A DNA stretch of 64,000 nt, taken from the NCBI GenBank assembly GCA_902552805.1, contig CACDIC010000001.1, forward strand, positions 62,001 to 126,000. Reading direction: 5' to 3'. Below, one piece after another: positions 1 through 64,000 of this stretch. Within the stretch, counting starts at the first letter, position 1, and each line of letters opens with the position of its first letter. The notes beneath the pieces are model-generated. The model was not told the origin of the DNA and did not search any database. It saw nothing but the letters and a program-made list of their open reading frames with translations. The translations under genes and the position numbers were made by a program. Origin of the DNA: an uncultured Pelagibacteraceae bacterium. GTDB lineage: Bacteria; Pseudomonadota; Alphaproteobacteria; Pelagibacterales; Pelagibacteraceae.

Positions 1-2
1 TC

Positions 3-641
3 AACAAGAAGTTGAGAAGTTCTGGTGTTTCCCCTTCTTATGAAGAAATGAAGGAATCCCTAAATCTTAAATCAAAATCTGGAATTCATAGATTAATTAG
101 CGCCTTAGAGGAAAGAGGTTTCATTAAAAGGCTTGCTCATAAAGCTAGAGCTTTGGAGGTTATAAAATTACCAGAGACTGCTTCTGCTAATGATATTTAC
201 AATAATTTCTCCCCAAGTGTCATTAAAGGAGGCTTGGATGATGAAAAACCTTTATCCGATGATGCAGAGGTGCCAGTTTTGGGTAAAATAGCAGCTGGAA
301 CACCTGTTGAAGCAATTCAAAATGAAGTTTCTAGAATTCCATTACCAAATAACTTAGAAAAAAATGGAGATTATTTTGGTCTTAAAGTTCAAGGAGATTC
401 AATGATTGAAGCTGGAATTTATGAAGGTGATACAGTCATCATTAAAAGAACTGATACAGCTGATAATGGAAAAATAGTGGTGGCTTTAATTGACGAACAC
501 GAAGCTATGCTTAAAAGGATTAGAAAAAAAGGTAAAGTAGTAGCATTGGAAAGTGCTAATAAAAACTATGAGACCAAAATTTTTGGCCCTGATAGAGTAA
601 AAGTTCAAGGTGTTTTAGTATCTTTATATAGAAACTTCTAA
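3..641 (+). CDS. lexA: LexA repressor, 5'-truncated by window edge
   Basis: SOS-response repressor and self-cleaving serine protease. The reading frame is open to the first bases of the window, so the true start lies outside; the TTG at 12 is not a start. The N-terminal winged-helix DNA-binding part is visible (SPSYEEMKE, then the recognition-helix region KSGIHRLISALEERG). The C-terminal S24 peptidase part has the Ala-Gly cleavage site (codons 294-299), the catalytic Ser in GDSM (codon 399-401) and the catalytic Lys in MLKRI (codon 513-515). All three residues needed for autocleavage are therefore present. gltX follows after 23 bp on the same strand, so the two may be co-transcribed. Identity is secure; whether LexA here controls an SOS regulon cannot be judged from this window. 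Confidence 0.95.
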   Translation, partial: NKKLRSSGVSPSYEEMKESLNLKSKSGIHRLISALEERGFIKRLAHKARALEVIKLPETASANDIYNNFSPSVIKGGLDDEKPLSDDAEVPVLGKIAAGTPVEAIQNEVSRIPLPNNLEKNGDYFGLKVQGDSMIEAGIYEGDTVIIKRTDTADNGKIVVALIDEHEAMLKRIRKKGKVVALESANKNYETKIFGPDRVKVQGVLVSLYRNF

Positions 642-664
642 AAAAATAGTCTAAACCATTTTTA

Positions 665-2065
665 ATGAAAAAAGTAGCAACTAGATTTGCTCCGTCACCT
701 ACTGGACCTTTACATATTGGTGGGGTGAGAACAGCCTTATTTAATTGGTTATATTCAAAAAACCAAGATGGTAATTTTTATCTACGGATAGAAGATACGG
801 ATAAAGAAAGATCAAAAGAGGAATACAAAAATCAAATTATAAAATCTCTGCAATGGATAGGTATCAATCATGATGGAACAGAATATATACAATCTCAAAA
901 AATTGATGATCATATAAATGTTGCAAATGAACTATTAAAAAAAGGTAGTGCTTATAGATGTTATTGCTCAACTGAAGAAATTGAAGCACAAAAAAAAAGA
1001 GCTAAGCAAAAAAAAATTCCATACGTTTATGACAGAAAATGGAGAGACAAAAACGAGAATGAGGCTCCCAAAGATGTAAAACCTGTCATAAGATTTAAAA
1101 GTAAAATTGGTGGTACATCAATATTAAAAGATAAAGTTCAGGGAAATGTAGAAATTGAAAATAATACCATCGAAGATTTTGTAATATTAAGAAATGATGG
1201 CACACCAACTTATAATTTATCAGCTGCTGTTGATGATCATCAGATGAATATGACACATATTATTAGAGGTGATGATCATAAAATCAATACATTTAAACAA
1301 ATTCAAATTTATGAAGCAATGGAATGGGCTTTACCAACGTTTGCACATATACCATTAATTCATACAATGGAGGGGAAAAAATTATCCAAAAGAGATAAAG
1401 CATCGACTCTGGAGGACTATTCTAAAATAGGTATTATGCCAAATGCTTTGAGAAATTATCTTTTAAGATTGGGTTGGTCATATGAAGATAAAGAAATTTT
1501 TACTTTAGATGAGAGTATAAGGTATTTTAATCTTGAAGGTATTGGAAAATCACCATCAAAATTAGATTTAAATAGAATTCTTTCTATGAATGAACACTAT
1601 ATAAAAAGTATTGATGAAAACGAACTTTTTAATCAACTAATTGATTATTGTGAGATTTTTAAAGAAAAGATTATTGGGGAAAAAAAAGATAAAATTAAAA
1701 AATCTTTAACTTTTCTTAAGAATAAGGCTAAAACACTAGAGGATATATATAATAATAGTCAATATATTATTAACGATGAAGTTAATTTTAATAAAGAAGA
1801 TCTAAAATTAATTGATGCTAATGCACGAAAAATTATCTCTGAATTTAAAGATAATATTAAAGAAATAAGCAACTTTACAAGGGAAAATTTAGAACCGATA
1901 GTTCAGGAACTAATAAAATCTAATAACACCAATTTTAAAGGTGTTGGTCAGCCCTTAAGAGTGGCTTTAACAGGGTCAAAATTTGGTCCTGGTATTTATG
2001 ATATAATTGTATCTCTAGGTAAAGAAGAGGTTAAAAAAAGATTATCCAACAAGACTATTTCTTAA
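665..2065 (+). CDS. gltX: Glutamyl-tRNA synthetase
   Basis: Class I aminoacyl-tRNA synthetase that charges tRNA-Glu (and possibly tRNA-Gln, as in many alphaproteobacteria, which would then need GatCAB). The Rossmann catalytic core carries the HIGH-type motif (HIGG, residues 17-20) and the KMSKS-type motif (KLSKR, 239-243). The C-terminal anticodon-binding region ends in the family-typical GQPLRVALTG segment. The 466 residues match full-length family members. The ATG at 665 is chosen because it gives the canonical N-terminus with FAPSPTG at 8-14; no clear Shine-Dalgarno is visible. The 3' end overlaps the oppositely transcribed lpxB by 24 bp, so no space is left for a separate terminator. Alphaproteobacteria often carry two GltX paralogues; which one this is was not determined. 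Confidence 0.97.
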   Translation: MKKVATRFAPSPTGPLHIGGVRTALFNWLYSKNQDGNFYLRIEDTDKERSKEEYKNQIIKSLQWIGINHDGTEYIQSQKIDDHINVANELLKKGSAYRCYCSTEEIEAQKKRAKQKKIPYVYDRKWRDKNENEAPKDVKPVIRFKSKIGGTSILKDKVQGNVEIENNTIEDFVILRNDGTPTYNLSAAVDDHQMNMTHIIRGDDHKINTFKQIQIYEAMEWALPTFAHIPLIHTMEGKKLSKRDKASTLEDYSKIGIMPNALRNYLLRLGWSYEDKEIFTLDESIRYFNLEGIGKSPSKLDLNRILSMNEHYIKSIDENELFNQLIDYCEIFKEKIIGEKKDKIKKSLTFLKNKAKTLEDIYNNSQYIINDEVNFNKEDLKLIDANARKIISEFKDNIKEISNFTRENLEPIVQELIKSNNTNFKGVGQPLRVALTGSKFGPGIYDIIVSLGKEEVKKRLSNKTIS

Positions 2066-3178
2066 GATTGTGGCTACTTCATTAGATGACGTAGAGTTCG
2101 ATCTAATTCCTTTTAAAGTTTCATTGCATTGTTCTAATTGTTTTTTTCTAATCTCTGGATTTTGAAGCATATATAAAACAGAATTATAAATTTCTTTTGC
2201 ATTACACTCACTTTGCAACAATTCAGGAATGACTTCTTTATTATTAATTATATTGATGATATTTGCAAATTTAACATTTACCAATAATTTAAAGATCATA
2301 AAGTTTATAAAATTTAACTTATAAATAATTATTGAAGGAACATTAGCATTACAGACTTGAAGAGCTATTGTTCCTGACTTACATACAGCAAAAATTGAAT
2401 TTGATAATATTTCCTTTTTCATATTTTCATCTGAAATTACATCAATATTATTCAAATTCTTATCTTTTATATACTCAACAATGTTATTTTTGTTTTCTTC
2501 AATAGCATGAAAAATAAAATAATAATTTGAATTTCTTTTGTTCATCATATTTATAAAATCAATCAATATTGGTAACAAAACATTTATTTCCGATTTTCGA
2601 CTGCCTGGAAATATAGATATCATTTTTTTATTATTAGAAATAAAATTACTGATATCTGTTTTGTTTTTTTTATTATTTTCTATTAACGGATGACCTACAA
2701 AAGTATTATTTATATTCTCTTCGTCAAAAAATTTTTTTTCAAAATCAAATAATAAAAGAATATGATCAATAAATTTTTTAATCTTTTTTACTCTACCTTT
2801 TCTCCAAATCCAAACTTGCGGGGCTACATAGTGAATTGTCTTAATTTGAGGATTAATTTTTTTTACCTGTTCCGCAACTCTTAAAGTAAAATCCGGACTA
2901 TCAACACTAAACAAAATATCTGGATTAAATTTCAAGATTTCTTTAACAGTTTGATTAATTCTTTTTTTTATCTTAAAAATATTTAACAAAACACTGGTAA
3001 AACCCAAGTAAGTTACTTCTTTCAAATCAAAGATAGACTTTATGCCAATTTTTCTTAAATTTGACCCACCTACAGATAAATATTCAATATCGGGATAATC
3101 TTTTTGAAGTTTTGAAATTGCTGTAGAAGCCAATTTATCTCCAGAGGGTTCTCCTGTAAGTACAAATATTTTTTTCAT
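2042..3178 (-). CDS. lpxB: Lipid-A-disaccharide synthase
   Basis: Glycosyltransferase (GT19) that joins UDP-2,3-diacylglucosamine and lipid X to form the lipid A disaccharide at the inner membrane. Visible family motifs are GEPSGD at 9-14, SVDSPDF at 91-97, APQVWIWR at 119-126 and FPGSRKSE at 190-197. Length is 378 residues, as usual. It is the last gene of the operon and its start overlaps the lpxI stop by 4 bp (ATGA), which implies translational coupling. Its 3' end runs into gltX on the other strand. With lpxA, lpxD and lpxI next to it, the early lipid A pathway is nearly complete here; only lpxC is missing from the window. Confidence 0.97.
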   Translation of the reverse strand: MKKIFVLTGEPSGDKLASTAISKLQKDYPDIEYLSVGGSNLRKIGIKSIFDLKEVTYLGFTSVLLNIFKIKKRINQTVKEILKFNPDILFSVDSPDFTLRVAEQVKKINPQIKTIHYVAPQVWIWRKGRVKKIKKFIDHILLLFDFEKKFFDEENINNTFVGHPLIENNKKNKTDISNFISNNKKMISIFPGSRKSEINVLLPILIDFINMMNKRNSNYYFIFHAIEENKNNIVEYIKDKNLNNIDVISDENMKKEILSNSIFAVCKSGTIALQVCNANVPSIIIYKLNFINFMIFKLLVNVKFANIINIINNKEVIPELLQSECNAKEIYNSVLYMLQNPEIRKKQLEQCNETLKGIRSNSTSSNEVATILRNSLVG

Positions 3179-3960
3179 CTTATCAAAATAAAAATTTTAT
3201 TTTTGTTTGCAAATTCAATACTTTTAGTTTTATCTAAAAAGATATTTTTTTTTGATTTAAGAACTATTCCTTTTAATCCATATTTTTTACAATCTTTTAT
3301 GGTTTGTATTCCTATTGTTGGTAAATCCATTCTCAAATCTTGTTTTTTTTTGGGAAATTTGATTAAAATACCACCTGAGTTATTCTTTAATTTAGACATC
3401 ATTTTTTTGGTACCTCTATTGTCCTCTTTTGCTATTATCTTATTATCTCTTACTGCTATTGCTTGAATATGATCATAACTATTTGTTTTAGCTAAATATT
3501 TTATACCTCTATTGATTGATTTAATATCTGATCGAGAAGGTTTTATCTTTGTATGTAAACCTTTTTTACCAGTTAACTCAGGATTGAAATGAATTGAACT
3601 TATAACATCAATTTTTTCATTTTTAAGAATTTCAATTATGACTTTAATTATAGCTGCATCTCCTAATTTAGCAGCTTTTATAATACTTGGCATGTAATAA
3701 ATACCTTTTAAATCTAATCTCAATGCAGAAAATTTTGGTTTAGCAATTTTCCCAGCAAAAAGGACTTTATTTGATTTTTGCTTTTTAATTAAATCAATAA
3801 TTTTTCCAAATTTTCCTATACTTATTCTGTGTGAATTTTTTTCTTTAGCAAAATCATTATTTTTGGAAAAATCAATTATAAAGTATTTTTTTTTTAGTTT
3901 TTTTATTTTTTTAAGGACTATTTTCGAAAAATCTGTATCACCTAAAAACAAACCTATCAT
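3175..3960 (-). CDS. lpxI: UDP-2,3-diacylglucosamine pyrophosphatase LpxI (DUF1009)
   Basis: Hydrolyses UDP-2,3-diacylglucosamine to lipid X plus UMP, the step between LpxD and LpxB. This is the LpxI type typical of alphaproteobacteria, not the LpxH metallophosphatase of enterics. Supporting motifs are LFAGKI at 67-72, the GD pair at 100-101 and the C-terminal QDLRMDLPTIG at 207-217, which matches the conserved family block. The protein is 261 residues, slightly below the usual ~270-280. It sits between lpxA and lpxB with 1 bp and -4 bp spacing, exactly where the pathway step is needed. It is very Lys/Ile-rich, like its neighbours. Confidence 0.92.
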   Translation of the reverse strand: MIGLFLGDTDFSKIVLKKIKKLKKKYFIIDFSKNNDFAKEKNSHRISIGKFGKIIDLIKKQKSNKVLFAGKIAKPKFSALRLDLKGIYYMPSIIKAAKLGDAAIIKVIIEILKNEKIDVISSIHFNPELTGKKGLHTKIKPSRSDIKSINRGIKYLAKTNSYDHIQAIAVRDNKIIAKEDNRGTKKMMSKLKNNSGGILIKFPKKKQDLRMDLPTIGIQTIKDCKKYGLKGIVLKSKKNIFLDKTKSIEFANKNKIFILIR

Positions 3961-3961
3961 T

Positions 3962-4744
3962 TTATTTTGAAAAAGGTGTGCATATTGGTCTTTTTTTATC
4001 TTTTTCTAAAAATTCAACAACGTCTTTTACAAGACCATTTTTTTTGATCTCAGCACTTAAATTTTTCAAATTTTCTGTCAAATTTTCGTTTTTAAATATT
4101 TCTTTATATGCTTCACTTAAAACTAAGATTTCTTTATTGGGTATATTTTTTCTTCTTAATCCAATTAAATTTAAACCCTGAAGAATACTTCTATTTCCAT
4201 GTACCATCGCATAAGGGATGATATCTCTTACAACACCACACATTCCACCTATCATTGCAAACTTACCCACTCTAGTAAATTGTTGCACAGCTGAATTACC
4301 TCCAATTACTACATTTTGCTCAATATGTGCATGTCCACCAAGAGGAACATTATTTGCCAATATTACATTGTCCTCGACTAAGCAATCATGTGCTATATGT
4401 GAAGAGACCATAAATAAACACCCATTACCAATTTTTGTAATTCCACCTCCACCTTTTGTACCTGGATTTATTGTTACATATTCTCTAATTTTATTGTTAT
4501 CTCCAATTTCTAATTTAGTACTCTCACCATTAAATTTTAGATCTTGAGGATCGTTTCCAATAGAAGCAAATGGATATATCTTATTTTTTTTCCCAATCTT
4601 AGTGATTCCCACGATACTAACATGAGATTGGATAATTGTATTTTCTCCTACCTCAACATTTGGACCGATTACTGAATAAGGACCAATCTCTACATTAGAT
4701 GATATTTTAGAATTTGGATCTACAATGGCAGTTTTATGTATCAT
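3962..4744 (-). CDS. lpxA: UDP-N-acetylglucosamine acyltransferase
   Basis: First enzyme of lipid A synthesis: transfers a 3-hydroxyacyl chain from ACP to UDP-GlcNAc. It has the left-handed beta-helix pattern of hexapeptide repeats from residue ~6 to ~190 (for example VEIGPYSVIGPNVEVG), followed by a helical C-terminal domain. The catalytic histidine is H119 in SSHIAHDC, equivalent to E. coli His125. At 260 residues it is full length. Its start overlaps the lpxD stop by 4 bp (ATGA). Only two bases separate it from lpxI. Confidence 0.97.
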   Translation of the reverse strand: MIHKTAIVDPNSKISSNVEIGPYSVIGPNVEVGENTIIQSHVSIVGITKIGKKNKIYPFASIGNDPQDLKFNGESTKLEIGDNNKIREYVTINPGTKGGGGITKIGNGCLFMVSSHIAHDCLVEDNVILANNVPLGGHAHIEQNVVIGGNSAVQQFTRVGKFAMIGGMCGVVRDIIPYAMVHGNRSILQGLNLIGLRRKNIPNKEILVLSEAYKEIFKNENLTENLKNLSAEIKKNGLVKDVVEFLEKDKKRPICTPFSK

Positions 4745-5718
4745 CTATTATCTTTTAAAAATTCCCTAATACTTTTTGCTGGATAACCCATAACTTTTGC
4801 ATTATCGGGTATATCTTTTATAACACCACTGCCACCACCAATTTCAACATTATTACCTATTCTGAGATGTCCAGATATACCAGCTTGACCACCAATTTTT
4901 ACATTATTCCCTATAATTGTGCTTCCAGCAATTCCAACTTGTCCAGCTAAAATTGTATTTTCACCAATTTTAACATTATGTGCGATATGGATTTGGTTAT
5001 CTAAAAAAGTATTTTTACCAATTTCTGTATTAGATAAAGAACCACGATCTATTGTAGATCCACATCCAATTTCAGAATTTTCATTAATTATAACGATACC
5101 TTTATGGGGATACCTCAAATTTTTACTCTGTGATGGAAAAAAACCAAATCCTTTTTTTCCAATTACACAATTATCTAAAATAGTTACATTATCTTTAATC
5201 ACAGAATTTCTTAAAATTGTGTTAGATCCAATTTTACAATTATTTCCAATTTGAACATTGCGTTCTATAATTGAGTTATGTCCGATTAAACAATTTTTTC
5301 CAATTTTGACGTTGTTTCCAACTAATACATTTTTCCCAGCATTTACTATATCTTTAAAGCTGGTATCATTTATGTTGATAGCTGTTCTATCATATTCATC
5401 TTCTATTGAATTTGGATAAAACTTTTGTGTTACAATAGAAGTAGCAATTAATACATTTTCAACAATTATTGCAGTGCAATTTTTTGGAAGATAATCTTTT
5501 AAATTTTTTGTTGTTATACAATACGAAGCTTCGGTTTTCTTTACTATTTCATTATATTTTTTTAAATGAAAAAATGTAATACAATCTTTTTTTGCATTAT
5601 ATAGATCTTTAATATCTATTACTATTCGATTTTCATCAAATTCACTTTCTATTTTTAAGGTTTCTAAAATTTCTGAAATTTTAAATGGTCCACTATTAAT
5701 AAAAAATGGATTAGACAT
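4741..5718 (-). CDS. lpxD: UDP-3-O-acylglucosamine N-acyltransferase
   Basis: Adds the N-linked acyl chain to UDP-3-O-acyl-glucosamine from acyl-ACP. The start is placed at the ATG at 5718, giving MSNPFFINSGPF, which matches the usual alphaproteobacterial N-terminus; a TTG 15 bp upstream would extend the frame but is less likely. An N-terminal uridine-binding domain (~1-100) is followed by hexapeptide repeats. The catalytic His lies in QIHIAHNVKIG near residue 247. Length is 325 residues. It follows fabZ with a 51 bp gap, the widest gap in this part of the operon, and overlaps lpxA by 4 bp. Confidence 0.95.
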   Translation of the reverse strand: MSNPFFINSGPFKISEILETLKIESEFDENRIVIDIKDLYNAKKDCITFFHLKKYNEIVKKTEASYCITTKNLKDYLPKNCTAIIVENVLIATSIVTQKFYPNSIEDEYDRTAININDTSFKDIVNAGKNVLVGNNVKIGKNCLIGHNSIIERNVQIGNNCKIGSNTILRNSVIKDNVTILDNCVIGKKGFGFFPSQSKNLRYPHKGIVIINENSEIGCGSTIDRGSLSNTEIGKNTFLDNQIHIAHNVKIGENTILAGQVGIAGSTIIGNNVKIGGQAGISGHLRIGNNVEIGGGSGVIKDIPDNAKVMGYPAKSIREFLKDNR

Positions 5719-5769
5719 AATTGCTTTTATCAAAGCATTTATCTAAATGTTATCAAAAATTATTGCTAA

Positions 5770-6219
5770 TTATTTCTTATCTACAATTGTAGCCGACCAT
5801 ATAGCATCAGCCATTTTTTTTTCATCCACAAATGCTTCACCTTTATATTTCCAAACACGGCCATGTGATCTAATTGCTTCAATTTTTAAAATTAATTTAC
5901 AATCAGGTATTACTGGATTTCTAAATCTTGCTTTTTCAACACCCATTAAAAATACTAATTTGTTTTCGTAAGTTGATTTGTCTAATCCATGAGCTGTAAG
6001 AGCAGCAGCAGCTTGTCCAAAAGACTCTACAATTAAAACTCCAGGCATTACTGGTTGTCCAGGAAAATGTCCGTTAACAAAAAAACTGTCTTTTTTAACA
6101 TTTACAACTGCTGTCGCTGAAAATAATTCTTTAATATCATAAAGTTCGTCAATTAATAACATTGGTTCACGATGAGGTAATAACTCAATTATTTGTTTTT
6201 TATTTAAAGATGTGCTCAT
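5770..6219 (-). CDS. fabZ: 3-hydroxyacyl-ACP dehydratase FabZ
   Basis: Dehydrates 3-hydroxyacyl-ACP in fatty acid elongation and so competes with LpxA/LpxD for the same acyl-ACP pool. Hot-dog fold. The catalytic residues are visible: His51 in GHFPGQPVMPG and Glu65 in LIVESFGQA. Also conserved are LLPHREPMLLID (13-24) and the C-terminal half (EKARFRNPV). Length is 149 residues, typical. Its start overlaps the ompH stop by 4 bp. Here fabZ lies between ompH and lpxD, whereas in E. coli it lies between lpxD and lpxA. Confidence 0.97.
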   Translation of the reverse strand: MSTSLNKKQIIELLPHREPMLLIDELYDIKELFSATAVVNVKKDSFFVNGHFPGQPVMPGVLIVESFGQAAAALTAHGLDKSTYENKLVFLMGVEKARFRNPVIPDCKLILKIEAIRSHGRVWKYKGEAFVDEKKMADAIWSATIVDKK

Positions 6220-6728
6220 TTAATTTTCAAATTTATTAAATTAATTATATCTTGTGTAATATTTTTTTGTTTTGATGCTATAAAAATATTCTTTTTATCC
6301 AGAACTATATCGATTTTTTTTTCATTTACATAATTTTCGATGATAGGTGTTATCTTTTTAAAAAAATTCTCAAACTCCAATTTTTTTTTTTTATTAAATT
6401 CGTTTATTACTATTTGTCTTTCTTCTCGAAAATTTTTTACTTTTTGTCTGAATTCAACTAATTTTTTCTTCAATTCGTTTTCAGAAATTATATTTTTTTG
6501 TTTTTTAATTTCATCTTCAATTTTTTTTAAATCTTTTTCCTTTTTCTCAAATTTCAATAATGCCGATTTTTTTGATTTTTCCAGCTTATCTAGAATTGAT
6601 CTACCAGCAGATGTATTATTTACAACAACATCTAAATCTAAATAAACAATTTGATCTTGCCCATATGATGAAGTTAAAAAAATAAAAAAAACTATAAAAA
6701 AAGTAAAAAATTTTTTTTTTATGAACAT
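6216..6728 (-). CDS. Periplasmic chaperone OmpH/Skp family
   Basis: Periplasmic holdase that escorts outer-membrane proteins to the BAM complex. It has an N-terminal signal peptide (KKK, hydrophobic FFTFFIVFFIFLTSS, likely cleaved near residue 23), then IVYLDLDVVVNNT, which corresponds to the conserved N-terminal strand of Skp. A long Lys/Glu-rich coiled coil follows (~45-125), and a C-terminal strand returns (IDIVLDKKNIFIAS). Length is 170 residues. The start overlaps the bamA stop by 1 bp (TAATG). Sequence identity within this family is always low, so the assignment rests on architecture plus the bamA-fabZ-lpxD context. Confidence 0.9.
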   Translation of the reverse strand: MFIKKKFFTFFIVFFIFLTSSYGQDQIVYLDLDVVVNNTSAGRSILDKLEKSKKSALLKFEKKEKDLKKIEDEIKKQKNIISENELKKKLVEFRQKVKNFREERQIVINEFNKKKKLEFENFFKKITPIIENYVNEKKIDIVLDKKNIFIASKQKNITQDIINLINLKIK

Positions 6729-8974
6729 TAAAAACTAGTACCTATATTAAATCTAAATGTTTCCTCAATATCAGTAGGTTCTTTTGTAACAGGTTGTGCA
6801 AATGAGAAGGTTAGAGGACCAACTGGTGTCAGCCAATCTAAACCAATTCCAATTGAACTTCTTATTCCATTTTTATCAAGTGAGCTATCATAATCTACAC
6901 CCCATATATTTGCAGCATCAGCAAAAATAACTATATCTACGTTTTGAGCATTTTCTAAAATCATTGGAACAGTTGTTGTTGCATTTATACTGGAAACATA
7001 ATTTCCTCCAATAAAATCACTTCCATCTTTTGGTCCAATCTTACCAGACTCAAATCCTCTTAATTTTCTTCCAGGAATATACAATCTTTCTGAAAGTTTA
7101 ATATCATCACCACTCAAAGAACTAGCGCCTTTGAACAAAAATGAGAAAGTTGAAATATTATTTTCATACAACTCTTTAAAAACTTTGTAGTTGTAAATGT
7201 TCGTAAACGTGTTGGTATCACTAAGAACCGGCATACTAACACTATAATTACTGAAAAAACCGCTAGTTGTTTCATATTTTTGATTTCTTTTGTCATAAAA
7301 AAAATCTAAACCAATAAAACTATCAAAATAATTTCCGTCTTGTTTTTTTTGTCTTTCAGATGCACTTGCATCAACAGACATTTTTTCAATAGTATTTCTT
7401 GTTGATAACCCTAATCTTAAATCATCTAAATACTCAAATTTAGTTCCAATTGAAAACCCTGTAACATTAGATTTATACCCAGATGTTCCAACTCTATCAA
7501 TGGATGTGGCTTCAAGTGATAAATCAAGATTTTTATCAGAATTTTTATAATTTGGATTTGAAACTAAAAATCTACCTTTTATTCTTTCCTCTGAAACATT
7601 TAAATTACTATCGACCTTTACTCCTCTTCCTAAATAATTATTTTCTTTTATTCCAAAAGAGAAACTTGAACCATCAGTTCCAGTTCCTACTCCAGCAAAG
7701 ATTTCACCTGTAGCTTTTTCTGTTATATTTATATTAATTATTTTAGTGTTAAATTCTTTTCCATCTAAAATTTCTCCATCTACGCTCTCAAAAAAATTTA
7801 AAGCTTTAATATTATTCAAAGATTTTGCGTAAAGAATTTGATTGAAAGGATCACCTTCATCAATTTCAATTTGATTTCTTATTACTGTCTCTCTTGTAAC
7901 ATTATTTCCAAAAATATTTATTTTTTCAATGAAAAATTTTTCTGTTTCCTCTATCTTGAAATTTATATTAATTTTATTAGAATCTATATTTTCATTTACA
8001 CTAGCTTTGATAGCCTCAAATTGTTCATTAATCGTAATAATCTCAATTTTTTCCACAATATCTTCAATACGATTAATAGAATATGGTTTGTTTTCTAATT
8101 TTTTAAAAAATGTTTCAACTTCCTCATAATTAGATTTTGAAAAATCATCTGGAAGATCTATTTTAAGATCACCAAAAAATACTTTTGAATTAGAATCAAT
8201 ATTAAATATTAATTCAAACGATTTATCATCCATCAATTTCGCAAATGATGAATTAATAACAACATTATAATAACCTTTGTTTAAATAAAAATTTTTGAGT
8301 AATCTTTCATCATAATTTATCAAATCTTTGTTTAAATACTTTTTTCCTGACAAAAATTTCCATGGTTTATACTCCTCACTTAAAATTACTCCTTTTAACT
8401 TTCTATCTTTAAAAATTTTTTCACCAATAAAAGAAATCTTTTTAATCTTTGCTTTTTCTCCAAGAGATATATTGTAAGTAAGATTTATTTTATTATCCCC
8501 CAATTCTTCTATTAAAATTTCTACATCAGAAAAGTAATACCCTATATTTTTAAGAAAACTTTGTATATTTTTTTTATCCTTATCTAATAAAACTTGATTG
8601 AAAGAGGATCTAGATTTTAATGAAGTATTTTTTTTTAGGTCTTCTAAAATTTTAGATGATTTAATCCCGATGTAATCTATATTTTGTATTATTGGATTCT
8701 CTTTTACTTTTATTACAAGAATTTTATTGGAAATTTTTACAGAAACTAAATCAAAAAAATTTGTATCATATAATCTTTTAAGTATTTGATTTATATCGTT
8801 CTCTGATAAATCATTATTGATAGACACATCAGCAAACATTTCAATTGTTTCTGAAGAAATTCTTTGATTTCCTTCAACATTAATTTCGTTAATTATTTCT
8901 GCTTTTAAAAAAGTTCCTGAAATAAGAAAAAAAAATATAAGTAATTGTTTTATTTTTAAAATTGAGTCAAGCAT
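6728..8974 (-). CDS. bamA: Outer membrane assembly factor BamA
   Basis: Central channel of the BAM complex, which inserts beta-barrel proteins into the outer membrane. It has a signal peptide (~1-25) and tandem POTRA domains to about residue 420 (INEINVEGNQRISSETI opens POTRA1; INIFGNNVTRETVIRNQI marks a later one). A 16-strand barrel follows, with the conserved LRGFESGKIGP loop near residue 640 and a C-terminal Phe. Length is 748 residues. It lies only 9 bp after dxr; the rseP/mmpA protease gene often found at this point is absent. Its barrel shadow frames contain several spurious ORFs, which are ignored. Confidence 0.97.
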   Translation of the reverse strand: MLDSILKIKQLLIFFFLISGTFLKAEIINEINVEGNQRISSETIEMFADVSINNDLSENDINQILKRLYDTNFFDLVSVKISNKILVIKVKENPIIQNIDYIGIKSSKILEDLKKNTSLKSRSSFNQVLLDKDKKNIQSFLKNIGYYFSDVEILIEELGDNKINLTYNISLGEKAKIKKISFIGEKIFKDRKLKGVILSEEYKPWKFLSGKKYLNKDLINYDERLLKNFYLNKGYYNVVINSSFAKLMDDKSFELIFNIDSNSKVFFGDLKIDLPDDFSKSNYEEVETFFKKLENKPYSINRIEDIVEKIEIITINEQFEAIKASVNENIDSNKININFKIEETEKFFIEKINIFGNNVTRETVIRNQIEIDEGDPFNQILYAKSLNNIKALNFFESVDGEILDGKEFNTKIININITEKATGEIFAGVGTGTDGSSFSFGIKENNYLGRGVKVDSNLNVSEERIKGRFLVSNPNYKNSDKNLDLSLEATSIDRVGTSGYKSNVTGFSIGTKFEYLDDLRLGLSTRNTIEKMSVDASASERQKKQDGNYFDSFIGLDFFYDKRNQKYETTSGFFSNYSVSMPVLSDTNTFTNIYNYKVFKELYENNISTFSFLFKGASSLSGDDIKLSERLYIPGRKLRGFESGKIGPKDGSDFIGGNYVSSINATTTVPMILENAQNVDIVIFADAANIWGVDYDSSLDKNGIRSSIGIGLDWLTPVGPLTFSFAQPVTKEPTDIEETFRFNIGTSF

Positions 8975-8983
8975 ATTTATTTT

Positions 8984-10138
8984 CTATAAATTTTTTAAAA
9001 TCATTTTTATTTTTTTATTCATTGTAAAAATATCTTCAACATTTTTTGGTTTTATCTTTTTATATTTTTTTAAACTATACAAACCAATCATTTTATTCAT
9101 TTTTTTAGAAATATCAGTAAATTTAATTTTCCTGTCTAAAAACAATTCCACCAATTTATCATTTACTGAGACCAAAATAGTTTCAAATAATGAAGTTTTA
9201 TCAGGTAACATTTTAAGTATCCTCACTAATGGAAATTTTTTAAAGTTAACATTTCTGAAATCTAAATTATTAAGAACTTTAAAATCTAAGTTTTTTGAAT
9301 TTATGATCTTCCTTGATGAATACAAAGAGTTAAAAATTGGAATTTTCATGTTTGTATCATGAACAACAATTTTTGTTAATCCATTCTTAAATTTAATTAT
9401 TGCGTGCACATATGATTTTGGGTGAATTATAATTGATAATTTACTATATGAAATCCTAAAAATTTTTTTTGCTTCAATAATTTCAAAAACTTTATTAATC
9501 ATAGTTGCTGAATCTACAGATATTTTTTTTCCCATTTTCCAATTTGGATGATTAATAGCTTGCTTAATATTTACTTTGTCTAATTTTTTTATTGCTTTAT
9601 TTAAAAATGGACCTCCAGACGCAGTTAAATAAATTTGATCAACGAGATTTTTATCAGTCCCTTTCAACGCATACCAAATTGAAAAATGTTCTGAGTCTAC
9701 AGGTATAAATTCAGTTTTATATTTACTTAATTCTTTTTCTATTAGGTTCCAACCACATATTATTGCTTCTTTATTCGCTATAGCTATTTTATTTGTGTAT
9801 TTAATGATTTCAATTGTAGGTTTAAGCCCTTGAATACCCGAAATAGAGCTCATGGTGTAATCAATTTTTTTCTTCAAAATCTTTCCTAGATTATCAAAAT
9901 TATTAAAAATTTTTATTTTTCTTGAATACTTGTCTTTTTTAATTTTATTAAAACTTTCTACATTTGTAATAACTAAATTTTTGACTTTAAAGAATTTAGC
10001 TTGTTTTAATAATTCTCTATAATTTCCATCGGCAGATAATAAAATTACTTCAAAATTTTTTTTATCTTTTCTTATTATATCAATCAAACGTTTTCCAATT
10101 GAGCCTGTAGAACCAAGAATAGCAATTTTTCTTTTCAT
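8984..10138 (-). CDS. dxr: 1-deoxy-D-xylulose 5-phosphate reductoisomerase
   Basis: Converts DXP to MEP with NADPH, the committing step of non-mevalonate isoprenoid synthesis. Visible motifs are the nucleotide-binding GSTGSIG (9-15), the metal-binding VDSEHFSIW near residue 147, ASGGPF and the NHPNWKMGKKISVDSATM block around 195-215. The 384 residues are full length. Its start shares one base with the cdsA stop (TAATG). Downstream use of isoprenoids is represented by uppS two genes upstream. Confidence 0.97.
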   Translation of the reverse strand: MKRKIAILGSTGSIGKRLIDIIRKDKKNFEVILLSADGNYRELLKQAKFFKVKNLVITNVESFNKIKKDKYSRKIKIFNNFDNLGKILKKKIDYTMSSISGIQGLKPTIEIIKYTNKIAIANKEAIICGWNLIEKELSKYKTEFIPVDSEHFSIWYALKGTDKNLVDQIYLTASGGPFLNKAIKKLDKVNIKQAINHPNWKMGKKISVDSATMINKVFEIIEAKKIFRISYSKLSIIIHPKSYVHAIIKFKNGLTKIVVHDTNMKIPIFNSLYSSRKIINSKNLDFKVLNNLDFRNVNFKKFPLVRILKMLPDKTSLFETILVSVNDKLVELFLDRKIKFTDISKKMNKMIGLYSLKKYKKIKPKNVEDIFTMNKKIKMILKNL

Positions 10139-10812
10139 TATTTAATAAGATCTAATTTATTTATTAAAATAGGTAATACTAACAGGTAAGTTATCGGCAT
10201 TACAAAAATCAAACCATCAATGCGATCTAAAAATCCTCCATGTCCTGGTAAAATTTTTCCTGTATCTTTTAATTTTGCTTTTCTTTTAAAATATGAAATT
10301 ATTAGATCTCCAACTTGACTGATTAGTGAAATAAATAGAATTAGAAAAATAATAAATAAAGGATCAGTTTCTAAAAGAATTTTACTTTTAAGTCCAAAAT
10401 ATTTTATATAAACATATCCGATAATTAAAGAGAATAAAAAACTTCCAATTACCCCTGAATATGTTTTGTTGGGGCTTATATTGATTAATTTTGGTCCTTT
10501 AAAAATTTTGCCAAAAAAATATCCACCAACATCTGTGAATATACAAACTACAATCAGAAATAAAAAAAAATTTAAGCCTATGTATTGTCTTAAATAGATT
10601 ACTGTAAAAAAAGAAAATGATAAAAAAAATAATCCAATAATTTTAATTATATCTCTATTTTTTGACAATTTTAACCATTCAAAACTTGTTACTAAAAAAA
10701 TTAAAACCAAAAAAAATATAAATGCTACAGATCCTTGAAATATAAAAAAAAATGATATTGGTATCAAAAATATTGAGCTCAAAATTCTTTTTTGTAATTC
10801 TTTTTCAATCAT
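10138..10812 (-). CDS. cdsA: Phosphatidate cytidylyltransferase
   Basis: Integral membrane enzyme that makes CDP-diacylglycerol from phosphatidate and CTP for phospholipid synthesis. There are about six to seven hydrophobic segments and the family signature near the C-terminus (QVGDLIISYFKRKAKLKDTG, then LPGHGGFLDRIDG). The protein is short (224 residues against ~270-285 in E. coli), mostly through a reduced N-terminal membrane region, as is common in streamlined alphaproteobacteria. It overlaps uppS by 4 bp and dxr by 1 bp. Confidence 0.95.
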   Translation of the reverse strand: MIEKELQKRILSSIFLIPISFFFIFQGSVAFIFFLVLIFLVTSFEWLKLSKNRDIIKIIGLFFLSFSFFTVIYLRQYIGLNFFLFLIVVCIFTDVGGYFFGKIFKGPKLINISPNKTYSGVIGSFLFSLIIGYVYIKYFGLKSKILLETDPLFIIFLILFISLISQVGDLIISYFKRKAKLKDTGKILPGHGGFLDRIDGLIFVMPITYLLVLPILINKLDLIK

Positions 10813-11483
10813 ATTTTACCAAAATTTCTTTTAATAGATCTAAATTCTTTAATTATTTTTTTATATTCTTTTTCGGTAAATGCAGGCCATAATTTTTTTT
10901 CGAAAAAAATTTCAGCATATGCAAGTTGCCATAACAAAAAATTACTTAATCTTTTTGTATTGCCAGTTCTTATTAACAAATCTGGATCAGGAATATTATA
11001 TGTTTGAAGATTTTTTTCTAAATTTTTTTCATTAATTTTGCCTTTCTTTTTATAAATTTTTTTGAAAGCGTTTATTAATTCTGTTTTTGAACCATAATTT
11101 AATGCAAGATTAATTTGTAATTTTGAATTTTTAGAAGTTTTTTTCTCTGCTAAATTCAGGAGTTTATTTAGTTTTGAAGAAAATTTTTTATAACCTAAAA
11201 TTTTTATTCTTATGTTTTGTTTATTGATATCTTCAAGTCTGTTATTAAGAAAATTTTCTAACAAATTAAATAAATAGTTTATTTCTTTTTTGGGTCTTTT
11301 CCAATTTTCTGTTGAAAATGCATAAAGTGTTAAAAATTTAATTCTATTTTTAATTGTTTCATTAATAATCTTTTCTACTGTTTTTAGTCCTTCTTTGTGT
11401 CCTGCGTTTCTTGAATTTTTATACTTTAAGCCCCATCTCCCATTACCATCCATGATAATGGCTACATGATTTAATGGGTTCAT
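10809..11483 (-). CDS. uppS: Isoprenyl transferase (undecaprenyl diphosphate synthase)
   Basis: cis-Prenyltransferase that extends farnesyl diphosphate with isopentenyl units to make the C55 carrier lipid used for peptidoglycan and LPS. It carries the Asp-containing signature MDGNGRW (11-17), the YAFSTENWKRP block and the C-terminal DLLIRTGNTKRLSNFLLWQ segment with the substrate-binding Arg residues. Length is 224 residues, typical-short. Its start overlaps the frr stop by 4 bp and its stop overlaps cdsA by 4 bp. Confidence 0.97.
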   Translation of the reverse strand: MNPLNHVAIIMDGNGRWGLKYKNSRNAGHKEGLKTVEKIINETIKNRIKFLTLYAFSTENWKRPKKEINYLFNLLENFLNNRLEDINKQNIRIKILGYKKFSSKLNKLLNLAEKKTSKNSKLQINLALNYGSKTELINAFKKIYKKKGKINEKNLEKNLQTYNIPDPDLLIRTGNTKRLSNFLLWQLAYAEIFFEKKLWPAFTEKEYKKIIKEFRSIKRNFGKI

Positions 11484-12031
11484 ATAGTCATAATTTCTTT
11501 TTCTTTTGAAGAGACTTTTTCATCAACAATTTGAATATGTTTGTCTGTAATGTTTTGAACATTTTTTTCAAAAGATTTTTCTTCATCTTCACCAATTTCT
11601 TTAGCTTTTAAAAGTTTTTTAAGTTCTTCATTTGCATCTCTTCGAATGTTTCGTATGGATATTTTACATTTTTCACCCATAGATTTAATTAATTTTTTTA
11701 ATTCATTCCTTCTTTCTTCATTGAGCTCAGGTATTGGCAATCGGATTAATTGGCCATCAATCTGCGGATTTAATCCTAATTCAGATTTTTTTATAGCTGC
11801 ATCTACTAAAGGAACATTATTTTGATCCCAAACTTGTACATTTATCATCCTTGGTTCTGGGGTTGTAATACTACCTATTTGATTAATTGGCATTTGTTGT
11901 CCATAAACGTCCACTCTAATAATATCTAACATTGCAGCATTTGCTCGACCAGTTCTTAATGATGATAATTCTTTTGAAAAAGCTTCTATTGATTTATCCA
12001 TTTTGAGGCTATGTGATTTTTCATCAAACAT
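11480..12031 (-). CDS. frr: Ribosome recycling factor
   Basis: Splits post-termination ribosomes together with EF-G. The 183-residue protein shows the RRF pattern: LRTGRANAAMLD (28-39), VDVYGQQMPINQIGSI, the PEPRMINVQVWD segment in domain II and the C-terminal three-helix bundle (ISIRNIRRDANEELKK). It abuts tsf with no gap (the tsf stop ends where the frr start begins). In most bacteria pyrH lies between tsf and frr, but here it does not. Confidence 0.97.
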   Translation of the reverse strand: MFDEKSHSLKMDKSIEAFSKELSSLRTGRANAAMLDIIRVDVYGQQMPINQIGSITTPEPRMINVQVWDQNNVPLVDAAIKKSELGLNPQIDGQLIRLPIPELNEERRNELKKLIKSMGEKCKISIRNIRRDANEELKKLLKAKEIGEDEEKSFEKNVQNITDKHIQIVDEKVSSKEKEIMTI

Positions 12032-12883
12032 TTATTCCCCTATTTTAATTCTGCTAAACTCCTTGATCTTTAAATCATTAATAGCAAGTTCTTTTAAAAC
12101 ATCTTGAACTTTTTTCTTTGGTTCCATGACCCAAGCTTGTGTTAGAAGAGCATTTTCCTCTTTAAACTTATTCATCTTCCCTAAACTAATTTTTTTCGCA
12201 ATCTCCTCTGGTTTTCCTGAATTTTTGAGTTCTTCAGTAACTAATTCTTGCTCTTTATCTATAATTGTTTTGTCAATCAAACTGGATTCTAGAGCTAAAG
12301 GATTTGATGCAGCTATATGCATAGATAATTGTTTACCAAATGTTTTCATTCTATCAGAATTATCTTTAGTTTCTAATGATACAATTACAGCTAATTTAGC
12401 CAAATTATCTTTCACTATAGTATGTAAATATTGATAATTTCTTGAAGAAGAATTCGAAATTGTTTTTGTTTTACCAATTGTAATTTTTTCTCCAATCTTA
12501 GCAATTAAAGCAACTAAATTTTCTTCAACAGTAATATCATTTTTCATTTTAGATTTTTTTAATTTTTCAATATCTGAATTATTTTGATTGTTTAATTCAC
12601 TCAATTCTTTTACAAAATTTATAAAATCATCATTTTTAGCAACAAAATCAGTTTCACAATTTACCTCAATAATTGATGTTTTATTTTGATCTCCACTAAT
12701 CGCAACAACTCCTTCTTTTGCATCTCTTGACATCTTTTTAGAAGCTTTTGAAATTCCTTTTACTCTTAAAATCTCAACAGCTTTATCTAAATCACCACCA
12801 GATTCTTTAATTGCTAAATTGCAATCTTTAAATCCTGCACCTGTTGCCTCTCTAAGTTTTTTTACTTTTTCTATATCACTCAT
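12032..12883 (-). CDS. tsf: Elongation factor Ts
   Basis: Nucleotide exchange factor for EF-Tu. The N-terminal UBA-like domain is clear ([18 protein letters not shown], with the TDFV-type block [11 protein letters not shown] near residue 77), followed by the two core subdomains with [10 protein letters not shown] around residue 190. Length is 283 residues, within the normal range. It directly abuts rpsB upstream and frr downstream, so all three share a transcript and, probably, the control exerted by the rpsB leader. Confidence 0.98.
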
Positions 12884-13699
12884 TTAATTTAGTTTTTCAG
12901 GCTTTTTTTTGGAGAATTTTTTATCCAGTTTTTCTCGATCTGTTTCAGCAATAGTTTTAGATTTATCAACTTTTTCTTTTTTCTCGGTATCTTTCTTTGA
13001 TTCAATTATTGGTGCAGTTTTTTTAGCACTTACGATTGTTTCTTTAATAAGATTACAATAGAGATCTATCGATCTTCTAGCGTCATCATTACCAGGTATT
13101 GGAAAATCAATTCCATCAGGATTTGAGTTGCTATCTAGTATTGCAATAATTGGAATTCCTAATTTTACTGACTCTTGAATTGCAAGTGACTCATAATTTG
13201 TATCAATAATAAATACTAAATCAGGAACTTTTTTCATTTCAGCGATTCCCCCAAGTGATCTTTGTAATTTATCTTTTTTCACACTCATTTTTAAAAGCTC
13301 TTTTTTTGTAAATCCTCTATTCTCAGAAACTAAATCTGTCTCTAATTTTTTCAATTTTTTAATAGAATTTGAAATAGTGCCCCAATTGGTGAGCATTCCA
13401 CCTAACCATCTATAATTAACAAAATATTGATCTGTTTCCTTTGCTACTTCTGCGATTGCCTCGGAAGCTTGTTTTTTAGTTGAAACAAACAGAATTTTAC
13501 CATTATTTGAAATTGTCTCGTAAACTTTTTCTAAAGCGATTTTAGTCAATTCTAAAGTTTGGGTTAGATCAATAATATGAATACTATCTCTTTTTCCAAA
13601 TATATATTTCTTCATTTTTGGATTCCATCTTAAAGTCTTATGACCAAGATGTACTCCTGCTTCTAATAATTGTTGAATAGTAACGTTCGGTATTTTCAT
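12884..13699 (-). CDS. rpsB: 30S ribosomal protein S2
   Basis: Small-subunit ribosomal protein uS2. The N-terminus ([18 protein letters not shown]), the [10 protein letters not shown] block and [18 protein letters not shown] are diagnostic. At 271 residues it has a Lys/Glu/Ser-rich C-terminal tail of about 45 residues beyond the core, common in alphaproteobacteria. It is the first gene of the operon and is preceded by a structured leader (13700-13775) that contains a pseudoknot. No strong Shine-Dalgarno is seen; the ribosome-binding region overlaps the 3' strand of the pseudoknot. Confidence 0.98.
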
Positions 13700-13775
13700 A
13701 TTTTTTCCCGGTTAAGCCACCACAGTTATTTCCAATTAAGGACCGGAGGTTTTAAACCAGCAAACTGTGTGCGTG
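13700..13775 (-). promoter_or_regulatory. rpsB leader RNA with H-type pseudoknot
   Basis: The leader upstream of rpsB is clearly GC-richer than its surroundings. Read on the minus strand, it has four interleaved segments: CACAGTT (13769-13763), CCGGT (13746-13742), AACTGTG (13727-13721) and ACCGG (13712-13708). Segment 1 pairs with 3 (7 bp) and segment 2 pairs with 4 (5 bp), so the two helices cross. The second helix ends 8 bases before the rpsB start codon and would cover the ribosome-binding region. A cis-regulatory RNA upstream of the S2 gene has been reported for Pelagibacter, and S2 autoregulation is known elsewhere. It is inferred, not shown, that S2 binds this element and represses rpsB-tsf translation. 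Confidence 0.85.
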
Positions 13776-13830
13776 TTAATTTAAAATTGAAGATTGTTTA
13801 CAAAGAAATTTTGAATTAGACAAGCCTTAA

Positions 13831-16800
13831 TTATCCAATAATTGCTGAAATTTCCTTATTTCTTAATATATTTATTGTTTTTCTGTCAATATTTCTCTTA
13901 TTTTTCAAGTGAAACTTTAAATCATTTTTATTGTCACTAATATTAATTTTTATCAATGTGTTTCCTTGTTCAGGCAAATATTTTGATATCTCATCTAGAT
14001 CTTTTGTGGATTTTAAATTAAATGTAACTTCTTGAATTGGTCTGTTTAATAAGTCTTTTAAAGATACAATTTTTTGAACATTTAATCTTTTAAATCTATT
14101 TTCTGAGTCCGATGAAGATTTGAATAAAGTCAAAATAAAAGAATTTCCTTCTTTTAAAATTTCTCGATTTAATTCCAATGTATCTGAAAAAATAAACAAC
14201 TCGAAAACACTTGATAAATCAGTAAGCTTAAGGACTGCGTAAGAGTTGCCTTTTGCAGTTTTTCTTTCTTGTATTTTAAGTAGTGTTGCAGCTACATTTG
14301 ATTCCTTTAGATCGTCTTGGTTATTAAATTTTTGATAATTATAAATATTATAGTCATCAAAAATATCTTTAAATTGATTTAATGGATGATCCGAAATAAA
14401 AAAACCTACTGCTTCAAACTCTTTAGATAATCTTTCCTCAAACTTCCAGTCATCAATCTTGGCGACAATCTCATCTTCATCATTAGAATTTTCACCAAAT
14501 AAATCTATTTGATTAGCAGATTTATTTTCAAAAATGTTTTTGGATTTTGTAATAAAATAAGGTATTGAATTAAATAAAGATTGTCGATTAATATTCAAAT
14601 TATCAAATGCACCTGCTTTTACAAGTCCCTCTAGTTGCAATTTGTTAATATCTTTTGGACTTACGCGATTTAAAAAATCTTTTATTGATTTAAATGGCCC
14701 TTTGCTTATTCTCTCTTGAACTATATTGGAAACAGCTTCATATCCAACAGCTTTAATACCACCTAAAGCATAATAAAATTTACCATTCTCAGTTTTAAAA
14801 TCTGCGAAACATTGGTTTATATCTGGTCTAATAATTTCAATATTTAATCTTTTAAGCTCTTCATAAAATTCACTAAGTTTATTTTGATTAGATATATCCA
14901 TGGTCATTGAGGCAGCAATAAATTCTTTTGGATAATAAGTTTTCAAATATGCTGTTTGATAAGAAATTATGGCGTATGCAGCAGCATGACTTTTATTAAA
15001 TCCATATTCAGCAAAAGGCTCTATTTTTAAAAAGATTCCAGCTGCCACATCTTTGCTAATTCCATTTTTAACAGCCCCAGCGATAAAATTTTGTTTTTGT
15101 TTTTCGAGCTCAGATCTCTTTTTCTTTCCCATGGCCCTTCTTAAAATATCCGCTTGACCAGCGGTAAAACCTGATAATTTTTGTGCAATTTGCATTACTT
15201 GTTCTTGATATATGATTACTCCATAAGTTGGTTTTAAAATATCTTCCAATAAGGGATGTAAATAATCTGGTTCTTGTTTACCATGCTTACAATCATTATA
15301 AGTTGGAATATTACTCATAGGTCCTGGTCTATATAAGGCAACTAATGCGATAATATCCTCAATATGATTGGGCTTCATGTGAGTTAATGCTTCTCTCATT
15401 CCGGAACTTTCAATTTGAAATAAGCCAACTGTATTACCCGAAGATAACATTTCAAAAACTTTTTTATCTTCGTAATTAATATTCTCAATATTAAAATCTT
15501 TTTCTTTTTTTTTTACTAATTTTTGAGTGTTATTAATTACTGTTAATGTTTTTAATCCTAAAAAATCAAATTTAATTAACCCAGCATCCTCAGCTGAATA
15601 CATATCGAATTGAGTTGAAGGAAGTAATAGATCTGTTGATGCATCTTTATATAAAGGAACAACTTCCTGTAATTTTCTATCAGCTATAACAACACCTGCT
15701 GCATGAGTTGCAACATTTCTATTCAATCCCTCTAGTTTTAAAGAGAGCTCTGTAAGTTTTTTAACTCTTGGATCATCTTTGATTAATTTTTGAAGTCTTG
15801 GTTCCCCCGCAATACATTCTGTTAAATTTTGAGGTCTTGATGGATCAAAAGGTATCATTTTGGATATACTATCAACAAAACCATATGATAACCCTAATAC
15901 TCTACCTACATCTCTAATAACCATTCTGGCTTTTAATTTTCCAAAAGTAATTATATGAGCAACACTATCCTTATACTTTTCAGTCAAATATTCAAAAACT
16001 AGGTCTCTTTTCTCCTCACAAAAATCTATATCAAAGTCTGGCATTGAAATACGATCGGGATTTAGAAATCTTTCAAAAATAAGATTAAATTTTATTGGGT
16101 CAACATCTGTAATTGACAGACACCATGCTACTAAAGAACCTGCACCAGATCCCCTTCCAGGCCCTACTGGAATATCATTTTTTTTTGCCCATATAATATA
16201 ATCGGAAACAATCAAGAAATAACTGGAATATTTCATTTGTATAATAATATCTAGTTCATGATCTAATCTATCTTTGTAAAGTAAAAATTTTTCATTTTTA
16301 GAAAGATCCTCGCCCTGTATTTTAAAAATATTTTTAAATTTTTCTTTTAACCCATCAAAAGAGTTTTTTTTTAATATCTCATCGGCATTTCCACCTTTAT
16401 CTGAACTAATGTCAGGTAATATGGGTTTTGAAAAATGTGGTCGAAAATTACAACGATAAGGGAAATTATAGTTATTTTCTAACGCTTCAGGTAAATCAGA
16501 AAATAACACGGACATCTCAGAATTATCTTTAAGATAGTGTTGATTTGAGTATTTAATTCTATTTTTCTCATTTACGTAAGTTTTATTTTTAATACAAATT
16601 AATGCATCATGAGCCTCATACATCTCTTTGTTTGAGTAAAAAACTTCATTGGTGGCTATTATTGATATCTCAAAATTTAAAGACTGCGACAGGTTAAACT
16701 TTTCAAATGAGATTTCATTTTGATCCCCATGACGTTGAATTTCTATATAAAATTTATCACCATATTTTTGTTTGAGTTTGGAGTATAATTTTTTAATATC

Positions 16801-17247
16801 CGAAAATTTTCCTTTATTGAATAATTGACCAACTAACCCATTTATTGTTCCTGAAAAAATGGCAACTCCCTCATTATTCTCTAACAATTCCTCAAAATTT
16901 AAATATGGATCGGAGGTTCCATCATTATTAAGATATGATAATGATGATAATTCAATTATTCTTTTATATCCAATTTCATTCAATGCGAATAATGGTAATA
17001 AACCAATAGTTTCATCAAATTTAAAATTGATCTGAGTACCAATAATTGGTTGGGTTCCAACTTTAGATATTTTTTCGGCAAATTCTAGGGCACCACATAA
17101 ATTTGATGTGTCACATAAAGCTAGAGATCTAATTTTCTTTTCTTTAGATATTTCTTTTAAGTCATCAATTTTAATTGCTCCTTCACATATTGAAAATTGA
17201 GAGTGTATTTTTAGATGATTAAAGTTTTGAATTTGAGACTCAGTCAT
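13831..17247 (-). CDS. dnaE: DNA polymerase III subunit alpha
   Basis: Catalytic subunit of the replicative polymerase. At 1138 residues it has an N-terminal PHP domain (LKIHSQFSICEGAIKIDDL), the C-family polymerase core with the catalytic PDFDIDFC near residue 400 and the VGPGRGSGAGSLVAW block before it. Helix-hairpin-helix and OB-fold segments lie in the C-terminal third. Its start overlaps the lolD stop by 8 bp. The C-terminus ends about 130 bp before the rpsB start, where the rpsB leader lies. It is of the DnaE1 type, not the mutagenic ImuC/DnaE2 type, judging by length and context. Confidence 0.97.
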   Translation of the reverse strand: MTESQIQNFNHLKIHSQFSICEGAIKIDDLKEISKEKKIRSLALCDTSNLCGALEFAEKISKVGTQPIIGTQINFKFDETIGLLPLFALNEIGYKRIIELSSLSYLNNDGTSDPYLNFEELLENNEGVAIFSGTINGLVGQLFNKGKFSDIKKLYSKLKQKYGDKFYIEIQRHGDQNEISFEKFNLSQSLNFEISIIATNEVFYSNKEMYEAHDALICIKNKTYVNEKNRIKYSNQHYLKDNSEMSVLFSDLPEALENNYNFPYRCNFRPHFSKPILPDISSDKGGNADEILKKNSFDGLKEKFKNIFKIQGEDLSKNEKFLLYKDRLDHELDIIIQMKYSSYFLIVSDYIIWAKKNDIPVGPGRGSGAGSLVAWCLSITDVDPIKFNLIFERFLNPDRISMPDFDIDFCEEKRDLVFEYLTEKYKDSVAHIITFGKLKARMVIRDVGRVLGLSYGFVDSISKMIPFDPSRPQNLTECIAGEPRLQKLIKDDPRVKKLTELSLKLEGLNRNVATHAAGVVIADRKLQEVVPLYKDASTDLLLPSTQFDMYSAEDAGLIKFDFLGLKTLTVINNTQKLVKKKEKDFNIENINYEDKKVFEMLSSGNTVGLFQIESSGMREALTHMKPNHIEDIIALVALYRPGPMSNIPTYNDCKHGKQEPDYLHPLLEDILKPTYGVIIYQEQVMQIAQKLSGFTAGQADILRRAMGKKKRSELEKQKQNFIAGAVKNGISKDVAAGIFLKIEPFAEYGFNKSHAAAYAIISYQTAYLKTYYPKEFIAASMTMDISNQNKLSEFYEELKRLNIEIIRPDINQCFADFKTENGKFYYALGGIKAVGYEAVSNIVQERISKGPFKSIKDFLNRVSPKDINKLQLEGLVKAGAFDNLNINRQSLFNSIPYFITKSKNIFENKSANQIDLFGENSNDEDEIVAKIDDWKFEERLSKEFEAVGFFISDHPLNQFKDIFDDYNIYNYQKFNNQDDLKESNVAATLLKIQERKTAKGNSYAVLKLTDLSSVFELFIFSDTLELNREILKEGNSFILTLFKSSSDSENRFKRLNVQKIVSLKDLLNRPIQEVTFNLKSTKDLDEISKYLPEQGNTLIKINISDNKNDLKFHLKNKRNIDRKTINILRNKEISAIIG

Positions 17248-17917
17248 TAACGGTTTTTATATTACCATCAACTATTTCCAATAAGCAATCCGACTTATTA
17301 GCAAAAAATCTATTATGAGTTGCAAATATTATTATTCTATCAGGCTTTATCTGATTTTTTAAAAGCTCAAAAATTCCTTTTGCAGTCTCAATATCTAAAC
17401 TTCCAGTTGGCTCATCTGCAAGAATAATTTGTGGATTGTTTATCAAAGCTCTTGCGATCGATACCCTTTGTTTCTCACCCCCAGATAATTGTGAGGGGAA
17501 GTGATTTAATCTTTTTGCTAGACCAACTTTTTTGAGCATTATTTTTGATATATTTAAGGCGTCCTCTTTATTTTTACCGCTTGCTAAACTAGCTAAGGTT
17601 AAGTTTTCTATTGCTGTAAAATCAGACAGAAGATTATCTTGTTGGTAGATTATACCGATTTTATTAGCTCTTAATATATCATTTTTTTGAGAATTGTTTG
17701 GATCAATCTTTTTCTTATCAATAATTATAGACCCTGAACTAGGTCGATCTATTAAGGACAACAAATTTAATAAAGTTGATTTACCTGAGCCTGAGGGCCC
17801 CATAAGAGAATAAATTTTTCCAGACTTAAATTTATATGAAATTTTTTTTAAAACATTTATCCTTTTTAAACTTAAAAAGCTTTTATTAATGTTTGATAGC
17901 TGAATTAAATTACTCAT
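17240..17917 (-). CDS. lolD: Lipoprotein-releasing ABC transporter ATP-binding protein
   Basis: ATPase of the LolCDE-type complex that extracts lipoproteins from the inner membrane. It shows Walker A GPSGSGKST (40-48), the ABC signature LSGGE (144-148), Walker B IILADEP (164-170) and the switch His in FATHN. Length is 225 residues, usual for LolD. It overlaps lolC by 8 bp and dnaE by 8 bp. MacB-type ATPases look similar, but pairing with a lolC/E-type permease and the proS neighbourhood support Lol. Confidence 0.95.
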   Translation of the reverse strand: MSNLIQLSNINKSFLSLKRINVLKKISYKFKSGKIYSLMGPSGSGKSTLLNLLSLIDRPSSGSIIIDKKKIDPNNSQKNDILRANKIGIIYQQDNLLSDFTAIENLTLASLASGKNKEDALNISKIMLKKVGLAKRLNHFPSQLSGGEKQRVSIARALINNPQIILADEPTGSLDIETAKGIFELLKNQIKPDRIIIFATHNRFFANKSDCLLEIVDGNIKTVND

Positions 17918-19142
17918 ATTTTAATGCTTTTATTGGATCTAGTTTGGCCGCCTTCATAGCTGGAAATATGGATACAATTATCGTTATAAAAATTGAACAC
18001 AATGAAATTATAAAAATAGAGGATGGGTTTATTTCAGACGGCATTGTACTTAGGAAATATATTTCCTCAGGAAATAAACTTATGTTAAAAATATCGCTTA
18101 GAAATTTTCTAACATTCTCAACATACATAGAAAATGTAATCCCTAATATTATTCCAAACAATGTAGCAGATGTACCTATTATTACCCCAACTAAAAAAAA
18201 TATCTTTATAATAGATTTATTCAATACACCAATAGATTTTAAAATAGCAATATCTCTAGTTTTATTTTTTACCAAGATAGTCAAGCCTGAAATAATATTA
18301 AAAGCTGCAACAATAATTATAAGAGATAATATGATAAACATCACATTGCGTTCTACTTTTAAAGCTGAGAATAAAGAGCTATTAGTATCGGCCCAACTAT
18401 ATACAAAATCATTAGGAAATATTTTTTGAACGATCTTTTTTTGATTTTCAATATTTTGAGGATCCTTTAAATAAACTTCTAATTTTCTATCATTTTTTGT
18501 AAGATTCATAAATTCATCAAGAGTATCAATATTAATAAATGCTACATTATTATCAAAATCTGCTAAGCCACTTTCAAACAATGAAACAATAGTAAAAGAT
18601 TTTTTCTTTGGGATACTGCCAATTATTGTATCTACACCTGATGATGACATTATTGATACATCATCACCGAGCTTGAGATTTAGTGTGAAACTTAATTCTT
18701 TTCCTAAAGAGATGTAGTTACCTGTTAAATTACTTTTATTCCCCACAAATGTTTTATCTTTTATTATCTTAAGCTTAGGAAAATCTTTTCTTGAATAACC
18801 TCTCAAAACAATACCTTTAGAGGTGTCTTTTTTAATGATTATTGCTTCTCCTGAGTTGCTTAATATCATTTCACTCGCGATAAGATTGAGATTAGTATTC
18901 TTTAATTTATCAATTTGAATTTGATTTTCATAAGTATCAACAGTTATATGAGCATTAAAACCAACTATCTTATTTATTAATTCTGATCTAAATCCATTCA
19001 TTACTGACATAACAATAATTAGGACTGCAACACCTAGGCTTATTCCAATAAATGAAAAGATAGATATAACATTTAAAAAGCCATCTTTTTTTCTAGCTTT
19101 TAAAAATCTAAATGTAATTTCTTTTTCTAAAGTTGAAATCAA
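17910..19142 (-). CDS. Lipoprotein-releasing system transmembrane protein (LolC/LolE family)
   Basis: Permease partner of LolD. Architecture is one N-terminal membrane helix (~24-46, with GISLGVAVLIIVMSVMNGF), a periplasmic domain (~50-265) and three C-terminal helices forming an FtsX-type domain ending in KAAKLDPIKALKYE. Length is 410 residues. Only one permease gene is present, whereas E. coli has lolC and lolE, so it probably works as a homodimer (sometimes called LolF). The start overlaps the proS stop by 4 bp. Confidence 0.93.
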   Translation of the reverse strand: MISTLEKEITFRFLKARKKDGFLNVISIFSFIGISLGVAVLIIVMSVMNGFRSELINKIVGFNAHITVDTYENQIQIDKLKNTNLNLIASEMILSNSGEAIIIKKDTSKGIVLRGYSRKDFPKLKIIKDKTFVGNKSNLTGNYISLGKELSFTLNLKLGDDVSIMSSSGVDTIIGSIPKKKSFTIVSLFESGLADFDNNVAFINIDTLDEFMNLTKNDRKLEVYLKDPQNIENQKKIVQKIFPNDFVYSWADTNSSLFSALKVERNVMFIILSLIIIVAAFNIISGLTILVKNKTRDIAILKSIGVLNKSIIKIFFLVGVIIGTSATLFGIILGITFSMYVENVRKFLSDIFNISLFPEEIYFLSTMPSEINPSSIFIISLCSIFITIIVSIFPAMKAAKLDPIKALKYE

Positions 19143-20473
19143 TTGTGAGCTTTTTGTTTATTAATAATCTTAATAATTTCTTTTAAATTAATTTTTTGAG
19201 TTTCTTTGTTTATTTCTTTAAATTCAAATAAATCACCTTCAGTTTGTTTTCCAATAATTATTTGATATGGAGCCCCAATTAAATTCATTTTTTTTATTTT
19301 TGAGGATAAGTTCTCATCAGTATCATCAATAATCGCATCGATATTATTTTGATTTAACTCAAGACTTATTTTGTTTGCTTTATCGAGTGCAGATGTATCA
19401 TTTTTATTAATCATAGGAATTATTGCAATATCATATGGTGCAACAGAAATTGGCCATTTCATGATTTCATTTTTTTCATCATATTTTGCCTCTATAATTG
19501 CTCCTACTAATCTTGAAACTCCTATTCCATAAGAACCCATTTTTACATAGTCTTTTTTACCTCCAGGTAAATCGACTGCTGCTTCCATTGGTTTGGAATA
19601 TTTGTCTCCAAAATAAAAAATATGACCAACCTCTATACCTTTCGTTTTCAATCTATTTTTCTCTGAAACTTTTTCATTAAACTCATCTTCTTTAAATTTA
19701 TCATCAGTAACTGAGTAAAATTTTTCATATTGATTTCTCAATTCAAGTAGGGATTTAACATCAAGTTTTGTTCCTTCAAAATTCAAGTCAAATATTCTTT
19801 TATCTGCATAAATTTTACTCTCTCCAGTTTCTGCTAGGATAATAAATTCATGAGAAAGATTTCCACCAATTGGTCCTGTATCGGCTGCCATTGGAATTGC
19901 TGTAAGATCTAATCTTTTAAAAGTTTTTAAATAAGATAAGAAAAATTTATTATAAGAAAACAATGCATCTTCATCTGTAACATCAAAAGAATATGCATCC
20001 TTCATGTAGAATTCCCGACATCGCATAATTCCAAATCTTGGTCTGATTTCATCTCTAAATTTCCATTGAATATGATAAAGAAGTTGAGGTAATGATTTAT
20101 ATGATTTTAGAGAAGATCTAAAAATATCAGTTACTAATTCCTCGTTTGTTGGTCCGTAAAGCATTTCTCGATCTTGACGATCTTTTATTCGTAACATTTC
20201 CTCACCATAATCCTCATAACGTCCACTCTCTTTCCAAATCTCGCTGGATTGTATTGTGGGCATTAGTATTTCTTGTGCACCTATTTTGTTTTGCTCTTCT
20301 CTGACAATTCTTTCAATTTTTTTCATTACTTTAAAACCAAGGGGCAACCAAGAGTATATGCCTGCTGAAGATTGTTTTATCATTCCAACTCTTAACATTA
20401 GCTGGTGAGACTTTATTTTTGCTTCTGAGGGGTTATTTTTTAAGATAGGAATAAAAGATTTAGAAATATGCAT
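19139..20473 (-). CDS. proS: Prolyl-tRNA synthetase, short alphaproteobacterial form
   Basis: Class II synthetase charging tRNA-Pro. Motif 2 (RPRFGIMRCREFYMKDAYSFD) and motif 3 (YGIGVSRLVGAIIEA) are visible, with a C-terminal anticodon-binding domain. At 444 residues it lacks the ~180-residue INS editing domain that longer bacterial enzymes insert between motifs 2 and 3; this short form is known in alphaproteobacteria. It is 1 bp from the DUF1467 gene upstream and overlaps lolC by 4 bp downstream. Confidence 0.97.
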   Translation of the reverse strand: MHISKSFIPILKNNPSEAKIKSHQLMLRVGMIKQSSAGIYSWLPLGFKVMKKIERIVREEQNKIGAQEILMPTIQSSEIWKESGRYEDYGEEMLRIKDRQDREMLYGPTNEELVTDIFRSSLKSYKSLPQLLYHIQWKFRDEIRPRFGIMRCREFYMKDAYSFDVTDEDALFSYNKFFLSYLKTFKRLDLTAIPMAADTGPIGGNLSHEFIILAETGESKIYADKRIFDLNFEGTKLDVKSLLELRNQYEKFYSVTDDKFKEDEFNEKVSEKNRLKTKGIEVGHIFYFGDKYSKPMEAAVDLPGGKKDYVKMGSYGIGVSRLVGAIIEAKYDEKNEIMKWPISVAPYDIAIIPMINKNDTSALDKANKISLELNQNNIDAIIDDTDENLSSKIKKMNLIGAPYQIIIGKQTEGDLFEFKEINKETQKINLKEIIKIINKQKAHN

Positions 20474-20474
20474 G

Positions 20475-20720
20475 TTAAATTATTATATTTCTTAAATTTA
20501 AATATTCAAATTTCATTAATAAATAAATGGCTATGAATATAATTGTTGTTATTCCAGTACAATAAATGAATTTTTTTAACATTTTGGGATTTTCTGGTGA
20601 ACCCGGATCTTCACCATCTACTTTAACTATTTTTTTCCTTTCAACATCTATTGGTAAAATTGCAAAAAAAACAATCCACCATATAATAATGTAGATTATA
20701 GCTAAGCCAGTTGGACTCAT
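20475..20720 (-). CDS. DUF1467 family small membrane protein
   Basis: An 81-residue protein with two predicted membrane helices (~5-24 and ~51-68) joined by a polar loop containing DVERKKIVKVDGEDPGSPENPKMLKK. The GSPENP segment and the gene's place between RNase J and proS match DUF1467, a family common in alphaproteobacteria with no known function. The start shares one base with the RNase J stop. Co-transcription with tRNA charging and RNA processing genes is conserved, but no role can be inferred from sequence. Confidence 0.85.
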   Translation of the reverse strand: MSPTGLAIIYIIIWWIVFFAILPIDVERKKIVKVDGEDPGSPENPKMLKKFIYCTGITTIIFIAIYLLMKFEYLNLRNIII

Positions 20721-22378
20721 TAAATCCTTACTAAATTAATATTAGTATATGGTCTTTTTCCTGTTTTTTCTTTTGTAAATTTTCTACAAGCAATTTTAAG
20801 AGCGTCAATTAAATTACTTTCTTGCTGTCTGCTTCCAAGTTTAAAGGATCTTGTTGTTTTTTCAATTTCGTCTTCTAACCCATAGAGAAATTCATCTTTT
20901 TCATAAATGGGCAAACCTCTAAATGTTGTAACAGGGTTATTGTGAATATTTCCTTTGGGTGTTATTAATATAGTGACTTCCAAATATCCATTGCTACTTA
21001 AATTTTTTCTATCTTTAATTGATTGAGAGTCCTCTTCTACACTCACATTTCCATCTAAGTACAATCTTCCGCTGGGTGCTTTATCATATACCTCTGGTGC
21101 TTCACCAGGGTATAGCTTGACTATATCACCATTTTCAACTTGAACCGGATGAGGTACTTGCATTTCTTTAGCAAAATTTATGTGTTCTATCATGTGTCTG
21201 TGCTCTCCATGAACAGGGATTACACATTTTGGTTTAACCCATTGATACATATCTTTAAGATCCTCACGATTTGGATGTCCAGAGACGTGTATAAATTCTG
21301 TTTCTTCTGAGATAACCTCAATTCCATCTTTGACTAACTGATTGTGTAATTTATATAGTTTTTTCTCATTTCCTGGAATTATCTTTGATGAGAAGATTAC
21401 TGCATCACCTTTTTCAATAAAAACATCAGGATGTGTGTAATTTGATATCCTCATCATTGCACCCATTGGTTCACCTTGGCTTCCTGTGCACAAATAAACT
21501 ATTTTTTCTCTAGCAAAATTATTAGCTTCTCTTGGATCAATTGGATCAATGGTATTTTGTAAATATCCACATTGTCTTGCTGCCTTATAAATTCTATGCA
21601 TAGATCTTCCTACTAGTGAAATTTGTCTTCCAGTTTGTTCAGCACAATAAAAGGCTGTCTCCATTCTAGCAACGTTTGAAGCAAACGATGTCACAATAAT
21701 TCTTTTTTTTAATCGACCCATTATATTTAATAAATTTTTTCTTACATCTAACTCTGAGCCTGATCTGCCAGCACTAAAAACATTTGTAGAGTCACAAATC
21801 ATTGCTAATACACCTTCATCACCTATTTCTTTTAATCTTTTCGCGTTTATTTCGTCACCTATTAGGGGATTTGGGTCGACTTTCCAGTCACCAGTATGTA
21901 AAACCACACCTGCGGGAGTTTTAATTCTTAATCCATTGGGTTCTAAAATAGAATGGGTTAAAGTAATGTACTCAATTTCAAAATCTTCCAATAGCACATT
22001 TCCATTTAACTCGACTATCTGTAAATCTTTTGTTATATCGATGTGTTTTTCTTTAAATTTTTCCTTAATTAATACAGCGGTAAACGGAGTTGCGAAAATC
22101 TTACATTTTAATTTTGGCCATAAGTGAGCAATTGCTCCAATATGATCTTCGTGTGCGTGTGTTAATATTATTCCTAATAAATTATCTTTTCTTTCAACAA
22201 TAAATCCAGGATCTGGATATATAAGATCAATGCCTGGTATTGTATCATCAGCAAAAGTTACTCCAATATCTACCATTATCCATTTATGATTTCCAGGCTC
22301 ACCATAGCCAAAAAGATTCATGTTCATTCCAATTTCACCTGAACCTCCTAGTGGACAAAATAATAATTCTTTTTTCAT
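20720..22378 (-). CDS. rnj: Ribonuclease J
   Basis: Metallo-beta-lactamase/beta-CASP ribonuclease with endo- and 5'-exonuclease activity in mRNA decay and rRNA maturation. The Zn-binding motif THAHEDHIG is at 73-81. Later metal ligands are in LTHSILEPNG and the HTGDWK block, and the beta-CASP SGHPNREDL and PVHGEHRHM motifs are present. Length is 552 residues, standard. It abuts coaX (23,125 end) and the DUF1467 gene. RNase J at this position between coaX and proS is typical for alphaproteobacteria. Confidence 0.95.
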   Translation of the reverse strand: MKKELLFCPLGGSGEIGMNMNLFGYGEPGNHKWIMVDIGVTFADDTIPGIDLIYPDPGFIVERKDNLLGIILTHAHEDHIGAIAHLWPKLKCKIFATPFTAVLIKEKFKEKHIDITKDLQIVELNGNVLLEDFEIEYITLTHSILEPNGLRIKTPAGVVLHTGDWKVDPNPLIGDEINAKRLKEIGDEGVLAMICDSTNVFSAGRSGSELDVRKNLLNIMGRLKKRIIVTSFASNVARMETAFYCAEQTGRQISLVGRSMHRIYKAARQCGYLQNTIDPIDPREANNFAREKIVYLCTGSQGEPMGAMMRISNYTHPDVFIEKGDAVIFSSKIIPGNEKKLYKLHNQLVKDGIEVISEETEFIHVSGHPNREDLKDMYQWVKPKCVIPVHGEHRHMIEHINFAKEMQVPHPVQVENGDIVKLYPGEAPEVYDKAPSGRLYLDGNVSVEEDSQSIKDRKNLSSNGYLEVTILITPKGNIHNNPVTTFRGLPIYEKDEFLYGLEDEIEKTTRSFKLGSRQQESNLIDALKIACRKFTKEKTGKRPYTNINLVRI

Positions 22379-23125
22379 TTATTTAATTAACTTAGCAATT
22401 TTAATTAATCCTTTAATTGTGATATCTTTATTTTGTATTACACGAGTCTTTAAAGATTTTCTAAACAAATCAGAGTAACCACCGGTAATTACAAGTTTGA
22501 AAGATTTTCTAGTTTCTTTCTTAATCAAATTAATAATATTGTCAATTAGTCCTATATAGCCCCAAAAAAAACCTGAACGGACTGCCGAAATTGTATTGTT
22601 GCCAACTATATTTCTTATCTTCTTTAAATCTATTTGGGGTATCAATGAGGCTTTGTCAGACAAAGTATCAAGCGATATCTTAACTCCAGGGGCTATTATG
22701 CCACCTCTATAATATTTTTTTTCAACTACATCAAATGTGGTGGCAGTACCAAAATCTAAAATTATAAAATTATTTTTACCATTTTGTAGACTTATTGCAT
22801 TAGCTAAACGATCTGAACCAGCCTGTTTATAATTAACTTTGATTTTAATTAATGAACTTAAATTAAGATTTTTAATTTCATAACATCTAATTTTAGTTTT
22901 TTTATGAAAATATTTTTTAATCAAATTAAAAGATTTTGGTACAACACTACAAAAAAGGATTTTCTCTACTTTTTTAATATCTTTAATTAAAAATTTAATT
23001 TTTTTGTCCAAATTTTTATTATTGATATTTTTTGAAATTAAACTTATTCTTTTTAAAATTCTATCTTTTTTGTTGACTAAAAATATCTTTGTATCTGAAT
23101 TTCCAATATCACCCAAAATATACAT
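22379..23125 (-). CDS. coaX: Type III pantothenate kinase
   Basis: First enzyme of coenzyme A synthesis, phosphorylating pantothenate. ASKHA-fold features are the phosphate-binding DIGNSDTK (6-13, DIGNT-type with Ser and Asp variants), GSDRLANAI (~103-111), DFGTATTFDVV (~125-135) and GGIIAPGVKIS. Length is 248 residues, typical. It lies 4 bp after birA. Type III kinases are the usual form in this neighbourhood. Confidence 0.92.
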   Translation of the reverse strand: MYILGDIGNSDTKIFLVNKKDRILKRISLISKNINNKNLDKKIKFLIKDIKKVEKILFCSVVPKSFNLIKKYFHKKTKIRCYEIKNLNLSSLIKIKVNYKQAGSDRLANAISLQNGKNNFIILDFGTATTFDVVEKKYYRGGIIAPGVKISLDTLSDKASLIPQIDLKKIRNIVGNNTISAVRSGFFWGYIGLIDNIINLIKKETRKSFKLVITGGYSDLFRKSLKTRVIQNKDITIKGLIKIAKLIK

Positions 23126-23129
23126 ATAA

Positions 23130-23672
23130 CTATTTATTTTTTTTATGTTTATAAATCTCTAAATTTTTTTCAAAAATTTTTTTCAATTGTATCTCAATAT
23201 TTCTTTTTGAAATTTTTTTATTTATTAAATCATTTAAATTAGTAGTTGGATAGTTGCTAATTATAGGGTTTTTTATCAAATTAATTCCAATTCCAAGTAT
23301 TAAAAATTTTTGATTTTGTTTATTTATTATCTCTTGGAGAATTCCACAAATTTTTTTTCCTTTAATTAACAAATCGTTTGGTTTTTTATATACAATTCTT
23401 TTTTTGTAATATTTTGAAATTAGTTTTTTTACTAATATATAATTTAATTTTGTAATTTTAGTTAAATTTAAATCCATATTTTCTAAATTATAGAAAAAAC
23501 TTACAAACAAATTTCCTTTAAATGAAATCCATTTTCTTCCGTACTGCCCACGTCCATTACTTTGGCTATCAGCGATTATCATTCCATAATTTAAATTGGA
23601 ACTTTTAACCATTCTTATGGCTGTATCATTCGTACTTCTTAATTTTTTAAATCTTAAAATTCTGAATTTCAT
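23130..23672 (-). CDS. birA: Biotin--[acetyl-CoA-carboxylase] ligase, short form
   Basis: Attaches biotin to the acetyl-CoA carboxylase carrier subunit and similar enzymes. It has the biotinyl-AMP motif SNGRGQYGRKW (38-48) and the KPNDLLIKGKKICGILQE block (~98-115). At 180 residues it has neither the N-terminal helix-turn-helix of repressor-type BirA nor the usual C-terminal SH3-like domain, so it is a minimal ligase with no regulatory role. The stop/start with nuoN overlaps by 1 bp. Confidence 0.9.
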   Translation of the reverse strand: MKFRILRFKKLRSTNDTAIRMVKSSNLNYGMIIADSQSNGRGQYGRKWISFKGNLFVSFFYNLENMDLNLTKITKLNYILVKKLISKYYKKRIVYKKPNDLLIKGKKICGILQEIINKQNQKFLILGIGINLIKNPIISNYPTTNLNDLINKKISKRNIEIQLKKIFEKNLEIYKHKKNK

Positions 23673-25090
23673 TAAATTATGTCAATTCTGGAAACTACCT
23701 CTATTAATTGGCTCGGAAATATGAAGTATATCAGAATTAACAATGTGGATGCCGTTAAAGAAAATTTTAACCAAAAACCATGATCAGTATCATATTTTTC
23801 TTTTTGCTCATCAAAATACATAATTTTAATTAACCTTAAATAATAAAAAGCTGCAACGACTGTTGATAATAAACCAACGATTGCTAAAAAATACATTGAT
23901 TGTTCAATGACTGCTTTAAAAACATAAAACTTAGCAAAAAAACCAGCCAAAGGAGGAATCCCAGCTAGTGAAAATAAAATTATTAGTAATGATAACGCTA
24001 GCATTGGATGATTTTTAGATAAACCTGACAAATCATCTATTTTTTCGTAATAGTTATTGTCTCGTTTTAACATTAACAAGCATGAAAATAATCCTAAGTT
24101 CATAAGTACATATATAGTTATATAAATTACTGAACTTTGAATGCCATCATTAGTACCTGCCGCTACACCAGCTAGAGCGTAACCAACATGACCTATGGAG
24201 CTATAAGCAACAAGCCTTTTCAAATTTGTTTGTCCTATGGCTGCGATAGCACCAAATAGCATTGATGCGATTGATAAAAAAATTAAAATCATTTGCCACT
24301 GATCAATCAGATTTAAAAATGGTACATATAAAAATCTTATAAATACTGTCAGTGCTGCTATTTTTGGAACTATTGTAAAAAATAATGTCACCGAAGTAGG
24401 TGAACCTTCATATACATCTGGAGCCCACATATGAAAAGGAACAGCAGAAATCTTAAAGGCTAGTCCCACTAAAATAAATACAATACCAAATGTCAAAGCA
24501 TACTCATTTGAATTTAATTGATCAGCTATTACATTGAAATTGGTAGATCCAGTAAATCCATATATTAAAGAGCAACCATAGAGCAACAAACCGGAGGATA
24601 GAGCACTTAAAACAAAATATTTAAGTCCCGCTTCAGAAGATTTGATTTCATCTCTATTGAATGTAGCTAAAACATATAAGGCCAACGACTGAAGCTCAAG
24701 GCCCATATAAAATACAATTAAGTCATTAGAATTAATCATAACCATCATTCCTAATACAGAACTTAAAATTAATATTGGATACTCAATCTTAAAGATTTGA
24801 AAAGTTTTAATATAGTTCGAAGAAATGATTAGGACTAAGAAAGCAGCTAATAAAGTGATTATCTTCATTAAAGAAGATAAATAATCAATAATAATACTAT
24901 TATTAAATAATTTTGTTTCGTTAATACCAATTGTTTCATTAAAAGTAATAACAGCGGTTACAATCAAAACAGCTAAAGAAAGACTCTGAACAAGTCTTGA
25001 GCTATTTTTTTTAAAAACACCTAATATTAATAAAAACATTATCGACAAAGATAAAAATATTTCAGGTAATACTAATTGTAAATTTTCCAT
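23672..25090 (-). CDS. nuoN: NADH-quinone oxidoreductase subunit N
   Basis: Antiporter-like membrane subunit of respiratory complex I, taking part in proton pumping. About 14 hydrophobic helices in 472 residues. The Mrp-type core is recognisable: FYMGLELQSLALYVL, AVPFHMWAPDVYEGSP and LKRLVAYSSIGHVGYAL, with Glu and Lys residues that line the proton path. Last of the fourteen nuo genes. It shares one base with nuoM upstream and one with birA downstream. Confidence 0.97.
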   Translation of the reverse strand: MENLQLVLPEIFLSLSIMFLLILGVFKKNSSRLVQSLSLAVLIVTAVITFNETIGINETKLFNNSIIIDYLSSLMKIITLLAAFLVLIISSNYIKTFQIFKIEYPILILSSVLGMMVMINSNDLIVFYMGLELQSLALYVLATFNRDEIKSSEAGLKYFVLSALSSGLLLYGCSLIYGFTGSTNFNVIADQLNSNEYALTFGIVFILVGLAFKISAVPFHMWAPDVYEGSPTSVTLFFTIVPKIAALTVFIRFLYVPFLNLIDQWQMILIFLSIASMLFGAIAAIGQTNLKRLVAYSSIGHVGYALAGVAAGTNDGIQSSVIYITIYVLMNLGLFSCLLMLKRDNNYYEKIDDLSGLSKNHPMLALSLLIILFSLAGIPPLAGFFAKFYVFKAVIEQSMYFLAIVGLLSTVVAAFYYLRLIKIMYFDEQKEKYDTDHGFWLKFSLTASTLLILIYFIFPSQLIEVVSRIDII

Positions 25091-26574
25091 TATGTTTTAC
25101 TTGCTAATTTAAAATTATATTGATCAATTAAATCTGAGATAGAAACCTCAATTGTGTTAATTAGAGGATCTGGATAAAATCCAAAAAATAGTGTTGGTAC
25201 AGCTAAACAAGATAAAATAAATAACTCAGATCTATTTAAATCAAACATCTGTTTCAAATCTGTATTTATTAATTTACCAAAAACTACTCTTTTATATAAC
25301 CAAAGCATATATGCAGCACCAATAATTACCCCTAAGCTAGCAATCACAGCTACTAAAAAATTATCCTTAAATGCGCCCATCAAAATTAAAAACTCCCCAA
25401 CAAAACCACTTGTTCCAGGTAGGCCTAGAGCTGCTAAAGTAAATAACATAAACAAAATAGAATATTTTGGAATAATACTCACGATTCCACCATAGGTATT
25501 TATAAGTCTTGAATGCATTCTGTCATAAACAACACCTACACATAAAAAAAGTGCTGCTGAAACTAGTCCATGACTGATCATCTGAATAATACTTCCCTCA
25601 ATACCTTGTTGCTGAATAGTAAAAATTCCTAAAGTAACATAACCCATATGGGCAACTGATGAATAAGCAATTAGCTTTTTCATATCTTCCTGCATTAAAG
25701 CTATGAAAGAAGTAAAAATAATCGCAATTACACTGAGTGTGTAAATCAATGGGGTGAAGATTTCTGATGCTGCCGGAAATAATCCAAGAGAAAATCTTAT
25801 AAAACCATAACCTGCCATTTTTAATAATATAGCTGCTAATAAAACAGATCCTGCTGTTGGTGCTTCAACATGAGCATCTGGTAACCATGTATGAACTGGC
25901 CACATAGGAGTTTTAACTGCAAAAGAGCTAAAAAAAGCTAACCATAAAAGATTTTGATACTTAATATCAATTCCGGAATTATAAAGTTCAACTACATCTG
26001 TAGTTCCATTCAGCCAATAAATTGTAATTATAGCTACTAACATTAAAACTGAACCAAGTAGCGTATACAAAAAAAATTTAAATGCTGAATAAACTCTTCT
26101 GGCACCACCCCAGATTCCAATAATTAAAAACATAGGAATTAAACCTGCCTCAAAAAATAAATAAAAAATAACAAGGTCTAAAGAGCAGAATACACCGATC
26201 ATAAAAGACTCCATGATAAGTACAGCTATCAAAAATTCACTTAGTCTCTCTTTGATTGAATTATTTACCGATACAATACAAAGGGGTGTAATAAATGTTG
26301 TGAGTAAAATAAACAAAATTGAAATACCATCAACACCTACCTTGTAATTTATTAAATCTTTAATCCAAATTCTTTCCTCAACAAATTGAAACTCAGAAGT
26401 TGTAGGATCAAATAATATCCATAGATAAATTGATAAAAAAAAATTTACTGCTGAAGTAAATAAAGCAACATATTTTCCAGTAAAATTATTTTTTTTATCA
26501 CTTTTGGTAAAAAATAAGAATAAAGCTCCAATTGATGGTAATAAAATCAAAGAGGAAAGAATAGGAAAGTTCAT
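25090..26574 (-). CDS. nuoM: NADH-quinone oxidoreductase subunit M
   Basis: Second antiporter-like subunit of complex I. It has 494 residues with 14 helices. It carries the conserved Glu in the LFFEAGLIPMF segment, PVHTWLPDAHVEAPTAGSV, and MKKLIAYSSVAHMGYV with the proton-channel Lys. Spacing to nuoL and nuoN is a one-base overlap at each side. Ordinary for the family. Confidence 0.97.
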   Translation of the reverse strand: MNFPILSSLILLPSIGALFLFFTKSDKKNNFTGKYVALFTSAVNFFLSIYLWILFDPTTSEFQFVEERIWIKDLINYKVGVDGISILFILLTTFITPLCIVSVNNSIKERLSEFLIAVLIMESFMIGVFCSLDLVIFYLFFEAGLIPMFLIIGIWGGARRVYSAFKFFLYTLLGSVLMLVAIITIYWLNGTTDVVELYNSGIDIKYQNLLWLAFFSSFAVKTPMWPVHTWLPDAHVEAPTAGSVLLAAILLKMAGYGFIRFSLGLFPAASEIFTPLIYTLSVIAIIFTSFIALMQEDMKKLIAYSSVAHMGYVTLGIFTIQQQGIEGSIIQMISHGLVSAALFLCVGVVYDRMHSRLINTYGGIVSIIPKYSILFMLFTLAALGLPGTSGFVGEFLILMGAFKDNFLVAVIASLGVIIGAAYMLWLYKRVVFGKLINTDLKQMFDLNRSELFILSCLAVPTLFFGFYPDPLINTIEVSISDLIDQYNFKLASKT

Positions 26575-28487
26575 TATTTTACAATTAAGAATGTTAATAG
26601 AGCAGAAAAACCAAGTAACATTACAAAAGCATATTGATATATATACCCGCTCTGAAATTTATTAGCTTTTACTGAAAATTTTTTGATCATCGACGAAATA
26701 CCGTCTGGACCAAACCCATCGATAATTTTCAAATCAAAGAACTTCCATAAAAATAAACCTAATTTTTTTGATGGTTTAACAAATAAAACATCATAAAGTT
26801 CATCAAAATACCATTTATTTAACAAAAACTGATAAAGCGGTTTATTTATACTGGCTAATCGTTCAGGTAAATTTCTATTTTTAAGGAATAAATAATATGC
26901 TAGTGGAATAGATAATATTACCAAAGTTGGAGTAAGTAATAAAAACCATAGTGGTGGGTGATCAGTACTTAATGGTTTTAGAAAAAATATTGAGTCACGC
27001 CAAAAATTATTTAGACCTTCATAACCGATAAATAATTCTTTAAATAAAAATCCTGCAAATATTGCACCAATTGATAATAAAACTAGAGGTATCAACATCA
27101 CGATAGGAGACTCGTGCGTCTCATCTATCTTAATCTCTTTATTATTATAATCACCATGAAAAGTTTTAAAAATTAATCTCCAAGAATAAATTGATGTAAG
27201 AAATGCTGTAAAAATACCTATACCAGCAGCATAATAACCTGTTGTATTTCCTCTCAAATAAGCAAATTCAATTATTGCGTCTTTAGAATAAAAACCTGAT
27301 AAAAATGGAAACCCCGTTAAAGCTAGCGTTCCTATAATCATTAGTGAATAGGTGTATGGAAGTTTTTTCCACACTCCGCCCATATTATTTATATTTTGTT
27401 CGTCTTTAAAAGCATGAATAACTGAACCGGATCCTAAAAATAATAGTGCTTTAAAAAACGCGTGAGTGAATAAATGAAACATTGCAACATTATACGCTCC
27501 CACGCCAGTGGCAAAAAACATGTAACCTAATTGGCTACAAGTAGAATACGCAATTATTTTTTTAATATCATTTTGTACCAGTGCTACTGTTGCAGCAAAG
27601 AATGCAGTACTCATACCAACAATTGTAATGATATTTAAAGCTAGATCAGAGTATTCATAAATTGGAGAACACCTTACAACTAGAAAAACTCCTGCTGTTA
27701 CCATTGTGGCGGCATGAATTAAGGCAGAAACAGGTGTTGGTCCCTCCATAGCATCTGGTAACCAGGTATGAAGTAAAATTTGTGCTGATTTACCCATTGC
27801 ACCAATGAATAAAAGTAAGCAAATCAAATCTACAGCATTTAATGTGATACCTAAAAATACCAAATTTTTATCTGTAATGTTTGGAATTTTAGCAAAAACC
27901 TCAGAATAATTTACTGTTCCAAATAAATAAAAAATTAAAAATATCCCGAGAGCAAACCCGAAATCACCCACTCTATTTACTACAAATGCTTTAATTGCAG
28001 CTTTGTTTGCTGACTCTTTTTTAAACCAAAATCCTATTAAAAAATACGAACATAAGCCTACACCTTCCCAACCAAAAAATAATTGAATGAAATTATCTGC
28101 AGTAACTAACATCAGCATTGCAAATGTAAATAAGGATAAGTAAGCCATAAATCTTGGTTTGTGCGGATCGTGAGACATGTAACCGATTGAATAAATATGA
28201 ACTAAGGCAGAAACTGATGTAACAACAACTAACATCACAGCAGATAATGAGTCAATCTTCATTGACCAATTTACTTCAAGCGATCCAGAGCTAATCCATG
28301 TCGCTATTATGATGTTCTCTTGATATTGATTAACAACAACCTCATACAAAACGAGGACAGAAAAAATTGCTGAAATAGATACCAATAGGCTAGTAATAAT
28401 TTCTGAACTTCTATCTCCTATTAATTTTCCAAAAAATCCTGAAATAATTGAAGCAATTAATGGTAATGCTATAATTGAAATTTCCAT
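26574..28487 (-). CDS. nuoL: NADH-quinone oxidoreductase subunit L
   Basis: Distal antiporter-like subunit of complex I with the long lateral helix. Length is 637 residues. Conserved segments are FFGWEGVGLCSYFLIGFW, LLHTWLPDAMEGPTPVSALIHAATMVTAGVF (in parts) and IKKIIAYSTCSQLGYM. The C-terminal ~130 residues include the amphipathic lateral helix and the anchoring last membrane helix. It lies one base after nuoK and shares a base with nuoM. Confidence 0.97.
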   Translation of the reverse strand: MEISIIALPLIASIISGFFGKLIGDRSSEIITSLLVSISAIFSVLVLYEVVVNQYQENIIIATWISSGSLEVNWSMKIDSLSAVMLVVVTSVSALVHIYSIGYMSHDPHKPRFMAYLSLFTFAMLMLVTADNFIQLFFGWEGVGLCSYFLIGFWFKKESANKAAIKAFVVNRVGDFGFALGIFLIFYLFGTVNYSEVFAKIPNITDKNLVFLGITLNAVDLICLLLFIGAMGKSAQILLHTWLPDAMEGPTPVSALIHAATMVTAGVFLVVRCSPIYEYSDLALNIITIVGMSTAFFAATVALVQNDIKKIIAYSTCSQLGYMFFATGVGAYNVAMFHLFTHAFFKALLFLGSGSVIHAFKDEQNINNMGGVWKKLPYTYSLMIIGTLALTGFPFLSGFYSKDAIIEFAYLRGNTTGYYAAGIGIFTAFLTSIYSWRLIFKTFHGDYNNKEIKIDETHESPIVMLIPLVLLSIGAIFAGFLFKELFIGYEGLNNFWRDSIFFLKPLSTDHPPLWFLLLTPTLVILSIPLAYYLFLKNRNLPERLASINKPLYQFLLNKWYFDELYDVLFVKPSKKLGLFLWKFFDLKIIDGFGPDGISSMIKKFSVKANKFQSGYIYQYAFVMLLGFSALLTFLIVK

Positions 28488-28488
28488 T

Positions 28489-28800
28489 TTAACCTTTTAG
28501 TTTATCTATCTCTTCTACTCGAATAGTTCCAGAATTTCTAAAATAAACAACTATGATCGCAAGACCAATTGCAGCCTCAGCTGCAGCAACAGTTAGTATA
28601 AAGAGGGTAAACACTTGACCAGAAAGATCTCCTAAATAAATTGAAAAAGATACTAAATTAATATTTACAGCTAATAAGATAAGTTCAATACTCATCAAGA
28701 TTACAATAATATTTTTTCTATTAAGAAATATACCAATTATTCCAATACTAAAAATAACAGCACCTAAAGTTAAATAATGACCTAAACCTATATCAATCAT
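28489..28800 (-). CDS. nuoK: NADH-quinone oxidoreductase subunit K
   Basis: Small complex I membrane subunit of 103 residues with three helices. Two conserved membrane glutamates are visible, in [15 protein letters not shown] and in [13 protein letters not shown], which belong to the proton path at the E-channel. Its start overlaps the nuoJ stop by 8 bp, implying coupled translation. Typical for the family. Confidence 0.97.
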
Positions 28801-29425
28801 CTATTTTTACTCCTTTATTAGACGCAACTTCAAGTACTTCCACACCTTCAGTCCTTTCTCTAGATATTTGTTTTAAATAACTTTGTTTTTTTACACCCTC
28901 TCTTTGTCTAAAAGTAAGAACTATTGCACCTATCATAGCAATCAAAAGTATCATCCCACTAATTTGAAACACATGTATATAATCAGTGTATAAAACCTGA
29001 CCTAATGAATGAGTGTTACTAACCCCATTTTCTAGTGATGATTTTGCAGAATTAAATAAATCAGGCTTATATTTCCATCCACCTATTACAATTATCAATT
29101 CAAAAAAAATTATTACACTGATTAATAGTCCTATAGGAATATGTCTTGAGCTATCTTTTGAAACAAACCACTGATTTTTTTGTTGAGCAACATTAAGCAT
29201 CATTACGACAAACAAAAATAGCACTGCAACTGCCCCAACATAAACTATCAACATAATCATCCCCAAAAATTCAGCACCAATCATTATAAAGAGGCAAGAT
29301 ATACTTATAAAATCAAGAATTAAAAAAAAAACTGAATGAACTGTGTTTTTAGAAACAGTTACCATTATGGCAGAAACAACTGCAATCACAGAAAAGACAT
29401 AAAAAAATATTGCATGTGCAATCAT
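28793..29425 (-). CDS. nuoJ: NADH-quinone oxidoreductase subunit J
   Basis: Complex I membrane subunit of 210 residues with five helices. The third helix region carries the family signature [20 protein letters not shown] hydrophilic loop sits between helices 4 and 5, and there is a polar tail of about 40 residues after the last helix, which is longer than in E. coli and usual for alphaproteobacteria. It overlaps nuoK by 8 bp and lies 3 bp after nuoI. Confidence 0.97.
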
Positions 29426-29428
29426 AAA

Positions 29429-29914
29429 TTATCTGTATGGATTGTCTGATTTAATATTTGCCGCTAAAACATTTTCCCATCTATCTCCGTTATCTAGGAG
29501 CTTTTCTTTTGTATAATAGAGTTCTTCACGAGTTTCAGTTGAAAATTCAAAATTTGGTCCTTGGACAATTGCATCTACAGGACAAGACTCTTCACATAAT
29601 CCACAATAAATACATTTCATCATATCAATATCATAGCGAGTAGTTTTTCTGCTTCCATCAGCTCTTTCAGCAGATTCAATTGTAATTGCTTGAGCGGGAC
29701 AGACAGCTTCACACAATTTACAAGCTATACATCTTTCTTCTCCATTAGGATATCTTCTCAATGCGTGTTCACCTCTATATCTTGGACTAATTTTGCCTTT
29801 TTCAAATGGATAATTTATTGTTTTTTTTGATTTGAAAAGTTCCTTAATAGCGATAAAAAGCCCACTGATAAAATCGGTCATTAATATTGTTTTAAAAAAT
29901 CTTGATATTTTCAT
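29429..29914 (-). CDS. nuoI: NADH-quinone oxidoreductase subunit I
   Basis: Peripheral-arm ferredoxin-like subunit (TYKY) carrying clusters N6a and N6b. Two complete 4Cys motifs are present: C62-C65-C68-C72 ([12 protein letters not shown]) and C101-C104-C107-C111 ([12 protein letters not shown]). The amphipathic N-terminal helix (1-30) sits on the membrane. Length is 161 residues, typical for alphaproteobacteria and mitochondria. It abuts nuoH with no gap. Confidence 0.97.
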
Positions 29915-30913
29915 TTATATTGTAGGTAAAAGATTAAAGTAAAAAAGATAACTTGCTGTCAAAACAACATAAGTTAAAGATAATGGTAAAAATATTTTCC
30001 AACCTAGTCTCATTAGTTGATCATATCTATATCTTGGAACAATCGCTTTGACCAACGCAAAAAGAATAAATAAAAATAAAATTTTGAAAATTAACCAAAG
30101 AGCGCCAGGTATTAAATTAAAAGGATAAAGATCGATCGGAGATAACCAGCCTCCTAAAAATAAAATTGACCCTAGTGCACACATTAACAAAATATTTGCA
30201 TACTCTCCCAACCAAAACATTGCATACATCATCCCAGAATATTCTGTTTGGTAACCCGCAACTAATTCAGCCTCTGCTTCTGGTAAATCAAAAGGTGGTC
30301 TATTTGTTTCAGCTAAAGCTGATATAAAAAAAATTACAAACATTGGAAATAATGGTATTACAAACCACATTTCTTTTTGAGCAACTACAATATCATTCAA
30401 GTTTAGAGATCCAACGCATAATAAGACATTAATTATAATAATACCAATCGATACTTCATAAGATACCATTTGTGCAGCAGATCTAATTGCTCCTAAGAAA
30501 GGATATTTTGAATTCGATGCCCATCCACCCATTATTATCCCATACACACCCAATGATGAGACAGCAAAAATATATAAAATTCCAACATTTATATCTGCTA
30601 ATACTTGTTCAACTCCAAAAGGAATTACAGCCCATGCTATTAGAGCTAGAGTCATTGTTATTATTGGAGCAAGAATAAAAATTACTTTGTTTGAACTAGC
30701 AGGTATTATAATTTCCTTGAAAATATATTTTAGGGCATCTGCTATGGATTGTAATAAGCCAAATGGACCAACAACATTTGGACCTTGTCTTTTTTGAACA
30801 AAAGCCCAAACTCTTCGATCCAACCAAACGATCATAGCGACTGAAACTAAAACAGGCACTAATAAAAATAAAACTTTGTAACTTTCTTGAAAAATAATAT
30901 TTAAGTATTCCAT
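29915..30913 (-). CDS. nuoH: NADH-quinone oxidoreductase subunit H
   Basis: Membrane subunit forming the quinone-binding chamber with NuoB and NuoD. It has 332 residues with eight helices. Diagnostic segments are [20 protein letters not shown], the EVSIG loop, [21 protein letters not shown] with its acidic cluster and [13 protein letters not shown] near the C-terminus. It lies 3 bp after nuoG. Confidence 0.97.
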
Positions 30914-30916
30914 GAA

Positions 30917-32950
30917 TTAACCTTCTGTCCCTGTTTTTTTTAAATCAATTTTTGCGTTATTACATTCAAGCATAGTTTTTGATGAGCGTGCAATTACATT
31001 AGAAAAATAGTAGTCTTTATAATCAACTTTTAAAAATTCATCAGTAAAATCGCTTTCATTTAATTCATTATCTAATTCTGAAGTTTGCTGATCTTTATTC
31101 ACTTTTAAATAGTTAAACATACTACTTTCGAGTTCATCTTTATCATTAAAAAGTTTTCTATTATTCATAATCTCAGCGAGATCATTTATAATTTGCCAGT
31201 CCTCTTTTGCATCACCTGGGGGGTAAGATGCTTTATAAGCTTTTTGTAATTTACCTTCCAAGTTAGTGTAATGTCCAGATTGTTCAGTATAAGCAGCACC
31301 TGGTAAAATTATATCTGCAATTTCTGCACCTCTATCTCCATGACTTCCTTGATAGATAATAAATTCATCTTTCTTTTTAAAATCTAAATTATCTTGGCCA
31401 AGTAAAAAAATAATTTCAAATTTGTTTTCATGAAGTTCATCTAGAATTTTATCACTTTTATCAATGATATCTAAATCTAAATTTCCAACTGCACCTGCAT
31501 CCACTGATAATATATTAATTGGATTCCAATCATCATTCAGTTTATTATTCTTGGATAAAAACTCTTTGGATAAATTAAATAAATAACTTGCTGATTTAAT
31601 TTTAAAAAAAGACTCACCAAATACAATCATTGGTTTTTTTGACTCAATAATTTCTTTTGACAATTCATCATTATTTTCAAATATATCTTTGATAGTTTTT
31701 ATCTTCCCATTTAAACTTTGATAGTTGTAAGTTAAGTCTCCAAGATCGTTTAAAGAGATAACTCTAGTATTATTACTTAAATATGCTTTTCGAATTCTCG
31801 CATTAATCATTGTTGCTTCAAATCTAGGATTTGTGCCTATCAATAAAATTAAATCTGCCTCTTCAATGCCGTTTATCGATGAATTGAATAAATAATTTTC
31901 TCTTTTAGAATTGTCGATAAATCTTTTTGAAGATCTAAAATCATATTTTTTCGTATCAATTGTTCTTTCTAAAAATTCTTTGAAAATGAAACTTGTCTCC
32001 ATATTTGTTAGATCACCAACAAATCCGCAAATTTTATCTTTATTTGCATTTTCTATTTTTGATTTAATGATTTTGTAAACCTCATCCCAAGAGGCTTTTT
32101 CAAATTTATTATTATACTTTATATACGGAGTGTCTAATCTTTGATTTAATAATCCATCACAAGCATATCTTGTTTTATCTGAAATCCACTCTTCATTTAT
32201 ATCTTCATTTATAACAGGTAAAACTCTTTTCACTTCCCAATCATAGGTATCAACTCGAATATTAGAACCAACCGCATCCATTACATCAATTGTCTGCGTT
32301 TTCTTTAATTCCCATGGTCTTGCTTCAAAAACATAAGGCTTAGATGTTAGAGCTCCTACTGGACAAAGATCGATTACGTTTCCTGACAGTTCTGATTGAA
32401 CTGATTGCTCTAAATATGTAGTAATTTGCATATCCTCACCCCTTCCAATTGCACCTAACTCAGGAACTCCTGCTATCTCGGTTGCAAATCTCACACACCT
32501 TGTACAATGAATACATCTTGTCATTTGAGTTTTGATCAGTGGACCCATATTTTTTTCAGGCACTGCTCTTTTGTTTTCTTTAAATCTTGACTTGTCTATT
32601 CCATAAAACATCGATTGATCTTGAAGATCACATTCCCCACCCTGATCACACACTGGACAATCCAACGGATGATTTGCTAATAAAAACTCCATTACACCTT
32701 TCCTTGATTTCTCTATTTTTGGAGTATTAGTTTTTATAACCATTCCATCTGTTGCGGGCATTGCACATGAGGCTATTGGTTTTGGAGATTTTTCCATTTC
32801 AACTAAACACATTCTGCAGTTACCAGCTATTGATAATTTTTCGTGATAACAAAATCTTGGTATTTCTGCGCCTGCTTTTTCACAAGCTTGGAGAACAGTT
32901 AACCCTTCCTCAACCTCTACTTCAATATCGTTAACTTTTAATTTAAGCAT
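30917..32950 (-). CDS. nuoG: NADH-quinone oxidoreductase subunit G
   Basis: Large peripheral-arm subunit carrying several Fe-S clusters. The N-terminal [2Fe-2S] ferredoxin domain ([15 protein letters not shown] plus a later Cys) is followed by the HxxxC motif in [12 protein letters not shown] and a [4Fe-4S] motif in [10 protein letters not shown]. The C-terminal molybdopterin-oxidoreductase-like domain (~220-677) has no catalytic metal role in complex I. Length is 677 residues, normal for alphaproteobacteria and shorter than E. coli NuoG. The start overlaps nuoF by 8 bp. Confidence 0.97.
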
Positions 32951-34271
32951 TTTTATCCAATAAGTGTTGATCTACTAAATATGGAATATTCTTATTTTCT
33001 TTTACAATTGGATCAAATTTATTTCTTTTTTTAATTTCATCTTTGAAATGTCTCAATAAACCTTGAACTGGCCAAGAAGAACCCTCACCAAATGCACAAA
33101 TCGTATGACCTTCTATTTGTTTTGTAACATCACCTAGCATGTCTATCTCATCTTTAGATGCTTCTCCTTTTGCCATTCTTTCAAGCATTCTCCACATCCA
33201 GCCTGAACCTTCTCTACAAGGTGTACATTGGCCACAACTTTCATGTTTGTAAAATCTCGCTATTCGAGCCATACATTTTATAATGTCTTGATCTTTATTA
33301 ATCACAACTACACCAGCTGTACCTAATCCACTTTTTTCAGCCATTAACGAGTCAAAGTCCATAGTCAAAGTCTCACATTTATCTTTTGGTATTAATGGCA
33401 TTGATGATCCACCAGGTATAACAGCTTGCAAATTATCCCAGCCACCTATGACACCCCCAGCATGTACTTCAATTAGTTCTTTTAATGGAATGTTCATTTC
33501 TTCCTCAACATTACAAGGATTATTTACATTTCCAGATATACAAAAAATTTTGGTGCCTGTATTTTTTTCTCTTCCCAAAGACGCAAACCATTTACCACCT
33601 CTTCTCAGGATAGTTGGTACAACAGCTATGGTTTCCACATTATTAATTATTGTTGGGCAACCATAAAGTCCTATTAGTGCTGGAAAAGGAGGTTTTAATC
33701 TTGGTTGACCTTTTTTTCCTTCAATACTCTCAAGTAATGCAGTTTCCTCTCCACAAATATATGCTCCAGCTCCATAGTGAATATAAATATCTAGATCCCA
33801 CCCAGTACCTGCAGCGTTTTTACCTAATAGTTTTTTTTCATAAGCTTCGTCAATTGCTGCTTGAAGCTTTTGTCCATCTACAAAATATTCTCCTCTAATA
33901 TAAATATAACAAACATGTGCTTGAATTGCATAAGATGCAATCAAACAACCTTCGATTAATTTATGAGGTTCAAATCTTAAAATATCTCTATCTTTACAAG
34001 TTCCTGGCTCAGATTCATCTCCGTTAATCACTAAATAATGTGGTCTAGAGCCGACTTCCTTGGGTGCAAAGGACCATTTTAGACCTGTTGGAAAACCCGC
34101 ACCACCTCTTCCTCTAAGTTGAGAATCTTTAATTTCATTTATAATCCAGTCTCTACCCTTATCTGTTATTTCTTTAGTATTTACCCAATCACCTCTTTTT
34201 TGAGATGAAGTTAGATCAGGTCCCAAATCATTGTATAAGTTTTGAAAAATTCTGTCTTGATCCTTAAGCAT
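32943..34271 (-). CDS. nuoF: NADH-quinone oxidoreductase subunit F
   Basis: NADH-binding, FMN-containing subunit. The glycine-rich FMN/NADH site [13 protein letters not shown] lies near residues 54-66, with [15 protein letters not shown] further on. The [4Fe-4S] N3 motif [13 protein letters not shown] is near residue 350. Length is 442 residues. It overlaps nuoE and nuoG by 8 bp each, making a tightly coupled NADH-dehydrogenase module. Confidence 0.97.
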
Positions 34272-34872
34272 TTTTTAGATCCATTAATGTTTTTCTATTA
34301 TTTTCTGGTTCATTATTTATTCTTCCTCTATAGGAGCCAGGTGTTGGTTTTTCTCCATTTAAAATTTTGTCCAAAATTTTTAAAGTTTTTTCTTTATCAA
34401 GATCCTCATAGTAGTCATCATTAATTTGCATCATCGGGGCATTGACACATGCGCCAAGACACTCAACTTCCATCCATGAACAATTTTTATCATTTGAAAG
34501 TGCTGATTCATGTTCTGAAATTTTTTCTTTACATGCCTCGACTAATTTATTTGCCCCTCTTATCATGCATGGAGTTGTGGTACACACTTGAACAAAATAC
34601 TTACCAACAGGTGATAAATTATACATGCTATAGAAAGTAGCAACTTCATATACTTTTATGTATGGCATATCTAAAAATTTTGCGATGTGTTTCATTGCAG
34701 CTAATGGTATCCAGTTATCATTTTGTTTTTGAGCTAAATATAACAATGCCATCACAGCACTTTGTTGTTTACCTTCTGGATATTTGGCAACAATACTCTT
34801 TGCTGCCTCTAATGAAGAAGCGTTAAATTCAAAATTTTCAGGTTGGTTTTTTGCAGGTCTTCTTAAACTCAT
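34264..34872 (-). CDS. nuoE: NADH-quinone oxidoreductase subunit E
   Basis: Thioredoxin-fold [2Fe-2S] subunit (24 kDa) of the NADH module. All four ligands are present: C97 and C102 (CTTTPC) and C138 and C142 (CLGAC). Length is 202 residues, with a polar C-terminal extension of ~30 residues. It overlaps nuoD by 4 bp and nuoF by 8 bp. Ordinary. Confidence 0.97.
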
Positions 34873-36044
34873 CTATCGACCTCCCCAAAAACTATATCAA
34901 GTGAACCAAGAACAGCAGGTACATCCGCTAACATATGGCCCTTAATTAAATAATCCATTGATTGTAAATGTGAAAATCCTGGCGCTCTAATCTTACACTT
35001 GTAAGGTTTACTTGATCCATCTGAGATTAAATAAACACCAAATTCACCCTTAGGTGCTTCGACAGCAGTATAAATTTCATCCTTTGGTACACGATATCCC
35101 TCAGTAAATAGTTTAAAGTGATGTATTAATGCTTCCATAGATTGTTTTATTTCTGATTTAGATGGTGGAGATATTTTACCATCAAAAGTTTTAATTGGAC
35201 CTTTTTCCATCCTCGCTAAACATTGTTTTATAATGGATACACTTTCTTTCATTTCCTCAATTCTACATAAGTATCGATCGTAACAGTCACCATTTTTACC
35301 TACTGGAATTTTAAATTCTAATTGATCATAGCAATCATAGGGTTGAGATTTTCTTAAATCCCAAGGGATCCCTGAACCTCTAATCATTACACCACTAAAC
35401 GAGTAATCTAACGCATCATCTTTGGTTACCACTCCAATATCTACATTTCTTTGCTTAAATATTCTATTATCAGTTAAAAGATTCTCGAGATCATTTATTA
35501 TTTTTGGGAAAGTTTCACAAAATTTCGCTATATCATTTTCTAAACCAACTGGTAAATCTTGATGAACACCACCAGCTCTAAAATAATTAGCGTGTAATCT
35601 TGATCCAGATGCTCGTTCGTAAAAAGTCATTAATGTCTCTCTTTCCTCAAATCCCCATAATGATGGTGTTAATGCACCCACATCTAAAGCTTGAGTAGTA
35701 ACATTTAATATATGACTTAATATTCTTCCGATTTCGCAAAACATAACTCTTATATATTGTGCTCTTATTGGAACATCGATATCTAGAATTTTTTCTATAG
35801 CTAAGGCAAAAGCATGTTCTTGGTTCATGGGAGCAACATAATCAAGTCGATCAAAATATGGGACAGCTTGCATATATGTTTTATTTTCAATTAATTTTTC
35901 TGTTCCTCGATGTAATAAACCAATATGCGGGTCTGCTTTTTCTACAACCTCACCATCCAGTTCAAGAATTAGTCTTAACACACCATGGGCAGCTGGATGT
36001 TGTGGGCCAAAATTCAAATTTAGATTTTTAATTTTTTTTGTCAT
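34869..36044 (-). CDS. nuoD: NADH-quinone oxidoreductase subunit D
   Basis: 49-kDa-type subunit, related to NiFe hydrogenase large subunits, forming the quinone site. Visible conserved segments are [14 protein letters not shown] (with the quinone-binding His), [26 protein letters not shown] and the C-terminal DIVFGEVDR. Length is 391 residues. The hydrogenase Ni ligands are absent, as expected. The start lies 17 bp inside nuoC. Confidence 0.97.
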
Positions 36045-36633
36045 TAGTTTCTGATATTTCTTTTATATATTTTGTTCCTTCCCAAGGACTTTGATAATCA
36101 AAATTTCTATAATTTTGTTCTAGTTTTACAGGTTCATTGATAACTTTTTTTTTCTCTTCGCTATATCTAACTTCAGAATGGCCAGTCAAAGGAAAATCTT
36201 TTCTTAATGGATGACCTTCAAAACCATAGTCAGTCAAAATTCTTCTTAAATCAGGATGATTTTTAAAGTTTACACCATACATATCAAAAACTTCTCTTTC
36301 CATCCAATTTGCTGATGGAAATACAGTTGTTAAAGAAGAGATTAGCTCATTTTCATTGATAAAATAACTTAGGATCATTCTATGGTTAAACTCGTGACTT
36401 AAGAATAAATACACAATTTTAAATCTTTGAATTTCTTCAGGATAATCTACAACTGTAATATCAATAAGCTGTCTAAACTTAGTATCTTTGTTTGTTTTTA
36501 TAAATAAAACGACATCAATTAAATCTTCTTTATCAATTTCAACATAAATTTGATTATGTTTGATTGAAGTCTTATTAATTTTTGTCGTAAGCTCTGAATT
36601 TATCTTTTTCTCTAAATCAATTAAATTATTCAT
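36028..36633 (-). CDS. nuoC: NADH-quinone oxidoreductase subunit C
   Basis: 30-kDa-type peripheral-arm subunit contacting NuoD, separate from NuoD here, unlike the CD fusion of E. coli. It shows the signature ERFVD-like [39 protein letters not shown] region (in parts) around residues 110-150. Length is 201 residues. It overlaps nuoD by 17 bp, one of the longer overlaps in the window, and lies 1 bp after nuoB. Confidence 0.96.
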
Positions 36634-36634
36634 T

Positions 36635-37150
36635 TTACCTATTAAAAGATCCTTTATTTCTAATTTTTTTTTGTAATTGCATTATTCCATATAACAATGC
36701 TTCAGCGGAAGGTGGACAACCTGGTACATAAACATCAACGGGCACAATACGATCACAACCTCTTACAACAGAATATGAATAATGATAGTAACCTCCACCA
36801 TTAGCACAACTTCCCATTGATATAACATATCTTGGTTCTGGCATTTGATCATAAACTTTTCTTAATGCTGGTGCCATCTTATTTGTTAAAGTACCTGCAA
36901 CAATCATAACATCAGATTGTCTAGGTGATCCCCTTGGAGCAGCACCAAACCTCTCAAGATCATATCTTGGCATAGCTGTTTGCATCATTTCAACCGCACA
37001 GCAAGCTAGACCAAAAGTCATCCAATGCAAAGATCCAGATCTTGACCAATTTACTAAATTTTCTAATGAAGTAGTTATAAATCCATTCTTGCCAAAATCT
37101 TCAGCAAGTTGTTTAAATTCATCAGGTACTTGATCTAATTTATTATTCAT
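36635..37150 (-). CDS. nuoB: NADH-quinone oxidoreductase subunit B
   Basis: PSST-type subunit with terminal cluster N2 that passes electrons to quinone. The adjacent Cys pair C50-C51 (ACCAVEMM) and the further ligands C115 and C145 (GCPPSAE) are all in place. Length is 171 residues. It lies 11 bp after nuoA. Confidence 0.97.
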
Positions 37151-37161
37151 TTAAAAAAATT

Positions 37162-37530
37162 TTATTCCCAGTCTAATGCACCTTTTTTCCATTCATAAAT
37201 AAATCCAATTGTAAGTATGAATAAAAAAATCATCATTGACGTAAAACCCAAGATTCCAATATTTCCTAAAGAAATTGCCCACGGAAATAAAAATGCAATT
37301 TCAAGATCAAAAATAATAAATAAAATTGCAACTAAATAAAACCTCACATCAAATTCCATTCTTGAATCTTGGAATGGTTCAAATCCACATTCATAAGCTG
37401 ATAACTTTTCTGGATCTGGATTTTTTGGAGATAAGATAAAATTAATTACTATAAAGGCACCACTAAGTCCTAAAGCTATAATTAGGAATAATATTATAGG
37501 TAAATAATCTTTTAAAAATTCCGCTGTCAT
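37162..37530 (-). CDS. nuoA: NADH-quinone oxidoreductase subunit A
   Basis: Three-helix membrane subunit at the quinone chamber, first gene of the complex I operon. The conserved loop [10 protein letters not shown] is at about 44-53, followed by [22 protein letters not shown] (in parts) with membrane acidic residues. Length is 122 residues. The gene starts 106 bp after the tRNA-Asp gene on the same strand, so the nuo transcript is probably initiated upstream of the tRNAs or within that gap. Confidence 0.97.
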
Positions 37531-37604
37531 GGTGGAATATATATCATTTTTTAAAGCCAGATGAAGTGGTGTTAGGTCACATTATTCAAAATATACAGCT
37601 AATT

Positions 37605-37619
37605 TGATAACGATTATCA
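37605..37619. promoter_or_regulatory. Short perfect dyad between tRNA-Asp and nuoA
   Basis: TGATAA and TTATCA flank three bases, giving a perfect 6 bp inverted repeat in the 106 bp gap between tRNA-Asp and nuoA. There is no T-tract, so it is unlikely to be a terminator. It resembles half of a Fur-type box (GATAAT/ATTATC), but Fur sites in alphaproteobacteria vary, so a regulatory role is only a guess. It could also be part of a tRNA 3'-end processing stem. Confidence 0.3.
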
Positions 37620-37636
37620 GCTTTAAATTAAATAAG

Positions 37637-37713
37637 TGGCGGGAGTGAAGGGACTCGAACCCTCGACCTATCGCGTGACAGGCGATCGCTCTAACCAACT
37701 GAGCTACACCCCC
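37637..37713 (-). tRNA. tRNA-Asp (GTC)
   Basis: The minus strand folds into a full cloverleaf: acceptor GGGGGTG paired with CACTCCC (one G-U), D-arm with AGCTCAGTTGGTTAGAGC, anticodon loop CTGTCAC giving GTC, and T-arm GGTTCGAGTC. CCA is encoded at 37637-37639. It sits 14 bp after tRNA-Val on the same strand, and the pair shares a promoter upstream of tRNA-Val. Confidence 0.97.
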
Positions 37714-37727
37714 ACTTTTGATTCTTT

Positions 37728-37803
37728 TGGTGGGCAGTAAAGGACTCGAACCTTTGACCCCCTCGGTGTAAACGAGATGCTCTACCAACTGAGCTAACCG
37801 CCC
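37728..37803 (-). tRNA. tRNA-Val (TAC)
   Basis: The minus strand folds as a cloverleaf: acceptor GGGCGGT with ACTGCCC, D-arm AGCTCAGTTGGTAGAGC, anticodon loop TTTACAC giving TAC, T-arm GGTTCGAGTC, and CCA encoded at 37728-37730. It is the first gene after a clear promoter, in tandem with tRNA-Asp, and upstream of the whole nuo block. Confidence 0.97.
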
Positions 37804-37818
37804 AAAACCAAAATGTTG

Positions 37819-37846
37819 GTTATATCTTTTAGTAAAATAAGGTCAA
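37819..37846 (-). promoter_or_regulatory. Sigma70-type promoter for tRNA-Val/tRNA-Asp
   Basis: Minus strand: -35 TTGACC (37846-37841), 16 bp spacer, -10 TATAAC (37824-37819), with the mature tRNA-Val 5' end 15 bases after the -10. This is one of the best promoter matches in the window and probably also feeds transcription into the nuo genes. Confidence 0.7.
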
Positions 37847-37881
37847 GATTAATTAGTTGTTATAAATAAAAGATAATTTTT

Positions 37882-38001
37882 TTAAAAACCACCTCTCCAA
37901 TTATTTTTAGAGTTAAAATTATCTTTCTCTCTTTTCGATGTTGGTCTTGTTAAATAATAAGTGACAAAAATTACGATTAATAAAATTATATACAATTCCA
38001 T
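37882..38001 (-). CDS. 39-residue single-helix membrane microprotein (copy A)
   Basis: Small gene 11 bp downstream of lon on the same strand. Translation gives an N-terminal hydrophobic helix (residues 4-17, LYIILLIVIFVTYY), then R19-P20, then a Lys/Asn-rich cytoplasmic-looking tail ending NNWRGGF. No family is recognised. It shares length and an aligned tail motif (R19, P20, K23, E25, D27, N30, K32, then W) with the microprotein at 56796-56915. The position at the end of the tig-clpP-clpX-lon operon suggests co-expression with the proteases; a functional link is speculation. Coding support comes from its paralogue-like similarity and its fit into an otherwise unexplained gap. Confidence 0.65.
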   Translation of the reverse strand: MELYIILLIVIFVTYYLTRPTSKREKDNFNSKNNWRGGF

Positions 38002-38012
38002 AAATAAATTTT

Positions 38013-40391
38013 TTATTGAATGCTTGCTTGAGACTTGTCGTCTTTTTTAGAAATATCAACTTCAACCCACTCTGTTTTTTTAAGTTCTTTAGTTAAAGCG
38101 ATCTTTAAAACTTCATCAGCATACTCAACGGGAGTTATTTTAATTTCATCAATTATTTTTTTTGGCATATCAACTAAATCTTTTTCATTTTCTTTTGGAA
38201 TTAAGACCTCTTTGATTCCTGCTCTATGCGCTGCAATAAGTTTTTCTTTTAAGCCACCAATTGGCAATACTTGACCTGTTAAAGTAACCTCACCTGTCAT
38301 TGCAACGTCTCTTTTAACTGGGATATTTGTTATAGAAGATACTATGGAAGTAACCATTCCAATACCTGCAGATGGACCATCTTTTGGTGTAGCACCTTCT
38401 GGAACGTGAATATGAAAATCTTTTTTCTCAAACAATGGAGGTATTATTCCATATTCTAAGCATTTAGATCTAACAAAAGATTTTGCAGCTTTTACTGACT
38501 CTTGCATTACATCTCCAAGCTTACCTGTTATCTGCATTCTTCCTTTTCCAGGCATTGTAGCAGTTTCAATTTTTAAAATTTCTCCACCATATTCAGTCCA
38601 TGCCAATCCAGTAACTATTCCTACTCTATTTTCAGTTTCCAATTCACCTGATTTAAACTTGGGAACACCTAGAAAATCTGACAAATTTTCTTTATTAATC
38701 TTGACTTCTTTTTCCTCTCCAGAAACAACTTTCTTAACTACTTTTCTAGCAACTTTAGAAATTTCTCTCTCTAGATTTCTAACACCAGATTCCTTTGTGT
38801 AACTTCTTATAATTTCTTGGATAATGTCATTTTGTAAACTCATCTCTTTTTCTTTAACACCATTATCTTTAATTTGTTTTGGTAATAAATATTTGTTTGC
38901 AATATTTATTTTTTCATCTTCTGTATAGCCTGCGAGTCTTATAACTTCCATTCTATCTAATAAAGGTGGAAGAATATTTAAAGTGTTAGCTGTCGTGACA
39001 AACATAACATCAGATAAATCATAATCAACTTCAAGATAATGATCGTTAAAAGTTGTATTTTGCTCTGGATCTAATGCTTCCAATAATGCTGAAGATGGGT
39101 CACCTCGATAATCATTACCAATTTTATCAATCTCGTCTAAAAGAATTAATGGATTTTTTGTTCCAGCTTTTTTCATCATTTGGATTATTTTACCAGGTAG
39201 AGAACCTATGTATGTTCTTCTGTGTCCCCTTATTTCCGCTTCATCTCTCATACCACCAACTGACATTCTTACAAATTCTCTGTTAGTAGCTTTTGCTATT
39301 GATTTTCCTAATGATGTTTTACCAACACCAGGAGGGCCAACTAAACATAATATAGGGCCTTTGATTTTTTCCATTCTTTTTTGAACAGCTAAAAATTCAA
39401 TAATTCTCTCTTTTACTTTTTCTAGACCAAAATGATCTTTATCTAAAATTTCTAAAGCTTTTTTAAGATCAATATCTACAGCACTTTTTTTATGCCATGG
39501 TAATTCAGTCATCCAATCCAAATAATTTCTTACAACTGTTGCCTCAGCTGACATTGGACTCATATTTTTTAATTTTTTTAATTCTTGTAAGCATTTTTTT
39601 TCAACCTCTTTAGGCATTCTCGCTTTAATTATTGCTTTATTAAGGCTAGTATTTTCATCTTTTCCGTCTTCAATTTCACCTAATTCTTTTTGAATAGCTT
39701 TGAGTTGTTCATTTAAATAATATTCTCTTTGAGTTTTTTCCATTTGCGTTTTAACTCTGCCACGAATTCTTTTTTCAACACCAATTATGCTTGTCTCATT
39801 CTCCATTATCTTAATTATCGCATTTAATCTTTTCTTAACGTCTATGGTCTCAAAAATTTGTTGTTTCTCTGAAATTGTTGCAGTTATATGAGATGCAATA
39901 TTATCAGCAATCTGAGAAGGGTCTTTTAATTGTTTGATAGAATTAATAGTTTCATTAGAAATTTTTTTATTAATCGATGTTAACTTTTCTAATCTTCTTA
40001 AAGCCGTCGCTGCTAAGGGATATAGATCTTCATCTTTAGTTAAAATGTCATTATAGTGAGTAAATTCACAAGTAATGAATTTTTCATTGTCTTTAAAGTC
40101 TAAAATCTTAACTCTTTTTATACCTTCAACTAAAACTTTGACAGTTCCATCTGGTAATTTTAAAAGTTGAAGAATATTACCCTCGCAACCATACATAAAA
40201 ATATCTGTCTTTTTTGGATCATCTATTTCTGAGTTTTTTTGAGTTACTAAAATAATCTTTTTATCTTTTTTCATTACTTCATTAAGAGCAGAGATAGATT
40301 TATCTCTACCTACGAATAAAGGTATTACCATACTTGGAAACACCACTATGTCTCTTAGCGGTAATAAAGGTAATGAAATTTTAACGTCCAT
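38013..40391 (-). CDS. lon: ATP-dependent protease Lon
   Basis: AAA+ serine protease that degrades misfolded and regulatory proteins. The N-terminal substrate-binding LON domain (LPLLPLRDIVVFPSMVIPLFVGR) leads into a coiled coil and AAA+ module with Walker A GPPGVGKTS near residue 350 and a LLDEIDK Walker B. The C-terminal protease domain has the catalytic Ser in KDGPSAGIG near residue 674 and a Lys about 43 residues later. Length is 792 residues, standard. It follows clpX with a 61 bp gap on the same strand. Confidence 0.98.
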   Translation of the reverse strand: MDVKISLPLLPLRDIVVFPSMVIPLFVGRDKSISALNEVMKKDKKIILVTQKNSEIDDPKKTDIFMYGCEGNILQLLKLPDGTVKVLVEGIKRVKILDFKDNEKFITCEFTHYNDILTKDEDLYPLAATALRRLEKLTSINKKISNETINSIKQLKDPSQIADNIASHITATISEKQQIFETIDVKKRLNAIIKIMENETSIIGVEKRIRGRVKTQMEKTQREYYLNEQLKAIQKELGEIEDGKDENTSLNKAIIKARMPKEVEKKCLQELKKLKNMSPMSAEATVVRNYLDWMTELPWHKKSAVDIDLKKALEILDKDHFGLEKVKERIIEFLAVQKRMEKIKGPILCLVGPPGVGKTSLGKSIAKATNREFVRMSVGGMRDEAEIRGHRRTYIGSLPGKIIQMMKKAGTKNPLILLDEIDKIGNDYRGDPSSALLEALDPEQNTTFNDHYLEVDYDLSDVMFVTTANTLNILPPLLDRMEVIRLAGYTEDEKINIANKYLLPKQIKDNGVKEKEMSLQNDIIQEIIRSYTKESGVRNLEREISKVARKVVKKVVSGEEKEVKINKENLSDFLGVPKFKSGELETENRVGIVTGLAWTEYGGEILKIETATMPGKGRMQITGKLGDVMQESVKAAKSFVRSKCLEYGIIPPLFEKKDFHIHVPEGATPKDGPSAGIGMVTSIVSSITNIPVKRDVAMTGEVTLTGQVLPIGGLKEKLIAAHRAGIKEVLIPKENEKDLVDMPKKIIDEIKITPVEYADEVLKIALTKELKKTEWVEVDISKKDDKSQASIQ

Positions 40392-40452
40392 GAGTAAGAA
40401 TATGGATATTATAAATTATATTGCAATACCTTTTTCTTATTTATTAAGGATA

Positions 40453-41721
40453 TTACGCCGCTGAGGTCTTGCTGGGCTTAGATTTATCGTCCGATTCTGA
40501 ATGAACTATTATTGGTTGTGATTGCCCTTTTACAGATGCAGCATCAACTATGACCTCTTTTATATTTTCTTGACTAGGTAAATCATACATCGTCTTAAGT
40601 AAAATATTTTCCAAAATTGATCTTAAACCCCTTGCTCCTGTTTTTTTTCTAATTGCTTTAAGGGCAATTTCTTTTAATGCGCTTTCTTTAAAACTTAGTT
40701 TTGCACCATCTAATTTAAATAATTCCTGATATTGTTTTGTTAAAGAATTTTTTGGTTCTTGTAATATTTTAATTAAAGATTTTTCGTCTAAATCTTCTAG
40801 AGTAGCAATCATCGGTAATCGTCCAATAAATTCTGGGATAAGTCCATATCTTAACAAATCTTCAGGTTCTAAACCTTTCATCCATTCACCAGTCTTTTTA
40901 TCTTGTGTATTTTTTACATCAGCACCAAAACCAATTGAGGTTCCTTTGTCTCTTTGTGATATAATCTTATCTAATCCTGCAAACGCACCACCACAAATAA
41001 ATAAAATATTTGTTGTATCAACTTGTAAAAATTCTTGCTGAGGATGTTTTCTTCCACCTTGTGGTGGAACACTAGCAATTGTCCCTTCCATAATTTTTAA
41101 AAGCGCTTGTTGTACACCTTCACCTGAAACATCTCTAGTTATAGATGGGTTCTCAGATTTTCTGCTAATTTTATCAACCTCATCTATGTAAACAATTCCA
41201 CGTTGTGCTTTTTCAACATTATAGTCTGCAGCTTGTAATAACTTTAGAATAATATTTTCAACATCTTCACCAACATAACCTGCCTCAGTTAATGTGGTTG
41301 CATCAGCCATTGTAAATGGAACATCCAAAATTCTGGCCAATGTTTGTGCTAGTAAAGTTTTTCCACATCCAGTTGGTCCAACTAATAGAATATTTGATTT
41401 AGCAAGTTCTACATTTTTACTTGTTTTATTCTCATAATTAAGTCTTTTGTAATGATTATGAACTGCTACAGATAAAACTTTTTTTGCATGTGATTGTCCA
41501 ATTACATAATCATCTAAAACTGAACAAATTTCTTTTGGTGAAGGTAACCCATCTTGATGTTTTACAAAAGTATCTTTGCTCTCCTCTTTGATGATATCCA
41601 TACAAAGTTCAACACACTCATCACAGATAAAAACAGTTGGGCCTGCAATAAGTTTTCTAACTTCGTGTTGACTCTTTCCGCAGAAGGAACAATATAAAAT
41701 ATTTTTGTTATTTGTATTCAT
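40453..41721 (-). CDS. clpX: ATP-dependent Clp protease ATP-binding subunit ClpX
   Basis: AAA+ unfoldase that feeds substrates to ClpP. The N-terminal zinc-binding domain has C11, C14, C33 and C36. Walker A ([15 protein letters not shown]) lies near residue 115, Walker B ([11 protein letters not shown]) follows, and the ClpP-docking IGF-type loop is in the 260-270 region (SIGFGAD). Length is 422 residues. It lies 89 bp from clpP, a gap that may hold its own promoter. The C-terminal tail [15 protein letters not shown] is variable. Confidence 0.98.
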
Positions 41722-41752
41722 AGTTTTTATAACGAATCAATTTAATTACTTT

Positions 41753-41799
41753 ATTATAAGAGACTAATGTTAATCAAGTTTCTAATAATTTGATGTCAA
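41753..41799 (-). promoter_or_regulatory. Possible promoter elements in clpP-clpX gap
   Basis: The 89 bp gap holds, on the minus strand, a perfect TTGACA (41799-41794) and, 35 bp further, a perfect TATAAT (41758-41753). They are too far apart to form one promoter, and no good partner is seen for either at 16-18 bp. Either could belong to a weaker promoter for clpX alone. A heat-shock-like CTTGAT also lies between them, but the spacing does not fit well. Confidence 0.3.
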
Positions 41800-41810
41800 T
41801 ATCTTGTGTA

Positions 41811-42422
41811 TTAAGATCTTTTTTCTACCACTTCATCTATCAACCCAAATGACTTTGCAGCATCAGCTGTCATGAAGTTATCTCTTTCTAGAGCAGATTT
41901 GATTTCATCTACTGATTTACCTGTATGTTTTGAATAAATTTCATTCAATCTTTTTTTTAAAGATAAAACTTCATTAGCATGAATCTCAATATCAGTTGCT
42001 TGTCCTTGAAAACCAGCAGATGGTTGATGAACCATTATTCTCGAATTCGGTAATGAAAATCTTTTACCTTTTTTTCCAGCTGAAAGTAAAAATGATCCCA
42101 TTGACGCTGCTTGACCGATACATAATGTGGAAATATCTGGTTTTACATATTGCATTGTATCGTAGATCCCAAGACCCGCAGTTACTAACCCCCCAGGACT
42201 ATTTATATATAAATAAATTTCTTTTTTAGGATCTTCTGCCTCCAAAAATAAAAGTTGAGCAGTAACTAGAGAAGCGACATTATCGTTAATTTGACCTGTT
42301 AGAAAAATTATTCTCTCCTTTAATAGTCTAGAGTAAATATCATATGCTCTTTCTCCCTTACTTGATTGTTCAACAACCATAGGTACTAAAGTGCTCATAT
42401 GTTCTGATATTTTATTTGTCAT
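41811..42422 (-). CDS. clpP: ATP-dependent Clp protease proteolytic subunit
   Basis: Serine peptidase forming the tetradecameric barrel that works with ClpX. The catalytic triad is visible as S107 ([11 protein letters not shown]), H132 (RIMVHQPS) and D181 (ERDNFM). Length is 203 residues. It lies 32 bp after tig and 89 bp before clpX, the classical tig-clpP-clpX-lon arrangement. Confidence 0.98.
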
Positions 42423-42454
42423 AAGTTGATTCGCTTTACTTATACAACTTGAGA

Positions 42455-43888
42455 TTACTTTTTGCTAACTTTTTTTGTTTTTTTGGCAGGTGACTTTAAT
42501 TTTGTGGTTTTTGTTTTAGTTTTGTTCGTTGAAGTTTTTTTAGCCTCAACCTTCTTTTCAGTTTTTTCTTTGCCTTCATTGGAATGACTATATTCTTGCA
42601 TTTGAGATTGTTTTAAAATTTTTTCTGCTTCTTCTTTTGAAACTTCTTTCTTGTTTGGTTTTGCTTTTTCTTTAATTAATTTTAAAATTTTTTCTTCGTA
42701 GACTGTGCCTCTCAAGCTAGATAATGCTGAAGGATTTTTTTGATAAAAATCCATGACCATCTTCTCTTGGCCTGGCATCATTCTAATTTGTTTTTGAACT
42801 TCAGCTTGCAGTTCCTGTTCTGTTACTTTGATTTGATTTTGCTCACCAAATTCATTTAAAACTAATCCAACTTTAATTCTCTTTTTTGCTATTTCTTCAA
42901 AATTTTTCCTACTTTTTTTTGCATCTTCTTCAGACATTCCTTGAGAAAGAATCTTTACTTCTTCATCAATCAGATTTTCAGGAATTTCAGTAATCTTAAA
43001 TTTTTCTATCTCTTTTAAAATTTGATTTTTAGAGAAACGTTCAAGAGAATTTTTATACTCATCATTTATTTGTTTTGAAATTAAAGATTTTAGGTCTTTC
43101 AAATCTTTAGCACCAAAATTTTTTGCAAACCCATCATCAATTTTTACAGGTTCAGGATTTTTTAATATTGTTATTTTGCATTTAAATTTTGCTTTTTTAT
43201 TTACTAATTCTTTTTCAGGAAAGTTTTCAGGTAAAGTAGCTTCAACAATCTTTTCATCACCTACTTTGACACCCATTAATTGTTTATCAAAACCTTTTAA
43301 AAATAAATCTTTACCCAAAGTTAATTGTGTATTTTTACCTTCACCACCTTTAAATGGCTTGTCATCAATAGTGGCACTATAATCAAAGGCAACCAAATCA
43401 CCTTCTTTTGCAATTGTATCTTTTGGAGCTTCTTTAAAGTTTGGTTGATTTTTTGCTATTTCTTTTATTCTTTTATCAGCCTCACTTTCATCTATTTTTA
43501 CTGAATACTCATCAAACTTAATATTTTCTATTGGTTTTACTTCAACCTTTGGAAGCTCAGTTACTGAAATAATATATTCAAGATCTTTATCTTCTCCATA
43601 AGTTTTTAAATCTAACTTAGGTTGACCTGCAGGTTTGATATTATTTTCTTGCAATGCTTTAGTTGAAGTATCTTTTATAACTTTATCTAAGACTTCACCA
43701 AAAACTGCTTTTCCAAATTGTCTTTTTAAAATTTCCTTTGGTACTTTTCCAGGTCTAAAACCTTTAAGGTTTACAGTTTCTTTGATTTCTTCATACCTTT
43801 GGTCCATATGAGTACTCATAGTTTTTTTATCAATGAATACTTTTAGGTCTTTATTTAAACCTTTTTTATTTTCTATTGTTACTTTCAT
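42455..43888 (-). CDS. tig: Trigger factor
   Basis: Ribosome-bound chaperone and prolyl isomerase. The N-terminal ribosome-binding domain shows the signature [17 protein letters not shown] (~40-57). An FKBP-type PPIase domain spans about 155-245 ([20 protein letters not shown]), followed by the helical C-terminal arms. The 477 residues include a Lys/Thr-rich tail of ~50 residues, longer than in E. coli but common in this group. tRNA-Leu lies only 10 bp upstream on the same strand. Confidence 0.97.
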
Positions 43889-43898
43889 AATCTATTGA

Positions 43899-43983
43899 TG
43901 GTAGGGCGAAAAGGACTCGAACCTTCACAGATTGCTCTATCGGTTCCTAAGACCGACGCGTCTACCAATTCCGCCATCGCCCC
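43899..43983 (-). tRNA. tRNA-Leu (TAG)
   Basis: The minus strand forms a class II tRNA: acceptor GGGGCGA with TCGCCCT (one G-U at the end), D-arm GGCGGAATTGGTAGACGC, anticodon stem TCGGT/ACCGA around loop CTTAGGA giving TAG, a long variable arm and T-arm GGTTCGAGTC. CCA is encoded. Length is 85 nt. It precedes tig by 10 bp, so the two are probably one primary transcript cut by RNase P/Z-type processing. Confidence 0.97.
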
Positions 43984-43997
43984 ACAAATCTTGAAGT

Positions 43998-44026
43998 TTT
44001 ATATATTATTGAAACTATTTGTCCAA
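43998..44026 (-). promoter_or_regulatory. Sigma70-type promoter for tRNA-Leu (and tig operon)
   Basis: Minus strand: -35 TTGGAC (44026-44021), 17 bp spacer, -10 TATAAA (44003-43998), with the tRNA-Leu 5' end 14 bases after the -10. Spacing and position fit a start just before the tRNA. No other good promoter is seen before tig, so it may drive the tig-clpP part of the operon too. Confidence 0.65.
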
Positions 44027-44063
44027 CGACATTTGTTGTAAAATTTATAATTTTTCCTCTATA

Positions 44064-44324
44064 ATGATAATTATGATTGTATCGCCATGTATAAGTATTT
44101 GTAAAACTGATCCTAAAACTGGATATTGTTATGGCTGTGGCAGAAATAATGAAGAAAAAAAAATTTGGAAACAAGAGGATACTTCAGATCAATGGAAAAT
44201 AGAAAATCTTAAAATAATTAAAGCTAGATTGTCTGGATGGCAATTAGAAAGTTTTGAAGAGTCCTATACATACAAAATTGAAAATGGTATTTCTCTTTTT
44301 AAAAAAAATTTAAAAAATGAGTAG
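44064..44324 (+). CDS. DUF1289 family small Cys-rich protein
   Basis: An 86-residue protein with the DUF1289 pattern SPCISICKTDPKTGYCYGCGR; four cysteines (C9, C13, C22, C25) probably bind a metal ion or Fe-S centre. The frame is open further upstream to 44019, but the ATG at 44064 (or 44073) is preferred because DUF1289 proteins start just before SPC. Function unknown; the family is widespread in proteobacteria and usually 60-90 residues long. The next gene overlaps it by 8 bp. Confidence 0.85.
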   Translation: MIIMIVSPCISICKTDPKTGYCYGCGRNNEEKKIWKQEDTSDQWKIENLKIIKARLSGWQLESFEESYTYKIENGISLFKKNLKNE

Positions 44325-44490
44325 AACTACAATTGTATTAATAATTTACATAATTGGCCTTGTCTTTGGAGCTTTGTTTCTAAAAATATGGAGTGCAGAC
44401 ACCAATGTATACAAAGGTCTTTTGGGACTGGGCTGGACAGCTATATTTTTAATAAGTTTATTTTTAGCTGACAAACATGAAAAAAGTTAA
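44317..44490 (+). CDS. 57-residue protein with two membrane helices
   Basis: Small gene starting 8 bp before the DUF1289 stop and ending 14 bp inside the next gene, which indicates a coupled three-gene unit. Two hydrophobic segments (about 5-23, IVLIIYIIGLVFGALFL, and 36-51, LGLGWTAIFLISLFLA) flank a short polar loop (KIWSADTNVYKG). No family is recognised. Both termini would be on the same side of the membrane. Coding status is supported by the tight overlaps on both sides and the clean helix-loop-helix pattern. Confidence 0.7.
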   Translation: MSRTTIVLIIYIIGLVFGALFLKIWSADTNVYKGLLGLGWTAIFLISLFLADKHEKS

Positions 44491-44899
44491 ATATTTTATC
44501 ATTTTTTTATTACTCATTTCACCTATCCAAAGTTTAAAATCTGAGATCATAGTAATGAGTTCTTGTGACGACAAACAAGATGAGTTTTTAAAAAATGAAT
44601 ACATACTTAATTTGAATGAATTGATCATGGTCAGAAATTATGTGTACAAAGAAAAAACTTATCAAAAATACAGATTAACAGACCTTAGTGTAAAAAAATC
44701 TAACTCATATGTAAGAAATATTTACGAGGAAAATGGAAAAATTTTAACTCACAAACATGGATATCCACAATTTTATACTCAAATACTTTTTGAAAAAGGC
44801 AAACAAGAGGTTTATATGAAAACTGTTTTAAATAATGAAGAGGGAATTTCTAAAATTTCTACATGTAAAAAAGTAGAAAAATTTGATAGTGAAAGTTAA
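44477..44899 (+). CDS. Secreted protein of unknown function
   Basis: A 140-residue protein with a clear signal peptide (KKVKYFIIFLLLISPIQS, cleavage likely near residue 22). The mature part is polar, with two Cys (about C30 in SSCDDKQ and one near the C-terminus in STCKK) that could form a disulfide in the periplasm. No domain is recognised. It is the third gene of the DUF1289 unit. Its stop overlaps by 4 bp the stop of a basic microprotein gene on the other strand. Confidence 0.75.
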   Translation: MKKVKYFIIFLLLISPIQSLKSEIIVMSSCDDKQDEFLKNEYILNLNELIMVRNYVYKEKTYQKYRLTDLSVKKSNSYVRNIYEENGKILTHKHGYPQFYTQILFEKGKQEVYMKTVLNNEEGISKISTCKKVEKFDSES

Positions 44900-45021
44900 T
44901 TTTTTTTGTTTTTCTTTGTAAAGTTTCTTTTTTTTTGACCAAATCGACTACGAGTAATGTTACTTCTGTGTCTTGCATAAGCTTGTTTTTGTGCTTGTTT
45001 CATTGCTCTCTTTGAGGACAT
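44896..45021 (-). CDS. 41-residue highly basic microprotein
   Basis: Small gene between the secreted protein and the histidine phosphatase, the latter ending 5 bp upstream on the same strand. Of 41 residues, 15 are Lys or Arg and none is Asp or Glu; Gln, Asn and Ser fill much of the rest (KQAQKQAYARHRSNITRSR). Such composition fits an RNA- or ribosome-binding peptide, but no family is recognised. There is no hydrophobic segment. Its close spacing to the upstream gene supports translation. Confidence is moderate because A/T-rich DNA easily encodes Lys-rich frames, although here there are also Arg, His and Gln codons. Confidence 0.6.
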   Translation of the reverse strand: MSSKRAMKQAQKQAYARHRSNITRSRFGQKKRNFTKKNKKN

Positions 45022-45026
45022 AATCT

Positions 45027-45581
45027 TTAATAATCAATTTCTACACTATTCAACTTTTTTAAATTTTTATCAGCAATTACAATTTCTCCTGAACTTGGTG
45101 CATAATTAAGAGCTTCTAATATTACTACATAATGAGTGACTAACACTAAATTTTTATCACCATTCCATTTTTTTACATAATCTTTAAGCTTTTCCATTTG
45201 CATTTTTCTATTCTTTGCAAATTTTGCGCTGTAAAAAGAATTAAGAAAATTTTCTGTTTCATAATTTTTAAAAGCAATCAAAGCCGTTTCCTTACATCTG
45301 CACCATTCACTTGAAATTACTAATTTAATAGGAATATCGTTTTCTTTAAAAAAATTTCCAATTTTTTTTGATTGCAATCTTCCTGATTGACTCAAATTTC
45401 TTTGCGTCTCACAATTATTGATATCAAAATTTTCTGGATCACCATTACCGGGGGCATAAGCATGTCTGATAAAAATTAAATTACCTCCTTTTTGAAGATT
45501 GTTTATAATTTCTTTTTCGGTATCTGCATTTATTTCAATTGTTAAAGTGAAAAATATTATTATTATCTTAAGTAATTTCAT
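45027..45581 (-). CDS. Exported histidine phosphatase family protein
   Basis: Branch-2-like or SixA-like histidine phosphatase. The signature FIRHAYAPG has Arg39-His40 (phosphohistidine site), R95 lies in SSEWCRCKETA and the second His is H150 (LVTHYVVI). A signal peptide is visible (KLLKIIIIFFTLTIEINA, cleaved near residue 19), so it should act in the periplasm. Start ATG is at 45581; the frame extends one TTG codon further. The start codon lies 2 bp from that of the divergent uracil-DNA glycosylase. Substrate unknown. Confidence 0.85.
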   Translation of the reverse strand: MKLLKIIIIFFTLTIEINADTEKEIINNLQKGGNLIFIRHAYAPGNGDPENFDINNCETQRNLSQSGRLQSKKIGNFFKENDIPIKLVISSEWCRCKETALIAFKNYETENFLNSFYSAKFAKNRKMQMEKLKDYVKKWNGDKNLVLVTHYVVILEALNYAPSSGEIVIADKNLKKLNSVEIDY

Positions 45582-45583
45582 CA

Positions 45584-46264
45584 ATGAGCATTAAATTCAA
45601 AAAATTAAATAACACAATAATTAAATGTAAAAAATGTCCACGTTTATTTAATTTCATAAAAAAAATTTCATTAGAAAAACGGAAACAAAACATAAATGAA
45701 AAGTATTGGGGAAAGCCTGTTACTGGTTTTGGTGACGTCAATGCAAAATTAATGATTATAGGTTTAGCGCCTGCAGCACATGGAGGAACTAGAACAGGCA
45801 GAGCTTTTACTGGAGATAAATCAGGGGATTTTTTATTTAAAAGTCTCCATAAAGTGAATATATCAAATCAAGATTTCTCAAAAAATAGAAATGATGGATT
45901 AAAATTAAAATCGACTTATATAACTAATATACTCAAGTGTGTTCCTCCAGGAGATAAACCAAAAAATAGTGAATTAATAAAATGTTCTAATTATTTTATT
46001 AATGAATTAGATCAATTAAAAAAACTAAAAGTAATTGTAGCGTTAGGTAAAGTTGCTTTTGATAATTGTCTAAAAATTTACAAAAAGAGATTTAATATGA
46101 ATAAAAAATTTGAATTTAAACACGGAAAAAAATATTTACTACCCGATAATAAAATATTAATTGCTTGCTATCATCCTAGCCCTAGAAATGTTAATACTAA
46201 AGTTGTAACACCTTTAATGATTAACAGTTTGTTTAAAAAAGCGAAAAAATTTTCTACACTTTAA
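45584..46264 (+). CDS. Uracil-DNA glycosylase, Fe-S type (family 4/5, UdgB-like)
   Basis: Removes uracil (and perhaps other deaminated bases) from DNA. The motif GLAPAAHGGTRTGRAFTGD (60-78) is typical of family 5 (UdgB). C15 and C18 (CKKCPRL), together with later Cys in LKCVPPGDKPKNSELIKC, should hold a [4Fe-4S] cluster. The last active-site motif is CYHPSPRNVNT near residue 195. Length is 226 residues. It overlaps the ybgC 3' end by 11 bp tail to tail. Family 5 differs from family 4 by its A/H in the first motif; both are possible labels. Confidence 0.88.
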   Translation: MSIKFKKLNNTIIKCKKCPRLFNFIKKISLEKRKQNINEKYWGKPVTGFGDVNAKLMIIGLAPAAHGGTRTGRAFTGDKSGDFLFKSLHKVNISNQDFSKNRNDGLKLKSTYITNILKCVPPGDKPKNSELIKCSNYFINELDQLKKLKVIVALGKVAFDNCLKIYKKRFNMNKKFEFKHGKKYLLPDNKILIACYHPSPRNVNTKVVTPLMINSLFKKAKKFSTL

Positions 46265-46676
46265 TTGTGTCACAAAAATAAGGTTTAAATTTTGAGTATA
46301 TATCTTCAGGAATTTTAACTGGCTTACCATCTTTATTTATGAAAACTAAATGAACTTGTGCTTCAACTATATTATCTTCACCTCTTGTAATAATTTGGTT
46401 CATAAAGAAAGAGGTTTTAGTTATAGATTTAACAAAAGATCTAATAGTTAATTCATCTTCTAAAAAAGCTGTTTTTTTATATTCAATGTTACAAGACTTG
46501 ACGATTATTAATGAACCAAATTGTTCTTTAACTTTCTTATTACTAAAACCTATTGAAAAAAGAGCCTCTGTTCTTGCTCTTTCTAAGTACTTTAAATAAT
46601 TAGCATAATAAACTACTCCACCAGAGTCTGTATCTTCATAATAAACTTTTAATTTGTGAAAAAAATTTTCATGCAT
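46254..46676 (-). CDS. ybgC: Acyl-CoA thioesterase, YbgC/4-hydroxybenzoyl-CoA type
   Basis: Hot-dog fold thioesterase. The active-site segment YYEDTDSGGVVYYANYLKYLERARTE includes the catalytic Asp17, matching E. coli YbgC. Length is 140 residues. ybgC usually precedes tolQRA-pal, but here it stands alone: its neighbours are a DUF3047 gene and a DNA glycosylase. The natural substrate is uncertain (short-chain acyl-CoA or acyl-ACP in phospholipid metabolism is reported for the family). Confidence 0.9.
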   Translation of the reverse strand: MHENFFHKLKVYYEDTDSGGVVYYANYLKYLERARTEALFSIGFSNKKVKEQFGSLIIVKSCNIEYKKTAFLEDELTIRSFVKSITKTSFFMNQIITRGEDNIVEAQVHLVFINKDGKPVKIPEDIYSKFKPYFCDTIKV

Positions 46677-46699
46677 AAAAAATTATATCAAATAATCAT

Positions 46700-47350
46700 C
46701 TAATTTGCCGAAAAATAGATATTTTGAAAATAAGCTATAGCTTTCATTTTAGAATTATCGGTATCAGACATTATAGCTAACCCATCTAATTCATTAACAT
46801 CTAAATCGTGGAATTTTTTAAAATCTTCTTTGACATTTGCTTTAACAGTAACCCACTGATTGAGATTATTTTTGGTTGTAGATAAAACATTATCTATTGA
46901 TTTTTTGGTATAAGGGCTTGGTGAACTAAATCCAATTTCGTTGTTACTTGAAAAGACATAATTTATTGCCCTATTAGAAAGCGGTGTTGCACCGGTCTTT
47001 TTTACTGCAAATACTCTTGCTGCAAAATCATGTCCTTTTTTTGTATTTTCTTTTATCCCAGATAAATCTTTTTCTACTTTCCACGTAATATTAATAAAAG
47101 GTGTCTTATTAAGGTCAATTTTCACCTCTTTTCCTAAACCAGAGGCAGCATTATCTGCAACAGATTTTAGAAAATTGCCATTTTCATTAGATCCAACCGA
47201 ATAATTTGTCTTATTGTCCGCACCCCTCACCTTTCTGACCTCAAGCTGTGAAAGTTCAGCTTCAGTAAATTCAAATACTTTTATTTCACTAGCTACACCA
47301 ATCTCAATAAATAAAAAGAGGCTGATTAAAAGTTTAAAAATTATTTTCAT
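46700..47350 (-). CDS. DUF3047 family exported protein
   Basis: A 216-residue protein with a signal peptide (cleavage near residue 20, GVASEIKV). The mature part has the pattern of DUF3047: a carbohydrate-binding-like beta-sandwich with INITWKVEKDLSG, HDFAARVFAVKK and a C-terminal DGLAIMSDTDNSKMKAIAYFQNIYF. This last stretch is typical of the family. The function is unknown; a periplasmic ligand-binding role is a guess. It lies 23 bp upstream of ybgC on the same strand. Confidence 0.8.
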   Translation of the reverse strand: MKIIFKLLISLFLFIEIGVASEIKVFEFTEAELSQLEVRKVRGADNKTNYSVGSNENGNFLKSVADNAASGLGKEVKIDLNKTPFINITWKVEKDLSGIKENTKKGHDFAARVFAVKKTGATPLSNRAINYVFSSNNEIGFSSPSPYTKKSIDNVLSTTKNNLNQWVTVKANVKEDFKKFHDLDVNELDGLAIMSDTDNSKMKAIAYFQNIYFSAN

Positions 47351-47433
47351 AAGTTTTTAAAAAAAATTGTTAATACATTATTTTGACAAAATTTAAACAA
47401 TCAAAAATCAATTTCTATTCGTATATATTAATT

Positions 47434-47571
47434 ATGAAGACAATTTCCATTTTTATTTTGTTAATTTACTGGTCAATTATGATTTTTGCTCCAGTTATGT
47501 CAAAAGATGTTAAATTTAGCAGAGCTAAAGTCAATCAAACTAAAATAGTAGAAACAAAGCCACGAAATTAA
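47434..47571 (+). CDS. 45-residue membrane microprotein
   Basis: The frame is open from 47383, but the ATG at 47434 gives a more natural start (MKTISIFILLIYWSIMIF) with the hydrophobic stretch at 4-20. It is followed by a short basic tail (SKDVKFSRAKVNQTK). It may be either a signal-anchored peptide or a secreted small peptide, as APVMSKD could be a cleavage region. No family recognised. Its 3' end overlaps the SDR gene on the other strand by 4 bp. It lacks the RP-x-S/T-K motif of the two 39-residue microproteins. Confidence 0.5.
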   Translation: MKTISIFILLIYWSIMIFAPVMSKDVKFSRAKVNQTKIVETKPRN

Positions 47572-48320
47572 TAGGTCGAACGACCCCCACTGATATCAAA
47601 AACTGCAGCGGTTGAGAATGTATTTTCCTCTGAAGATAACCAGCAGACTAAAGAGGTAAACTCCTCAACCTCAAGAAATCGTCCTCTTGGCACTTTTGAT
47701 AACATTCTTTGGACATGTTCTTTAGTCATTTGGTCCAAAATTCTAGTTTTAGCACCTGCAGGAGTAACAGCATTTACTGCTATATTCTTATCAGCAAGCT
47801 CTTTACCTAATGATTTTGTTAATCCAATTGCTCCAGCTTTTCCAACGCTATAAGCGCTAGCGTTTGCATTGCCATCTTTACCTGCTACTGAAGCCACATT
47901 AACTATCCTGCCATAATTATTTTTGATCATATTCGGTACAATTGTTCGACAACAATTAAAAGTACCCATTAAATTTATATCAACAACCTTTTTCCACATC
48001 TCAATATCATATTCCCATAAAGTAGCTGTTGGACCAGTAATACCAGCATTATTAATTAATATATCAATATTTTTTTGTTTAGTGATTTCTTGCACACATT
48101 CTTCAACTTTTGAGTAATTTGAAATATCGACAATATGAAAACTTAAATTGGGACTTTTAATATCTTTAGTTGCTTTTTCGACCATTTTCTGATCATTGTC
48201 CCAGATAATTACACTCGCACCCGACCTTATCAATCTTTTAGTAATGTCTAAACCAAAGCCTTGTGCACCGCCAGTTACAATTGCAGTTCTCCCTTTAAAA
48301 TCAAAAGAAATTTTATCCAT
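47568..48320 (-). CDS. Short-chain dehydrogenase/reductase
   Basis: NAD(P)-dependent oxidoreductase with the classical SDR pattern: TGGAQGFG (16-23) for cofactor binding, NNAG (90-93), and the catalytic Ser144, Tyr157 and Lys161 (YSVGK). Asp41 at the end of strand 2 (IIWDND) suggests a preference for NAD. Length is 250 residues. It is the last gene of a cluster with an NCS1 permease and, 26 bp further upstream, a TRAP transporter, so it probably oxidises an imported small molecule. The exact substrate cannot be told; FabG-like function is less likely given the context. Confidence 0.85.
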   Translation of the reverse strand: MDKISFDFKGRTAIVTGGAQGFGLDITKRLIRSGASVIIWDNDQKMVEKATKDIKSPNLSFHIVDISNYSKVEECVQEITKQKNIDILINNAGITGPTATLWEYDIEMWKKVVDINLMGTFNCCRTIVPNMIKNNYGRIVNVASVAGKDGNANASAYSVGKAGAIGLTKSLGKELADKNIAVNAVTPAGAKTRILDQMTKEHVQRMLSKVPRGRFLEVEEFTSLVCWLSSEENTFSTAAVFDISGGRSTY

Positions 48321-48324
48321 AAAA

Positions 48325-49782
48325 CTACTCTCTAGTTAAGAGGTAATAAACAAAAGCTGCTACAAAAGCACCAATAATCCATGAGTAAGATTGTAAAAAC
48401 ATAAAATTTGTATTCCAAATTGTTGAAGCAGAAAAAATAAATCCTAATATTAAAGAATAAACTCCTTTAAGGTGCCATCCTCCCGAATAATAATAAGTGC
48501 CATTAGTTTCAAGTGAGTATATATCTTTGTTTTCTAGTTTTCCTTTTTTAATCATATAAAAATCAGTAATCATTAATCCGAATAGAGGACCAAAAAAAGC
48601 ACCAATCGTATCTATATAAGATAATACTCCGACTTGGCTTAAAAAAGTTAACCAAAAAACTCCTATAATAAATCCAAAAATAGCAATTACATAACTAGCG
48701 CTTTTTAAAGAAAAAGATGAGGGATCAAAATTAATTAAAGTATATTGAGAGGGAACAAAGTTTGCTATCAAATTTGTTGATGCAGAAGCAATAATAATAA
48801 AAATCAAGGCTAAAGAAACCAAAAGAATATTATCTAATTTTCCAATTATATCTGTTGGGTTAGTTAAAATCATCTCTACATTTTGTTCATTTAAATTTTG
48901 AAATGCATCAGCACCTGTAACAATAAATAATGCAAAAAATGAAAAAATTATTAGATTTAAAATTAAGCTTAAATTACCTTTTTTTAGCTCTTGTTCATTT
49001 TTAACGTATCTAGAAAAATCACCAAATGATAAAATTATAATTGAAAAAAAGGTAAATGTAGTCCCTGCAACTGTAATTATTGGACCAACATTATTTGGAT
49101 TAAAGATATTTTGAAAATCTAAAACATCTACGAAAGATTGAGCAGTCAGTTTTACATCGGATAATAAAACAATAAAGAAAAACATTATCATTGCAGCGTA
49201 TATAGTAAATGCAGAAAACTTAATTAATTTTTTGTTATAATTCATTCCAACACTAAATAAGTAAGTTTGCAGTATAATTGAAATCAATATAGCAGCCCAA
49301 TCGATAATGTTTAATCCTATGAAAAAAACTAATAAAATTTCTTTTTGTAAAATTGAATTATCTACAGAGTACATTAAAACCCGAATTAAGAAACCAATCG
49401 CCTTTGATAAAAAGTATGTTTGAATACCAAACATAAATATTCCAACAATACTTCTCAACAACCCAAAAAATTGGGCGCCTCTAAATCCTAATGATGATCT
49501 TAATAAAACAACAAATGGTAATCCAAATTTCTGTGATGGTTTTCCAATTAAGTTGGAAAATATATAAACCAAAAAAGTTCCTAAAATTGTTCCAAAAAGA
49601 ACTACAGCAGTATTTAAATTATAAATTAAGTACAAAGATGCAATTAGTGAAAATCCAATAACACTTTGAATATTAACCCCCCAAAAACAAAATAAGTCCT
49701 TCCAGTCCCAAGTTTTATTGTTAGGGTTTACAGTTACTAAATCCCAGTTAATGAGAGTTTTTTTTGTTTTTTGCTGACTCAC
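48325..49782 (-). CDS. NCS1 family permease (purine/cytosine/allantoin/thiamine type)
   Basis: Membrane transporter of 485 residues with about 12 helices. N-terminal NPNNKTWDWKDLFCFWGVNI and the following segments fit NCS1 transporters, which import nucleobases, hydantoins, allantoin or vitamin precursors with Na+ or H+. Asn/Asp-rich sites in helix 1 and TTFTFFSIIILSFGDFSRYV in the middle are consistent. The SDR follows 4 bp later and the TRAP genes precede it by 25 bp. Substrate unknown; gene clustering argues for a catabolic substrate. Confidence 0.87.
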   Translation of the reverse strand: MSQQKTKKTLINWDLVTVNPNNKTWDWKDLFCFWGVNIQSVIGFSLIASLYLIYNLNTAVVLFGTILGTFLVYIFSNLIGKPSQKFGLPFVVLLRSSLGFRGAQFFGLLRSIVGIFMFGIQTYFLSKAIGFLIRVLMYSVDNSILQKEILLVFFIGLNIIDWAAILISIILQTYLFSVGMNYNKKLIKFSAFTIYAAMIMFFFIVLLSDVKLTAQSFVDVLDFQNIFNPNNVGPIITVAGTTFTFFSIIILSFGDFSRYVKNEQELKKGNLSLILNLIIFSFFALFIVTGADAFQNLNEQNVEMILTNPTDIIGKLDNILLVSLALIFIIIASASTNLIANFVPSQYTLINFDPSSFSLKSASYVIAIFGFIIGVFWLTFLSQVGVLSYIDTIGAFFGPLFGLMITDFYMIKKGKLENKDIYSLETNGTYYYSGGWHLKGVYSLILGFIFSASTIWNTNFMFLQSYSWIIGAFVAAFVYYLLTRE

Positions 49783-49807
49783 TTAGACAATATAAAACTT
49801 TAATATT

Positions 49808-51142
49808 CTACTGTCCATATAAGAGAGTCGGTAACCAAAGTGCAATTTTAGGAAATATTATGATCAAAACTAATCCTATTACTTGAAGGACCATAAACTG
49901 CATCATTCCATAATAAATATCTTTTAAATCCCATTCAGGAACAACCCCTTTTAAAAAATAAGCTGAGAGTGCTACCGGAGGTGAGAGCCATGCGGTTTGT
50001 AAATTAACGGCAACTAAAATTGCAAACCAAGTTAAATTAAATCCTAATGCCTCTACTAGTGGTAAAATTATTGGAATAATAATCATTACAATCGGTACCC
50101 ATTCTAATGGCCAACCCAATAAAAAAATCATTACCATTATCATAGCTAGAATTAAATACTTGTTCATTTCTAAGCCTAATAAAAACTCAGTTAAAAGAGT
50201 TGGAGTTCCTAATCTTGCAAAAACCGCACCAAAAAAATTTGATGCTGCAACTAAAACCATTATTAAAGCTGTGATCTCTAATGTTTTCACTAATGCTTCT
50301 TGAAGTTTTGAAAGAGTTAATTTTTTATATGCCAATGAAAGTAGTAAAGCACCCATTGCTCCACAGCCCGCTGCCTCTGTTGGGGTTGCAAATCCAAATA
50401 AGATACTACCTAATGCAGCAAATACTAAAGCAGCTGGAGGAACTAAACCTAGGAAAAATTCTATCCATACCTCTTTCATACTCGCAGCTCTCATATCATC
50501 AGGTAAAACAGGTCCAAGTTTTGGATTAATCATGCATCTTATTGTTGTGTAAGCTGCATACAAACTCGCAAGAAGAATTCCTGGTAAGATTGCAGCTGCA
50601 AACAAATCAATAACTGGAATTTCCATAATAGGTCCCATTACAACAAGCATAATACTTGGTGGAATTAAAATTCCTAAAGTACCCCCAGCGGTAATAGTGC
50701 CTGCAGCAAGTTTTACGTCATAACCAGATCTATTCATTGATTTGGCAGCCATAATTCCAAGAATTGTCACCGATGCACCAACAATTCCTGTTGCAGCAGC
50801 AAATATAACTGAAACGAATAAAACTGCGTAATATAAAGACCCCTTAACTTTTGCTAGCATCATTTGAAATGCTGAAAACAACCTTTCCATCAATCCAGCT
50901 TGTTCCATCATAATTCCCATAAAAACAAAGAGCGGGACGGCGGCGAGAGTTTGTTCGGTCATGACCATTGAAAATTGAAGGGTCATTAAATAAAAAACTA
51001 ATTTTCCAAATCCAAGATAACCAAATACAAATCCTAGAAATATTAAAGTGAATGAAATGGGAAACCCTATAAATATTGCAAATAGCATCACGCCAACTAA
51101 AATGAAACCTAAAATAGCCGGATCAATGAATTCTGCTATCAT
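49808..51142 (-). CDS. dctM: TRAP transporter large permease DctM
   Basis: Large membrane subunit that carries out Na+-driven uptake of a substrate delivered by DctP. About 12 helices in 444 residues, with family segments such as VPLFVFMGIMMEQAGLMERLF and GTLGILIPPSIMLVVMG. The start is put at ATG 51142, overlapping the dctQ stop (ATGA); the frame extends six codons further to 51160 but that would overlap dctQ more. Followed by the NCS1 gene after 25 bp. Confidence 0.93.
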   Translation of the reverse strand: MIAEFIDPAILGFILVGVMLFAIFIGFPISFTLIFLGFVFGYLGFGKLVFYLMTLQFSMVMTEQTLAAVPLFVFMGIMMEQAGLMERLFSAFQMMLAKVKGSLYYAVLFVSVIFAAATGIVGASVTILGIMAAKSMNRSGYDVKLAAGTITAGGTLGILIPPSIMLVVMGPIMEIPVIDLFAAAILPGILLASLYAAYTTIRCMINPKLGPVLPDDMRAASMKEVWIEFFLGLVPPAALVFAALGSILFGFATPTEAAGCGAMGALLLSLAYKKLTLSKLQEALVKTLEITALIMVLVAASNFFGAVFARLGTPTLLTEFLLGLEMNKYLILAMIMVMIFLLGWPLEWVPIVMIIIPIILPLVEALGFNLTWFAILVAVNLQTAWLSPPVALSAYFLKGVVPEWDLKDIYYGMMQFMVLQVIGLVLIIIFPKIALWLPTLLYGQ

Positions 51143-51753
51143 TTTTTCTCTCCTGGCCACTCACCTTTTTTAGCTGCCCAATAACTTTTAAGTAATTCTG
51201 AAAAACCTTGAATTAATAAAAAAATAATTCCAAGTAACAAACACGTTTTAATAGGCCACATATAAGGCATCCAAGTAGTATCCATCCCTCGTTCACCTCT
51301 TCTAATTGACTCTTCAACAAAACCTATGGTCATATAAAGAAAAACAATTAGTCCTGGAAAATAAAATAAAAGATATAACCAGAAATCAATAAGACCTTGT
51401 GTTTTAGTTTTAAAATTTCTGTATAAAAAATCAGCTCTTATATGCACTCCTCTAGAAAGAGCATATCCTGCACCAAGCATAAATAATGCGCCATAAAGAA
51501 AACGGCTTATGTCGTAAGCCCAAATTGTTGGTGCTAAAAATAATTTTCTTGCAAGAACTTCATAGGTCATTGCAAAAATGAGTGGCATCAGTATCCAACA
51601 AACAATACTACCAATCCACTTACTAAATTTATCAATATTAACAATAGATTTAGCCATCCATGATGGCATATCGGTTGGCATTTTACCTGATCCACCCCGC
51701 CTTTCGGCAATCATTTCATCAGAGATATCTAGTTTACCAGGTTCGTCTGCCAT
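51139..51753 (-). CDS. dctQ: TRAP transporter small permease DctQ
   Basis: Small membrane subunit of 204 residues with four helices (about 43-63, 78-96, 118-140, 160-185) and the conserved EVLARKLFLAPTIWAYDISRF segment and RGVHIRADFLY. An unusual hydrophilic N-terminal extension of ~40 residues precedes helix 1. It stays separate from DctM here (fused in some systems). An intrinsic terminator lies between it and dctP. Confidence 0.93.
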   Translation of the reverse strand: MADEPGKLDISDEMIAERRGGSGKMPTDMPSWMAKSIVNIDKFSKWIGSIVCWILMPLIFAMTYEVLARKLFLAPTIWAYDISRFLYGALFMLGAGYALSRGVHIRADFLYRNFKTKTQGLIDFWLYLLFYFPGLIVFLYMTIGFVEESIRRGERGMDTTWMPYMWPIKTCLLLGIIFLLIQGFSELLKSYWAAKKGEWPGEKK

Positions 51754-51765
51754 AAAATTTTAGTT

Positions 51766-51801
51766 AAAAAAATTAGAGCGGACTTTAAAAGTCCGCTCTA
51801 A
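51766..51801 (-). terminator. Intrinsic terminator between dctP and dctQ
   Basis: A 12 bp GC-containing hairpin (arms TTAGAGCGGACT at 51773-51784 and AGTCCGCTCTAA at 51790-51801, loop of about 5 bases) is followed on the minus strand by seven U (A-run at 51766-51772). It is a textbook intrinsic terminator placed after dctP and before dctQM. Partial readthrough would make more binding protein than permease, which is the usual need in binding-protein-dependent systems. Confidence 0.9.
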
Positions 51802-51822
51802 AAAATCAAGATTGATTACTGA

Positions 51823-52917
51823 TTACTTTAATGTTGCTGCGTGAGCCATTCCTAGCTTCGCATTAGACATTTGAGCACCACTCCAGAAAGGAACAGCAAC
51901 ATCAGCAAAATTTTTCATTGAAGTATAAACTTCATTAAAAAATTTATTATCTTTAGCATTCTTATTTAAAGATGCTTTTGCTGCAGCCATATATTCTGTG
52001 AAATAATCAGAAGGTGTATCTTCTAAAATTACTCCATGTTTAGTAGTTAGCTCTCTTAAAGCTTTACCATTCTCATAGATTCTGTAACTTAAAGATTTTG
52101 CTAATGAAGCATTAGCAGCTACTTCAAGTGACTTTTTCTCATGAGCACTCATAGCATTATATGTTTTTCCAGTAATGTAAAAGTCAGCATTTACGACTAC
52201 TTGGTGTAAACCTTGTAAGTAATAGTGCTTTAACACTTTTTGAAAACCAAATGTTAAGTCTGGTTTTGGACAGCACCACTCAGCAGCATCGATAGTTCCT
52301 GCTTCAAGAGCTGGAAGAATATCTCCACCACCCATTGCAACAGACGCTATACCAATGTCTTTATAAGTTTGTCCTGGAATTCCTGGAGGAGTTCTGAACT
52401 TATATTTTCTAAAGTCAGCCATATCTTTAATTGGTTTTGGAAACCAACCTAAAGCTTCTGGACCAACTGGCTGAATCATAAATCCTTTGATATCTCTTCC
52501 CATTTCTTTCCAAAGTTGGTCGTATAACTCTTTACCACCACCATATTGGAACCATGATAGGAATGCGATATTGTCGATACCTACTCCACCACCAGCTACT
52601 GGCGAACCAAATAACATAGCCGCAGGGTGATCACCTGACCAATAGTGAGTCCATGCGAAACCACAATCAATCAAACCTTTATCAACAGCATCTAGAGTTT
52701 CTTTAACTCCTACAACTGCACCAGCTGGTAATATTTCAAATTTTAACGAACCACTCGTTAATTCAGTTACTGTGTCAGTAAAGTCCTTTAACATTTTTAC
52801 CTCATCTGCTTTAGTGTTAAGAACAGTTTGACACTTTAATGTTTTTGCAGCATTAGCACTTGAAGTAAATCCAAGAACTAAAATTGTTGCAAATAACATT
52901 GAAATGATTTTTTTCAT
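51823..52917 (-). CDS. dctP: TRAP transporter substrate-binding protein DctP
   Basis: Periplasmic solute receptor of 364 residues with signal peptide (cleavage near residue 23, SANA-AK). The ligand carboxylate-binding Arg is R175 in KFRTPPGIPG, followed by EWCCPKPD (213-220). The AMGGGDILPALEAGTIDAAEW segment fits the DctP family group that includes 2-oxoacid receptors such as TakP rather than C4-dicarboxylate receptors, but the ligand cannot be fixed. A clear Shine-Dalgarno AGAGGA precedes the ATG by 7 bases (plus strand 52924-52929), unusual in this window, consistent with high expression. First gene of the TRAP operon. Confidence 0.92.
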   Translation of the reverse strand: MKKIISMLFATILVLGFTSSANAAKTLKCQTVLNTKADEVKMLKDFTDTVTELTSGSLKFEILPAGAVVGVKETLDAVDKGLIDCGFAWTHYWSGDHPAAMLFGSPVAGGGVGIDNIAFLSWFQYGGGKELYDQLWKEMGRDIKGFMIQPVGPEALGWFPKPIKDMADFRKYKFRTPPGIPGQTYKDIGIASVAMGGGDILPALEAGTIDAAEWCCPKPDLTFGFQKVLKHYYLQGLHQVVVNADFYITGKTYNAMSAHEKKSLEVAANASLAKSLSYRIYENGKALRELTTKHGVILEDTPSDYFTEYMAAAKASLNKNAKDNKFFNEVYTSMKNFADVAVPFWSGAQMSNAKLGMAHAATLK

Positions 52918-53048
52918 TATTTATCCTCTTGTTAGTTAAATTTAACTTGTTTAATTCAATCAGAAAAACAAACCTGACACAAGTGACAATTGATAAATAT
53001 AGGTGTAAAAACAATAAAAACTTAAACTAAAAAAAGATTCAACTATTG
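52918..53048. promoter_or_regulatory. Divergent intergenic region dctP / GMC oxidoreductase with palindrome
   Basis: This 131 bp gap must hold promoters for both dctP (minus) and the GMC gene (plus). It contains the perfect 12 bp palindrome GTTAAATTTAAC at 52935-52946, 18 bases upstream of the dctP start, where an operator might lie. The dctP Shine-Dalgarno (AGAGGA) is also in this region. No convincing -35/-10 pair was found in either direction. A shared regulator is possible but not shown. Confidence 0.4.
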
Positions 53049-54644
53049 ATGGAAAATTTTGATTACGTAATTATTGGAGCAGGTTCTGCAGGATGTGTTC
53101 TAGCAAACAGACTTTCTGAAAATCCAAATAATAAAGTCGTATTAATAGAAGCTGGTGGAAAAGATAATTACCCATGGATACATATTCCTGTTGGATATTT
53201 TAAAACCATGCACAACCCCTCTGTTGATTGGTGTTATAAAACCGAGCCTGATGCATCAATGAATAATAGATCAATCCGTTATCCAAGAGGCAAAACTTTA
53301 GGCGGTAGCTCTTCCATCAACGGACTACTTTATATTAGAGGACAAAGCAGAGATTATGATATTTGGCGACAATTAGGAAATACTGGTTGGGGTTGGGATG
53401 ATGTTCTGCCATATTTTATAAAGGCAGAAAACCAAGAGAGAGGAAAAGATGAATTTCATGGTATTGGAGGGCCTCTATCAGTTTCTGATCAAAGAATTCA
53501 ATTACCGTTATTGAATGAATTTCAAAATGCTGCCGAAGAGTTTGGTATCCCCAAAACAAAAGATTTTAACACAGGCAACAATCATGGATGTGGTTATTTT
53601 CAAGTTACCGAAAAAGATGGCTTTAGATGTAGTACATCAGTTGGATATTTAAATCCAATAAAGAACAGACAAAATTTAAAAACCATAACTAATGCTCATG
53701 TAAAACAAATTAATTTCAAAGGTAAAACTGCAATAGGAATTGAATACTGGCAAGGTGATGAGCTTAAAAAACTTACTTGTAATAAAGAAATAATTTTATC
53801 ATCAGGTTCAATAGGTTCACCTCAGATATTACAAACTTCTGGGATAGGAAATTCTCAAAAATTAAAAGACTTAGGTATAGATATAGTACAGGAATTAAAA
53901 GGTGTGGGTGAAAATTTACAAGACCACTTGATGTTTAGACCTATATATAAAATTCAAGGACTTAAATCGCTAAATAAAAAGGTTAATAGTTTATTTGGAA
54001 AATTAATGATTGGTCTGGAATATGTTTTTAATCGAAGTGGACCAATGACCATGGGAGCTAGCCAAATGTGTATGTTTGCTAAAAGTGATCCCTCATTAGA
54101 ATTACCAGATCTACAATGGCACGTCCAACCTATGAGTATGGACACCCTAGGAGCAACTAAAAATCATGATTTTCATGCTTTCACACCTACCGTTTCGAAT
54201 ATTAGACCTACAAGTAGAGGCCATGTGAGTATTGTAGATAAAGACTCTAGAACATATGCAAAAATAAAAATGAATTATCTCTCAACTGATCACGACCGAA
54301 TGATTGCAGCTAGAGGATTAAAACTTACAAGAAAAATTGTCATGGAATCTGAAACATTTAGAAAATATAAACCTGAGGAATATAGACCAGGTATTGACAT
54401 TAATGATGATGAGGAACTTGTAAAAGCAGGTTCAGATTTTGCACAAACAATTTTTCATCCGGTTGGCACATGTAAAATGGGTCAAGATGATATGGCTGTA
54501 GTTGATGAAAAACTAAAAGTAAAAGGAATTGAGAATTTAAGAGTAATTGATGCTTCTATAATGCCAAATATTACATCAGGTAATACCAATGCACCTACAA
54601 TAATGATTGCAGAAAAAGGTGCTGATATGATACTTACCCATTGA
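53049..54644 (+). CDS. GMC family oxidoreductase (choline dehydrogenase-like)
   Basis: FAD-dependent alcohol dehydrogenase of 531 residues. The dinucleotide-binding motif GAGSAG is at 10-15, the first GMC signature at GKTLGGSSSINGLLYIRGQ, and the C-terminal FAD/active-site part has HPVGTCKMG and DASIMPNITSGNTNAPTIMIAE. The start is ATG 53049, one codon after a TTG. It is closest to BetA-type choline and alkanol dehydrogenases, but there is no betB next to it, so the substrate is open. Its divergence from the TRAP operon over one intergenic region suggests it oxidises a TRAP substrate. Confidence 0.9.
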   Translation: MENFDYVIIGAGSAGCVLANRLSENPNNKVVLIEAGGKDNYPWIHIPVGYFKTMHNPSVDWCYKTEPDASMNNRSIRYPRGKTLGGSSSINGLLYIRGQSRDYDIWRQLGNTGWGWDDVLPYFIKAENQERGKDEFHGIGGPLSVSDQRIQLPLLNEFQNAAEEFGIPKTKDFNTGNNHGCGYFQVTEKDGFRCSTSVGYLNPIKNRQNLKTITNAHVKQINFKGKTAIGIEYWQGDELKKLTCNKEIILSSGSIGSPQILQTSGIGNSQKLKDLGIDIVQELKGVGENLQDHLMFRPIYKIQGLKSLNKKVNSLFGKLMIGLEYVFNRSGPMTMGASQMCMFAKSDPSLELPDLQWHVQPMSMDTLGATKNHDFHAFTPTVSNIRPTSRGHVSIVDKDSRTYAKIKMNYLSTDHDRMIAARGLKLTRKIVMESETFRKYKPEEYRPGIDINDDEELVKAGSDFAQTIFHPVGTCKMGQDDMAVVDEKLKVKGIENLRVIDASIMPNITSGNTNAPTIMIAEKGADMILTH

Positions 54645-55237
54645 TGTTTGCTGAATTATTTACACCAGAACAATTAACCATATTAACTCAAATTATTTTA
54701 ATCGATTTAGTTCTTGCAGGAGACAATGCAATAATAATTGGTATGGTTGCATCAAAATTTCCTTTAGAACAAAGAAGAAAAATTATTATTTTTGGAATTG
54801 GTGGTGCAGTTGTTTTAAGAATTATTTTAACTTTACTGACTGCATATTTACTTCAAATAACTGGACTAAGGCTTTTTGGAGGATTGCTTCTGCTTTATAT
54901 TGTCTACAAATTATATGTAGATGTCATTAAAGGCTCTGAAAATCATGATGATATAAAAGTTGATAATTCCAGTTTTTTCAAAGCAATTTGGACAATCCTC
55001 TTAGCAGACTTTACAATGAGCTTAGATAATGTTTTAGGAGTTGCGGGGGCAGCTGGAGATCATTATGGATTATTAGTATTTGGTTTGGTTCTATCAATTG
55101 CCTTAATGGCATTTGCGGCAACTTTAATATCAAATTGGATTAAGAAGTATAAATGGATTGCTTGGGCAGGTTTGATTGCAATATTAATTGTTGCTATTGA
55201 ATTGATTTACACAGATATTAAAATATTGTTTTTATAA
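54644..55237 (+). CDS. TerC family integral membrane protein
   Basis: TerC/YjbE-type protein of 197 residues with about six or seven membrane helices. Conserved acidic residues sit in helix 1 (DLVLAGDNAI, Asp21 and Asp27) and in helix 4 (SLDNVLG, Asp128), the usual metal-site pattern of the family. Start ATG at 54644 overlaps the GMC stop (TGATG). Family members are linked to Mn2+ export or metal protection during protein secretion; here the function is inferred only. Confidence 0.88.
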   Translation: MFAELFTPEQLTILTQIILIDLVLAGDNAIIIGMVASKFPLEQRRKIIIFGIGGAVVLRIILTLLTAYLLQITGLRLFGGLLLLYIVYKLYVDVIKGSENHDDIKVDNSSFFKAIWTILLADFTMSLDNVLGVAGAAGDHYGLLVFGLVLSIALMAFAATLISNWIKKYKWIAWAGLIAILIVAIELIYTDIKILFL

Positions 55238-56004
55238 TGTATTTAAAAAATTATAATTTAAAGAATAAAACGGCTGTTGTCACTGGTGCTGGCAAAGGGC
55301 TTGGAAGAGCTTGTGCAATAGCTCTAGCAGAGGCAGGAGCAAATTTGATTATAATTAGTAGAACTAAAAAAGATCTAGATGAAGTTTCAAAAAAGATTAA
55401 AAAATTAAAGTCAAAATGTAAATCTTATGTATGTGACATCACAAATTATAATGAAATTAAAGGCATTATTAATAAACAAACAAAAATAGATATTTTGATT
55501 AATAATGCTGGCAATAATATTCCTGAACATTTTACAAAAGTGAAGACTAAAAACATGGAATATCTTGTAAAGATTAATACGATGGCAACGTTTAACCTTG
55601 CTCAACTGTGTGCTCTTAAGATGATAAAGTCAAAAAATAGAAAAAAAATTGGTGGTTCGATTGTCAATATGTCATCACAGATGGGTCATGTCGGGGGTCC
55701 TATTCGAAGTGTATACAACATGACAAAATTTGGTTTAGAGGGATTAACAAAAGGTATGTCTATTGATCTTGCAAAATACAACATACGAGTAAATACAGTT
55801 TGTCCTACATTTGTAGTTACTCCAATGACAAAAAAATTTCTAAAAAGTAAAAAATTTAAAAAAGAAGTATTAGGAAATATTCCATTAGGAAAATTTGCTG
55901 AACTTTCCGATGTTTCAAGTGCAGCTGTTTTTCTTGCCTCTGATGCTGCATCGATGATTACAGGAACCTCATTATTGGTTGATGGTGGATGGACTGCAAG
56001 ATAA
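55237..56004 (+). CDS. Short-chain dehydrogenase/reductase (FabG-like)
   Basis: SDR of 255 residues: cofactor motif TGAGKGLG (16-23), NNAG (89-92), catalytic Ser146/147, Tyr160 and Lys164 (YNMTK), and C-terminal LLVDGGWTAR. Residue 42 after strand 2 is Arg (ISRTKKD), suggesting NADP. Its start shares a base with the TerC stop. It may oxidise an aldehyde or sugar acid produced by the GMC enzyme, but many roles are possible. 16 bp overlap with the M23 peptidase gene downstream. Confidence 0.85.
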   Translation: MYLKNYNLKNKTAVVTGAGKGLGRACAIALAEAGANLIIISRTKKDLDEVSKKIKKLKSKCKSYVCDITNYNEIKGIINKQTKIDILINNAGNNIPEHFTKVKTKNMEYLVKINTMATFNLAQLCALKMIKSKNRKKIGGSIVNMSSQMGHVGGPIRSVYNMTKFGLEGLTKGMSIDLAKYNIRVNTVCPTFVVTPMTKKFLKSKKFKKEVLGNIPLGKFAELSDVSSAAVFLASDAASMITGTSLLVDGGWTAR

Positions 56005-56792
56005 TAACTAGATTATTTTTTTTAATTTTTTGTTTTATACCCACATATTCAATAGCAATAGAATTTACAGGACAATTTCTACAAGGACACTTCATTATTG
56101 GACAGACCAATCCATCAGCAAAAATTATAATAGATAAAAAACAAGTCAAAGTATCAGAGGATGGTTTTTTTGTTTTTGGGCTCGATCGAGATAGAAAATT
56201 TGATTTAACAATTACAAAAATTATTGATGGAAAAAAAGATAAAATAATAAAGAAAGTTCTTAAAAGAAAATATAATATTCAAAGAATAGATGGTTTAGAA
56301 GAAAGTAAAGTCACACCTCCAGAGTCTGTTTACAAAAGAATAAAAGAAGAAAATAATAAAATTGGTGAAGCAAGAGCAATTAACTCAGATTTACCCTTTT
56401 TTAAAAATCAATTTATTATGCCTGTTGAAGGTATCATTAGTGGCGTCTATGGAAGCCAGAGAATTTTAAATGGTAAACCGAAATGGCCTCACTATGGAAT
56501 CGATATTGCTGCTAAACAAGGAACTATGATCAAGTCATCTGGATCAGGTATTGTTACTATGGCAGAAGATGATCTTTATTATACTGGTGGAACAATAATT
56601 ATGGATCATGGTCATGGTATTTCAACTATTTACTCACATCTTGAGAATGTAATGGTTTCTGTTGGAGATAAAATAAATCAAGGAGATATAATTGGTACTG
56701 TTGGTTCAACCGGAAGATCAACTGGTCCGCATCTCGATTTTAGAGTTAATTGGTTTCAGACTAGACTAGATCCTATGTCTGTAATAAATTAA
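55989..56792 (+). CDS. M23 family peptidoglycan peptidase (LytM-type)
   Basis: Exported zinc metalloendopeptidase or envelope assembly factor. It has a signal peptide (~1-23, cleavage before IEFTGQF), an all-beta N-terminal region (25-100) and a C-terminal M23 domain with H168 and D172 (HYGID), H208/H210 in DHGHG and H248 (GPHLDFR). All zinc ligands are present, so it should be catalytic. Length is 267 residues. Its start overlaps the SDR by 16 bp. Followed 3 bp later by a microprotein gene. Confidence 0.92.
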   Translation: MDCKIITRLFFLIFCFIPTYSIAIEFTGQFLQGHFIIGQTNPSAKIIIDKKQVKVSEDGFFVFGLDRDRKFDLTITKIIDGKKDKIIKKVLKRKYNIQRIDGLEESKVTPPESVYKRIKEENNKIGEARAINSDLPFFKNQFIMPVEGIISGVYGSQRILNGKPKWPHYGIDIAAKQGTMIKSSGSGIVTMAEDDLYYTGGTIIMDHGHGISTIYSHLENVMVSVGDKINQGDIIGTVGSTGRSTGPHLDFRVNWFQTRLDPMSVIN

Positions 56793-56795
56793 ATC

Positions 56796-56915
56796 ATGCA
56801 AACTTTGATACTACTGGCTTTAGTAATTGTTATTGGGTGGATATTGTTTAGACCAATCACAAAAAAAGAACTTGATAGATATAATGACAAAGACTGGCCT
56901 GATATGAATTTATAA
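56796..56915 (+). CDS. 39-residue single-helix membrane microprotein (copy B)
   Basis: Small gene 3 bp after the M23 peptidase stop and 1 bp before the next gene. It encodes one hydrophobic helix (residues 4-18, LILLALVIVIGWILF), then R19-P20 and a charged tail (ITKKELDRYNDKDWPDMNL). Its length and the positions of R19, P20, K23, E25, D27, N30 and K32 are identical to the microprotein downstream of lon (37882-38001). S/T22, R/K24 and F/Y29 are conservative, and a Trp sits at 34 or 35. No known family is recognised. The exact spacing to both neighbours and the similarity to a second copy make it a real gene. Confidence 0.75.
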   Translation: MQTLILLALVIVIGWILFRPITKKELDRYNDKDWPDMNL

Positions 56916-56916
56916 A

Positions 56917-57297
56917 ATGAAAAAACTTTTTATAATATTAGTTTGCGTGATGTTTTCTTCAATTTCTTTTGGCAATGAAATAGTGGGAAAGTCTATGAAA
57001 TGTGAGACTAAAAAAGAAACTATAAGAGGCTACCCATTTTATTTTTTTTTTGAAAATTTAGATAACGTACAAAGTTATTTCATAGATAAAACAGACGAAA
57101 TTAAGTTTCTTAATTTGAACTATAAAGAGGTTAACTCAAACATTTTTGAGATAAGATATGTGGGCAAAATTGATAAAAATAATTTAATATTGACCCATGC
57201 TAAAGGTAGAGAGAAATATAATTGCAGTTTTTTATCATCAACAAAACAATTAAATAAAGAATTAGATGATTTTGCTAAAAAAGGTGTTCATAAATAG
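56917..57297 (+). CDS. Exported protein of unknown function
   Basis: A 126-residue protein with a signal peptide (LFIILVCVMFSSISFG, cleavage near residue 20). The mature part carries two cysteines (MKCETKKE and KYNCSFLSS) and a mostly beta pattern with aromatic residues (YPFYFFFENLD). No family is recognised. It follows the microprotein by one base, the last gene of the plus-strand run starting at the GMC oxidoreductase. It converges with xsc across 27 bp, in which no hairpin terminator is visible. Confidence 0.75.
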   Translation: MKKLFIILVCVMFSSISFGNEIVGKSMKCETKKETIRGYPFYFFFENLDNVQSYFIDKTDEIKFLNLNYKEVNSNIFEIRYVGKIDKNNLILTHAKGREKYNCSFLSSTKQLNKELDDFAKKGVHK

Positions 57298-57324
57298 ACT
57301 ATTAGGAATTTTTAAAATTTAAAT

Positions 57325-59109
57325 TTATGAAATTAAAGAAGGCTGTTTCTTCATATCTTCTTTTTTAATACCAGCTACTCTTACTGGTTTTTTCATAGCA
57401 TCTCTTCTAAATGGTTCACCTAATTCTTGATTTAATATCACTTCAATAAATGTTGTAATACCTTTCTTTTGATCTGCACAAGATTGTTTAATGGCAGCTG
57501 TAGTCTCTTCCATAGTCTTAACAGTAACTCCTTTTAAACCACAGGCTTCTGCTACTTTTGCAAAACTTAATTCTGGATCGAGTTCTGTTCCAACAAAATT
57601 ATTATCAAACCAAAGAGTTGTATTTCTTTTTTCTGCACCCCATTGGTAATTTCTAAAAATCACCATTGTAATTGCAGGCCACTCCTCTCGTGCGCAAGAA
57701 CTCATTTCGTTCATACTTATTCCAAAAGCTCCATCTCCCGCAAAACCAATTACAGGTGTTTCCGGACAACCAATTTTAGCACCTAGTATTGACGGAAAAC
57801 CATAACCACAAGGACCAAATAAACCTGGCGCTAAATATTTTCTTGGCTTTTCAAATGTTGGATAAGCATTGCCAATTGCGCAGTTATTTCCAATATCACT
57901 TGAAATAATTACATCCTCTGGCATGCCAGCTTGAATAGCTCGCCAAGCTTGTCTTGGTGACATTCTATCTGCGTCTCTTTCTCTAGCTTCTTTGTTCCAA
58001 ACTGTTCCTTCATCATCATCTTCGTGATCCAAACTTGATAATTTTTGTAACCATGCTGATTTTGTTTGGTGAATTAAATCTTTTCTTTTTTGTCTATCTG
58101 TATCGCCTGCATTTGATGATAATTTTTCTAATATTTGTGTTGCAACTAATTTTGCATCACCACTAATTCCAACTGTAACTTTTTTAGTTAATCCAATTCT
58201 ATCTGGATTCATATCGACTTGAATTATACTTGCTTTTTTTGGCCAATAATCAATTCCATAACCTGGTAGAGTTGAAAAAGGATTTAATCTTGTTCCTAAA
58301 GCTAAAACTACATCAGCCTTAGAAATTAATTCCATCGCAGCTTTTGATCCATTATATCCTAGTGGTCCAACAGCCAACGGATGACTTCCGGGAAAACTAT
58401 CATTATGTTGATATCCTGAGCAAACAGGTGAATCAAGTTTTTCAGCTAGTTTTTTAGTTTCCTCAATTGCTCCACCAATAACCACACCTGCTCCAGATAA
58501 AATTACTGGAAATTTTGCATTTGATAAAAGTTTTGCAGCCTTATCTATTGCTTCGGCTCCACCACCCTGTCTTTCTAATCTGACAATTGGCGGAAGGTCT
58601 ATATCAATCACTTGACACCAATAATCTCTTGGAACATTAATTTGTGCTGGTGCTGAACCTCTAATTGCTTTTTCTATTACTCTATTTAAAACTTCAGCCA
58701 TTCTTGAAGGATCTCTTACTTCTTCTTGATAACAAACCATGTCTTTAAATAAATTCATTTGTTCTACTTCTTGAAAACCACCTTGCCCCATAGTTTTATT
58801 TGCAGCTTGTGGGGTTACTAATAATAAAGGTGTATGGTTCCAATAAGCAGTTTTGATTGGTGTTACTAACCCTGTTATACCTGGACCATTTTGTGCAATG
58901 ACCATTGACATTTTTCCTGTAGCTCTTGTGTAACCATCTGCAATCAAACCACCATTTGTTTCGTGTGCCACATCCCAAAAGGTAATTCCGGCATCTGGGA
59001 AAATATCAGATATAGGCATGAACGCTGAACCAATAATTCCAAAAGAGTGTTCAATACCATGCATTTGTAAAACTTTTACAAAAGCTTCTTCTGTTGTCAT
59101 TTTAGTCAT
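57325..59109 (-). CDS. xsc: Sulfoacetaldehyde acetyltransferase
   Basis: Thiamine diphosphate enzyme that converts sulfoacetaldehyde and phosphate to acetyl phosphate and sulfite, the desulfonation step of taurine, isethionate and similar C2 sulfonates. 594 residues, typical. The activating Glu is E50 (DVAHETNGG), the N-terminus TTEEAFVKVLQMHGIEH is characteristic of Xsc, and the ThDP/Mg site is GDGAFGISMNEM near residue 455. A Shine-Dalgarno AAAGG precedes ATG 59109 by 7 bases, favouring this over the Met three codons later. It faces suyAB divergently across 113 bp. Related acetolactate synthases have different N-termini. Confidence 0.93.
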   Translation of the reverse strand: MTKMTTEEAFVKVLQMHGIEHSFGIIGSAFMPISDIFPDAGITFWDVAHETNGGLIADGYTRATGKMSMVIAQNGPGITGLVTPIKTAYWNHTPLLLVTPQAANKTMGQGGFQEVEQMNLFKDMVCYQEEVRDPSRMAEVLNRVIEKAIRGSAPAQINVPRDYWCQVIDIDLPPIVRLERQGGGAEAIDKAAKLLSNAKFPVILSGAGVVIGGAIEETKKLAEKLDSPVCSGYQHNDSFPGSHPLAVGPLGYNGSKAAMELISKADVVLALGTRLNPFSTLPGYGIDYWPKKASIIQVDMNPDRIGLTKKVTVGISGDAKLVATQILEKLSSNAGDTDRQKRKDLIHQTKSAWLQKLSSLDHEDDDEGTVWNKEARERDADRMSPRQAWRAIQAGMPEDVIISSDIGNNCAIGNAYPTFEKPRKYLAPGLFGPCGYGFPSILGAKIGCPETPVIGFAGDGAFGISMNEMSSCAREEWPAITMVIFRNYQWGAEKRNTTLWFDNNFVGTELDPELSFAKVAEACGLKGVTVKTMEETTAAIKQSCADQKKGITTFIEVILNQELGEPFRRDAMKKPVRVAGIKKEDMKKQPSLIS

Positions 59110-59222
59110 TTGTAAACCTTTCTAAATTACTCTAGAACAATTTTTTAAAAATTAATTGTTAATTTTTGCGATTAATATATAAGATTTTAGAAAATTCAAA
59201 CAAACAAATCGACACTATATAA
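59110..59222. promoter_or_regulatory. Divergent xsc / suyA intergenic region with dyad
   Basis: The 113 bp between the xsc and suyA starts must hold both promoters. An inverted repeat AACAATT (59136-59142) and AATTGTT (59154-59160) is separated by 11 bases, centred 34 bp upstream of xsc's start, and is a candidate operator. No regulator gene is adjacent, so control may come from elsewhere. Another AT-rich stretch with TTAATATATAAG (59174-59182) could serve as a -10 region for suyA, but no clear -35 was assigned. Confidence 0.4.
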
Positions 59223-59507
59223 ATGTCAACAGATATTATAATTCACGATAAAAAGGACAATGTTGGGGTGGTAGTAATAGAAAAAATTACTCCGAAACAA
59301 GATTGTAAATGCTGGATAATGGAGAATGACAGCTCAGTTAATATTCAATCTGCAGATGAAATACCTTTAGGCCATAAAATTGCAATGATTGATTTAAATG
59401 AAGGAGATACAATCTTAAAATATGGTCATGATATAGGTAAAGTGGTCAAAGCAATTAAAAAAGGTCAACACGTGCATGTTCACAATGTCAAAACAAAAAA
59501 GTGGTAA
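59223..59507 (+). CDS. suyA: (2R)-sulfolactate sulfo-lyase small subunit
   Basis: Small (SAF-domain) subunit of an enzyme that splits 3-sulfolactate into pyruvate and sulfite. 94 residues: the C-terminal half HKIAMIDLNEGDTILKYGHDIGKVVKAIKKGQHVHVHNV is the UxaA/SAF pattern. The alternative is the N-terminal part of an altronate dehydratase, but the split gene pair, the absence of hexuronate genes and the xsc neighbour favour SuyA. It lies 4 bp upstream of suyB. No Shine-Dalgarno is visible. Confidence 0.85.
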   Translation: MSTDIIIHDKKDNVGVVVIEKITPKQDCKCWIMENDSSVNIQSADEIPLGHKIAMIDLNEGDTILKYGHDIGKVVKAIKKGQHVHVHNVKTKKW

Positions 59508-59511
59508 TTAG

Positions 59512-60678
59512 ATGGAAATTCCAAAAAGTTTTTTAGGTTATAAAAGAGAGAATGGCAGAGCAGGAACAAGAAACCATGTAATTATTTTACCTGTTGATGA
59601 TATTTCAAACGCATGCGCTGAAGCAGTTGCAAATAACATTAAAGGAACAATAGCTCTTCCCCATTCTTATGGAAGATTACAATTTGGAGCAGATTTAGAA
59701 TTGCATTTTAGAACCATGATTGGAACTGGTAGTAACCCAAATGTTGCAGCAGTTATTGTGATTGGTATTGAACCTAAATGGACTAAGAGAATTGTAGATG
59801 GAATTGCAAAAACTGGTAAACCAGTTGAGGGTTTCCATATTGAACGTACTGGAGATATTGGAACTGTAATGAAAGCATCAAAAAAAGCCCAAGAATTTGT
59901 TATGTGGGCTTCTGAAAAACAAAGAGAAGAATGCCCGATAAGTGATTTATGGATTTCAGTAAAATGCGGAGAGTCTGACACTACTTCTGGTTTGGCCTCT
60001 AATCCAACTGTTGGAAATTTAATGGATAAACTTGAACCACTTGGTGTTCATTTATGTTTTGGGGAAACATCAGAACTTACAGGAGCAGAAAAAGTTTGTG
60101 CTACAAGAGGTGCCACAAAAGAAGCTTCAGATAAATTTATGAAGACTTGGAGTGCCTATAACGATTTCATTTTAAAGGAAGCAACTGATGACCTTTCTGA
60201 AAGTCAGCCAACTGCTGGTAATATAGCAGGTGGTTTAACAACTATTGAGGAAAAAGCTTTTGGAAATTTTCAAAAAATAGGAAATTGTAAATTTGTTGAT
60301 GTTTTAGAACCGGCTGAAGAGCCAAAAAAAGGAAAAGGTTTATATTTTATGGATACTTCATCTGCTGCAGCGGAGTGTGTAACACTACAAGCGGCTGCAG
60401 GATTTAATATTCATTTATTCCCTACCGGTCAGGGGAATATTGTTGGTAACCCAATTGAACCAGTTATAAAATTAACTGCAAATCCATTAACCGTTAAATC
60501 TATGGGAGAACATATTGATTGTGATGTCTCAAAAATTCTCTCGAGAGAAATGAATTTGTCTGAAGCTGGAGATGAACTGATAAAAACAACTTTAAAAGTT
60601 GCAAATGGTAGACTCACTTGTGCTGAAGCTCTAGGGCATAGAGAATTTGTAATGACCAAATTATACCGAAGTGCTTAA
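59512..60678 (+). CDS. suyB: (2R)-sulfolactate sulfo-lyase large subunit
   Basis: Catalytic subunit of sulfolactate sulfo-lyase (UxaA C-terminal family), 388 residues. Family segments: [22 protein letters not shown] at the start, [28 protein letters not shown] (with the Cys that probably takes part in Fe or metal binding), and a C-terminal [20 protein letters not shown]. Full-length for SuyB. It follows suyA by 4 bp. Sulfite produced would join the output of Xsc. Its transcript is ended by a hairpin terminator located inside the 3' end of tauE (60686-60717). Confusion with altronate or galactarate dehydratase is possible but less likely given context. Confidence 0.87.
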
Positions 60679-60683
60679 AATTT

Positions 60684-61769
60684 TTACTTAGCCGGTTTGC
60701 TAAAGTGCTTTTTTTTTAAATCAGATAAAAATCTTCGAATAAATGCTGCTGCCACACCTAACGCTATAGCAAAAAATATCGAAAATAAACTATACACGAT
60801 TGGCATATCTTTAGAAAATTTCTGAACTAAAACTGATAATGGAGTTAAGTCTTTTTCTGCAACCTTTGTAATACCATTCATAGTATGATCAACAAAAAAA
60901 GTATCATACGCAATTGCAATTCCAACAATTAATAATAAAACTGCTAATAACGCTTTAAGTCCAGAACTTTCAATTGATTGTCCAATTTTTTGTCCTGTTT
61001 GTACTCCAATTATTGAACCAATAACCAACATTAAAACTAAAATTAAATCTATGGATCCATAATTGAATGCATGTAAAAAGGTAACAATCACACTAACAAA
61101 AATAGTTACAAACAAAGAAGTGCCTGGAACTAATTTTGTTGGCATACCAATTATATAGATCATTGCAGGTACTAGTATGAAAGCTCCACCAATACCCATA
61201 ATTGCAGCAATAAAACCTACAAATAAACCAATAATAATTGGTGTGAATGCACTCTCATATAATTTTGATTTAGGAAATCTCATCCTAAATGGAAGACCAT
61301 GTATCCAATAATGGACGTGTAATTTTCGTTTTACAATAGTATTTTTTCTAGCTTTATCGATCTCACCAAGACTTTCAACAAGCATTAAAGTTCCAATAAT
61401 TGCTAAGATATACATGTAAGCAAGTGAGATAACTGTATCTATTTTGCCGATGTCTTTAAAGTAAGTGAATGTATAAATTCCAATGATAGTTCCTATTGCA
61501 CCACCGATGACAATCATAAAACCCATCTTATAATCCAACGTATTTTTAAGATAATGAGTAGTAGATCCAGAAACAGAGGTAGCTAGAATGTTATTTGCTT
61601 CATTGGCAACGGCATAAGCTGGTGGAACTCCTAAAAAAATTAAGAAAGGTGTCATTAAAAAACCACCTCCTACTCCAAATAGTCCTGATAAAACTCCAAC
61701 TAAAGCACTTAATAAAATGATTTCAATAGCAGTAACATGTACTTGTGCTATTGGTAAAAATACTTCCAT
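60684..61769 (-). CDS. tauE: TauE/SafE family sulfite exporter-like membrane protein
   Basis: Membrane protein of 361 residues with about eight helices. The N-terminal helix pair carries GVLSGLFGVGGGFLMTPFLIFLG and its repeat near residue 180 is FVGFIAAIMGIGGAFILVPAMIY: two halves related by an internal repeat, characteristic of TauE/SafE. The family includes exporters of sulfite and sulfoacetate. Placed between sulfite-producing (xsc, suyAB) and sulfite-oxidising (aprA) genes, export of sulfite is the natural inference. Its stop lies 5 bp from the suyB stop. Confidence 0.88.
   Translation of the reverse strand: MEVFLPIAQVHVTAIEIILLSALVGVLSGLFGVGGGFLMTPFLIFLGVPPAYAVANEANNILATSVSGSTTHYLKNTLDYKMGFMIVIGGAIGTIIGIYTFTYFKDIGKIDTVISLAYMYILAIIGTLMLVESLGEIDKARKNTIVKRKLHVHYWIHGLPFRMRFPKSKLYESAFTPIIIGLFVGFIAAIMGIGGAFILVPAMIYIIGMPTKLVPGTSLFVTIFVSVIVTFLHAFNYGSIDLILVLMLVIGSIIGVQTGQKIGQSIESSGLKALLAVLLLIVGIAIAYDTFFVDHTMNGITKVAEKDLTPLSVLVQKFSKDMPIVYSLFSIFFAIALGVAAAFIRRFLSDLKKKHFSKPAK
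60686..60717 (+). terminator. Intrinsic terminator of suyAB, inside the tauE 3' coding end
   Basis: Plus strand: ACTTAGC (60686-60692), loop of six bases, GCTAAAGT (60699-60706, one bulged A), two bases, then nine T (60709-60717). It stands 7 bp after the suyB stop and falls within the last 11 codons of tauE on the other strand, so both sequences share the same DNA. It would stop suyAB transcripts before they run into tauE. Confidence 0.75.
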
Positions 61770-61797
61770 TCAAAATAATTAACTTTTTTAAAAAAAT

Positions 61798-61932
61798 TTA
61801 TTTAAAAGTTAAAAAAGTTCCAAATAATATAACACCCCAACAAGCTAATATTGCTGAAAAAATTCCTGTTTTAATTAATGCTGTTTTATAATTTAAAATT
61901 TTTTGTAGAATTTTTATATTTGAAAGGTGCAT
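61798..61932 (-). CDS. 44-residue membrane microprotein between tauE and the aprA-linked gene
   Basis: Small gene in the same direction as tauE and aprA, 28 bp upstream of tauE and 43 bp downstream of the 116-residue gene. The first half is polar and basic (HLSNIKILQKILNYKTALIKTG). One membrane helix follows at about 23-41 (FSAILACWGVILFGTFL). No family is recognised. Placement within an apr-type operon recalls AprM, a proposed membrane anchor in some sulfur oxidisers, but AprM is larger and similarity is not shown. It could be a TauE partner or an APS reductase anchor. This is inference from position only. Confidence 0.55.
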   Translation of the reverse strand: MHLSNIKILQKILNYKTALIKTGIFSAILACWGVILFGTFLTFK

Positions 61933-61975
61933 CTATATCCTCAATAGCACCAGCAGAAAAATTGTCAAACTTTAA

Positions 61976-62326
61976 TTAATAAATTGTGGCTCCAAAAATT
62001 TTTACTTCGCCATCCTCAACACCAAGCACTAGCCTTCCTAAAAATTCTCCAGACACCTCCTTGTTAGTCTGCTTAATTAATACAGTAATGTGATCGCCTC
62101 GTCTTAATGTTCCGAACGGTTCGTAGGTCTCATTTAAATTGGTGATAATCTTGTTGTTAGCCCATTGCTTTCCAAGCTCTACTTCGTTAGCCCCAAACAG
62201 CATTTGGGTAGAAAAATCTCTTGTAAAGCCACCATAATCTTTCATATTTGAGGTTCTTACGAGGTTTTCCCAAAAAGGCTTGGCTATCGCGTATATCTCC
62301 TCGTCAGATTTTTTCAAAAGGTCCAT
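61976..62326 (-). CDS. 116-residue unrecognised protein downstream of aprA
   Basis: Soluble protein following aprA by 21 bp. Sequence has a helical N-terminus (EEIYAIAKPFWENLVRTS), then strand-rich parts (TRDFSTQMLFGANEVELGKQWANN, HITVLIKQTNKEV, EFLGRLVLGVEDGEVKIFGATIY). The helix-strand pattern and the Trp/Phe-rich pocket recall the NTF2/SnoaL-like fold, but this is not certain. Local GC is about 40% over 62041-62220 (counted), higher than the ~30% background. Operon position suggests a role in sulfite oxidation or APS reductase maturation. No recognised catalytic motif. Confidence 0.7.
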   Translation of the reverse strand: MDLLKKSDEEIYAIAKPFWENLVRTSNMKDYGGFTRDFSTQMLFGANEVELGKQWANNKIITNLNETYEPFGTLRRGDHITVLIKQTNKEVSGEFLGRLVLGVEDGEVKIFGATIY

Positions 62327-62347
62327 AAAGAAGTTTGGAATATTGTG

Positions 62348-64000
62348 CTACGAAGCCTTCTTCTTCTCTTTTTCGTCAACGATGTGATAAACTGGCACTT
62401 TCTCCAGAGTGAATTTTCCTGTTTTAGGGTCTCTTCTAGAAACAGTTAAACAATGCCAATTTTCATCGTCGAGTTTCATATGATCGCCTCTGTAATAATA
62501 ACCTGGCCAACGAGTTTCCTCTCTAAATAATGTATGCTCTGTTACACATTGTGAGGTTAGAGCTCTGTGTTTAAGCTCCCAAGCTCTCATTAATTGATGA
62601 TAATCTTCAGCTCCCACGTTTTCCAAATCTTCTTGCAACCACTCTAAAAGTTCAAGAGCCCTCTTAAGCATATTGCCGTTCGTCATGTAATTTGAGGTAA
62701 TTCCCCCGACATACTCATCCATAATTTTTTGAAGTCTTTGTAATCCTTGTATTGGAGAAATATAACTTGGTGAAACAGTCCCGCCGGTGATCTCATTTTG
62801 AGCAACTGTATAAGTCTCTAAAGGTTTATAAACTGCCTTTTTAAAATCCTCACATTGTTTATCAGTAACATTTATTCCTTCTGCTTTTTTATCTTCTATA
62901 TATTTAACTGCTGCTTTTGCAGCTAATCTTCCCTCTGTAAAAGAACCTGATGAAAATTTATGAGCACTACCTCCTACAGTATCTCCAGCACCAAAAAGTC
63001 CATCGATTGTAAGCATTCTGTTATAACCCCAGAAATATTCTGGTGGAGATAGATCTTCTGGTCCACTTACCCAAGCTCCAGAACATGTTGCGTGTGATCC
63101 CATCACGTAAGGTTCAGAAGTTGTTAATTCTGGATTTGTATATTTCGGGTCAATATTTTGTGATGCCCAAACTACAGCTTGACCAACAGTCATACCTAAA
63201 AAGTTCTCCCAACCTACTGTTTCTAAATGAGGATCTTGGAAAGCTTCCTTGGTAACCATGTGTATCGGTCCACCACCTGCAGCAACCTCTTGAATAAAGG
63301 CATGGTTTCTCAAACAAGTAGGAGTTGGATGATGATCAATATATTCTCCAACTAATTCTTTAGTTTGCTCATACCATTTTTTCTCATAATTTTCGCCATT
63401 AGCATTTTGTGTATATGTTTTTAAATGTAAAAAGTATGCTCCAACTGGTCCATAACCATCTTTAAATCTGCACAATACAATTCTATTTTCCATTTGGGTC
63501 ATCTTTGCACCTGCTGCAATAGGTAAAGCATAAGCAGATCCATTACTCCAGGGTGCATACCAAGTTCTTCCCATACCTTCTCCAACAGCTCTTGGTTTAA
63601 AAATATGTGATGCTCCACCAGCTGAAACTATAACTGCTTTTGCTCTGAACACATGAAAATCACCTGTTCTCATATTGAAACCAACTGCGCCACCAATTCT
63701 ATTTTCTTGAGACTCATCCATTAACAAATGAGTAATCATTATTCTGTTGTAAATCTTATCTGCAGATTTTTTTGCTGCCTCGGCAACAATTGGCTTATAA
63801 CTTTCTCCATGTATCATTATTTGCCATTTACCTTCTCTTAGATATCTTCCAGTTTTTTCATTTTTCATCATTGGAAGACCCCACTCATCAAACATATGAA
63901 CAGTTGAGTCTACATGACGAGCCATGTCATAACCCAAATCTTCTCTAACCATTCCCATTAAATCATTTCTGGCATACCTTACATGGTCTTCGGGTTGGTT
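62348..64000 (-). CDS. aprA: Adenylylsulfate reductase subunit alpha, 5'-truncated by window edge
   Basis: FAD-containing catalytic subunit of APS reductase, which interconverts sulfite (plus AMP) and APS. The frame runs open past the window edge; 551 codons are present, so the N-terminal FAD-binding Rossmann part is missing. Visible family segments include EDHVRYARNDLMGMVREDL, the HVDSTVHMFDEWGLPM region, VSAGGASHIFKPRAVGEGMGRTWYAPWSNG, and SAHKFSSGSFTEGRLAAKA near the C-terminal third. It lacks the beta subunit here: aprB would be expected just upstream, outside the window. In SAR11 cytosolic AprBA is proposed to oxidise sulfite made by desulfonation, and the xsc/suyAB neighbours agree with that. 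Confidence 0.93.
   Translation of the reverse strand, partial: NQPEDHVRYARNDLMGMVREDLGYDMARHVDSTVHMFDEWGLPMMKNEKTGRYLREGKWQIMIHGESYKPIVAEAAKKSADKIYNRIMITHLLMDESQENRIGGAVGFNMRTGDFHVFRAKAVIVSAGGASHIFKPRAVGEGMGRTWYAPWSNGSAYALPIAAGAKMTQMENRIVLCRFKDGYGPVGAYFLHLKTYTQNANGENYEKKWYEQTKELVGEYIDHHPTPTCLRNHAFIQEVAAGGGPIHMVTKEAFQDPHLETVGWENFLGMTVGQAVVWASQNIDPKYTNPELTTSEPYVMGSHATCSGAWVSGPEDLSPPEYFWGYNRMLTIDGLFGAGDTVGGSAHKFSSGSFTEGRLAAKAAVKYIEDKKAEGINVTDKQCEDFKKAVYKPLETYTVAQNEITGGTVSPSYISPIQGLQRLQKIMDEYVGGITSNYMTNGNMLKRALELLEWLQEDLENVGAEDYHQLMRAWELKHRALTSQCVTEHTLFREETRWPGYYYRGDHMKLDDENWHCLTVSRRDPKTGKFTLEKVPVYHIVDEKEKKKAS

Follow-up and report, generated by a model that had tools for sequence, protein, structure and literature searches.

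The window (the whole stretch of 64,000 nucleotides that was analysed, from an uncultured Pelagibacteraceae bacterium) carries a string of genes on its minus strand, from 13699 down to 2042: rpsB, tsf, frr, uppS, cdsA, dxr, bamA, a Skp-like gene, fabZ, lpxD, lpxA, lpxI, and lpxB. The gaps between them are at most 36 nt long, and tsf and uppS were identified from sequence and context. The leader of the first gene and its surroundings contain the following features, in the direction of transcription:

13797..13823, minus strand: candidate rpsB promoter, with a -35-like TTGTCT (13823-13818) and a -10-like TGTAAA (13802-13797)
13763..13773, minus strand: 5' strand of helix P1, with the core at 13769-13763, the outer bases C13773, G13772, and C13771, and a bulged A13770; it holds the conserved C-N-C-A motif
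13748..13758, minus strand: P2 hairpin of 3 bp (13758-13756 with 13750-13748), 4 bp in the window sequence; G227 carries a single compensated change here, from U-A to C-G
13742..13746, minus strand: 5' strand of the pseudoknot, CCGGU, in J2/3; a further U-G pair is possible between U13747 and G13707
13732..13741, minus strand: P3 hairpin of 2 bp (C13741-G13732 and C13740-G13733)
13718..13727, minus strand: 3' strand of P1, with the core at 13727-13721 and the outer part at 13720-13718; it holds the conserved G-G-N-G motif, and 4 of the 10 P1 pairs show compensated double changes in SAR11
13708..13712, minus strand: 3' strand of the pseudoknot, ACCGG, 8 nt 5' of the start codon
13706..13709, minus strand: Shine-Dalgarno-like GGGA, of which G13709 and G13708 also belong to the pseudoknot; the 16S tail ends in GGAUUACCUCCUUU
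12884..13699, minus strand: rpsB, encoding ribosomal protein S2 (271 aa), with its ATG at 13699-13697 (PF00318, E 2.5e-87)
12032..12883, minus strand: tsf (EF-Ts), the ORF directly 3' of rpsB, named from sequence and operon context

Just 5' of the leader, most same-genus relatives share a block resembling CTTGT...TTTGTAAAT, which is probably the rpsB promoter. A generic sigma-70 scan called no promoter on the minus strand, this candidate included.

The gene string lacks pyrH, encoding UMP kinase, which is usually found between tsf and frr. Here, tsf (12032-12883, minus strand) and frr (11480-12031, minus strand) meet at 12031-12032. In 13 genomes from the genus, including a complete one in a single contig, the profile TIGR02075 had no match above its cut-off and gave just weak matches within larger kinase-like frames. 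The gene is kept just 3' of rpsB-tsf in 7 out of 8 genomes of the sister family. The window's genus thus appears to have lost the canonical UMP kinase; our literature search found no paper on such a loss in this genus.

The first-pass annotation of the 76-nt leader proposed two perfect helices that cross each other, and both were found where it had placed them. On the minus strand, CACAGTT (13769-13763) pairs with AACTGTG (13727-13721) at 7 out of 7 positions to form the P1 core, and CCGGT (13746-13742) pairs with ACCGG (13712-13708) at 5 out of 5 positions to form the pseudoknot, all by Watson-Crick pairs. No other Watson-Crick helix in the leader reaches 5 bp. The second helix does stop 8 nt short of the ATG at 13699, and the leader is, as the annotation also had it, richer in GC than its surroundings: 43% in 13700-13775, against 29.8% in the whole window and 20% in the 55 nt upstream. 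Only 3.3% of the window's 76-nt stretches have an equal or higher GC content. The two-helix description was nevertheless incomplete, because it overlooked the outer part of P1, P2, and P3. In outer P1, C13773, G13772, and C13771 lie opposite G13718, U13719, and G13720 and flank the bulged A13770.

Taken from a single sequence, this pair of helices barely exceeds chance. Crossing pairs with one helix of at least 7 bp and the other of at least 5 bp occurred in 112 of 3,000 dinucleotide shuffles (3.7%) and in 654 of 6,394 sliding 76-nt stretches of the window (about 10%), and the nested fold of the leader has a z of -0.54 under single-strand folding. Since these statistics are unremarkable, the case for the pseudoknot is made by comparison and conservation. 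The lowest-energy nested fold contains a GCUGG/CCGGU hairpin that displaces the pseudoknot; we dismissed it as an alternative state because GCUGG is unconserved among the other leaders.

The leader is the rpsB motif (Rfam RF01815), an element already published by Meyer et al. in 2009 (PMC2704228). The parts of that paper available to us place its first description in 'Cand. P. ubique', with P1, a 3-bp P2, a 2-bp P3, and a pseudoknot of 5 bp that joins J2/3 to the sequence 3' of P1. The window leader has the same architecture: a covarying P1, a pseudoknot that links J2/3 with the 3' extension, a 3-bp P2, a 2-bp P3, and rpsB directly downstream. The first-pass annotation was therefore right that a regulatory RNA upstream of S2 had been described for Pelagibacter, and its claim of moderate novelty was too generous: the pseudoknot and P1 to P3 are part of that description, as far as the accessible text goes. 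Searched at the gathering threshold, Rfam returned only tRNAs in the whole window. The RF01815 covariance model aligns with the leader over its full length (1-132), with 38.5 bits and an E of 2.6e-6 over 301 nt, 1.5 bits short of the gathering cut-off of 40. Other SAR11 leaders, with similarly short P2 and P3, reach 31-39 bits, so that the low score is a trait of the clade.

To compare leaders, we used searches with the S2 protein to collect the DNA upstream of rpsB from 62 congeneric genomes, from 35 genomes of the sister family, which belongs to the same order, and from a few other Alphaproteobacteria. The Rfam model added 90 leaders across Alphaproteobacteria, of which two also belong to the genus and one to a different genus of its family, and the S2 protein led to a further 45, mostly in genomes without a listed match to the Rfam model. 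The Pelagibacterales set thus comprises 99 leaders, 64 of the window's genus and 35 of the sister family. The motif lies 5' of rpsB in every case with a readable start. An automatic parser of P1 (C.CA/GG.G) failed on the sister family (f2), whose P1 carries an additional base in its 3' part (GGATG), as well as on a few alphaproteobacterial leaders of divergent sequence; these rows were discarded, and their pseudoknots were read again through other anchors.

Among 19 distinct leaders from the family to which the window belongs, P1, P2, P3, and the pseudoknot are paired in 97.0% of the cells, compared with 33-53% when the partners are slid by one to three columns. Doubly changed cells number 18, against 3.5 ± 1.5 in shuffles, none of which (0 out of 500) reached as many. 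The compensated changes fall on four pairs of P1, one of P2, one of P3, and none of the pseudoknot. Where pseudoknot columns 29, 31, and 33 have cells that are U-G or unpaired, these are explained by one row of alignment A1 (G071), which is off by one column in the stretch from P2 to the pseudoknot. The CCGGT/ACCGG pairing is in fact invariant, in 64/64 leaders of the genus and 35/35 of the sister family. Being constant inside SAR11, it makes covariation in this group uninformative about the pseudoknot.

We thus turned to the other Alphaproteobacteria, where the pseudoknot strands were placed by identity to the consensus, independently of their complementarity. Their pseudoknot cells are paired in 99.1% of cases, a value reached by none of 5,000 shuffles, and compensated double changes occur at four of the five pairs. 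Pair 1 changes from C-G to U-A (G149, G195) and to A-U (G330), pair 2 from C-G to U-A (G165, G212, G223, G239, G327, G357), pair 3 from G-C to A-U (G238, G258, G261), and pair 4 from G-C to A-U (G254, G274); these are counts of sequences rather than of independent events, spread over many different families. The covariation across SAR11 that the first-pass annotation had proposed as a check was hence borne out for P1 within SAR11, whereas for the pseudoknot, invariant there, compensation appears across other Alphaproteobacteria. The frequency of equally long crossing helices in shuffles and window stretches would have suited a coincidence, with both helices being chance complementarity; the compensated changes in P1 and in the pseudoknot refute this explanation, which we consider negligible. 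On this comparative evidence, the pseudoknot is near certain to be a real structure.

Two alphaproteobacterial regions upstream of rpsB, L229 (from G159) and L262 (from G417), lack a recognisable pseudoknot of the CCGGU/ACCGG type. The first retains a P1-like CTCACGCAGG/CCTGCGGCGG and has TTAACGAGAG where the 3' strand of the pseudoknot would be expected.

The base of P1 shows another kind of conservation. The middle pair of outer P1 is unconserved as a pair (unpaired in 6 of the 19 leaders), and the letters beside it, C-N-C-A and G-G-N-G, are conserved across leaders. That these flanking letters are kept while the middle pair varies suggests recognition by a protein. A purely constitutive structure, which would protect the mRNA or set its translation rate with no feedback, is compatible with all the sequence data. 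We find it very improbable, given that these letters, which lie outside the variable pairs, are strictly conserved and that the homologous leader in E. coli is regulated.

In E. coli, S2, helped by S1, represses the translation of rpsB and lowers tsf (PMC10931766). The leader involved (t44 RNA, RF00127) has the same P1 base with a bulge, CACAC/GUGGAGG, and rpsB downstream. Its pseudoknot is at the same place in an exchanged form, GGGGU/ACCCC (a pairing read by eye), and its inner stem is longer than that of the window leader. With E values up to 10 allowed, the RF00127 model did not match the window leader. Repression by S2 and S1 was shown experimentally for t44 in E. coli only; our literature search found no experiment on any SAR11 rpsB leader and no S2-binding test for Alphaproteobacteria. 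The shared architecture makes S2 control of rpsB likely in SAR11, by analogy with t44. A different ligand, e.g., S1 alone, EF-Ts, or a small molecule, could be suspected from the few copies of the motif that precede tsf according to the available part of Meyer et al. (PMC2704228). The position before rpsB in nearly all cases, both there and among the leaders that we collected, together with the response of the E. coli counterpart to S2, makes another ligand quite improbable. A candidate for the co-repressor S1 is the rpsA-like gene at G000:C5:27655-29223 (E 1.4e-116), a match that falls short of the curated cut-off, as do those in most control genomes.

The SAR11 leaders stand apart in the distance between the pseudoknot and the start codon. 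The spacer between the 3' strand and AUG has a median of 8 nt in leaders of the window's genus and of 9 nt in those of the sister family (two leaders of the genus with a 2-nt spacer are artefacts of an upstream in-frame ATG taken as start, ATGAATATG), and a scan of 4-mers found a Shine-Dalgarno core 3' of the pseudoknot in only 1 of the 99 Pelagibacterales leaders. In the 91 other alphaproteobacterial leaders, most of which were selected by the Rfam model, the spacer has a median of 17 nt, and in 83 of them it contains a separate Shine-Dalgarno core. The leader of G227, from another genus of the window's family, is intermediate, with 10 nt and AAGGA. In t44, ACCCC ends 24 nt 5' of AUG and a separate Shine-Dalgarno sequence, AGAGG, lies in between, unlike in SAR11.

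The sole complement of the anti-Shine-Dalgarno in the SAR11 leader is GGGA in the window and GGAG in the sister family, and two of its G are common to the pseudoknot, so that the folded pseudoknot and ribosome pairing should exclude each other. With the 16S tail of the window's genome (GGAUUACCUCCUUU), GGGA forms a duplex of -4.3 kcal/mol, tied for the sixth strongest among 56 window genes. The idea that the pseudoknot covers the ribosome-binding region is supported for SAR11 specifically. This overlap is read directly from the sequences, as are the helices, their covariation, and their conservation. Because the only Shine-Dalgarno-like sequence sits in the pseudoknot strand, 8-9 nt from AUG, direct occlusion of the ribosome-binding site is plausible in SAR11. 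The available part of the Meyer et al. description (PMC2704228) makes no mention of such an overlap. We also observed that J2/3 reads (U)ACCUCCGGU in the same-genus leaders L003-L063 and in the window (13746-13751), and that its ACCUCC is identical to the anti-Shine-Dalgarno at the end of the 16S rRNA encoded by the genome itself (UUACCUCCUUU, L195), which may be a coincidence arising from the pairing with ACCGGG.

These observations may be taken in two ways. The S2 operator may have been compacted in Pelagibacterales, such that the 3' strand of the pseudoknot would itself be the ribosome-binding site and compete directly with the 30S, unlike in E. coli and other Alphaproteobacteria; we put this forward tentatively, at slightly under an even chance. 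Alternatively, the operator would work as in E. coli, where the ribosome-binding site lies outside the operator and the mechanism of repression is described as unclear, and where a small deletion of a conserved bulge, far 5' of that site, may abolish control (PMC10931766). S2, with S1, would then act on the P1 bulge to block initiation, with the pseudoknot itself not occluding the start. The conserved CNCA/GGNG motif is consistent with this, and so is the low use of Shine-Dalgarno sequences in the window's genome: a core precedes just 12.5% of the 56 window genes, so that SAR11 may initiate largely without such pairing and the short spacer and missing separate Shine-Dalgarno may reflect general loss and compaction. 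We consider this explanation rather unlikely, because in the sister family the sole Shine-Dalgarno, GGAG, has normal spacing and its first two bases also belong to the pseudoknot, which makes pseudoknot and ribosome pairing mutually exclusive there. Since the E. coli site is outside the operator, occlusion is not transferable from that system. The E. coli rpsO (S15) operator likewise combines a ribosomal-protein repressor with a pseudoknot at the ribosome-binding site; its RNA and ligand are unrelated, and its pseudoknot embraces both the Shine-Dalgarno and the start codon (PMC10931766).

Our preferred reading, which we regard as probable, is that the leader is the RF01815 cis-acting translational operator of the rpsB-tsf mRNA and that in SAR11 the pseudoknot, stabilised by S2, directly blocks the 30S. 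The RNA at the start of this mRNA would fold into P1 with its CNCA/GGNG bulge region, the short P2 and P3, and the pseudoknot. When in excess over free 30S subunits, S2 would bind the folded leader and stabilise the pseudoknot, probably assisted by S1 as in E. coli. With the only Shine-Dalgarno-like bases held in the 3' strand, 8 nt from AUG, the loading of the 30S on rpsB would be blocked, and the drop in rpsB translation would lower tsf too. We infer that S2 binds in SAR11, that occlusion is the mechanism, and that tsf and the genes downstream are affected. Polarity on the latter, which the first-pass annotation had predicted, is possible because the genes form a tight string on the same strand; internal promoters are also conceivable.

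In summary, the initial observation was correct and concerns a known element, of which SAR11 has a modest specific variant. With many more genomes than in 2009, the analysis confirms that selection acts on the base pairing of the rpsB pseudoknot throughout Alphaproteobacteria. With the pseudoknot and the ribosome-binding site coinciding, SAR11 offers a clean case for testing the way in which S2 represses the mRNA that encodes it, which is described as unclear even in E. coli (PMC10931766).
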